Of a stretch of DNA of 35,464 nt, positions 1-35,464 are shown piece by piece. Source of the DNA: a virus; IMG/VR virus record IMGVR_UViG_3300044620_000678, positions 1 through 35,464 of that record, one strand, 5' to 3'. Position numbers and translations under genes: made by a program. The first letter of the stretch is position 1, and each line of letters begins with the position of its first letter. Below the pieces are notes generated by a model that was given only the letters and a program-made list of their open reading frames with translations, did no database searches and was not told the origin of the DNA.

Positions 1-1800
1 AATATTGATTTAATACCAAGTACCACATTGTATATTATTGATAGTTTAATAATGAACCTTAATATTCAAAATGGTCAAAGTCCTTTTTCTAATAGTGATT
101 ATCAAGTTTCAATACAGCCGACTGTTGTTCAATTAAAAATAGGAGGAGTTACTCCTGTTTACCCAGAATTTACAGATGATGGAGTTTTTTATAACAAAAC
201 ATCTGGATTAATATTATTAAATATAGTTTTTGATGTTAGAATAACAACTAATACAGCTGCAACTAATGTAGTGCCTCAATTTGAAATGTTTTTAGTAAGT
301 GCAACAGAAAAAACATATCAAAATATTCAAACAACTCACATAGCAGATAGCACTGGATATATATTCTCATGCGATACAAAAGTAACTATTCCAGCTAATA
401 CAAAAATGTGGATAGGTGTATATGGTGATAATGCTTATGTAGCATCTTTTGACTTAACTATGAGTGTATTGCAAAGCAAAACTATTGAAATTATTGAAAA
501 TAGTTTTAATGATGCATACTACTTAACAATGAATAGCAATGGCAGATCTTCTGTTATTGATGAAAATGCTAGACAAGTTTATTATCCTACATTAATAAGA
601 TATAGCCAAGCTTATCAAATTAATACAAATATAAACGGGACAAACAATTTTTACTTTGAAAATTTTGATGAATACGATAGGAGTTTTGGTGATGTTATGA
701 GATTGCATGTTAGGGATAGGTATTTAAAAGTTTATCAAAAATTCAAGGTTGGTAATGTGCCTATTTTGACACAAATTATTAAAGATAGTGCTGATAACCC
801 CTTACAAGCAAACACTGATAAACTAATTAACAAGATACAGTATTTCGCAGGTGATTATGGTATTGGAGATGCATCAACAAGCCTTGCTTGGAATAACTTT
901 GCAGATTATTTTGTAGATAATTATAGAGGGGTAGTTTGTAGATTAAGTCAAAATGGTATTGAGCCACTTAGTATAATTTATTTTACAAATGCGTTTTTTA
1001 CTGCAAAATTACCTGAGTATAGACAAACATTAAATAATGGAGCAGCTGCTGATGGAGCAATTTATACTGGTAATCCATGTATTTATGGAGTTTTTGATGC
1101 TTATACAAATAAGTATATTATTGCAATGGAAGAAATTAATAGATATTCCGATTGTACTTTTAACGGTGGTACTGCAATAACTATTGCTAATGCTACTTTT
1201 ATTGCTTCTTATAGTATGGTAAGTGCTAACACTGTTTGTGATAATTGTAACGGGGTACACCCGCTAGAGATATTTACTATTTTAGAACCAGCTTATGCTA
1301 ATACATTATGCACTGCACAAGTATTAACAAGTCCCGGAATTTTAGATGGAAGTATAACGGGCGAAGTTTGGATAAGCACTTGCAATGGAATTAGTAGACA
1401 ATTTGGGGCGGGTCTTGGTCCGGATGGCACAAATATAGCAGTATATCAAGCTGATTGTCAAGCTTGTCCGACCACTACAACTACCTCTACAACTACAACT
1501 ACATCTACAACCACTACAACCACTACAACAACCTCTACATCTACTACTACTACTACCGCAGCACCTATTGAATGTTATGGTTATGAAGTTTGTGCAGACG
1601 ATGGCACAGGAGATAGAGAGGCTTATCCTTTCACTTATACAAGTTGTAATGGAACACTTATAGAATCAAGTGTGGTGAACACACTATGTAGAGAAATTTG
1701 TGCTGCAAGAGGTTCTGTAGATTCAACTTCTGGAGCTATTTTTATAACAGAAATTGGACCTTGTGGTACAACAACTACAACCACAACAGCAGCTCCATAA
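1..1800 (+). CDS. Tail structural protein, N-terminal part, 5' end outside window, Thr-rich C-terminus
   Basis: The reading frame is open from base 1, so the gene very likely starts upstream of the window; an internal TTG at 28 is not a convincing start. The first ~380 residues are beta-rich and resemble, from memory, tail 'stabilisation/muzzle'-type proteins of crAss-like and other Bacteroidota podoviruses. Examples are the stretch around 'VYQKFKVGNVPI' (about 730-770), 'IQYFAGDYGIGDA' (about 835-875) and 'CIYGVFDAYTNKYIIAMEE' (about 1078-1135). After that point the similarity I recognise stops. The protein continues with a Cys-containing region, a nearly pure Thr/Ser run (1471-1557), a small Cys-rich module with a 'YTSCNG' motif (about 1560-1765) and a final Thr run ending in AAP. 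The piece that normally follows seems to be the gene at 2656. The role in the tail is inferred and its exact position is unknown. Confidence 0.75.
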   Translation, partial: NIDLIPSTTLYIIDSLIMNLNIQNGQSPFSNSDYQVSIQPTVVQLKIGGVTPVYPEFTDDGVFYNKTSGLILLNIVFDVRITTNTAATNVVPQFEMFLVSATEKTYQNIQTTHIADSTGYIFSCDTKVTIPANTKMWIGVYGDNAYVASFDLTMSVLQSKTIEIIENSFNDAYYLTMNSNGRSSVIDENARQVYYPTLIRYSQAYQINTNINGTNNFYFENFDEYDRSFGDVMRLHVRDRYLKVYQKFKVGNVPILTQIIKDSADNPLQANTDKLINKIQYFAGDYGIGDASTSLAWNNFADYFVDNYRGVVCRLSQNGIEPLSIIYFTNAFFTAKLPEYRQTLNNGAAADGAIYTGNPCIYGVFDAYTNKYIIAMEEINRYSDCTFNGGTAITIANATFIASYSMVSANTVCDNCNGVHPLEIFTILEPAYANTLCTAQVLTSPGILDGSITGEVWISTCNGISRQFGAGLGPDGTNIAVYQADCQACPTTTTTSTTTTTSTTTTTTTTTSTSTTTTTAAPIECYGYEVCADDGTGDREAYPFTYTSCNGTLIESSVVNTLCREICAARGSVDSTSGAIFITEIGPCGTTTTTTTAAP

Positions 1801-1816
1801 AATTAAAAAATAATTT

Positions 1817-2392
1817 ATGTATATACTAGTTACATTAAACCCCGATCAAGGTACAGATTTAGGTCCAAATTTTACATTAACTTCCAATATTGGAAGTTTA
1901 TCCCCTGCAACAGCTACATTAACTCAATTATTAGCCGGTGTAACAGTTCGTGCTGATGAGGGTGTTAGTTCAATTGTTATAACTTCTCAAGGGATATGTA
2001 CTAATTCAATAACACTTGGTGTATTACCGCCTACCACTACCACTACAACTAGTTCAACCACTACCACTACAACTACAAATACAGATTGCTTATTAGCTGG
2101 GGGAACTGTTAAGAAAGCTCCATATGTTTACTATCCAAATCGTTTTATATTTGGTAATTTATCAGGAAGTGGTACAAATAATATATGCTTAGGACCAACA
2201 ACGACAGTATATGGATCTGTGCCTGTTGGTATATTTGATATGCCGGAATTTTTATTTTTAGATCCTTGTGGATTAGTTCCGTTTACGCAATATCCATATG
2301 TTAGAGATTCTTTATTTGGACTTCCTAGTTCTATTTATAATTATAATACTTCTACTGGTGCAGTGGGATCTTATGTATCATCATGTTTATAA
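1817..2392 (+). CDS. Small Thr-linker protein with a 'QLLAG' module, likely virion decoration
   Basis: This 191-residue protein has three parts. Residues 1-72 form a small beta-rich module containing 'QLLAG' and a lone Cys followed by Asn-Ser. A Thr/Ser run follows (nt 2031-2086), and then an ~100-residue domain rich in Tyr, Pro and Gly with four Cys. The N-terminal module is paralogous to the whole product of the next gene (2413): both keep a 'GP' near the start, then 'QLLAG', then a hydrophobic strand with one Cys. There is no signal peptide or membrane segment. The gene lies 16 bases after the tail-protein fragment and inside the cassette that seems to split it, so a surface or stalk role on the tail is the natural inference. 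No enzymatic motif is visible. Confidence 0.65.
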   Translation: MYILVTLNPDQGTDLGPNFTLTSNIGSLSPATATLTQLLAGVTVRADEGVSSIVITSQGICTNSITLGVLPPTTTTTTSSTTTTTTTNTDCLLAGGTVKKAPYVYYPNRFIFGNLSGSGTNNICLGPTTTVYGSVPVGIFDMPEFLFLDPCGLVPFTQYPYVRDSLFGLPSSIYNYNTSTGAVGSYVSSCL

Positions 2393-2412
2393 AATATATA
2401 AAATAAAAATAT

Positions 2413-2643
2413 ATGGCAACAGCTACAATAAAATTAACAACAATAGGTGCGGCAGCAGGCCCTTTTAATTTGTATACAAATGTGGATTCTTATACTACCC
2501 CATTTGAAACGGGATTGACAAGGGCGCAGCTTTTAGCAGGGTTTTTATCAAACAATTTACCGGGTATAGCTACCACAGTAAGAGTAAAATCAAGTCTTTA
2601 TTGTGTTAATTATTTAGATATTAATATAACAATTGGGTGTTAA
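2413..2643 (+). CDS. Small single-module 'QLLAG' protein
   Basis: This 76-residue protein is beta-rich and low in charge. It consists of one copy of the module that forms the N-terminus of the gene at 1817, with 'AQLLAG' near residues 38-43 and the single-Cys strand 'SLYCVNYLDI'. It lacks the Thr linker and second domain of its neighbour. It starts with ATG after an A/T-rich spacer, 20 bases after the previous stop, and ends 12 bases before the next gene. Small soluble modules of this kind are common in tail regions of environmental Bacteroidota phages. I infer a virion accessory role and see no catalytic or binding motif. Confidence 0.6.
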   Translation: MATATIKLTTIGAAAGPFNLYTNVDSYTTPFETGLTRAQLLAGFLSNNLPGIATTVRVKSSLYCVNYLDINITIGC

Positions 2644-2655
2644 AAATTTAATTAA

Positions 2656-3210
2656 ATGGCAAATACATTATTATATCATCAAGATCCATATACTATCTCA
2701 TTTGATGAGGTAGGTAACTCTTTTGAATCATTTTACTCATATCATCCAGAAATGATGGGATGTTTGAATATTACACTGTTTACGTTTAAAAATGGAGCAA
2801 TTTGGATGCATAAAAACAATACATATTGTAATTTCTATGGGGTTCAATATAATGCATCAATAACAAGCGTATTTAACTCAAATTCATTGGATAAAAAGAC
2901 ATGGGTTTCAATAATGGAAACAGGCAATACTACATGGTCTTGTCCAATTATATATACTCAAATGGGGACAGGTGGAAATGAAGCTGTAAAGCAGGTAAGT
3001 CAGCTTTTAGAGTCTGATTTTGTAACTTTGGAGTCTGAGTATCAAGCATCGTTTTTAAGGGATTTTAACAGTCCGGGAGGGCTAATAGAGGGGGATAGCC
3101 TAAAGGGTAATTACATAGTTATAAAATTTGAGAAAACAAGTGCAAATTCTTTCGTATATTTGAACAGCGCAACGACTAAGTATATTAATTCACCATTGAA
3201 TAATAGATAA
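2656..3210 (+). CDS. Tail structural protein, C-terminal part of the split protein
   Basis: This 184-residue protein holds motifs that I recall from the C-terminal third of the same long tail proteins whose N-terminal part lies at 1-1140. They are 'FYSYHPEMM' near residue 27, 'FTFKNGAIWMH', 'FYGVQYN', a central 'WSCP', then 'FLRD.N.P' and a terminal 'YINSP.NNR'. In the proteins I remember, these follow directly after the 'YIIAMEE' segment, within one polypeptide. Here they start a separate ORF with its own ATG after a short A-rich spacer. It overlaps the next start by one base (TAATG). The two fragments probably assemble together in the tail. The family match is from memory and a profile search would settle it. 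Confidence 0.65.
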   Translation: MANTLLYHQDPYTISFDEVGNSFESFYSYHPEMMGCLNITLFTFKNGAIWMHKNNTYCNFYGVQYNASITSVFNSNSLDKKTWVSIMETGNTTWSCPIIYTQMGTGGNEAVKQVSQLLESDFVTLESEYQASFLRDFNSPGGLIEGDSLKGNYIVIKFEKTSANSFVYLNSATTKYINSPLNNR

Positions 3211-3707
3211 TGATTATTAGGGAAAATGATGAGATTGTAGATAATATTGAAGCTGCAATAATGCAATTCCCTGATGAATTAATAGAAGGTCCCTTAGTTC
3301 ATAAATTTACTGAAGGAATGTATATAAGAGAAATCTTTATGCCTGCTGGATCTTTATGGACAAGTAAGATACATAAAACAGAACATCCATATGTTGTTTC
3401 TTATGGAAAAGTTGCTGTATCTATTGATACTGATGAATGGTATGAAATAACAGCTCCTTATACTGGTATAACAAAGCCGGGAACAAGAAGAGTTTTATAT
3501 ATATTGGAAGATTGTATTTGGACTACATTTCACAGAATAGATGGAATTAAATCTGAATACAATGATTTAAGTGATCAAGAAATTGAGGTAATAGTAAAAG
3601 AGATAGAAGATAAAATATTAGAGCCACACATTAATCAGATTACTGGTTCAGATGTTGGGCAAGAGTATAAAAAAATATTGTGTAATAATAAAAAATTAGA
3701 ATTATGA
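3210..3707 (+). CDS. Cupin-like protein of the tail region
   Basis: This 165-residue protein has a central cupin-type strand pattern. The segment from residue 30 to 65 carries 'MPAGSLWTSKIHKTEHP', with H55 and H59 spaced as possible metal ligands, and 'SYGKVAVSID'. A second motif follows with 'KPGTRRVLYILEDCIWTTFH', giving P90, G91 and H108. The acidic, helical C-terminal ~50 residues fall outside the cupin core. Cupin-fold proteins of this size occur in the structural clusters of several podovirus-like phages, where their function is unclear. The start overlaps the previous stop by one base and the stop overlaps the next start (ATGA), so it is probably translationally coupled. I am fairly sure of the fold but not of any enzyme activity. 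Confidence 0.65.
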   Translation: MIIRENDEIVDNIEAAIMQFPDELIEGPLVHKFTEGMYIREIFMPAGSLWTSKIHKTEHPYVVSYGKVAVSIDTDEWYEITAPYTGITKPGTRRVLYILEDCIWTTFHRIDGIKSEYNDLSDQEIEVIVKEIEDKILEPHINQITGSDVGQEYKKILCNNKKLEL

Positions 3708-4423
3708 GTTTTGCAGCAATTGGAATAACATCAGCCGTCATTTCAACCGGGCTTGGTGCTTACAGTGCAATATCAGCAGATACAAAACAAAAAAGGGCGC
3801 AACGCAATCTTGAGGATCTTGCTAAAAATTCGCCATTATATAAACCAGATAAATCTATTAATGATTATTATCAACAAGCATTAAATAGATTTAATGAAAA
3901 CCCATATCAATCTCAACAATATCAAATGGGAGCTATGAATGCTAGAAGGGCAACAGCTCAGGGTCTAAGGGCTTTGCAAGATAGAAGATCAGCGATAGGT
4001 GGTATTAGTAGATTAGAAGCGGGGCAAAATTATGCTATGCAAAATTTAGGCGCTCAAGCTGAAGCTCAAAGAAATCAAAGATTTAATCAATTTGGTAACG
4101 CTACTCAAATGAAGAGTGCTGATTATCAAAGACAATTTGATTTTAACCAAATGACACCATACAATCGTAAATTGCAATTAGAGCAAATGAAAGGCGCAGC
4201 GGCAGGTGAGCAATTAAATGCTGGTATGCAAATGATAGGACAGGGATTAAGCGCAGCTGGAACAATAGCAGCTTCTGGGTATGGTGGTCGTGTAAAAAAT
4301 AGTCCAGACTCTCTATCGGCTAATGCGTCTTTTGATAGTACTATTGGTTCTCCTTATGGTAATTTTGATAAGGCATATAGTCCAAAAATTAATTATAGTC
4401 AATACTGGAAACCATCAAAATAA
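3704..4423 (+). CDS. Probable internal/ejected virion protein (Ala/Gln-rich, small)
   Basis: This 239-residue protein begins with a Gly/Ala/Ile-rich hydrophobic segment (about 1-27) and has another near residues 165-195. Between them is a Gln/Arg/Ala-rich helical region. This layout matches small internal virion or DNA-ejection proteins of podoviruses (T7 gp14-like in organisation), which line a channel through the host envelope. No sequence identity to gp14 is claimed. It overlaps the cupin gene by ATGA and is followed six bases later by a medium and then a giant internal-type protein, the usual small-medium-large order. The C-terminal ~45 residues are Ser/Tyr/Pro-rich and look disordered. 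Confidence 0.6.
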   Translation: MSFAAIGITSAVISTGLGAYSAISADTKQKRAQRNLEDLAKNSPLYKPDKSINDYYQQALNRFNENPYQSQQYQMGAMNARRATAQGLRALQDRRSAIGGISRLEAGQNYAMQNLGAQAEAQRNQRFNQFGNATQMKSADYQRQFDFNQMTPYNRKLQLEQMKGAAAGEQLNAGMQMIGQGLSAAGTIAASGYGGRVKNSPDSLSANASFDSTIGSPYGNFDKAYSPKINYSQYWKPSK

Positions 4424-4429
4424 TTAAAA

Positions 4430-5788
4430 ATGGCATCTACAGGATTATTAGCGGGTGTTAACCCATATAGAGGTGGTAATGTTGCAGTAGATTTTACATC
4501 TAAACCACTTCAAGTATATTTGCAAATGCAGCAAAAGCAACAAGCTAAAGCTGAAGCTATTGATAAGTATTATAAAGATTATGAAAAAACTTTAAATTCA
4601 GCAGGACTAACACCTGAAGAACAAAAAATATTTACTGATAAATTAAATGAAGTAAAGGGGTTTGCAATTAAAAATAAAGAAAAGCTTACAAATCCTTCAA
4701 AATATGGTTATGATACGCAAGCTACAGTAGATGCTGGTTTTAGAGAATTATCAAATTATCTTGGTGGGGCAAAGCAAGCAGCAGGAGAAAGGAAAGCTTT
4801 TAAAACTATTCATGATAAAGCAATAGCTGAAGGCAAGAATGTATCTCCTAATTATTTAGATATATGGGGCAATGCAATGAAGCCTTATGGTGCTGGTTAT
4901 GTAGCTCCCGCTATAGATCAAATAAAAATATATGATTCATTTGATCCAGTTAAATTTGGTCAAAAATTAGACACACTTCTTAAAAGAACAGAGGGAGTTG
5001 CAACAAAAGAATTTTTACCGGGTTCAAAAATTGAATATCAATGGGTAACTCCTAAAGAAATTAATAAAGATGAAGCAAAATCTTTAGCTTATAGTGAATT
5101 GAATGATGACGGATATGTAGATTATTTGTCAAATATTCAAAAAGATCCAGTTTTTGCACAAGCATTAGCTAAAGTATATCAAGACAATACTGGAAAAAAA
5201 TTAGATATTAATAATTTAGGTGAATTATCTTATGCTAATGTTTTATCTCAAGCACCTCTTATTAAAGATAGAAGTATTCCTGAATTAACAGAATCCGAAA
5301 AAACAAGATTAGCTCTACTTAGACAAAATAAAAATGAAGAGGGAGAGTATTCTCCACAAGTTCAAGTTGATGAAATATTTGAGGCAGGTAAAGATGACAA
5401 GATAGAAATCAATGTAGAAGGTAAAAATATTAAAGGTAGAAGGGTTCAATTGCCAGCTGATATTGAGGGTAAATTTGATAGGAAAGTAGGCAATACGAAA
5501 TTCTCTCCTGATTATTTTTTAATGTCAGAAGATAAATTAAATATTTATCCAGTTTTTGTTACTGGTAAAACAAAATATGGATCAGATATAGTTGGAGGAG
5601 AAGGAGGCACTAAGTTGAATGAAAAAATACCAGTAAAAACAAGTTTAATACCAGCGCTTGGGAAAGCATATGGTGGACAATCTTGGACTAAGAATAATTT
5701 ATTTTCAGATGGTAAAAGGCCAACAACAGCTCCTCCTAAATCAGAAACATGGGCAGAAAGGCAAGCAAGACTAAAAAAGAAAAAATAG
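4430..5788 (+). CDS. Probable internal virion (cargo) protein, medium size
   Basis: This 452-residue soluble protein is Lys- and Tyr-rich. It opens with a Gly/Pro-rich segment ('LLAGVNPYRGG'), then a helical Gln/Lys/Ala-rich region (about 30-110) and an alpha/beta middle, and ends in a basic Lys tail. I recognise no catalytic motif. Proteins with this N-terminal pattern sit between the small ejection-type protein and the giant protein in Bacteroidota podovirus-like clusters, and related ones are called cargo or internal virion proteins. It is separated by six bases on each side from its neighbours, which argues for one operon. Function is inferred from position and composition only. Confidence 0.5.
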   Translation: MASTGLLAGVNPYRGGNVAVDFTSKPLQVYLQMQQKQQAKAEAIDKYYKDYEKTLNSAGLTPEEQKIFTDKLNEVKGFAIKNKEKLTNPSKYGYDTQATVDAGFRELSNYLGGAKQAAGERKAFKTIHDKAIAEGKNVSPNYLDIWGNAMKPYGAGYVAPAIDQIKIYDSFDPVKFGQKLDTLLKRTEGVATKEFLPGSKIEYQWVTPKEINKDEAKSLAYSELNDDGYVDYLSNIQKDPVFAQALAKVYQDNTGKKLDINNLGELSYANVLSQAPLIKDRSIPELTESEKTRLALLRQNKNEEGEYSPQVQVDEIFEAGKDDKIEINVEGKNIKGRRVQLPADIEGKFDRKVGNTKFSPDYFLMSEDKLNIYPVFVTGKTKYGSDIVGGEGGTKLNEKIPVKTSLIPALGKAYGGQSWTKNNLFSDGKRPTTAPPKSETWAERQARLKKKK

Positions 5789-5794
5789 AAACTA

Positions 5795-8700
5795 ATGGTA
5801 GAAAATCAAGTTACAAATGGTGATCCATTAAAAGATTTATATAACGAGTTTAATCCAAAATTAAACTTAGCAAAATCATATGATGAATTTAATTCAATAA
5901 TGCAAGATTCTGTAAACAGAAAAGCATTTTTTAATGAATTCAATCCAAAGTTAAATTTGGCAAATGATTATAATCAATTTGAAGATGCACTTGGTTTAAA
6001 AAAAAAAGATGGTACCATTCTTTCTGGCCCTATTCCATCAAAATTACCATCTCAAGACTATCTTAGTACAGGTCAAAAATTTGCTGAAACCGCTTTTACT
6101 ATTCCTACCGAAAAAAGGGAAAAGGAAAAGAAAATAAGAGTTAGTCCTAAATTATTTGGTCAACCCGGAACGGTTGATGTTGACGTAATTGAAGAAGGCG
6201 AAGATGTTGGTTATAAAAATATAGCACAAAGATTTGCAAACGATCTTATTATAACTGGTACTGATCTCGCATCAGGTATTTCTGAGATAATGAGAGATAT
6301 GGGTGCAAAGCAAGCAAAGGGCATTGCTAAGATAACTGGAAGTAAAAAAGCACAAGAATTCGCTGAAACAAAAGGACAGCCATTATATACTCCTGAAGGA
6401 GAATTGACCGAATATGCTAAGAAAGCAACATGGGCTACAGATCCAGAAGCTAAAACTATTCTTGGATTAAATGGTCTTAATGCGGATGCAAAAGAAATGC
6501 AAGAGTCTTATCAATTGCCAGATAATGGGTTGGGTAAAACAATTACTGCGCTTTCAAGTTTTGCTCCTGATATTTTAGCTACCGCATTGTTACCTGAAGC
6601 AAGAGCAGCAGAAGGCGCAAGCGCACTTGCAAAACTAGGTTCTGGGTTATTTAATAATTTTACAAAATATTTAATAGTAAAAGATCCATTAGTTGCTTAC
6701 AAAGAAGCCAAAAAAGCTGGAGCAACCGCAGGAGAAGCTGTAAAAGAAGTACCCGGAGCTGCTTTAAAAGGAGCTGTTACTGGTGTAACTCTTGCGGGGA
6801 CTGGTATGTTAAGTTCTTTGGCTACTAAAGGCATCATGAATAGTGCTACTAAATATTTAGTAGGTGCTGCAAGTTCTTCTGCTCCAACTTCTATGCTTAA
6901 AAAGGCAGCTGAAATAGGCTTGACTGGTAAGGGTGGATTTATAACGAAGGAAGGAGTTAATGCAATAACAGATGTTATTGGGTATGGATTACTTTATCCA
7001 ACAGGAGCTTCTTTAATTGAAAGAGGTGAATTACCAAATGAAGAAGAAATAACTACTGGTATAGGTACAGCTTTGGCTTTTAGAATTAAAGGCGCAATTG
7101 AAGGAGGCATCAAGTTTGGTGAATTAAATAAATTAGTTGAAGATGTGCAAAGCGCAAAGCAGGGTACGGCCTTTATTAATTTTATGAGAGCTACTCCAGA
7201 AAGTATTCAAAAAGTATATAATGGGTCAGAAACAGCAAATGAACTTCAATTACAGGCTCTAGAAGCTGCACAAAGGGCAAGAAAAGCCACAGATTTGGAA
7301 GAAAAGCAAAAAGCGGTGATACAGGCTGCTACCTTGTCAAAGGCGGCAAATGTGAAGCAAATGGCTGATTATGTGGTTAATAATAAAAATGATTTTCAAG
7401 AGCTAAAGGAAAGCACGCTTCCTGACGAATTTAAGCAAGCTTTTTTAGAAAAAGCAAATTTGGTTAATAAGAGTGTTAATCCAGTAGAAATAGAAAAAAC
7501 AAATATTGGCAATAGAATTAAGCAAGCATCTGATTTTATAACACAAAAAGAAGCTGAATTAAATTCTACTCAAGATCCGGTAGCTAAAGCTGAAATACAA
7601 GTTCAATTAGAGCAAACCAATAAATTACTGAAGCAGCAAGAACAGGCTTTAAGAGATTTAATATTTGAGCAAAAGCCGCCAAGAGATTTAGATCTAAATG
7701 AGATAAATAGTATTAAAGAAAATAGAAAATTAGATAATCAAGAAATTGATTTGCAAATATCTAAGATTGACAAAAACGATCCAGATTATAATGAGAAGTT
7801 AGAAAGCTTATCTAAGAAAAAGGAAGAGCAAAATGATTATTATGATTCTGTTTTAAAAGCTGCAAAAGAAACAGAAGATGTAGATATATCTGTAATTATG
7901 CCAGATGAAATGGCTGATATTGAAAATATTGAAATAAAGCGTCCAGAAGAGCAAAAAGTAGAATTAGTAGAACCAGTAGAAGTAAAACAGATTGAGGTAA
8001 AAATAGAGCCTAAAAAAATAAGTGTTGAAAATAAAGAATATACAACTAAAACAGGCAGACAAAAGGTTACATATGAAAATGGGCAATTAATAGTAAAAGA
8101 TATAAAGACGGAAAAAGAAGTTTCTCCCGCTACTCGTAAAAAAGCTATTGACGAATATGTAGATGCTTTTGATTTTGAAAAAGGCAAAACAGCAGAAGAA
8201 AATATTACTGAATTACCAGAAGGATTAAATCCGGAAGAAGCTAATTTATTTATCATAGAAAATTCAGAGAATCCACTTGAATTAGCAAGCATTTATTTTT
8301 TTGAAGAACCATCGGGTAAAGCAGAAACGAAGGATCAAATGATTGGCGAATTTGGTTTAGGTAAAATAACGCAAGATAGTTTTAATAGATTTGGAGATAG
8401 AAATAAGGTAACGGGCGGAATGGCTAGAACGTACTTTAAAAAAGATGGATTACCGCTAGATGTTGCTGCAAAAGAAATGTCAGATTACTATGAAGTTGAA
8501 ATAACTCCACAAGATTTGGCAGATTTTATTGTTAAATATCCAAGTGGATCTCAAGCAGCTTTAAGACAATTTGAAACAAGAACTGCTAACGAGGCTGCTA
8601 ATAAATTTAAAGAGCTTACTGGTCTTGATATAGACAGGAAGATGGCTGAAAAAATATTAAATGACAAAAAGAATAATTTAACAGATATTGAACAAGAACT

Positions 8701-11700
8701 TTTAAATGCAAATTATGAATCAGAACAACAATTCCAAGATGCCTACTGGGAAGCCTACAAAGCAATTGACAAAGGAGCAGAAGTTAGCCCTGTTAGTGAA
8801 GTTAAGCCTACAGAAGCCACCGAAGAAAAAGTAGAAGTAAAAGAGGAAGTAAAGCCTAAGAAACCAATTAAGGAAGCTAAAGTTACGGAAGATGAAGCTA
8901 TTAATATTGATCAAGTTTCAAATGAATTGATGCGCCAAGAGCTTGAGATGGCTGAATATGAAAAAATAAAGATTTCTGATAAAGAGGCTTATGAAAAGGC
9001 AAAAAATAAATTATTGGCAGGGTATAGTATAGAAAATTTGTTAAAAGATATAGAATCTGGTAAAAAGAAAGTTATTGATGATGAGGAGTCTATTTTGTTA
9101 GGTATAACTAATGGAACATTAGCTAAGCAAATAGATAAAAATCCAAAGAATATTGATGAATTAGTTGATTTACGAAAAAGAGTAATTGATGCATTAGATA
9201 TTACTGGTAGTTCGTTGGGTAGGGCATTAAGGTCAAGACAATTGGCTATTAAGCCTATGGAAACATTATCTGATTTTATTCTTGATGCTCAAGATGCAGC
9301 TGGAGTAGATGTGCTTACACCTTCTCAAAAAGAAGAAGCTTTTAAAGATTATGAAAAATATAAAAAAGCATCAGAAGATTCTGAAAGAAAAATATTAGAA
9401 TTAGAAGAATTAAATAGGCAATTATTAGCTGAAAAAGAATTTAATTTAATAAAAAAATCTGTAGTAAAATCAAAAGAGAAAAAAGATTATACTAAAGAGA
9501 GAGATCAAGTAATTAATTCAATAAAAGACAAGTTAAAAAAAGTAAATAGAGGAGAAAGCGGATTAATGGCTGTACCTGTTCCTTATGCAGCACAGCTTAT
9601 CGCAATAAGTCCTGAAATTGGCAAATTGGCAAAATTATATATACAGGAAGGCGTAGAAAAATTATCTGATGTAGTTTCTAAAATACATGAAAATATTAAA
9701 AATGATATAGAAGGAGTGACAGAAACAGATATTAGAAATGTAATTGCTGGTAAGTATAATAGGCCAAGACCGGCAAAATCGGATCTTGATAGGAAAAAAG
9801 CATTGCTAAAGAGGGAAGCTGAATTATTAAATCAAATAGAACAGGTGCTTGCAGGAGAGCCAAAAGAAGAAAGGAAAGTAATACAGAAAAATCAAAGAAT
9901 TAAAGAATTACAAGATGAATTAAGAGCTGCGCAACAACAAATGGGCTATGATGAAGTTACTAAAATTCAACAAGCCGAAAAAAGAGCAGAAACTAATATA
10001 GCAGAAATAGAGAAAAAATTAGAAGAAAATGATTTATCAATAAAAAGAGCAGAAAAGATAAGCAGTCCTAGATTAGAGGAATTAAGAGAAAAGCAAAAAG
10101 AATTGCGAAATGAATTGAAAATAAGAAGATTAGAAGATGCTGGTGTTATTGTAAATAAGGATAATGAATTAAAGAGATTAGAATCAGCTACCAAAAGAAA
10201 TGAAACAGAATCTAAAAAAATTGAAAAACAAATTGAAGAAAAAGATTTTGAAGATAAAATAAAAGCTCCATCTTTTTTAGAAAATATAGAACTGCAAAAA
10301 AAATATCCAAAAGAATATAAAGAATTTTTAAATTCAATCGCTAAAAAAAGAGATATAAAATTTGAATACGAAGTAAAGAAAGCAGAAGAAAGAATGGCAA
10401 GAGCGACTTCTGGCGAAAAGCGTGCAAAATTTGCTAAAGAAGCGTTTAATACAGTAAAAGCGTTAAAATCTAGTATTGATAACTCTTTTGTCGGAGTACA
10501 GGGTGGATTGGCTTTTATGGCTAATCCATTGCAGGGAGCTAAAGCTCTTGTTGAATCCTATAAAGATATGGTTAATGAAGGAAGATTTAAAAGAGGTTTA
10601 GTTGAAATTTTTGAGAATAAAGATTTAATGGATTTGGTAAATAAATCAGGACTAGATATATTAAATCCACAAGAGATAGAGCAAAAAAGAAAAGAAGAAT
10701 CTTTTGGAGGTACAAATTTACTTGAAAAATCATTGGGAGAAATAAGAGGAGTAAAGATTATTCCAGCAAAAGTATTGACTGCTCCATTTGAAAGAGCTTA
10801 TACAAGTATGGGAAATAATTTAAGGCTTAATATTTTTTTAAAAAGAATAGCTCAATTAGAAAAAGAAGGCATTACTTTTGAGAACAATCCTGAAGAAATT
10901 AAAGCCGCAGCAAGAGCTGTTAATGAATTAACCGGAAGAGGTAAACTAGCTAAAAGCCTTGAAACGTCCGCTGAAAAGTTATCTTGGTTAATCTGGTCGC
11001 CAAAATTATTAGCTTCTACAGTAAATTTATTAGGTCTTAATGATTTAGGTAGTGTGTTAATGATTAGCAAGGGGTATTATCGTAGATTGCCACCAAAAGC
11101 TTTCAAATTTGCTACTTCTCAATTAGCATCTGGTATCGGTATGGGCGTTTCTATTATGGCCGCAATTGCCTTATTAGATAAAGATAAGGAGGTTGATGCA
11201 GATCCAAGAAGTGTAACTTTTGGACAAATAAAAGATAAAATTACAGGTGATGCTGTTAATGTGTATGGCAGGTTTACATCTGTTGTAAGATTTGTTACAT
11301 TGATGGCTCTTGGGGTTAAAGAGGTAAGAGGTGAATTAAAAACTGTTGATACTGGAAAGGAATTTTTTAAATTTTTTAGAGGTAAATTTAATCCAGTAGC
11401 TGGAACCGCTTATGATGCACTTATTACAAGAAAAACTTATGAAGGTAAGCCTTATGAGTTAAGCGATTTACCTAAAGATTTACTTGCTCCATTATCAACA
11501 CAGGATATAGCAAAATTTTTAGAACAGGATGGTACTATTAAATTATTGACTAAGGGTTTTGGTACATTTAATGGTTTAAAAATAATGAATGAAAAGGATT
11601 TTATACCTCAAACGCAACAAAAACTATATGAAAAAGGACTAACTTCTGACTATTTGGATAGGCTATCAATTGTAGATAGAAGAACCAAAAAACCTTTGAC

Positions 11701-11971
11701 AAAAGAAGAATTTGTTAAATATTCAGATATGAGAGATGCTATTTTAAAAGAAGATTTAACAAGACTATACGAGGACGGTGTGCCAGTACTAGGCGAAAGA
11801 AAATTAAAGCCTTATAATAAAGCTACAGTAAATGAAATAGACAAAGCTCTTGATTGGTTAAAATCTAAAGCTACAAGAGAGGCTAAAGATAAATTATTTG
11901 GAGCTGAAAAGGTTTCAATGAAATCTGCAATAGATGAAGCCTATTATGAACTAATGAAAGAAAAATTCTAA
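5795..11971 (+). CDS. Giant internal virion / polyvalent-type protein (2058 aa)
   Basis: This is the largest gene in the window. The N-terminus carries a degenerate tandem repeat: 'NEFNPKLNLA..Y..F' occurs at residues 17-32 and again at 47-62. Hydrophobic Ala/Gly-rich segments follow at about 255-282 and 322-346, then charged helical and coiled-coil stretches (about 560-700 and 1330-1540). A folded region at about 805-960 ('LIIENSENPLEL' type start, 'GGMARTYFKKDGLPL') resembles domains of phage large polyvalent proteins. The last ~500 residues contain 'NELTGRG', 'LSWLIWSPKLLASTVNLLG' and a Gly/Ala/Ile-rich hydrophobic segment near 1780-1795. These recall C-terminal modules of the same class and membrane-active ejection proteins. 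It most likely travels in the capsid and enters the host with the DNA. I found no clear transglycosylase or protease catalytic motif. The domain parallels are from memory. Confidence 0.6.
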   Translation: MVENQVTNGDPLKDLYNEFNPKLNLAKSYDEFNSIMQDSVNRKAFFNEFNPKLNLANDYNQFEDALGLKKKDGTILSGPIPSKLPSQDYLSTGQKFAETAFTIPTEKREKEKKIRVSPKLFGQPGTVDVDVIEEGEDVGYKNIAQRFANDLIITGTDLASGISEIMRDMGAKQAKGIAKITGSKKAQEFAETKGQPLYTPEGELTEYAKKATWATDPEAKTILGLNGLNADAKEMQESYQLPDNGLGKTITALSSFAPDILATALLPEARAAEGASALAKLGSGLFNNFTKYLIVKDPLVAYKEAKKAGATAGEAVKEVPGAALKGAVTGVTLAGTGMLSSLATKGIMNSATKYLVGAASSSAPTSMLKKAAEIGLTGKGGFITKEGVNAITDVIGYGLLYPTGASLIERGELPNEEEITTGIGTALAFRIKGAIEGGIKFGELNKLVEDVQSAKQGTAFINFMRATPESIQKVYNGSETANELQLQALEAAQRARKATDLEEKQKAVIQAATLSKAANVKQMADYVVNNKNDFQELKESTLPDEFKQAFLEKANLVNKSVNPVEIEKTNIGNRIKQASDFITQKEAELNSTQDPVAKAEIQVQLEQTNKLLKQQEQALRDLIFEQKPPRDLDLNEINSIKENRKLDNQEIDLQISKIDKNDPDYNEKLESLSKKKEEQNDYYDSVLKAAKETEDVDISVIMPDEMADIENIEIKRPEEQKVELVEPVEVKQIEVKIEPKKISVENKEYTTKTGRQKVTYENGQLIVKDIKTEKEVSPATRKKAIDEYVDAFDFEKGKTAEENITELPEGLNPEEANLFIIENSENPLELASIYFFEEPSGKAETKDQMIGEFGLGKITQDSFNRFGDRNKVTGGMARTYFKKDGLPLDVAAKEMSDYYEVEITPQDLADFIVKYPSGSQAALRQFETRTANEAANKFKELTGLDIDRKMAEKILNDKKNNLTDIEQELLNANYESEQQFQDAYWEAYKAIDKGAEVSPVSEVKPTEATEEKVEVKEEVKPKKPIKEAKVTEDEAINIDQVSNELMRQELEMAEYEKIKISDKEAYEKAKNKLLAGYSIENLLKDIESGKKKVIDDEESILLGITNGTLAKQIDKNPKNIDELVDLRKRVIDALDITGSSLGRALRSRQLAIKPMETLSDFILDAQDAAGVDVLTPSQKEEAFKDYEKYKKASEDSERKILELEELNRQLLAEKEFNLIKKSVVKSKEKKDYTKERDQVINSIKDKLKKVNRGESGLMAVPVPYAAQLIAISPEIGKLAKLYIQEGVEKLSDVVSKIHENIKNDIEGVTETDIRNVIAGKYNRPRPAKSDLDRKKALLKREAELLNQIEQVLAGEPKEERKVIQKNQRIKELQDELRAAQQQMGYDEVTKIQQAEKRAETNIAEIEKKLEENDLSIKRAEKISSPRLEELREKQKELRNELKIRRLEDAGVIVNKDNELKRLESATKRNETESKKIEKQIEEKDFEDKIKAPSFLENIELQKKYPKEYKEFLNSIAKKRDIKFEYEVKKAEERMARATSGEKRAKFAKEAFNTVKALKSSIDNSFVGVQGGLAFMANPLQGAKALVESYKDMVNEGRFKRGLVEIFENKDLMDLVNKSGLDILNPQEIEQKRKEESFGGTNLLEKSLGEIRGVKIIPAKVLTAPFERAYTSMGNNLRLNIFLKRIAQLEKEGITFENNPEEIKAAARAVNELTGRGKLAKSLETSAEKLSWLIWSPKLLASTVNLLGLNDLGSVLMISKGYYRRLPPKAFKFATSQLASGIGMGVSIMAAIALLDKDKEVDADPRSVTFGQIKDKITGDAVNVYGRFTSVVRFVTLMALGVKEVRGELKTVDTGKEFFKFFRGKFNPVAGTAYDALITRKTYEGKPYELSDLPKDLLAPLSTQDIAKFLEQDGTIKLLTKGFGTFNGLKIMNEKDFIPQTQQKLYEKGLTSDYLDRLSIVDRRTKKPLTKEEFVKYSDMRDAILKEDLTRLYEDGVPVLGERKLKPYNKATVNEIDKALDWLKSKATREAKDKLFGAEKVSMKSAIDEAYYELMKEKF

Positions 11972-11980
11972 TAAAAATCT

Positions 11981-11988
11981 TATATTTG
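11981..11988 (+). promoter_or_regulatory. Bacteroidota-type -7 box TATATTTG before the ferritin-like gene
   Basis: TATATTTG matches the Bacteroidota -7 consensus TANNTTTG and ends 19 bases before the ATG at 12007. No clear -33 TTTG lies at the usual distance. The same 12 bases, TCTTATATTTGA, recur at the promoter before 12711. The TTG inside the box could be misread as a start codon, but the leader it would add has no merit. Confidence 0.6.
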
Positions 11989-12006
11989 AACAAAAAAAAT
12001 ATCAAT

Positions 12007-12501
12007 ATGTTACCAAAATCATTATTAAGCGCAAGCATGAAAAAGGGATTACAAGATGCATTGCAAGTGGAATTATATCAATCAAACCTATGGAAACACC
12101 TTGCAAATAATCTTCAAAGATTAGGGTTGTTTGGTAGTCAAAAATATTTTTTAGCCGAAAGTGCTGAAGAACTTACTCATTATCAAATGATTGTAGAATT
12201 TATAAATGACATGGGCGATGTCGCTGATATGCCAAAAATAGAGGCGGTAACTGATAAAATCAGCTCTATTGGGGATGCATTAGATTTAGGTTATGAAACA
12301 GAATTAGATGTATTAAACCAATATAAGGATTTATATAAAAAGGCAGAAGAGGAAGATTGTGTAGTTGCTCAATTTTTACTTAAATTTATTAAAATACAAA
12401 GACAAGCGGTAGGGCAATATGGTGATTTATTAGCAAAATATAAAATAGCTGAAGAAACTAAAGAAATTCTTGAATTTGATCAACATATTAACGATTTATA
12501 G
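12007..12501 (+). CDS. Ferritin-like four-helix protein
   Basis: Starting at ATG 12007 gives 164 residues of almost pure helix with a ferritin pattern. Helix A has 'VELYQSNLW' (E22). Helix B has 'ESAEELTHYQ' with E55 and H58 of the ExxH motif, followed by 'INDMGDV'. Helix C has 'YETELDVL' (E99). Helix D has 'IKIQRQAVGQ' (Q131). By hand alignment to E. coli FtnA these correspond to E17, E50, H53, E94 and Q127. The second helix-D ligand (E130 in FtnA) is Ala here, so the ferroxidase centre may be incomplete. It could store or bind iron, or be a structural four-helix protein. An in-frame TTG at 11986 is rejected because it lies within the promoter box. It sits directly after the giant internal protein and has its own promoter. 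Confidence 0.8.
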   Translation: MLPKSLLSASMKKGLQDALQVELYQSNLWKHLANNLQRLGLFGSQKYFLAESAEELTHYQMIVEFINDMGDVADMPKIEAVTDKISSIGDALDLGYETELDVLNQYKDLYKKAEEEDCVVAQFLLKFIKIQRQAVGQYGDLLAKYKIAEETKEILEFDQHINDL

Positions 12502-12503
12502 TC

Positions 12504-12668
12504 ATGCCATATAAGTCAAAAGCACAACAAGCCTACTTCAATATCCACAAAAAAGAACTTGAAAAACAAGGGGTGGATGTCAATGAATGGAACCAATCTA
12601 GTAAGGGGAAGAAATTACCTGCTAAAGTAAGCAAGTTAAAAGCTATGAGGAAAAGAAAAATGGGGTAG
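12504..12668 (+). CDS. Small basic phage protein (54 aa)
   Basis: The ATG at 12504, two bases after the ferritin-like stop, opens a 54-residue, strongly basic protein. It begins 'MPYKSKAQQAYF', then has a helix with 'KKELEKQGVDVNEWN', 'SKGKKLP' and a Lys/Arg-rich tail ending at TAG 12666-12668. Short proteins that start 'MP.KSKAQQ' are widespread in phages and often lie near structural genes. Their function is not established as far as I know. The high charge suggests nucleic-acid or capsid association, which is inference. It is shorter than typical ORF cut-offs and would be easy to miss. Confidence 0.7.
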   Translation: MPYKSKAQQAYFNIHKKELEKQGVDVNEWNQSSKGKKLPAKVSKLKAMRKRKMG

Positions 12669-12685
12669 ATTTCCTATATTTTTCT

Positions 12686-12693
12686 TATATTTG
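12686..12693 (+). promoter_or_regulatory. Bacteroidota-type -7 box TATATTTG before the gene at 12711
   Basis: TATATTTG ends 18 bases before the ATG at 12711, in the 42-base gap after the small basic gene. The flanks (TCTTATATTTGA) are identical over 12 bases to the box at 11981. No -33 TTTG is visible at 17-19 bases upstream. It predicts a very short leader of about 10 bases. Confidence 0.65.
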
Positions 12694-12710
12694 ATGTAAA
12701 ATTTAATACA

Positions 12711-13229
12711 ATGCCTTTAGTACCGAATTTTACAGCTAGCCAGTATAGTGGCACACCATCGGTTATCACTTTAACAGATACAAGTACAGGCTCTGATGTT
12801 ACTATTGCTAAGCGTAGAATTTATCTATTGCAAGCTAATGGTACTATGTTAGTTCCAGCTGGTACTCTTACAACTTATATTGATTGGCCTTTAGCAAATA
12901 CAAGTATTAGTTTAGATGTATTATCACAAGATAGTGCATTAAGTATTACTGTTCAATGGTTGACTTCTGCAAATGCAGTGGTTACATCAAAAACAACTTC
13001 ATTCGCATTTACTGCATACAATGAAACTTTCTATTATGGATTAACAGAAAGTCAAGTTGCAAATTCAAATTTAAGCGCAAGTACGAATTGGTATCAAACT
13101 AAATTAATACTTAGAGTTGAAATTGATAGCGCAGATCAAGCAATTACATTTGCATCTGATATTTATTCAGCACAAGCTGCATTAAATAGAGCGACATATA
13201 TTTCTACTAACCAATCATATTTCTTCTAA
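12711..13229 (+). CDS. Beta-rich phage structural protein of unknown function
   Basis: This 172-residue protein has an all-beta look: 'ITLTDTSTGSDVTIAKRRIYLL', a 'WPLANTSISLDVL' strand pair and 'ITVQWL' spell an Ig-like or fibronectin-like sandwich in the first ~90 residues. A helical C-terminal part follows. I recall closely similar hypothetical proteins in many Bacteroidota and metagenomic phages, always within structural clusters, without an assigned function. It has its own promoter and is followed one base later by the next gene, so the two are probably co-transcribed and may be head-tail or fibre-adaptor components. There is no signal peptide or catalytic motif. Confidence 0.65.
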   Translation: MPLVPNFTASQYSGTPSVITLTDTSTGSDVTIAKRRIYLLQANGTMLVPAGTLTTYIDWPLANTSISLDVLSQDSALSITVQWLTSANAVVTSKTTSFAFTAYNETFYYGLTESQVANSNLSASTNWYQTKLILRVEIDSADQAITFASDIYSAQAALNRATYISTNQSYFF

Positions 13230-13230
13230 T

Positions 13231-13764
13231 ATGTTAGATCCACAAACTGTAGTATCAATAGCGGAAATTTCGCAATACTTATGGAATGATTCTATTCCTA
13301 AGCAAAATGTATTTTTTAATGGAAGCATTGATCCACGCAAAGCACAACAGCTTTACATGGAAAGAAAAGCTTTACAATATGGTATTGAAGAATCATTATC
13401 AGGACTACCGGGAACATCTAATTATGTTTATGCTCTTTGTGGTTCTAAATTACAAATAGCAATTGATATATTAGGAAATGGCGGTGGCGGTGGTGGTGTA
13501 ATACCGGGCGGTGGCGGAAACTTCAGCGTATTTGAATATTCATCTAACGCAGTTGAAAATTCTGTTACAATATACTTCCCAGAAGCAGTTGGAAAAAGAT
13601 GCGTAAATGCATTTAGACAAGGTAATGATGTTGGTACTATACTAACAGCAGGTACCCCAACCGGAAATCAAGTTGTTTGGGATAAAGATTCGGCATCATT
13701 AACAGTTGCGTCAACAGTTCCTTTTTACAATCAAGAATTTGTAAGAGTAGTTGTTCAACAATAA
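13231..13764 (+). CDS. Gly-linker structural protein of unknown function
   Basis: This 177-residue protein has two parts. The helical N-terminal half (1-85, including 'DPRKAQQLYMERKALQYG') is joined by a Gly-rich linker (about residues 87-100) to a beta-rich C-terminal half that begins 'FSVFEYSSNAVENSVTIYFPE'. The two-part build suits an adaptor that links a base to a fibre. It starts one base after the previous stop and ends 12 bases before the first long fibre gene, so a role in fibre attachment is plausible but unproven. I do not recognise the family. Confidence 0.6.
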   Translation: MLDPQTVVSIAEISQYLWNDSIPKQNVFFNGSIDPRKAQQLYMERKALQYGIEESLSGLPGTSNYVYALCGSKLQIAIDILGNGGGGGGVIPGGGGNFSVFEYSSNAVENSVTIYFPEAVGKRCVNAFRQGNDVGTILTAGTPTGNQVVWDKDSASLTVASTVPFYNQEFVRVVVQQ

Positions 13765-13776
13765 AAAGTTTTTACA

Positions 13777-16700
13777 TTGGCAATACAGAATTTAATAACA
13801 GGTGAATTTCAGATCAGGAAATTAAATGGAGTTCTTGTAGCTACCAATGGTATCGTTGATGCGGTTGGTAATATTACATCAGGAACAGCTGGAACATCTG
13901 GAACTAGTGGTACATCAGGCACTTCAGGTACATCAGGTTTTGCTGGGACAAGTGCCATGATAATTAATACATTCATAGCAAATGAAGGTCAAACTACTTT
14001 TTTTATTCCTAGTGGATATGTTAATGGTATGCTTGGTGTATTTGTTAATGGTGTTAAATTATCACCATTAGATTTTACATCATTAGATGGTTTTAATGTA
14101 ATTTTAAATACACCTGTTACCGTAGGGGATATTGTAGAAATAGATAATTTTGTTGCTAATTATGTTTCTACTTCAGGAAGCTCTGGTACTTCTGGTTCTT
14201 CAGGTACTAGTGGGACTTCAGGTACAGCGGGTTCTTCTGGCACTTCAGGTACATCAGGTTCTTCTGGCACTTCAGGTACATCAGGTTCTTCTGGAACAAC
14301 TGGGACTTCAGGTACATCAGGAACAGCAGGCTCTTCTGGTTTTAGTGGGGATAGATATTTTACTACATCCAACACTACATTTACTTTAGGTAATTCTGGA
14401 ACTTTGATTGTAGGGACAAATTTATCATTTAGTCCTGCGCAATCAATAGTCATTGTTTACGATAATACAAACTTCCAAGAGTGTGAAGTTATTTCATATA
14501 ATTCAACAACTGGGCAATTGCAATTTGCAGAACCCAATAGAACAGTTGGTTCGGGTACTTATTCTAACTGGTCAGTTAACTTAGATGGTGCATCAGGTAC
14601 ATCAGGAACTTCAGGTACATCAGGAACATCAGCGACTTCAGGTACATCAGGAACTTCAGGTAGTTCTGGTTCAAGTGCTACAAGCGGTACGGCTGGAACT
14701 TCTGGTAGCTCTGGCACAACCGGTACGTCTGGTACAACTGGTACATCAGGAACTTCTGGGACATCAGGTACAACTGGTACATCTGGAACTTCTGCAACAG
14801 ATGGTACAAGTGGTAGTTCTGGTACAACAGGAACGTCAGGCACAACCGGAACATCTGGTACAAGTGCTACAAGCGGCACATCTGGTACGTCAGGTACTTC
14901 TGCAATAGATGGCACTAGCGGTACGTCAGGTACAACTGGTACATCAGGAACTAGTGGCACTTCTGGAACGACTGGCACATCTGGTACAAGTGGAACGGCA
15001 GGTACTTCAGGTGTAAATGGTATGAATGGGGTTGCAGGGGGTCTTGTGTACTATCTAAATCAATCTTTAAATACAGATACTCCGTTTGGCAGTCCAACAT
15101 ATAAGCAATGGTCGTCAATTCCAACGGGAGGCGCAGAGCAATCGGTAGCATTAAATAATGTACCCAACAACACAAGAACTCTTATTGCTACTTATGCGAC
15201 TGATTCAGGAGTACCTAATGTCACCACAATACCTTCAGGTTTATGGGCGTGGACAACACATTTTGACATAAACCATAATTGTGATTTAGCGGTAGATGTT
15301 GAACTTTACAAATATACAACAGGCGGGGTATCAACACTTTTAGGTACTACTAACATAGATACTGAACCAGTATTGTCAAATACTATTAAAGAATTTTTTA
15401 CTGATTTATTTTTAATATCACAATCTTTAAACGCTACCGATAGACTTTATTGCAAAATATATGTTCTGCATAATCATGGTGGGAATGCTAATATAAATTT
15501 TTATACTGAAGGAATAAGTAATTACTCTTTTGCACAAACAACATTCAATCCACCAAGTGGTACGTCTGGTACTTCAGGTACTTCAGGAATAGATGGAACT
15601 TCTGGATCTAATGGTTCTAGCGGTACTTCTGGTACATCTGGAACTTCAGGAACAACAGGAACATCTGGAACTTCAGGTGAAAATGGTACAAGCGGTAGTT
15701 CTGGAACTTCAGGTTCTAGCGGAACTACGGGAACTTCGGGAACTTCAGGTTCTAGCGGAACTACGGGAACTTCAGGTACTTCAGGTGAAAATGGTACAAA
15801 TGGTACATCCGGAACAACAGGTACATCTGGAACTTCAGGTACGTCTGGATCTTCAGGTGTTACTGGATCTTCAGGTACAACTGGCACCTCTGGTACAAGT
15901 GGCGCTACTGGTTCTACTGGAACAAGCGGTACCTCTGGTACAAGTGGCGCTACTGGTTCTACTGGTACAAGTGGTTCATCAGGTACAAGTGGAGCTAATG
16001 GCACATCTGGAACTAGTGGAGCTAATGGCACAAATGGAACTTCAGGAACTAGTGGCGTATCTCCATCTGTATCAGGGTATTTACCTTTGACTGGTGGTAC
16101 ACTAAGTGGTATTCTTTATTCTACAGTAAATACTGCTACTGGGATAGCTAATAATAGCTTTAATGTTGCCAAAACAATCATTGGTAATTTACATATACAA
16201 AACGGATCGGGTACTAATGCTGATAACAGGCAAGCAGCTTTAACATTTCAAGGTGGAGATGCAAGCCAAGCTCAAGCAGGTATTTATGTATCTAATAATA
16301 GTAGTACAGGTACGGCTATGGGATTTGCTACAACAGACTCATACGCAACAGGCCCACAATTATTTATGACTGCTACTAATACTGGGCAAGTAAACTTTCC
16401 TAGACAAGTTCCAACTTATGCTGGAACATCATTAGTTTATAATAGTGGAACATGGGCTATAAATATTACAGGTAATGCTGCAACTGCTACAACTGCAAAT
16501 GCTGTAGCATGGGGCAATGTATCAAGCAAGCCAGCTTTAATAATGTATTATCAAGGATTTACACTTGATGCTAATACAATGGATGGCAACTCTACTGGAT
16601 TTACTTATTCTATAAATGCTCCATATACAGGTCCTATCGCTAGATTTAGTGAAACTGGGTATTCTTTACAATTAAATGCAGCATATGGAGGAGGAGGTAA

Positions 16701-18186
16701 CTTAATTGCATTTAGAACTAGAAACGGGGATGCAGGAACATTTAATCCTTGGAGGGAGTTCATTACTTCTGGTAATATTGCTAGTCAATCAGTTGCTTTT
16801 GCAACTTCTGCAACTTCTGCAACATATTTAGGAGCTGGGGGATATATTTTTAGAGGAGGATTTAGTGGTAATTGTAATTCAGATTTTCAAAACACCCCAG
16901 CAGGAAGTTATAGATATAATGGAGACAATCCCTCTGATGTAAATAATCCGGGAGGTACTTGGTGGTTTATTGAAAACTTTAGACATAGTAATGGAGGCAA
17001 TTTCTGGGGTACTCAAGTAGCATGGGGATGGGAAGATAATGCTAATAGATTAGCTACAAGAAATATCACTGCCAATAGCTTTGGAGGCTGGGTTTATTAT
17101 ATGAATACGGCTGCTTATCCATATGCTGCTAATATGAATCAGTACGTTAGAACTACTGATTCACCAACATTTAGTTCAGTTTATACTAATGACTGGATTA
17201 GAATGAATACAATTAATGGTTTGCTTTGTCCGGGAACTAATAATGCTCAACTTTATGCAAATAATGGTTCATATGGACCATGGAAAATAGAGGGTTCTAG
17301 AAACGGTTACAATGGTATAGAAGCAGGAGGTTTAAGTAATGGAAACATTTCTTGGATGGTAAATCTAAGTTCAAACACAACCGGTTTCCATAATCACTCT
17401 TATGGGTGGCAGTTTTATTGGGAAAGTGGTAATTTATATGTTGGAAAATCTACATATGGTGGAGGTACTACAGCTACTGTTTTAGATAGTTCAAATTATT
17501 CAAGTTATGCTTTACCATATTCAGGTGGTAATATAAGTGGTTATTTAAATTTAGGAGTAAATAATGCTACTCCATATGCGAATCCAACAGGAGTTGGTAA
17601 CGGTATTGCATTTGGGGGTATAGAAGGCAACTTAAGAATGTATGGTATATTTACTGAAATAGAGAATATAGGGGGACCCTATTCTAAATTAACAATTAAT
17701 TACCATACAGGTATTAGATTGGGAGCATATTATGGTTACGGAGGTACAAGATTTTATAATAACTCTGTAGGCGGTGGTGGAACTGAAATATTCTCAGTTG
17801 GCAATGGAGATAGCAATATTAGAGCATCAAATGATATTATCGCTTACGCTTCTGATAGAAGATTAAAGCATAATATTCAACCTATTGAAAATGCATTATC
17901 AAAAGTAATATCATTAACAGGTATGACTTATCAGTGGAATAAAGTAGGCAGTCAACATGGATGGGAAGCAGATACAGAAATAAGAGAAGCTGGCGTGTTT
18001 GCTCAAGACATTCAAGCAGTATTACCTGAAGCGGTAAGGCTAGCTCCATTTGATGATAATATGGGTGTATCTAAATCTGGAGAGAACTTCTTAACAGTTA
18101 AGTACGAGAAAATTGTTCCATTACTAATAGAAGCTATTAAAGAGCAACAATTACAAATTGAAGAACTTAAAGCTAAATTAAAATGA
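13777..18186 (+). CDS. Collagen-like tail fibre with C-terminal S74 chaperone (1469 aa)
   Basis: This long fibre alternates Gly-X-Y stalks, made almost only of Gly, Thr, Ser and Ala, with beta domains. Stalks lie at residues 38-58, 133-190, 271-416 and 593-763. Globular domains lie at about 59-132 (a 'NEGQTTFFIPSGYVNG' head), 191-270, 417-592 and 764-1350. The end is an intramolecular-chaperone auto-processing domain of the endosialidase type (peptidase S74). It has 'SDRRLK' with nucleophile S1359 and K1364, then a coiled coil 'EQQLQIEELKAKLK'. Family knowledge predicts trimerisation and self-cleavage before S1359, releasing ~111 residues. The start is TTG (13777); the next in-frame ATG would delete the conserved-looking N-terminus 'AIQNLITGEFQIRK'. 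Two 9-nt-based repeat families make the gene prone to slippage. Likely role: receptor binding. Confidence 0.85.
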   Translation: MAIQNLITGEFQIRKLNGVLVATNGIVDAVGNITSGTAGTSGTSGTSGTSGTSGFAGTSAMIINTFIANEGQTTFFIPSGYVNGMLGVFVNGVKLSPLDFTSLDGFNVILNTPVTVGDIVEIDNFVANYVSTSGSSGTSGSSGTSGTSGTAGSSGTSGTSGSSGTSGTSGSSGTTGTSGTSGTAGSSGFSGDRYFTTSNTTFTLGNSGTLIVGTNLSFSPAQSIVIVYDNTNFQECEVISYNSTTGQLQFAEPNRTVGSGTYSNWSVNLDGASGTSGTSGTSGTSATSGTSGTSGSSGSSATSGTAGTSGSSGTTGTSGTTGTSGTSGTSGTTGTSGTSATDGTSGSSGTTGTSGTTGTSGTSATSGTSGTSGTSAIDGTSGTSGTTGTSGTSGTSGTTGTSGTSGTAGTSGVNGMNGVAGGLVYYLNQSLNTDTPFGSPTYKQWSSIPTGGAEQSVALNNVPNNTRTLIATYATDSGVPNVTTIPSGLWAWTTHFDINHNCDLAVDVELYKYTTGGVSTLLGTTNIDTEPVLSNTIKEFFTDLFLISQSLNATDRLYCKIYVLHNHGGNANINFYTEGISNYSFAQTTFNPPSGTSGTSGTSGIDGTSGSNGSSGTSGTSGTSGTTGTSGTSGENGTSGSSGTSGSSGTTGTSGTSGSSGTTGTSGTSGENGTNGTSGTTGTSGTSGTSGSSGVTGSSGTTGTSGTSGATGSTGTSGTSGTSGATGSTGTSGSSGTSGANGTSGTSGANGTNGTSGTSGVSPSVSGYLPLTGGTLSGILYSTVNTATGIANNSFNVAKTIIGNLHIQNGSGTNADNRQAALTFQGGDASQAQAGIYVSNNSSTGTAMGFATTDSYATGPQLFMTATNTGQVNFPRQVPTYAGTSLVYNSGTWAINITGNAATATTANAVAWGNVSSKPALIMYYQGFTLDANTMDGNSTGFTYSINAPYTGPIARFSETGYSLQLNAAYGGGGNLIAFRTRNGDAGTFNPWREFITSGNIASQSVAFATSATSATYLGAGGYIFRGGFSGNCNSDFQNTPAGSYRYNGDNPSDVNNPGGTWWFIENFRHSNGGNFWGTQVAWGWEDNANRLATRNITANSFGGWVYYMNTAAYPYAANMNQYVRTTDSPTFSSVYTNDWIRMNTINGLLCPGTNNAQLYANNGSYGPWKIEGSRNGYNGIEAGGLSNGNISWMVNLSSNTTGFHNHSYGWQFYWESGNLYVGKSTYGGGTTATVLDSSNYSSYALPYSGGNISGYLNLGVNNATPYANPTGVGNGIAFGGIEGNLRMYGIFTEIENIGGPYSKLTINYHTGIRLGAYYGYGGTRFYNNSVGGGGTEIFSVGNGDSNIRASNDIIAYASDRRLKHNIQPIENALSKVISLTGMTYQWNKVGSQHGWEADTEIREAGVFAQDIQAVLPEAVRLAPFDDNMGVSKSGENFLTVKYEKIVPLLIEAIKEQQLQIEELKAKLK
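14173..14346. repeat. (Gly-X-Y)n coding repeat, fibre 1 stalk 2
   Basis: The stretch is built of 9-base GlyThrSer/GlySerSer units. It includes about 2.4 tandem copies of an exact 27-base unit at 14230-14294 (unit starts GGTTCTTCTGGCACTTC). The shorter stalk 1 of the same type lies at 13888-13950. Confidence 0.8.
14587..15024. repeat. (Gly-X-Y)n coding repeat, fibre 1 stalk 3
   Basis: This is about 146 residues of Gly-Thr-Ser-type triplets. Gly is periodically replaced by Ala ('SATSG') or followed by Asp, which gives regular interruptions. Codons vary at wobble positions, so most units are not identical at DNA level. Confidence 0.8.
15553..16065. repeat. (Gly-X-Y)n coding repeat, fibre 1 stalk 4, with exact DNA duplications
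   Basis: About 171 residues of Gly-X-Y triplets. Exact 35-base duplications are visible: 15703-15737 equals 15739-15773 (36-base offset), and 15886-15920 equals 15931-15965 (45-base offset). Occasional 'GEN', 'GAN' and 'GAT' triplets replace GTS. Confidence 0.8.
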
Positions 18187-18485
18187 GTCTTAGTTTTAGT
18201 CAAATAAATGCATCTCTGTGTTTCCCAACAGCAACACCTTACTCTTTAAATAACATGAGTGCTGCTGCTGGTTTTTCAACACCTGATGCAGTGAGTGAAT
18301 TTATTGGTTATACTTGTCCACCACCTACAACTTGTTATTTATATGATGTTTATGATTATGGATACGCTGATTTTGTGGATTGCATTGGAACTCCTACATA
18401 TACCTATACTGTCCCTGGCGATTTTTTTTGTGTATCGGTTTGGTATTCTGGTCCTGCTTATAATAGTTCGTTGACATGTATTTAA
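18183..18485 (+). CDS. Small Cys-containing protein after fibre 1
   Basis: The ATG overlaps the fibre stop (ATGA), which predicts translational coupling. The 100-residue product has six Cys, many Tyr and no membrane segment. The N-terminal half is helical with 'FSQINASLCFP' and 'LNNMSAAAGFSTPDAVSEFIGY'. The second half is a Tyr/Cys-rich beta region starting 'CPPPTTCYLYDVYDYGY'. The layout resembles the small Cys modules at 1560-1765. Such short proteins next to fibres may cap or decorate them, but I do not recognise the family. Confidence 0.6.
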   Translation: MSLSFSQINASLCFPTATPYSLNNMSAAAGFSTPDAVSEFIGYTCPPPTTCYLYDVYDYGYADFVDCIGTPTYTYTVPGDFFCVSVWYSGPAYNSSLTCI

Positions 18486-18507
18486 TAAATTTTATATATA
18501 ATAAATT

Positions 18508-18744
18508 ATGATAAATTATTACAAATTCAGAGTTAGTTACTATAAAATAGATACTGATTCTAAATATTTTACCCAAGTTACTGATGCCGAAGATGCATCA
18601 TCTGTTGGTGTATATAAAAACGAAAAAGCTTTTACAAGCATATCCAAGATTGCATCTGATAATGCAGATGGTGAATGGATTGTAATATCAGAAGAAGGTT
18701 TTAACTTTGTAAAACAAAATATTTTAAATAAAATAAATCAATAA
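18508..18744 (+). CDS. Small protein of unknown function (78 aa)
   Basis: This is a soluble 78-residue alpha/beta protein starting 'MINYYKFRVSYYKID', with a mixed charged middle and a helical end ('NFVKQNILNKIN'). The 22-base A/T-only gap before its ATG holds no TTTG promoter box. It ends three bases before the next ATG, so it is probably co-transcribed with the fibre genes. The family is not recognised; I see no motif. Confidence 0.55.
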   Translation: MINYYKFRVSYYKIDTDSKYFTQVTDAEDASSVGVYKNEKAFTSISKIASDNADGEWIVISEEGFNFVKQNILNKINQ

Positions 18745-18747
18745 AAA

Positions 18748-19137
18748 ATGAAAACAATTGAACCAGTACAAGTTTGGTATAATGGCCAAGAAGTAAATGC
18801 AACAGTTTTAAACGCATATGCAACAAATGTGGAATTAAATCTTTCTGCTAGTTTTTATTACACTTTATATAGTATAAATGAATACAATTATATATATCAA
18901 GTAAATGGTGGAATATTAAAAATGGAAGGTCAAGCTTACCAAGATTGGGATCAAGATACCTTTGCTTGGGATTGGGTAGCTGCTCAACTTAATTTAACAA
19001 TTACAGGCGAGTATGTGCCACCAATGCCAATACCACCACTACCACCAACACCAATAATACCAACAACAACAGTAGCCCCTACAACAACGACAACAACTGA
19101 AGCGCCAACAACAACAGAATCAACGCCAATAGCATAA
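18748..19137 (+). CDS. Small protein with Pro/Thr-rich C-terminal tail
   Basis: Residues 1-90 form a compact alpha/beta region with 'VQVWYNGQEVNATVL' and an aromatic patch ('YQDWDQDTFAWDWVAAQL'). A Pro-rich hinge (about 91-107) and a Thr-rich tail (nt 19063-19137) follow, of the same type as in the genes at 1-1800 and 1817. It lies ten bases before fibre 2. I recall proteins with this N-terminal pattern in Bacteroidota phages just upstream of fibres, without known function. The extended tail could reach out of the virion or be a site of O-glycosylation; both are inference. Confidence 0.6.
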   Translation: MKTIEPVQVWYNGQEVNATVLNAYATNVELNLSASFYYTLYSINEYNYIYQVNGGILKMEGQAYQDWDQDTFAWDWVAAQLNLTITGEYVPPMPIPPLPPTPIIPTTTVAPTTTTTTEAPTTTESTPIA

Positions 19138-19147
19138 TTCTTTAAAG

Positions 19148-20986
19148 ATGACTAAAAATACAATTTTAAGCGAATTACCTAACATTGATGGTATAATTAA
19201 AGGAAACTTAGATGCTAACTTTAGCACAGCAGTTCCTGACGTTGACTACCAATTGCCATTAAGTCTTACGACAAATGGCAGTAGTGGACCATCTACATTT
19301 AGTGGTAATGTATTGAATGTGCCTATTTATAGCTCATCTTCTGGTACAGCTGGTAGTTCTGGTACGTCAGGTAGTTCTGGTACATCGGGTAGCTCTGGTA
19401 GTTCTGGTACAACAGGTACCTCTGGGACTAGTGGCACATCGGGTTCAAGTGGAAATACAGGTTCAAGTGGTACAAGTGGTACATCGGGATATGCGGGTGA
19501 TAAGTATTTTACTACTTCAACAACCTCTTTTACTTTAGGAAATAGTGGTACTATAACAGTAGGATTAGCATTGGCATATACAATTGGTCAAACTATCCTT
19601 ATTGTATATAATATTACAAATTATCAAGAATCAGTAGTTACAGCGTATGATCCTATTACGGGATCTCTTTCATTTGGCGCTCCGGTAATCACAGTTGGTT
19701 CAGGTACTTATGCAGCATGGATTGTAAACTTAGCTGGTGCTAGTGGTGGTGATGGTAGTTCTGGTTCTTCAGGTACTTCTGGTAGTTCTGGTAGTTCTGG
19801 TGCTACGGGTACTTCAGGAAGTAATGGTACATCAGGATCATCTGGTACGACAGGCACTTCAGGCAGTTCAGGGTCTAGTGGAATTAACGGGACTAGTGGT
19901 ACTACAGGTACATCAGGATCATCTGGTATTTCAGGTAGTTCAGGAACTACAGGAACTTCTGGAACTTCTGGTACGAGAGGTACTTCAGGTACGACAGGTA
20001 CTTCGGGTACTTCCGGTACATCCGGAGCAGTTGGTGGCAATGGTACTTCAGGAACATCAGGTACCACAGGAACGTCTGGAACTTCAGGAACATCAGGTAC
20101 CACAGGAACGTCTGGAACTTCTGGAACATCAGGCACTTCTGGTACATCAGGAGTAAATGGTGGAAATGGTAGTTCAGGTACTTCAGGCACATCAGGTAGT
20201 TCTGGTACTTCAGGTACTTCTGTAACTGTTTCAGGTACTACAAATTGTTTAGCTAAATTTACATCAGCTACCACTATAGGTAATAGTATTATTTTTGCTG
20301 ATGCTACAAAAGTGCAAGTTGCAGGAGGCCAAGATGATTGTTTTCAAATATCATCAGTACAACCATTCCCATCAATTCGTGCCACAGGGGCATCAAACAC
20401 AGCAGGACTTCAAATACATCCAACAACAGGATTTGATGCAGCTATAGGCAACTATAATGGTGGAAGCTTAAACTTAGTTGCAGCTGGTAATACAATTGTA
20501 CAAGTAACTAATAATGTGGGTGTTATTTTTTATGTAGGAAGTCATGGACCAATAGCAGCATATGGTAATAATACTAGCGCATACAATATATACGTTAATT
20601 CATCTTCAGGTAATAAAACATGGGATATATCCATGTTTGGAAATGATTGGTATTTAAATGAAAGTAATATTAACGTAAGATTAAAAGTATTAGCAGGGGG
20701 AGGAGTATATGCAGATGCATTTTATGAATTTTCAGATAAAAGATTTAAAACACTAGTTAAAGAAAATCCTATAATTGCTGGTATAGAATCAATCACTGCA
20801 AAAAGTTATATAAAAGAAGGCAAAGAAGAATTAGGTTATTTTGCTCAAGATCTTGAAGGAGTTTTAGATAGTGCCATTCTTAAAGATAAAGATGATGTTT
20901 TAAGTTTATCTTATCGTCAAGTTCATACAGCTAAAATAGCTGCTTTAGAAAAACGCATTGCTGAATTAGAAGCTAAATTAAAATAA
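19148..20986 (+). CDS. Second collagen-like tail fibre with S74 chaperone (612 aa)
   Basis: This is a shorter relative of the fibre at 13777. The N-terminal ~62 residues are unique ('LSELPNIDGIIKGNLDANF') and probably form the anchor. Gly-X-Y stalks occupy residues 63-116 and 197-358. They flank a beta domain (117-196) that is clearly paralogous to residues 191-270 of fibre 1: both start 'GD.YFTTS' and keep 'FTLGNSGT', 'IVY', 'VGSGTY' and a final 'GASG'. After the second stalk comes a beta region, then the S74 auto-processing domain with 'SDKRFK' (S529, K534) and a C-terminal coiled coil 'ALEKRIAELEAKLK'. Self-cleavage before S529 would release ~84 residues. It ends one base into the next gene (TAATG). 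Confidence 0.85.
   Translation: MTKNTILSELPNIDGIIKGNLDANFSTAVPDVDYQLPLSLTTNGSSGPSTFSGNVLNVPIYSSSSGTAGSSGTSGSSGTSGSSGSSGTTGTSGTSGTSGSSGNTGSSGTSGTSGYAGDKYFTTSTTSFTLGNSGTITVGLALAYTIGQTILIVYNITNYQESVVTAYDPITGSLSFGAPVITVGSGTYAAWIVNLAGASGGDGSSGSSGTSGSSGSSGATGTSGSNGTSGSSGTTGTSGSSGSSGINGTSGTTGTSGSSGISGSSGTTGTSGTSGTRGTSGTTGTSGTSGTSGAVGGNGTSGTSGTTGTSGTSGTSGTTGTSGTSGTSGTSGTSGVNGGNGSSGTSGTSGSSGTSGTSVTVSGTTNCLAKFTSATTIGNSIIFADATKVQVAGGQDDCFQISSVQPFPSIRATGASNTAGLQIHPTTGFDAAIGNYNGGSLNLVAAGNTIVQVTNNVGVIFYVGSHGPIAAYGNNTSAYNIYVNSSSGNKTWDISMFGNDWYLNESNINVRLKVLAGGGVYADAFYEFSDKRFKTLVKENPIIAGIESITAKSYIKEGKEELGYFAQDLEGVLDSAILKDKDDVLSLSYRQVHTAKIAALEKRIAELEAKLK
19336..19497. repeat. (Gly-X-Y)n coding repeat, fibre 2 stalk 1
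   Basis: This stretch encodes 54 residues of Gly-Ser-Ser and Gly-Thr-Ser triplets from 9-base units with variable wobble bases. Confidence 0.8.
19735..20223. repeat. (Gly-X-Y)n coding repeat, fibre 2 stalk 2, with exact 36-base duplication
   Basis: This stretch encodes about 163 residues of Gly-X-Y triplets. At 20045-20121 a 36-base unit is duplicated with 41 consecutive identical bases (20045-20085 equals 20081-20121), which suggests recent slippage or unequal recombination. Confidence 0.8.
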
Positions 20987-23160
20987 TGAGTTGGAAATCA
21001 ATAGCTGGAAATCAAACTGTATCTAGAGCAAATTTGCAAAATGCTATAGATACCGGTGTTTTTGTAGTAAGAAACGGAGTTCCTGCAACAGATCCTAATA
21101 GGGAAGTTACAAAAGCTAATGTTTTAGATTATATTTATGCTTGGGAACTTAATCCTGCTCTTAATAACAAAGCACCAAATCAACTACCTGTTAAATCTAA
21201 TCTAGCTGTACAGTCTAATCAGGTATATGCTGCTGGGGGTGAAAATACTAGTCAGATACTTATTGGGAATACTAATAGATATTGGTTATATAGTATAGAT
21301 AGTCCTAGTGGGGATAGAATTGGTTCAGTCGCTTCTTCCACAGATAATAGATGTATATTATATGGTAAATCTTATGATCCCGGATCTGGTGGTGGTGGCG
21401 CTCACGTGTCTAATGATTACGGAGAAACTTTTAGAAGGTTAGATGACGTGATGTCAACTAATGATGCATGTTTAGCGACTGCTATGAGCAGTGATGGTGA
21501 ATTAATGATTTTAACAAGGCAGGTTGGTTCATTTGATGCCGATAGAGCCAAAATATATTTTTCATTCAATTCAGGAGCAACATGGACTATAGCTTATAAT
21601 GCAGGAGGGGTAAGATATAACTTTAACGGAGCTGCAATGTCTGGAAATGGAGGGTATGCTACAGTTTTAGGTTCTGATGGTACAAGTTATTATGTATTTA
21701 GGTCTACTAGTTTTGGTTCAAGTTATACTAGAACATATTTGTGTCAAGGAATAAAGACTACAATAACAGGCTGTGTTGGCATGTCTAAGTCAGGACAATA
21801 CCAATTATTAACACCTCCAGAGCCAACTGGTTCTTCTCTAGGTTATTTTTATGTTTCAAATGATTATGGAAATAGTTGGACAGCTGTTACACTCCCAGAT
21901 ATACCATTAGCTCCAAATGATATTTTTAAAGGATGTTCAGTTTCAGCAGGTGGTGATTACATGACAGTAGTTGCTTACTCTCTTACATTAGGTCAACTTA
22001 GAACTTATATCTCAAGTGATTGGGGAGTTAATTGGACTATTATTATTGGGGGGAGTCTTGCTCAAGCTGTAGATAGTTCTGGTCAATTTCAATATCAAAG
22101 AGGTAGGCAATCTATTGATTATGGCAATACATGGGTTAACTATAATCTTATATCTGCTGCTAATTCTATTTCTGTAAATCCAACAACATTTACAACCCCA
22201 TACATATATGGAACCTCAACAGGTGGTGATTTATATAAATCTGTTAATCAAGGGGTTAGTTTTAGTGCAGTTTTATCTGGTTATTTTACCAAAGTAGCCA
22301 CTTCCGGAGGTTCAAATAATGGTAAATATGTGGCTGCTATTAAAGATAATGATCCCGGTGGGTTCCCTAACTATAATCTTTACCAATCTAATGATTATGG
22401 GGCAACATGGTATACTTCTTTATTTTTTGGCGGACAAGTATTAAGTTGTTGCGCTGTATCTGATGATGGAGTTTATTGGCTAGCTGCTGCATATGATCAA
22501 TTTTATACCTATGTTTATAGATCTACTGATTCAGGTGCGAATTGGCAATATGTAACACAAGCTACTTTCTTTGCTCAAGATTGCGCTATCTCAAATGATG
22601 GCAAATACATGACTATAATAATAACAAGAGCCAGTGGTAGTGGAACTATACTTAATTCTACTAATTATGGGGCAAGCTGGACAGCCGCAGCTACGGGGTT
22701 TACTGGAAATGGACTTGCTTATATTGCAATGTCTGGTCGCGGTAGATATAGGGCTTTTGCTACTAGCACTAATCTCGGGGCAAGAGTTTACTATTCTAGC
22801 AACTATGGGGTTAATTTTACTGAAACCCTTTATATAGCAGATTTCATTGCTACTTCATGTGCTTTAGATGATTCTGGTCGTGTGGGATTGGCATCATTTA
22901 GGGGGGGAGCAATACCATTAGCCACAACTTCTAGAATATATTATACAACAAATGGATGGCCTACTCAAAATTATTTTCAACCAGATAATGTGCCTATACC
23001 ATTAGTGCCACCTATTATTTCAGGGGTAAATGTTTCTTCAGATGGAACATATTGGTCTGCGGTATCAAGTAATTACGGATATTCATATACTTGCACTACT
23101 GGAGATGGGAATTTTATAGCTCGTGAAAACAACCCAACCTTTAATAATTTATCAAAATAA
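20986..23160 (+). CDS. Asp-box beta-propeller receptor-binding protein (724 aa)
   Basis: After an N-terminal region of ~110 residues ('TKANVLDYIYAWELNP') comes a run of BNR/Asp-box motifs (S-x-D/N-x-G-x-x-W/F). They lie near residues 142, 193, 240, 291, 343, 376, 419, 468, 513, 558 and 604, with a weaker one near 694. The best copies are 'SNDYGNSW', 'SIDYGNTW', 'SNDYGATW' and 'STNYGASW'. The spacing of about 45-52 residues equals one propeller blade. Such propellers occur in sialidases, Vps10/sortilin proteins and xyloglucanases. No sialidase Arg triad or FRIP motif is visible, so glycan or protein binding is more likely than hydrolysis. It is coupled to fibre 2 by a one-base overlap, which fits a tip or receptor-binding protein of the same structure. 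Confidence 0.75.
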   Translation: MSWKSIAGNQTVSRANLQNAIDTGVFVVRNGVPATDPNREVTKANVLDYIYAWELNPALNNKAPNQLPVKSNLAVQSNQVYAAGGENTSQILIGNTNRYWLYSIDSPSGDRIGSVASSTDNRCILYGKSYDPGSGGGGAHVSNDYGETFRRLDDVMSTNDACLATAMSSDGELMILTRQVGSFDADRAKIYFSFNSGATWTIAYNAGGVRYNFNGAAMSGNGGYATVLGSDGTSYYVFRSTSFGSSYTRTYLCQGIKTTITGCVGMSKSGQYQLLTPPEPTGSSLGYFYVSNDYGNSWTAVTLPDIPLAPNDIFKGCSVSAGGDYMTVVAYSLTLGQLRTYISSDWGVNWTIIIGGSLAQAVDSSGQFQYQRGRQSIDYGNTWVNYNLISAANSISVNPTTFTTPYIYGTSTGGDLYKSVNQGVSFSAVLSGYFTKVATSGGSNNGKYVAAIKDNDPGGFPNYNLYQSNDYGATWYTSLFFGGQVLSCCAVSDDGVYWLAAAYDQFYTYVYRSTDSGANWQYVTQATFFAQDCAISNDGKYMTIIITRASGSGTILNSTNYGASWTAAATGFTGNGLAYIAMSGRGRYRAFATSTNLGARVYYSSNYGVNFTETLYIADFIATSCALDDSGRVGLASFRGGAIPLATTSRIYYTTNGWPTQNYFQPDNVPIPLVPPIISGVNVSSDGTYWSAVSSNYGYSYTCTTGDGNFIARENNPTFNNLSK

Positions 23161-23185
23161 TTTTATTTTTTTAAATAAATTAACT

Positions 23186-23193
23186 TAATTTTG
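23186..23193 (+). promoter_or_regulatory. Bacteroidota-type -7 box TAATTTTG
   Basis: TAATTTTG ends 22 bases before the ATG at 23215, in the 54-base gap after the propeller gene. T-rich sequence lies about 20 bases upstream, but there is no exact -33 TTTG. It suggests a separate transcript for the gene at 23215. Confidence 0.5.
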
Positions 23194-23214
23194 TGTTTTA
23201 AACATAATTATACC

Positions 23215-23550
23215 ATGAAATCAATTGAATTAAAGATTGCAAAAGAAACCCAAGAAGGACAAGATCAGTATGTAAGTACATACGCTATTTTAAGAGCAGT
23301 TATTAATAACCCAACAGAAGGTGGGATTAATGTAGAGGAAATGCTTGTTAGATTAAAACTTCTTGATAAGTTAGACAAATTTAAAGACATTTTTGAATTA
23401 ACTGCGCCTCCAGAAGATTTATTGCAAAGGACGGCAACATTAGAATTAGAAGATAATGAATTTAACAAATTAAGGGATTTGTATAAGAATATGAAATTCA
23501 TAATTGTTTCTAAGTTTCTAGTTGAAATTAGCGAACAATTAAATAAATAA
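23215..23550 (+). CDS. Small helical protein of unknown function (111 aa)
   Basis: Starting at ATG 23215 gives 111 residues, all helical and Leu/Glu/Lys-rich ('EEMLVRLKLLDKLDKFKDIFEL', split by a charged loop), with no Cys, Trp or membrane segment. A TTG 24 bases upstream is in frame but overlaps the promoter box and is rejected. It is the last plus-strand gene before a bidirectional terminator and seems to form its own short transcript. This isolation suggests a role different from the fibre operon, perhaps regulatory, but nothing in the sequence proves that. Confidence 0.6.
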   Translation: MKSIELKIAKETQEGQDQYVSTYAILRAVINNPTEGGINVEEMLVRLKLLDKLDKFKDIFELTAPPEDLLQRTATLELEDNEFNKLRDLYKNMKFIIVSKFLVEISEQLNK

Positions 23551-23553
23551 TTA

Positions 23554-23588
23554 AAAAAAGAGCAGCTAAAAAGCTGCTTTTATTTTTT
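23554..23588. terminator. Bidirectional terminator hairpin
   Basis: A 7-bp stem AGCAGCT/AGCTGCT (23561-23567 with 23572-23578) closes an A4 loop. It is flanked by an A-run on the left (23553-23559) and a T-rich run on the right (23578-23588). It therefore works as a Rho-independent terminator in both directions, for the plus gene ending at 23550 and the minus gene ending at 23566. The TAG stop of the minus gene lies inside the hairpin. Confidence 0.8.
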
Positions 23589-26500
23589 CTATAACCATTT
23601 GAGCTGTTATTGATTTATGACATTCAAAGTGTTTGTCAGTGCCTTTGTGTTTGCACCAATTCCAATCTCCTTTATCAAAGATAATGCCTTCTTCATTCCA
23701 GCATCCATGACATACGTTTGTATTGGTTATTCTTACGCAATCAGTAAATTCATGATCCGCCTCTGTAAAATTGCTTATCATAAATACTTTTACATTTAAA
23801 GCCCAAGCAAGCCAGCTTAAACCTGAACTAAGCCCTATAAAAAACTTGCTATTACTAATCATATTTATGGTGTTCTCTATTGAGGTATCTTCTATTTGTA
23901 CGCAATTATCAAATGGATTCTTTTCTTTAGATACATTATAAACAATATAGTTTTGGCTAACTAAATAGTTTATAAGCTCTTGCCAACCTTCTTTCGTCCA
24001 AAACTTGCACCCTGAAGTAGAGTTCGTGGCTATTGTAACAAATTTTCCAGCACTTTCAAATTTGACAGGAGTATAAGCTAATACAGGTCTTTGTTCTGTA
24101 AAATCTAATCCTAATATGTTTGTTGCGGCTTTTTGTAATGGGATAGTATTTGGGATTTCTGGTTCCTTATCGCTATTGTAAAACCATCCTATTCTATATA
24201 AAGCATAAACATTATTTACCACAATGCCCGGTTCCACCAATTCTAATTCTGGATAGTGCAGTATTCTATTCCAAAAAGTGGATAATATAACCTTGCATTG
24301 ATGTAGCTTTTGAAATTCTAAAGCATAGGGAACCCAAGCTAATGTATCTCCCAATGATTTACTTTCTATAACAATAAATACTCTTTTGTTATTTAAGTGC
24401 AAGAAATTTGCATATATCATTTCATTACCTTCCCAAACTTTGGTTGTCCAATTTGTAAAGTATGTTCTATTTAATTTTACCCAAGTGTTTGAATTTATTA
24501 TATTTTCGTAAATAATACTACCATTCCCATCAAAAAATTGAACTTTAAATTTACTATCTACATTGCCTTTGATTTCTAGAAATGGATTGTCAACAAAGTG
24601 CTGAGAAATAGATACTTTTTGCTTTTGAATAGGTAATTCAATTATTTTTTTATAAGCATCTTCTTGTCTAAAAGCAAATATAGGAGTGGTATTGTCTGTA
24701 GGTACTTCGTAATTACATTCTAAGGTATTTAAATCGCTATCAATTGGCTGTAGGTAGTTTGTAAACATATCTCCATATTGAGGCAAATTTCTAGCTATAA
24801 TAGGCAATCCGTAGCTAATGGCTTCCCTCAAAACTAAGGGATTACATTCCCAAGTGCTATTGAACATAAATATATCAGCCATCTCCATAAAAGTATCTAT
24901 GTCTTTCCTTTCCCCCCAAACTTTAACATTACTAGGCAAATCTTTCATCAATGGTTCCCAATAATCCTTAAAGTTCCCAGCTTGATTGCCAACAAAATGA
25001 AATGTCATATTAGGGTATTTACGCGCAATTTCAATGCCTTCACCTTGATTTTTACCACTAGTCCATAACCCTACATTTAAAACATGTTTTCCATCTTTTA
25101 CTGCATTAACTTCTTTTTTATCTATCGGATATTCTATTGTAACAAATGTAGATTCCATATTAGCAAAAGTTTCCTCATGATATGGAGAACAGAATATATA
25201 TGAATCTGGATGAAATATCTTTTCTTTATCAGGATCAAAAGATACGTCATGGCAAGTTTCTGCAATTCTATATTTTCTATTTGAATCATAAAGTCTTTTT
25301 ACCATCTCTCTATCTAATCTTTCAGATGGCTCGTCTATATGTATTAAATCAGGCTTCCATCTATCAATTACCTTAAATAACTCCATCTTATCTTCATATA
25401 AAGTAGTAAAGTTTTCTCCTAGTAAACTTTTTATCTTATCTCTTTGAACCACGAAATCTAAGCTATAGCATTGATATTCAACAACATATATTTCACAATC
25501 AGTATAATCTTTAAGAGCTTCAATTCTTTTTAGTAAAAACTGGGGCATCCCGCCTGTGCTTAAATGTGGGGCTAGGTAAAGTATTCTCATTTTCTTTTCT
25601 CCAATAAACAAGTTTATCTTGTCTATATTTTTTTCTCCATGATAAAATAATAAATCTTCTTTCTTTGCGGGTATTCTAAGCCAGTTGCCATCTATTCTAG
25701 CTTCTCCTGTAAATTCTAAATTATTATGTAATCCATTAACATATATACAAGGCAAGCCGTTAAAAACGAGTCTTTTGTATAGCAATACGTTCATTATTGT
25801 TTCTTCGTGATATGGCGCATACCATTCATGATTTGCTAGTATTTTGGGGTGGTTGCACATCCAATACCATTCGTCCAAGAAGTCTATTGTTTTTTGCCCA
25901 GCAACATAATACCCCGTTTGCCTATATCTTTCCCTCACATATTGGTTTATACCAAATAAATCACAAGCTGGATGCTCTAACGTAGTGCTTAAATCATCTC
26001 TGCTATCGGCGCCACCACGACCATTTATATGCAAATAGTCATATACCCCTTCTACAAAATAAGGACAAGTTGAATTATAGTCATAAAAATCAAAAATCCT
26101 ATCTACGTAAGGACTTGCAACAGAATCAGTATCAATGTAAGCTACTGTGTCTGCGTAATTGATTAAAGCATCTTTTGTAATCTTGGGTCTTTCTATAAGG
26201 AGCTTGTAAATATCTTTGTCTGCTCTGTCTATATAATCTTTCCTTTTAACCGAATTTTTTACATCACAATCCCATCTTATTGTTATGGTGTTTTCTACTT
26301 CTACTTTATTGTCCGAATTAAGCATGTAAACGTAAATAGGATAAGTGCTAAAATTTCTAATGGAACGACAACAAGCATCCACAAGATCAAAATAGGAATC
26401 GTCAGCATAAAGGACGTAAGCTTTTTCATGTTCGTGTTTTTTTTTATTCAAAAATATATCATTTTCACGTCTATCAATATTGTAGATATTTTGTATTTTT

Positions 26501-27036
26501 AATAGAATATTGTCTATTGCCTCTTTATTTGATATTTCATTGCACTCAAATTCTATAGTATCTGCAAGCAATTTAGGGTTAATGTTGCATTGGTTTAAAT
26601 ATGACTCAAGTATAATATGGTCATGCCCTTCAGTATCTATTTTAAGGTGTGTAATGCCTTCTATATTAAACATATCAACAAGAGAATACCAATCCATCTT
26701 AATTACTCTTGTTTTTGTCACTATTTTGTCATATAAATCTTTCCCTATCTTATTTATAACATATTCATGTGGTTTATCTACACTATTGCATCCTCTAACC
26801 CAATATGGTAGATTATTTTCTATTATTTTATCTTCTTCTATGTGGTATATATCTATAAATCCGCTATATTCAGATATAGCAGCATTAACTTTAGTGACAT
26901 TTTTTTTATCTGGGAGCCTGTCTAGATAGAATTTTATTGGTTCTATACTTAATCCAATGGTATTATCATCTGCATTTTCAATAAGAGTATCAAAGTCAGA
27001 TGTGCCTATTTCAATGAAATCGTAGTGTTTCCCCAT
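23566..27036 (-). CDS. Four-domain sugar-transfer fusion: FkbM methyltransferase, GT-A, GT4, BAHT-like heptosyltransferase (1156 aa)
   Basis: Domains in order. Residues 1-190 are an FkbM-type SAM methyltransferase ('FIEIGTSDFDT' start, 'LKIDTEGHD' at 131-139). Residues 200-470 are a GT-A-type region with 'AYIDTDSVAS' (D302-T-D304). Residues 483-800 are a GT4/GT-B domain: 'LAPHLSTGGMPQ' at its start and the E730-x7-E738 motif in 'WECNPLVLREAISYG'. Residues 810-1156 are a GT9-like domain resembling autotransporter O-heptosyltransferases (TibC/Aah, BAHT), with 'ESKSLGDTLAW' (891-901), 'GLSSGLSWLAWAL' (1068-1080) and four Cys (1109, 1112, 1128, 1139). The Cys match the metal-binding Cys cluster known in that family. 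Activity is predicted as stepwise glycosylation and methylation, perhaps of Ser/Thr in virion fibres; the target is inferred. It is inverted relative to its neighbours and has a full promoter at 27059-27088. Confidence 0.8.
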   Translation of the reverse strand: MGKHYDFIEIGTSDFDTLIENADDNTIGLSIEPIKFYLDRLPDKKNVTKVNAAISEYSGFIDIYHIEEDKIIENNLPYWVRGCNSVDKPHEYVINKIGKDLYDKIVTKTRVIKMDWYSLVDMFNIEGITHLKIDTEGHDHIILESYLNQCNINPKLLADTIEFECNEISNKEAIDNILLKIQNIYNIDRRENDIFLNKKKHEHEKAYVLYADDSYFDLVDACCRSIRNFSTYPIYVYMLNSDNKVEVENTITIRWDCDVKNSVKRKDYIDRADKDIYKLLIERPKITKDALINYADTVAYIDTDSVASPYVDRIFDFYDYNSTCPYFVEGVYDYLHINGRGGADSRDDLSTTLEHPACDLFGINQYVRERYRQTGYYVAGQKTIDFLDEWYWMCNHPKILANHEWYAPYHEETIMNVLLYKRLVFNGLPCIYVNGLHNNLEFTGEARIDGNWLRIPAKKEDLLFYHGEKNIDKINLFIGEKKMRILYLAPHLSTGGMPQFLLKRIEALKDYTDCEIYVVEYQCYSLDFVVQRDKIKSLLGENFTTLYEDKMELFKVIDRWKPDLIHIDEPSERLDREMVKRLYDSNRKYRIAETCHDVSFDPDKEKIFHPDSYIFCSPYHEETFANMESTFVTIEYPIDKKEVNAVKDGKHVLNVGLWTSGKNQGEGIEIARKYPNMTFHFVGNQAGNFKDYWEPLMKDLPSNVKVWGERKDIDTFMEMADIFMFNSTWECNPLVLREAISYGLPIIARNLPQYGDMFTNYLQPIDSDLNTLECNYEVPTDNTTPIFAFRQEDAYKKIIELPIQKQKVSISQHFVDNPFLEIKGNVDSKFKVQFFDGNGSIIYENIINSNTWVKLNRTYFTNWTTKVWEGNEMIYANFLHLNNKRVFIVIESKSLGDTLAWVPYALEFQKLHQCKVILSTFWNRILHYPELELVEPGIVVNNVYALYRIGWFYNSDKEPEIPNTIPLQKAATNILGLDFTEQRPVLAYTPVKFESAGKFVTIATNSTSGCKFWTKEGWQELINYLVSQNYIVYNVSKEKNPFDNCVQIEDTSIENTINMISNSKFFIGLSSGLSWLAWALNVKVFMISNFTEADHEFTDCVRITNTNVCHGCWNEEGIIFDKGDWNWCKHKGTDKHFECHKSITAQMVIEKIKAAF

Positions 27037-27058
27037 ACAGCAAAATTAATTATATCAA

Positions 27059-27088
27059 CAAAAGTAATTAATTTAATTAAAAAACAAA
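27059..27088 (-). promoter_or_regulatory. Full Bacteroidota promoter for the 1156-aa fusion gene
   Basis: On the minus strand, TTTG (27088-27085), an 18-base spacer and TACTTTTG (27066-27059) match the Bacteroidota consensus TTTG-N17-19-TANNTTTG exactly. The box ends 23 bases before the start at 27036. It is the only promoter in the window with both elements. The divergent plus-strand gene starts at 27111, so the 74-base A/T-rich gap serves both directions. Confidence 0.75.
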
Positions 27089-27110
27089 TTAAATTTCATA
27101 ATATTGCATT

Positions 27111-27488
27111 ATGAAAATAGAAGTAAGTATCGGTGAGGTAGTAGATAAGTACACTATCTTAACCATAAAAAAGCTATTCATCCATGATAGTGAAAAACTA
27201 GTAAACGTAGAAAAAGAATGGAAAATAATTAAATCTGCTTTATTAAAAAAGCATCCAGAAACACTAACAGAACCATTTACCCAAGAGCTTTACGACATAA
27301 ACAAAAAGCTATGGAAAGTGGAAGATGATTTAAGGGATTGCGAGCATAAGAATTATTTTGGCGAAAAGTTTGTTGAATTAGCAAGGGAAGTTTACCAATT
27401 AAATGACGTTAGGGCTATAATAAAAAAACAAATTAATCAAAAGTATGGCTCTGAATTAATAGAAGAAAAATCATATAAACAACACTAA
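27111..27488 (+). CDS. DUF6165-like helical protein of the glycosylation island
   Basis: This 125-residue helical protein opens 'MKIEVSIGEVVDKYTIL'. It continues with 'LYDINKKLWKVEDDLR' and ends with 'LNDVRAIIKKQIN' and a 'GSELIEEKSY' tail. From memory this matches DUF6165, a family repeatedly found beside glycosyltransferase genes in phages and environmental bacteria, without known activity. No catalytic residues are evident. It starts the plus-strand part of the island and is followed three bases later by a glycosyltransferase, so it may help or scaffold those enzymes. That role is inference. Confidence 0.65.
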   Translation: MKIEVSIGEVVDKYTILTIKKLFIHDSEKLVNVEKEWKIIKSALLKKHPETLTEPFTQELYDINKKLWKVEDDLRDCEHKNYFGEKFVELAREVYQLNDVRAIIKKQINQKYGSELIEEKSYKQH

Positions 27489-27491
27489 TTT

Positions 27492-28424
27492 ATGAAGAAC
27501 ATCAGATTTATCTGTGCGCAACCCACCTCTCTTTTTTATGCTTGGCAAGTAGAAGTTATGATAAATAACTTTATAGAAATGGGCATAAACCCAAATAGCA
27601 TTGATATTGTATCTTGGAAAGTGAACAATGTAATTCCTGAAGAATGGGTAAAATTAGCTAATGCATATCCTGTTAGATTCTTTTTTTATGATGACACTAG
27701 AGTTACAAGACATTACATATCGTCTATCCGTCCTAATATATTGAAGCAACATTTTGCAGCTCATCCTGAATTAGAAGAAGAAGCAATTCTTTATCATGAT
27801 TGCGATATTGTATTGACAAAACCAATAAATTGGGAGCAATTTTTGGAAGATGAAAAATGGTATGGGTCTGATACTAGATGGTATATAGCGCATAGTTACA
27901 TATTAAGCAAAGGTCAAGATGTTTTAGATAAAATGTGTGAAATAGTTGGTATTGAAGAGTCAATTATTAAAGACAACGAGCTTAATTCAATTGGCGCACA
28001 ATACTTAATGAAAGGAATAAATGCTGAATTTTGGGCTAATGTAGAAAAAGATTGTGAGAGGTTATATAATGAAATTACAATGTTGAATAACATTAAAAAG
28101 GCTGAAAATAACCAATATCATGAACTACAAATATGGTGCGCAGATATGTGGGCAGTCTTATGGAATGGCTGGAAATTAGGCAAAGAAACGGTATGTCATC
28201 CCGATTTAGAATTTGCTTGGGGTACTAGCTCCGAAAGCGATTTTGAAAGATTAAATATATTGCATAATGCCGGTGTTGTTAGCTCTGCTGATGGTTTATT
28301 TTATAAAGCAGAATTTATGGATAGATTACCTTACAATCTAAATTTAAATATCAAAGAAGGAACGGCATCAAAAAAGTATTACGAAATTATACAACAAGTA
28401 GAAAAAAAATCAGTTTTGATATGA
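27492..28424 (+). CDS. GT-A-type glycosyltransferase with DCD motif
   Basis: This 310-residue enzyme has a GT-A-like layout. It starts 'RFICAQPTSLFYAWQVEVMI', continues with an alpha/beta half, and has 'ILYHDCDIVLTKP' with D103-C-D105 as the metal and nucleotide-sugar binding DxD motif. It then has 'GAQYLMKG' and 'WCADMWAVLWNGW', and a helical end. The pattern recalls, weakly, plant and algal peptidyl Ser/Hyp glycosyltransferases, which would fit protein glycosylation; that resemblance is from memory and uncertain. No membrane anchor is seen, so it should act in the cytoplasm. The stop overlaps the next start (ATGA). Confidence 0.7.
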   Translation: MKNIRFICAQPTSLFYAWQVEVMINNFIEMGINPNSIDIVSWKVNNVIPEEWVKLANAYPVRFFFYDDTRVTRHYISSIRPNILKQHFAAHPELEEEAILYHDCDIVLTKPINWEQFLEDEKWYGSDTRWYIAHSYILSKGQDVLDKMCEIVGIEESIIKDNELNSIGAQYLMKGINAEFWANVEKDCERLYNEITMLNNIKKAENNQYHELQIWCADMWAVLWNGWKLGKETVCHPDLEFAWGTSSESDFERLNILHNAGVVSSADGLFYKAEFMDRLPYNLNLNIKEGTASKKYYEIIQQVEKKSVLI

Positions 28425-29173
28425 AAATACCATTTATATCATGTAAATGCATAACTTATGGTAGAGTTAGTACGCTTGAAGAGAGTGTTGAATCTTTCCT
28501 CAAGCAGGACTATCCTAAAGATAGATGTGAACTTATCATAGTTAATGATTACCCTTTACAAACCCTTATATTTGATCATCCTCAAGTTAAGATAATTAAC
28601 TTAGACAAGACATTTGATACAATAGGAGAAAAAGAAAACTTTGCTACAGAACTGTGTCAAGGAGATATTATATGTCAATGGGACGATGATGACGTAGCTC
28701 TACCAAATCATTTACAGAACGTAGCTAATTATATGACAGAAGATGTTAATGTACTTCATTGGGAAACAGGAGTGTTATGTCATAGTACAGGTATTGAAAC
28801 TGTTGGTTGGATAGGTAACTCTGGTATTGTGTTTAGAAAGCAAGCTTGGAGGGCTATAGGGGGACATCCTCTTGAAAATGCTGGATATGATATGACTTTC
28901 ATTGAACGTATCAATGCATATGGAGGAAGATTATTTGCCAAACCACCTAAAGAAGAAGCTAGCTGGTTTTATATGTGGGGGGGAAGAGGATATCACATGA
29001 GTGGCGAAGGAACAGACCATCCCGGAAAGTTAAATGCTATACAAAGACATAGTGCATACATTGAATATGAAAGAAGTATGGGAAATATTCTTGAAGGAGA
29101 AGTTCGTCTTAAACCTAATTGGAAAAAAGATTATAGTCAAATGTTAAAAGATTTTATCAATAAAAATAAATAA
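28421..29173 (+). CDS. Family 2-type glycosyltransferase
   Basis: This 250-residue GT-A enzyme starts 'FISCKCITYGRVSTLEESVESFLKQDYP', the usual family 2 first strand and helix. It then has 'LIIVNDYP' and a DxD region 'CQWDDDDVALP' (D88-D91). The downstream part 'GNSGIVFRKQAWRAIGG' and 'AGYDMTFIERI' matches the acceptor-side motifs of family 2 enzymes. It lacks membrane segments and is soluble. Coupled by ATGA overlap to the preceding glycosyltransferase and two bases from the following methyltransferase, it clearly belongs to one operon. The transferred sugar and acceptor cannot be read from the sequence. Confidence 0.8.
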   Translation: MKIPFISCKCITYGRVSTLEESVESFLKQDYPKDRCELIIVNDYPLQTLIFDHPQVKIINLDKTFDTIGEKENFATELCQGDIICQWDDDDVALPNHLQNVANYMTEDVNVLHWETGVLCHSTGIETVGWIGNSGIVFRKQAWRAIGGHPLENAGYDMTFIERINAYGGRLFAKPPKEEASWFYMWGGRGYHMSGEGTDHPGKLNAIQRHSAYIEYERSMGNILEGEVRLKPNWKKDYSQMLKDFINKNK

Positions 29174-29174
29174 T

Positions 29175-29732
29175 ATGTCTATTAAAGATACACTGTATGC
29201 CATGAGGAGTGGACATTACAAAAATGGATTAGAAGATTTAATTAACTATGTAAATACGTTTTCTAATACTAAGGAGATGACAATCCTTGAGATTGGATCT
29301 TATGCTGGGGAATCAACAGAAATGTTTGCTCAAAACTTTAAAAGTGTTATATCAATTGATCCTTTTATAAACGATTATGATGCAAATGATCCTGCTTGTA
29401 GCTATATGGACTTAACAAATGTTTACAAAACTTTTAGTTCAGTAATATCTAAGTATGATAACATAACTCATATTAGAAAAACATCAGATGATGCTATTGA
29501 CGAACTTAAAGACATTAAAGTGGATTTAATCTACATTGATGGTTTACATACATACGATCAGGTTAAGAAAGATATTGATAACTATAAAAGTTTAATCAAT
29601 GAGTCTGGATTCATTAGTGGTCATGATTATCATCAAGTTTGGCAAGGAGTTGTAGATGCTATACATGAGAAAATAGGGGGGCCTGACAAAATATTTCAAG
29701 ATACGAGTTGGATTAAAAAATTAAATAAGTAG
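29175..29732 (+). CDS. Class I SAM-dependent methyltransferase (Methyltransf_24 type)
   Basis: This 185-residue protein has motif I 'ILEIGSYAGES' (37-47), an acidic end of strand 2 ('ISIDPF'), and 'VDLIYIDGLHTYDQV' (116-130) with the D-G-x-H pattern of the Methyltransf_24 family. A further 'GFISGHDY' strand follows. Relatives act on sugars or other small hydroxyl-bearing substrates. Between two glycosyltransferases it most plausibly methylates a transferred sugar, capping or modifying the glycan. It is separated by one to two bases from both neighbours. Confidence 0.75.
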   Translation: MSIKDTLYAMRSGHYKNGLEDLINYVNTFSNTKEMTILEIGSYAGESTEMFAQNFKSVISIDPFINDYDANDPACSYMDLTNVYKTFSSVISKYDNITHIRKTSDDAIDELKDIKVDLIYIDGLHTYDQVKKDIDNYKSLINESGFISGHDYHQVWQGVVDAIHEKIGGPDKIFQDTSWIKKLNK

Positions 29733-29734
29733 TT

Positions 29735-30277
29735 ATGTTTTTAAATATAATAACACCATGTAGTCGTCCTGATAACTTATTAATTATTGCTAATAGTATA
29801 GATATACCTAAAGAAAACTATCGTTGGATAATTGTTTTTGATAGTGTTACACTACCTGATAGTAAGCTAATACCTGATAACTGTGAGGTTTATACCTATA
29901 CAGACAAAAAAAGTATTACTGGTAGTTCACAAAGAAACTTCGCATTAGAATTAATCAATGATGGATATGTCTATTCTAATGATGATGATACTATAATACA
30001 TCCAGATTTGTGGGAAAACATTAAAGATTTAGATAATGACTTTATATCATTTGATCAAGTGTGGAGTAATGGCAAACCAAGACTATATGGAAACACAATT
30101 AAATTAAATTATGTAGATAATCATAACTTCATTGTACACAGATCATTAATAGGTGATGAGCGATTTGTTATAGATAGATATGATTCAGATGGTGTACTTG
30201 CTGAAAACTGTTATAACAGATGTAAAAATCCAAAATACATTCCTAAAGTGTTAAGTACTTACAACTCACTTAGATAA
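29735..30277 (+). CDS. Small GT-A-fold glycosyltransferase
   Basis: This is a compact 180-residue enzyme. It begins 'FLNIITPCSRPDNLLIIANSI', the family 2 first strand and helix. It has 'RWIIVFDS' and then 'NDGYVYSNDDDTIIHPDLW' with D83-D85 as the DxD-type motif. 'SFDQVWSNGKPRLYG' and 'DRYDSDGVLAENCY' form the acceptor half. It is shorter than typical family 2 enzymes (about 230-300 residues) but keeps the full nucleotide-binding half. It closes the run of glycosyltransferases; the sugar it transfers is unknown. Confidence 0.7.
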   Translation: MFLNIITPCSRPDNLLIIANSIDIPKENYRWIIVFDSVTLPDSKLIPDNCEVYTYTDKKSITGSSQRNFALELINDGYVYSNDDDTIIHPDLWENIKDLDNDFISFDQVWSNGKPRLYGNTIKLNYVDNHNFIVHRSLIGDERFVIDRYDSDGVLAENCYNRCKNPKYIPKVLSTYNSLR

Positions 30278-30298
30278 TATTAATAAAAATTTATTTAT

Positions 30299-30523
30299 AT
30301 GAACAAAATAAAAGAAATCATTATATCTTATGCGACAGCCCTTAATCCGACTGAAGAGCAGAAAGAAGTAGCTGAAAAAAGGCTTGAAATTTGTATGGGG
30401 TGTGAGTTTTGGGTTCAATCGCCTATCAGAGATTATTGCGGTAAATGTGGGTGTACAACGAGTGCCAAAGTATTTAGCCCTGTTGGGGCGGGGGCTTGTC
30501 CGGAAAAAAAGTGGACAATTTAA
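30299..30523 (+). CDS. Small Cys-rich zinc-ribbon-like protein
   Basis: This 74-residue protein has six Cys: C32 and C35 ('CMGC'), C47, C50 and C52 ('YCGKCGC') and C67 ('GAGACPEKKW'). Two CxxC pairs suggest a structural zinc site. The N-terminal ~28 residues are helical. From memory, near-identical patterns ('KVFSPVGAGACPEKKW') recur in Bacteroidota and marine phages beside sugar-related genes, without known function. It lies 21 bases after the last glycosyltransferase and before the promoter of the lysis region, so it probably ends the glycosylation operon. Confidence 0.7.
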   Translation: MNKIKEIIISYATALNPTEEQKEVAEKRLEICMGCEFWVQSPIRDYCGKCGCTTSAKVFSPVGAGACPEKKWTI

Positions 30524-30544
30524 AAAATATAATATAATATTAGT

Positions 30545-30552
30545 TATATTTG
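30545..30552 (+). promoter_or_regulatory. Bacteroidota-type -7 box TATATTTG before the lysis region
   Basis: TATATTTG ends 17 bases before the ATG at 30569, within the 45-base A/T-rich gap after the zinc-ribbon gene. No -33 TTTG is seen. It probably starts the lysis-region transcript. Confidence 0.6.
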
Positions 30553-30568
30553 TTCTAAAAAAGGGGAA

Positions 30569-30778
30569 ATGAACAATTTTGACCAAATAGATAGTGATTT
30601 TACACCTTTGGGTGTTGTAACAATGGCTATATCATGGCTAAATATTTTAGGAATAGTAGTGTTAAACCCACTATTACAAACTATAGTTTATTTGATGACC
30701 ATTGTTTGGTTAGGTATGCAAATGTATGGTTTTGTTAAAAAGCAGTTTTTTAAACATAAAAATAATGGGAACAGCTAA
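30569..30778 (+). CDS. Small membrane protein, holin-like candidate
   Basis: This 69-residue protein has a hydrophilic start, two adjacent hydrophobic stretches (about 13-33 and 36-55) and a basic tail 'KKQFFKHKNN'. This suits a small phage holin or pinholin with the C-terminus in the cytoplasm, but the family is not recognised. It is the first gene after the promoter box at 30545 and overlaps the next gene by 14 bases. A second holin-like gene lies at 32280, so only one of them may form the lethal hole. Confidence 0.55.
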   Translation: MNNFDQIDSDFTPLGVVTMAISWLNILGIVVLNPLLQTIVYLMTIVWLGMQMYGFVKKQFFKHKNNGNS

Positions 30779-31322
30779 AAACATAATAATTGTAGCACTT
30801 ATATTTGTAGTGCTTTTTTTCGTTTTATCCCCTAATGGCAATGGAGGTGATACTAAAGTTATCACTAAGATAGATACACTGATAAAGCACGATACAATAA
30901 GGAAATATAAAAAAGGGGATGCTATCCCTTTTGTTGTTTTAGATACAATTTACCAAGTTAACGAGGTACACGATACCACCTATATAGTTAATGATTATAA
31001 TAAGGTAAAAGTTTATTTAGATACTTTGCGTATAAATACGGATAATTACGTATCTATTCAAGATACAATTTCTCAAAATAAGATTTTTGGTAGAGGATAT
31101 AATGCGCATTTTACTGAAAAAACTATTGTGAAGGTAAGAGAAATACGTACGATATTACCACCAAAAGCAGCATTATATTGGGGAGTAATGGCAACTAAGC
31201 AAGAAAATAATTTTGGATATGGAGGGGGCTTGATTTACAAATCACCTAATAAAGGCATTATCCAATTAAATATCACTAACAACAAGCAGTTCCAATTCGG
31301 ATACTACTCTAAAATATTTTAA
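30765..31322 (+). CDS. Membrane-anchored extracytoplasmic protein of the lysis region
   Basis: I place the start at ATG 30765, because the preceding 13 codons of the open frame lie before the natural N-terminal anchor 'NIIIVALIFVVLFFVLS'. The 185-residue protein then has one N-terminal membrane helix followed by a beta-rich, Lys/Asp/Thr-rich domain ('KIDTLIKHDTIRKYKKGD', 'VYLDTLRINTDNY'). Its end reads 'GLIYKSPNKGIIQLN'. Proteins of this type are common next to lysis genes in Bacteroidota phages; the function is not established. A type II topology and an inner-spanin-like role are possible but unproven. Confidence 0.6.
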   Translation: MGTAKNIIIVALIFVVLFFVLSPNGNGGDTKVITKIDTLIKHDTIRKYKKGDAIPFVVLDTIYQVNEVHDTTYIVNDYNKVKVYLDTLRINTDNYVSIQDTISQNKIFGRGYNAHFTEKTIVKVREIRTILPPKAALYWGVMATKQENNFGYGGGLIYKSPNKGIIQLNITNNKQFQFGYYSKIF

Positions 31323-31324
31323 CA

Positions 31325-31645
31325 ATGGCAGCAGCAAAAAAGACAGATGAAAAAAAAGATGTAAATGTATCTGCAAATCCATTGCCAGTAAGCTTTAAAG
31401 ATTTTGTCAAGCATCCAAAAGAAGCAATTGCATTTCTAGCTATTATAGCAATGGGGTATTTGTATGTAGATATAAGAAGCACATTCCAGACTAATGCAGA
31501 TAAGCAAGACAGAAGGGTAGATAAGGTAGAAACAAGACTAGATGCAGTACAAGACGCATTGAGAAGAAGCGATTCATCTGGTGCAGTAACCGCATCTCAA
31601 TTAAAAATGTTAAATGATTTAGGAGCTATAAAATCATTGAGATAA
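31325..31645 (+). CDS. Small membrane protein with coiled coil
   Basis: This 106-residue protein has a Lys-rich cytoplasmic start (1-30), one membrane helix (about 34-50, 'AIAFLAIIAMGYLYV') and a charged heptad-like coiled coil (about 58-85). A short 'ASQLKMLNDLGAI' tail follows. A single helix followed by a periplasmic coiled coil is the topology of inner-membrane spanins. It overlaps the next start by one base (TAATG), and that gene begins with a signal sequence. I infer a lysis or envelope role and no more. Confidence 0.55.
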   Translation: MAAAKKTDEKKDVNVSANPLPVSFKDFVKHPKEAIAFLAIIAMGYLYVDIRSTFQTNADKQDRRVDKVETRLDAVQDALRRSDSSGAVTASQLKMLNDLGAIKSLR

Positions 31646-31959
31646 TGAAATACTTAGTATTTATATTTTTATTTGGTTGTGGTGTTACGGCTCAAGGTGT
31701 AAATGAAGAGTCAAAAGAAGATCAAGAATTAGATATGCTTTTAAAAAAAGCGCAGTCTAATATTCAAGTTCAAGCAACCTTGCAAGATGCTGCTACTAAA
31801 GAACAGAAGAAAATAGTAACGCAGACCATAAGCAAAATTGTAGGATTAAAAGAAGAAAACAAAGAATTAAAAATAGAATTAAATGAAACTAAAGCGAAGT
31901 TTGATAGTATTAGCTTTGATACTCTTGTGCCATTCGTCTTATTGCCAATACCCCGTTAA
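31645..31959 (+). CDS. Secreted or lipoprotein-like coiled-coil protein
   Basis: This 104-residue protein begins with a signal sequence 'MKYLVFIFLFGCGVTAQG'. C12 lies in 'LFGC', a weak lipobox; alternatively signal peptidase I could cut after the 'TAQ' region. The rest is a long coiled coil (about 60-90, 'LKEENKELKIELNETK'). It overlaps the next gene by 77 bases in another frame. A short exported coiled-coil protein next to membrane-anchored partners fits an outer-membrane spanin or a related envelope factor; the assignment is tentative. Confidence 0.55.
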   Translation: MKYLVFIFLFGCGVTAQGVNEESKEDQELDMLLKKAQSNIQVQATLQDAATKEQKKIVTQTISKIVGLKEENKELKIELNETKAKFDSISFDTLVPFVLLPIPR

Positions 31960-32278
31960 AAGGATATTTAGAGGAGATTCGGTGGTTATAATGAAAGTAT
32001 CACAAGCAGATACAATTAACATGCTCTACAAGTTTTATTCTCAAAAAATAGATTCATTAATTGATTCAGTCGCAATTAAAAACAAAAAAAATGAAGAACT
32101 TAATAAAAAATTACTTGTTAAAAATGATACAATCTTTTATTGGAAAGGGAAGTATGAAGCAAGTAGAGAACTCTTTTTCCCAAAACAAAGAAACATTGAC
32201 AAAGAAGAAGCGTTCCACCTCCTCCAAAAAATCATCCTCATCGGAGTCATAATTTTACAATTTAGTCAAATAAAATAA
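31883..32278 (+). CDS. Exported protein with C-terminal membrane segment, spanin-like topology
   Basis: The ATG at 31883 directly begins a signal sequence 'MKLKRSLIVLALILLC', which supports this start despite the 77-base overlap with the previous gene. The 131-residue product then has a charged helical middle (about 45-90) and a C-terminal hydrophobic segment ('KIILIGVIILQF'). An N-terminal export signal with a Cys plus a C-terminal membrane helix is the layout of single-protein (u-)spanins. However, neither Cys (16 or 21) sits in a proper lipobox. It lies just before a holin-like gene and an endolysin, which supports a lysis role. Confidence 0.55.
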   Translation: MKLKRSLIVLALILLCHSSYCQYPVKRIFRGDSVVIMKVSQADTINMLYKFYSQKIDSLIDSVAIKNKKNEELNKKLLVKNDTIFYWKGKYEASRELFFPKQRNIDKEEAFHLLQKIILIGVIILQFSQIK

Positions 32279-32279
32279 T

Positions 32280-32510
32280 ATGAAACAATTTTTCCAAGAA
32301 GATAATGGTAGATTTAGTATGAAAAGACTATGTGGTTTATTATGTACAATAGCTCTATGTGCTACAATGTACCATAACCAATTTAGTGAGCAACACTTTG
32401 CACCAAGCCCTATCCTAGTAGAGGCGGTAGCTATGTTAGCCTTTGGCACTTTAGGATTAACATCAGTTGAGAAAATATTTAAAAAGAAAGAAAATGAAAA
32501 TGCCGAATAA
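32280..32510 (+). CDS. Probable holin (two membrane segments)
   Basis: This 76-residue protein begins 'MKQFFQEDNGRFSMKRLCGLL', with hydrophobic segments at about 17-33 and 45-61 and a charged Lys/Glu tail ('KKKENENAE'). The 'NGRFS.KRL' start followed by two helices is common in Bacteroidota phage proteins next to peptidases that are usually called holins; that link is from memory. Starting one base after the previous stop and lying 79 bases before the endolysin, it fits the holin slot of the lysis cassette well. Confidence 0.6.
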   Translation: MKQFFQEDNGRFSMKRLCGLLCTIALCATMYHNQFSEQHFAPSPILVEAVAMLAFGTLGLTSVEKIFKKKENENAE

Positions 32511-32586
32511 CGAAAAAAGAGCATTAGCCATTGGAGGAGTCCTTTGGGTAGTGTTATTGACATATTTTTTTACTAAAATGTTATAA
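32494..32586 (+). CDS. Tiny single-helix membrane protein (30 aa)
   Basis: An ATG inside the end of the holin-like gene opens a 30-residue frame. It has a charged start ('MKMPNNEKRALAIGG'), one hydrophobic helix ('VLWVVLLTYFF') and a stop two bases before the endolysin gene. An in-frame ATG at 32500 is an alternative start. The 17-base overlap and tight fit before the next gene make it a credible lysis accessory gene, for example a regulator of the holin. It is below usual length cut-offs. Confidence 0.5.
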   Translation: MKMPNNEKRALAIGGVLWVVLLTYFFTKML

Positions 32587-32588
32587 AA

Positions 32589-33056
32589 ATGAAATTATCA
32601 GAACATTTAGATCTAAGCGAAGTAACTCGTAGCGAAACAGCGAAAAGAAATGGTATCAGTAATATGCCAACAGAACAACACATAGCTAATTTTAAATTAT
32701 TGGCTGAAAATGTGTTTGAACCAATTAGAAATAACTTTCGTTGCCCTATTCATATTTCTAGTGGATATAGATCCATTGAACTTAATCGTGCAATTAAGGG
32801 AAGTTTGACAAGCCAACATTGTCAGGGCGAAGCCATTGATATTGATATGGATGGAAGTGCTAATGGTGTTACCAATAAAATGGTTTTTGATTACATCAAA
32901 GATAATTTAGAATTTGACCAATTAATTTGGGAATTTGGTACAAGCCAAAATCCAGATTGGGTTCATGTTTCATACGAAAGTACAGGTAAACAAAGAAAAC
33001 AAATTTTAAGGGCAACTAGGGTTAATGGTAGCACACAATACTCCCCATACAAATAA
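32589..33056 (+). CDS. Endolysin, M15 family peptidase
   Basis: This 155-residue protein matches the zinc-dependent D-Ala-D-Ala carboxypeptidase/M15 (Peptidase_M15_3) fold. 'ISSGYRSIELNRAI' at 56-69 is the usual strand. 'SQHCQGEAIDID' gives ligands H77 and D84, and 'PDWVHVSY' gives D123 and the third ligand H126. It lacks a cell-wall binding domain and a signal peptide, so it should depend on the holin to reach the peptidoglycan. It cuts peptide cross-links of the murein at lysis. The start is ATG two bases after the tiny membrane gene. Size and motif order are normal for phage M15 endolysins. Confidence 0.85.
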   Translation: MKLSEHLDLSEVTRSETAKRNGISNMPTEQHIANFKLLAENVFEPIRNNFRCPIHISSGYRSIELNRAIKGSLTSQHCQGEAIDIDMDGSANGVTNKMVFDYIKDNLEFDQLIWEFGTSQNPDWVHVSYESTGKQRKQILRATRVNGSTQYSPYK

Positions 33057-33061
33057 AACTT

Positions 33062-34063
33062 ATGCCAGCTAAAAATGGTAACGCAGATATTGCTAGACAA
33101 TATCGCACAAAATATCCCGATATGCCAACATTAAAATTGGCTAGGATAATGTATAAAGAAAACAATCTTTCTTTTGCTGATGTAGAAGGGGCAAGAAGTG
33201 CATTAAGATATATTGAAGGTAAATGTGGGCATGTAAGGAAATCCAAAGTAAAAAACGAAGATTTTATAAAAACGGAAGCAAGACCTTACAATCCATATAA
33301 TTTACCCGCATCAGATGAAACTGCTTTTGAACCTTTTGTGTTTAAAGGGCATAAAAAGGTTTTAATACTATCCGATATTCATGTTCCATATCATAGCATA
33401 GACGCAATAACGGCAGCTTTACAATATGCCAAGAAAAGTAAACCTGACGCTTTACTTTTAAATGGGGACACTATTGATTGTCATAGATTAAGCAGATTTA
33501 TTAAAGATCCAAAGAAAAGAAACTTTAAACTAGAACTAGATACATTCAAGGCATTGTTTGATGTATTTGAGAAGGAACTAAAATGTAAGATTTATTTTAA
33601 AATAGGAAATCACGAGGAAAGATACGAGCATTTCTTATATGAGAAAGCCGGTGAATTGGTAGGAATAGAGGAGTTTGAATTTGAGAATATCATTAAAGCC
33701 AGAGCCAGAGGAATAGAAATAATAGGGGACAAGCGCCCAATGAAACTAAATAACCTTTGGGGAATTCACGGTCACGAATATGTAGGTGGTATATCAGCAC
33801 CAGTAAACCCTGCAAGGGGGTTGTTCTTGAAGGCAAAAGTAAGCACCTTTCAAGGGCATAACCACCAAACCTCAGAACATACAGAACCCACTCTTACTGG
33901 CAAGATGGTAACTACTTGGTCACTTGGTTGCCTAAGTGAATTGCACCCCGCCTATATGCCCCTAAATAAGTGGAATCATGGTTTTGCAGAGGTTGAGTTA
34001 GATCCTAACGGAGAGGACTTTGAATTTAACAATAAACGTATCTTTAAAGGTAAAATTGTGTAA
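33062..34063 (+). CDS. Calcineurin-like metallophosphoesterase
   Basis: The catalytic domain carries the full motif set: 'LILSDIHVPYH' (D105, H107), 'LNGDTID' (G135-D136), 'IGNHEER' (N183, H184), 'GIHGHEY' (H236, H238) and 'QGHNHQT' (H266, H268). Two metal ions are expected. Residues 1-60 form a small helical domain with 'DIARQYRTKYPDMPTLKLARIM' and 'ALRYIEGKCG', which looks like a helix-turn-helix or DNA-binding segment. Relatives act on phosphodiesters, nucleotides or DNA; the substrate cannot be read here. Five bases after the endolysin and one base into the next gene, it belongs to the same transcript. Confidence 0.85.
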   Translation: MPAKNGNADIARQYRTKYPDMPTLKLARIMYKENNLSFADVEGARSALRYIEGKCGHVRKSKVKNEDFIKTEARPYNPYNLPASDETAFEPFVFKGHKKVLILSDIHVPYHSIDAITAALQYAKKSKPDALLLNGDTIDCHRLSRFIKDPKKRNFKLELDTFKALFDVFEKELKCKIYFKIGNHEERYEHFLYEKAGELVGIEEFEFENIIKARARGIEIIGDKRPMKLNNLWGIHGHEYVGGISAPVNPARGLFLKAKVSTFQGHNHQTSEHTEPTLTGKMVTTWSLGCLSELHPAYMPLNKWNHGFAEVELDPNGEDFEFNNKRIFKGKIV

Positions 34064-34467
34064 TGCCAAAGCAAAAGCCATATAAGACTTATACTTATAA
34101 GATACCCACGTTTTACGTTACTATTAAAATAATGGTGGCGCCTAAAATGTCGGATATGCTTACTGATAAGATATTTGAATTAGATGAGAATAAGGATAAC
34201 TATGCAAAAACGGCTGCTGCATTGTGCCTAACCTACAAAGATGATATATACCTTTGTTTGCCAAATGAGGGCAAATTTGCCACTGAATTCATGTTCCATG
34301 AGATAATCCATGCCAAGAACTTTATATACTCAAAAAGGGGTGTTAAATTAGACGTAGATAATGATGAAAATGAAGCGTACCTAGTTCAGTATCTTTATAG
34401 CAAGTGCGAGGATGCTAAAAAGAAATTTGCCAAATCTCAAATACCTACGCCAAGTGAAAGCATATAG
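34063..34467 (+). CDS. Small HExxH zinc-metallopeptidase-like protein
   Basis: This 134-residue protein has 'FMFHEIIHAKNF' with H79-E80-x-x-H83, the zinc-protease motif. A later 'DNDENEAYLVQYLY' offers E102 or E104 as third ligand, the pattern of gluzincins and ImmA-like or SprT-like small peptidases. A Cys/Lys-rich helix closes the core. The sequence 'TAAALCLTYKDDIYLCLPNEG' is a beta-hairpin ahead of the motif. It overlaps the phosphoesterase stop by one base and is followed by an overlapping small gene. It could be a protease active in infection; the target is unknown. Confidence 0.65.
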   Translation: MPKQKPYKTYTYKIPTFYVTIKIMVAPKMSDMLTDKIFELDENKDNYAKTAAALCLTYKDDIYLCLPNEGKFATEFMFHEIIHAKNFIYSKRGVKLDVDNDENEAYLVQYLYSKCEDAKKKFAKSQIPTPSESI

Positions 34468-34624
34468 GGTATATTTCAAAAAAAACGGCATAAACCTAAC
34501 TAAATTGGTCTATGCCGAGTCTATGTCTGAAATTTACATTCAGTTTAAAGGATTAGATATAATAATGATAAAGCAAATAGATATGTTGCCGGAGGGGGAT
34601 ATAGATATTATTTCTTTGAATTAA
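34412..34624 (+). CDS. Small protein of unknown function, uncertain start
   Basis: This 70-residue alpha/beta protein has 'VKAYRVYFKKNGINLTKLVYAESMSEIYIQFKG', split by a turn, and ends near 'IDIISLN'. ATG 34412 overlaps the previous gene by 56 bases. GTG 34454 in the same frame would cut the overlap to 14 bases and start just before the folded part, so it is a good alternative. The stop overlaps the stop of the convergent minus gene at 34621 by four bases. No motif is recognised. Confidence 0.5.
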   Translation: MLKRNLPNLKYLRQVKAYRVYFKKNGINLTKLVYAESMSEIYIQFKGLDIIMIKQIDMLPEGDIDIISLN

Positions 34625-34809
34625 TCTAATTTAATAATTAACTGATAAATATCTATCCCATTAGGTTTTACTTCCGAGTTCCATATTTTTAGAACTGATC
34701 TTCTGCGGTAGGCATCATGAAACTTAAATTCTCTAATTAGTTTATCATTCTTGAATAATTGCATTGTCCCCTTTATTTTGTACCATTCCTTCTCTCTCTC
34801 GTTCTTCAT
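34621..34809 (-). CDS. Small protein of unknown function (minus cluster)
   Basis: This 62-residue protein contains 'MQLFKNDKLIREFKF' and 'AYRRRSVLKIWNSEV', with a basic middle. The ATG at 34809 lies within the overlapping gene 34745-34921. The internal ATG at 34764 would give 46 residues and only 20 bases of overlap, so the start is uncertain. It is the last gene of the minus cluster and runs tail to tail into the plus operon without a visible terminator. The sequence resembles no family I know. Confidence 0.5.
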   Translation of the reverse strand: MKNEREKEWYKIKGTMQLFKNDKLIREFKFHDAYRRRSVLKIWNSEVKPNGIDIYQLIIKLD

Positions 34810-34921
34810 ATAGCTTCTTTAATTCTTTAAATTCGGAAATTAATGTTTTTATCCTTTCCCTCAATTCATCATTTTCTAATTGAAGCAAGTAGTTAGGGCT
34901 TATTGTATAATTATTCTTCAT
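34745..34921 (-). CDS. Small coiled-coil protein, overlapping gene (58 aa)
   Basis: Reading the minus strand, ATG at 34921-34919 opens a 58-residue frame ending at TGA 34747-34745. It has 'MKNNYTISPNYLLQLENDEL', then a highly charged heptad-like helix ('RERIKTLISEFKELKKLYEE'). It fills the otherwise empty space between its neighbours. It overlaps the upstream gene (34911-35141) by 11 bases and the downstream one (34621-34809) by 65 or 20 bases. Tight overlaps are typical of phage early-gene clusters. No function is assigned. Confidence 0.55.
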   Translation of the reverse strand: MKNNYTISPNYLLQLENDELRERIKTLISEFKELKKLYEEREREGMVQNKGDNAIIQE

Positions 34922-35141
34922 TAGGTTCTTCCTCCTTTAAGAATTTCTTTTCTTTAATAGGGTTTTGCTCCCAATAAGTAAATAGGTCATATAATTGTTC
35001 AAACCTTTCTTGATTATACCAAGCATTGTGGTACAATTCAGCCATTATAATATGCCTTTCATAAGCAGTAAAGTCTGCAAAGGTGCTAAATGCAGTTTGT
35101 TCGGCTGGAGTTCCTAAAATTTCAAGTTGTTCTTTGTTCAT
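34911..35141 (-). CDS. Small acidic helical protein (76 aa)
   Basis: The 76-residue product is helical and acidic and ends 'KEEEPNEE'. It contains 'FADFTAYERHIIMAELYHNAWYNQ' (split by a turn) and 'LYDLFTYWEQNP'. There are no Cys and no membrane segment. Acidic small proteins in early-gene clusters often bind or mimic nucleic-acid targets of host proteins, but nothing here proves that. The ATG is preceded by an A-rich spacer of 14 bases after the previous gene, and the stop overlaps the next start. Confidence 0.6.
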   Translation of the reverse strand: MNKEQLEILGTPAEQTAFSTFADFTAYERHIIMAELYHNAWYNQERFEQLYDLFTYWEQNPIKEKKFLKEEEPNEE

Positions 35142-35155
35142 TGTTTAGTTTTTAA

Positions 35156-35359
35156 TTAAAAATCGTGTTTAACGCTTAATACATGCACCTTACCTACCCT
35201 ATTGTATTTGATTACTTCGGGTAATGGCATATTGTTTCTTATGCGGTACATAATTGCGTGCCTTGTCAGTGGGGTGTTTGGGTATTTCCTATTTTTTCTA
35301 AAATAATTAGGGTTAATCTTTTCTGCATATTCTAATACGCTAATTTGTTTAATTTTCAT
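35156..35359 (-). CDS. Excisionase/HTH-like small DNA-binding protein
   Basis: This 67-residue basic protein has 'SVLEYAEKINPNYF', a turn, 'LTRHAIMYRIRNNMPLPEVI' and 'NRVGKVHVLSV'. This is the order of a winged helix of the excisionase/MerR-like type (helix-turn-helix, then a wing). That pattern is familiar from small phage and mobile-element regulators. It probably binds DNA and could control the early minus-strand cluster. It overlaps the previous frame (35349-35462) by 11 bases at its start. Confidence 0.6.
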   Translation of the reverse strand: MKIKQISVLEYAEKINPNYFRKNRKYPNTPLTRHAIMYRIRNNMPLPEVIKYNRVGKVHVLSVKHDF

Positions 35360-35462
35360 TTAACTTTTCTTTTCTTCTTTTAAGTAAATTGTATCTATTG
35401 GTAAGAGTTACCATTTTTTTATAATCCCAAGTATCTGCTATGTTTTTATTTACTTGTTTCAT
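35349..35462 (-). CDS. Small basic protein at the right edge (37 aa, possibly partial)
   Basis: An ATG at 35462-35460 on the minus strand opens a 37-residue frame ending at TAA 35351-35349. It has 'NKNIADTWDYKKMVTLTN' and a Lys/Arg-rich tail ('LLKRRKEKLNEN'). Only two bases remain before the window edge, so the true start may be further upstream. It overlaps the excisionase-like gene by 11 bases, as its neighbours do with each other. Confidence 0.45.
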   Translation of the reverse strand: MKQVNKNIADTWDYKKMVTLTNRYNLLKRRKEKLNEN

Positions 35463-35464
35463 TT

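Follow-up and report, generated by a model that had tools for sequence, protein, structure and literature searches.

The window analysed here, the whole 35,464-base record of a freshwater virus, carries a ferritin gene 35 nt after the end of a gene for a giant 2058-aa protein (Table 1). The gene is followed by a small basic ORF and by the gene for a 172-aa protein that gave zero Pfam or PHROG matches.

Table 1. Coordinates of the ferritin gene and the features around it in the window
Feature	Position	Strand	Remarks
Giant upstream protein, 2058 aa	5795..11971	+	aa 143-631 match L086_up; aa 1033-2036 match L091_dn and L007_dn
TATATTTG box, possible Bacteroidota -7 element	11981..11988	+	19 nt before ferritin ATG; motif only
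Ferritin gene, 164 aa	12007..12501	+	ATG at 12007; stop ends at 12501
Small basic ORF, 54 aa	12504..12668	+	Directly after ferritin; conserved near or beside ferritin in several relatives
172-aa protein, presumed structural	12711..13229	+	Conserved downstream in relatives

The ferritin ORF product matched the Pfam family Ferritin (PF00210) over residues 13-145 with an E-value of 2.4e-18 (66.8 bits; family cut-off 24.5), and its best relatives among solved structures were all ferritins. The AF2 model (pLDDT 89, pTM 0.82) contained helices at residues 9-38, 42-68, 88-116, 118-151 and 154-163, the last being helix E, the element that seals the four-fold axis of ferritin 24-mers. Over residues 4-164 the model superposed on E. 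coli FtnA and T. maritima ferritin (TmFtn) with a Z of about 24, an rmsd of 1.2-1.4 and TM-scores of 0.92-0.93. The family score, the four-helix bundle with its short C-terminal helix E and the intrasubunit diiron centre are those of a classical ferritin, and as judged from sequence and model the product is one, belonging to a phage-specific family. The original prediction had described a ferritin-like protein and had let that description depend on the predicted fold; the Pfam match and the ferritin fold obtained for the monomer both agree with it. A Dps identity was rejected, as helix E is present and the intrasubunit ferroxidase site complete. A bacterioferritin is marked by a haem-ligand Met and a site-B His (Met52 and His130 of E. 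coli Bfr); at these positions, as placed by the E55-x-x-H58 and Q131 registers, the window protein has L56 and A134, which would speak against a bacterioferritin if the registers hold. A comparison with 50,697 phage records gave no sequence match at E-values up to 0.01. Among structure models, the BFVD records A0A6J7WIS1, A0A6J7WPK9 and A0A6J5N5R9 are long phage proteins, annotated as prohead protease or as ferritin/Dps, with ferritin-like folds inside, a hint that some virion proteins may carry fused ferritin domains.

The family was aligned to human H ferritin (HuHF; PDB 1fha/4oyn) and FtnA, both reference sequences being identical to PDB chains (FtnA to 1eum). Every metal-ligand and ferroxidase residue of HuHF (E27, E62, H65, E107, Q141 and A144) was matched in the window protein, by E22, E55, H58, E99, Q131 and A134, respectively. 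The first five of these (E17, E50, H53, E94 and Q127 in FtnA) were invariant in 62 of 62 homologues, and position 134 (FtnA E130, HuHF 144) was Ala in 47 and Ser in 15, with nothing else found. A helix D pattern, Q-x-K-A-x4-G-D, is likewise common to HuHF and most phage members. Overall identity to HuHF is, however, only 21%: HuHF Tyr34 corresponds to Trp29 and E140 to Ile130, and the acids of the human 3-fold channel are not conserved (D131 is Q122, E134 is L125). The window protein resembles FtnA in length and helix-E fold (Z 23.6-24), with sites A and B mostly kept, but differs in having Trp for FtnA Tyr24 and in lacking the site C ligands E126, E129 and E130, site C of FtnA (E49, E126, E129, E130) being represented by E54, I130, Q133 and A134. 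Site C of an FtnA-type three-iron ferritin is thus absent, and in place of Glu at HuHF 144 there is the Ala that, with Ser, characterises H-type sites. The conserved Tyr34 of H-type ferritins is not found, and because W29 stands in its position the protein is not classed here as an H-chain ferritin; by alignment, the resemblance is confined to its metal ligands.

These results alter the reading of the site in the original prediction, which had listed E22, E55, H58, E99 and Q131 as retained and the equivalents of FtnA E130 and E126 as Ala and Ile. All of these letters are correct (A134 and I130 being the last two), but the list passed over the loss at the FtnA E129 position (Q133) and made no mention of W29. 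Its conclusion that one iron ligand is missing is functionally wrong, since human H ferritin also has Ala here and the other H-type residues are all present; the error arose because E. coli FtnA was taken as the sole template. The Ala144 position of human H ferritin is occupied by Ser in mitochondrial ferritin (FtMt) and SynFtn and varies across animal H chains (PMC12092714), and Ser/Ala is the only difference between the active sites of HuHF and ChF, which has Ser (PMC7055317). Ala at position 134 is therefore a normal H-type state, and what the window ferritin lacks, on its sequence, is the auxiliary site C of FtnA and no essential iron ligand. The correction matters, as the earlier reading would mislead functional studies.

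The real oddity of the protein, as far as alignment can tell, is Trp29, at the position of FtnA Y24 and human Y34. The Tyr at that position is described as strictly conserved in H-type ferritins and can donate an electron (PMC12092714, PMC4646333). Of the distinct homologues, 62 in all, 60 came from viral records, the window included, and two from short MAG contigs; the residue pairs at positions 29/134 were Trp/Ala in 46 cases, Tyr/Ser in 15 and Tyr/Ala in one. The Tyr/Ser members (for example, L101, L102, L118 and L124) share the Ser144/Tyr34 combination of cyanobacterial SynFtn and human mitochondrial ferritin, unlike the clade of the window, which is Trp/Ala in 46 of 46. In a tree of the first 51 homologues, used for broad clustering only since it was weakly resolved and had very long reference branches, the 46 Trp members clustered and the Tyr members fell outside. 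The change from Tyr to Trp may thus have arisen once, in which case the Trp/Ala pairing would count as one event and not as many independent ones. Trp29 may take over the electron-donor role of the Tyr, and with that donor replaced, iron-oxidation kinetics may differ from those of H-type ferritins. How the Tyr at this position works is currently a mechanistic question, for which the family supplies a naturally occurring Trp variant.

The ferritin gene is under purifying selection: dN/dS was at most 0.37 in all of 565 homologue pairs (median 0.14) and ranged from 0.06 to 0.24 between the window gene and 23 relatives. A first scan of bacterial genomes for close ferritin relatives found none, and a second found only the two MAG contigs (L114 and L115), which are probably mis-binned phage, because long ORFs adjoin the ferritin in both, and those of L115 have phage-type domains. 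Bacterial ferritins for comparison came from 12 genomes of a sample of 200 Pseudomonadota; nearly all of them retained Tyr24, E126, E129 and E130, the two exceptions resembling other ferritin-like proteins. Together, the homologues make up a phage-specific family of ferritins whose site is H-type, as against the FtnA type in the bacterial (Pseudomonadota) ferritins sampled.

Contigs bearing relatives, which were found via the ferritin, reached sizes of up to 72 kb. In a close relative of 66 kb, with a ferritin 96% identical to that of the window, terminase, portal and primase matched phage families. Its terminase and primase were nearest to those of Flavobacterium, Cellulophaga, Tenacibaculum and Maribacter phages (26-38% identity), and the host of the virus is for that reason probably a flavobacterium or a relative of one. 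Ten relatives gave zero matches to the terminase families PF03237 and PF04466, and nine of the ten matched the terminase family phrog_6681. Elemovirus (Flavobacterium phage vB_FspP_elemo) has a related terminase (28% identity), a similar order of head genes and, in the slot of the giant of the window, a single 3694-aa 'structural protein'; in contrast to the window, no ferritin was found in that giant with the family HMM and none is annotated in that stretch. A literature search for virion proteomics of Elemovirus found none.

In relatives of the window, the N- and C-terminal parts of the 2058-aa protein are separate genes with the ferritin between them, so that, from these matches, two genes appear to have fused into the giant gene of the window, with the ferritin displaced from between to after them. 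In many relatives the ferritin start overlaps the stop of the upstream giant gene by 7-16 nt, and the ferritin stop often lies a few nt inside the downstream gene, an arrangement that fits co-expression. The original prediction had given the gene its own promoter, which is not established: besides these overlaps, there is only a lone TATATTTG box, which resembles a Bacteroidota -7 element, with no TTTG or TTG partner upstream of it, and a sigma-70 scan returned 13 sites against 9.1 +/- 3.1 in shuffled sequences. A second TATATTTG box lies at 12686-12693, 18 nt ahead of the gene that starts at 12711. Another group of relatives has the ferritin after a 784-790-aa gene, portal-like in L009, L012, L022 and L073 and assigned by size in the others; in the four named contigs the ferritin stands between this gene and the next head gene. 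In L087 and L089 it precedes a connector-type structural gene, and giant ORFs flank it once more in the most distant relatives. The giants beside it in L102, L115, L118 and L124 carry InPase, ART-PolyVal, LPD39, GGDEF, zeta-toxin or DarB-like domains. Such domains typify polyvalent proteins, a class believed to enter the cell together with the phage DNA. Every identifiable neighbourhood thus falls in the virion module, usually between or just after giants and otherwise beside portal or connector genes, and the placement of the gene in the virion gene cluster, as originally proposed, was upheld by the neighbours identified in the relatives. The possibility that the ferritin is a domain split off a giant protein was rejected, the family HMM finding nothing in 18 giants, including gp18 of Elemovirus.

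On the combined evidence of residues, model and gene order, the gene probably encodes an active H-type ferritin, made late with the virion proteins, which most likely ties up iron in the infected cell. In each subunit, a four-helix bundle would be completed by a short helix E and would house a diiron ferroxidase centre of H-chain type, in which E22, E55 and H58 would form site A and E55 and E99 site B, with Q131 and A134 lining the site. Assembled as a 24-mer cage, the protein would use O2 or H2O2 to oxidise Fe2+ and would store the iron as Fe3+. Gene order suggests late expression alongside the virion proteins, and the tying up of free iron could then reduce Fenton damage to phage DNA under replication and to newly made particles. 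The original prediction had offered iron supply or sequestration, protection of DNA and a recruited structural protein as roles, which the sequence by itself does not tell apart.

The main rival reading, possible though in our view rather unlikely, is that the ferritin is instead a virion component in or on the particle, perhaps injected with the DNA like the adjoining giant polyvalent proteins. It would then act as infection begins, or serve as a surface part that bears iron ('Ferrojan horse'). All identifiable neighbourhoods, with their giants, portal-like and connector-type genes, agree with such a role, as do the polyvalent-type domains in the giants of four relatives. The virion module, however, makes up about half of the genome, so that three or four sites within it carry little weight, and the location is suggestive of a particle role and not proof of it; the slot also moves with no single partner kept, and late genes with non-virion products are common. 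A 24-mer about 12 nm wide would hardly fit through a podovirus tail unless disassembled. In a Vi01-like phage, the ferritin-like gp217 was detected by mass spectrometry, but the authors noted that low peptide counts cannot tell virion proteins from contaminants, and the phage showed no dependence on TonB or FeoB (PMC10892097). A more specific version, a particle-borne iron oxidase co-injected with giant polyvalent effectors, its site retuned by paired Tyr-to-Trp and Ser-to-Ala changes, is more speculative still and seems improbable; such a protein would perhaps soften stress from iron or ROS just as infection begins. The recurrent placement among virion and injected-type giants makes a particle-borne ferritin testable by proteomics.

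We consider it very doubtful that the protein is a crippled FtnA-type ferritin, short of a needed ligand and acting as a slow iron binder or sink: the equivalents of FtnA E126, E129 and E130 are indeed lost, but HuHF, FtMt, ChF and SynFtn function with Ala or Ser at the last of these positions (PMC12092714, PMC7055317), and anaerobic Fe2+-bound human H ferritin showed no third iron near the centre (PMC13411386). Least credible is the originally suggested recruited structural protein with the fold kept and the iron chemistry lost, for which the structural cluster around the gene might speak, as the ferroxidase residues are invariant in all homologues while site C and the Tyr have changed, and a scaffold role would not preserve buried Glu/His ligands.

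Ferritins in phages are already known, and the novelty lies in the type of site, in the Trp variant and in the giant genes that recur beside it. Ferritin has been counted among the genes for ROS defence in freshwater phages (PMC6802176), Dps and Mn-catalase are reported in Gratiaviridae (PMC8008677) and bacterioferritin in Flandersviridae (PMC11780533); Thermus phage phiLo has an annotated 'putative ferritin'. Like the window protein, the reported members of the superfamily are iron-handling four-helix proteins, and gp217 and the phiLo gene lie near tail genes. Neither the Trp/Ala site nor the giant-gene neighbourhood is described in the accessible portions of PMC6802176, PMC8008677, PMC11780533 and PMC10892097.

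Elsewhere in the window, positions 2656-3210 gave a weak, sub-cut-off match to the C-terminal domain of a crAss-like phage muzzle protein (E-value 2.6e-4). In the closest relative, an ArdC-type antirestriction protein with a polyvalent metallopeptidase domain is encoded on the minus strand (L107:5124-6035). A 1156-aa protein encoded on the minus strand of the window at 23566-27036 combines FkbM methyltransferase, glycosyltransferase group 1 and glycosyltransferase family 9 domains, and its gene adjoins further sugar-related genes at 27111-29732.
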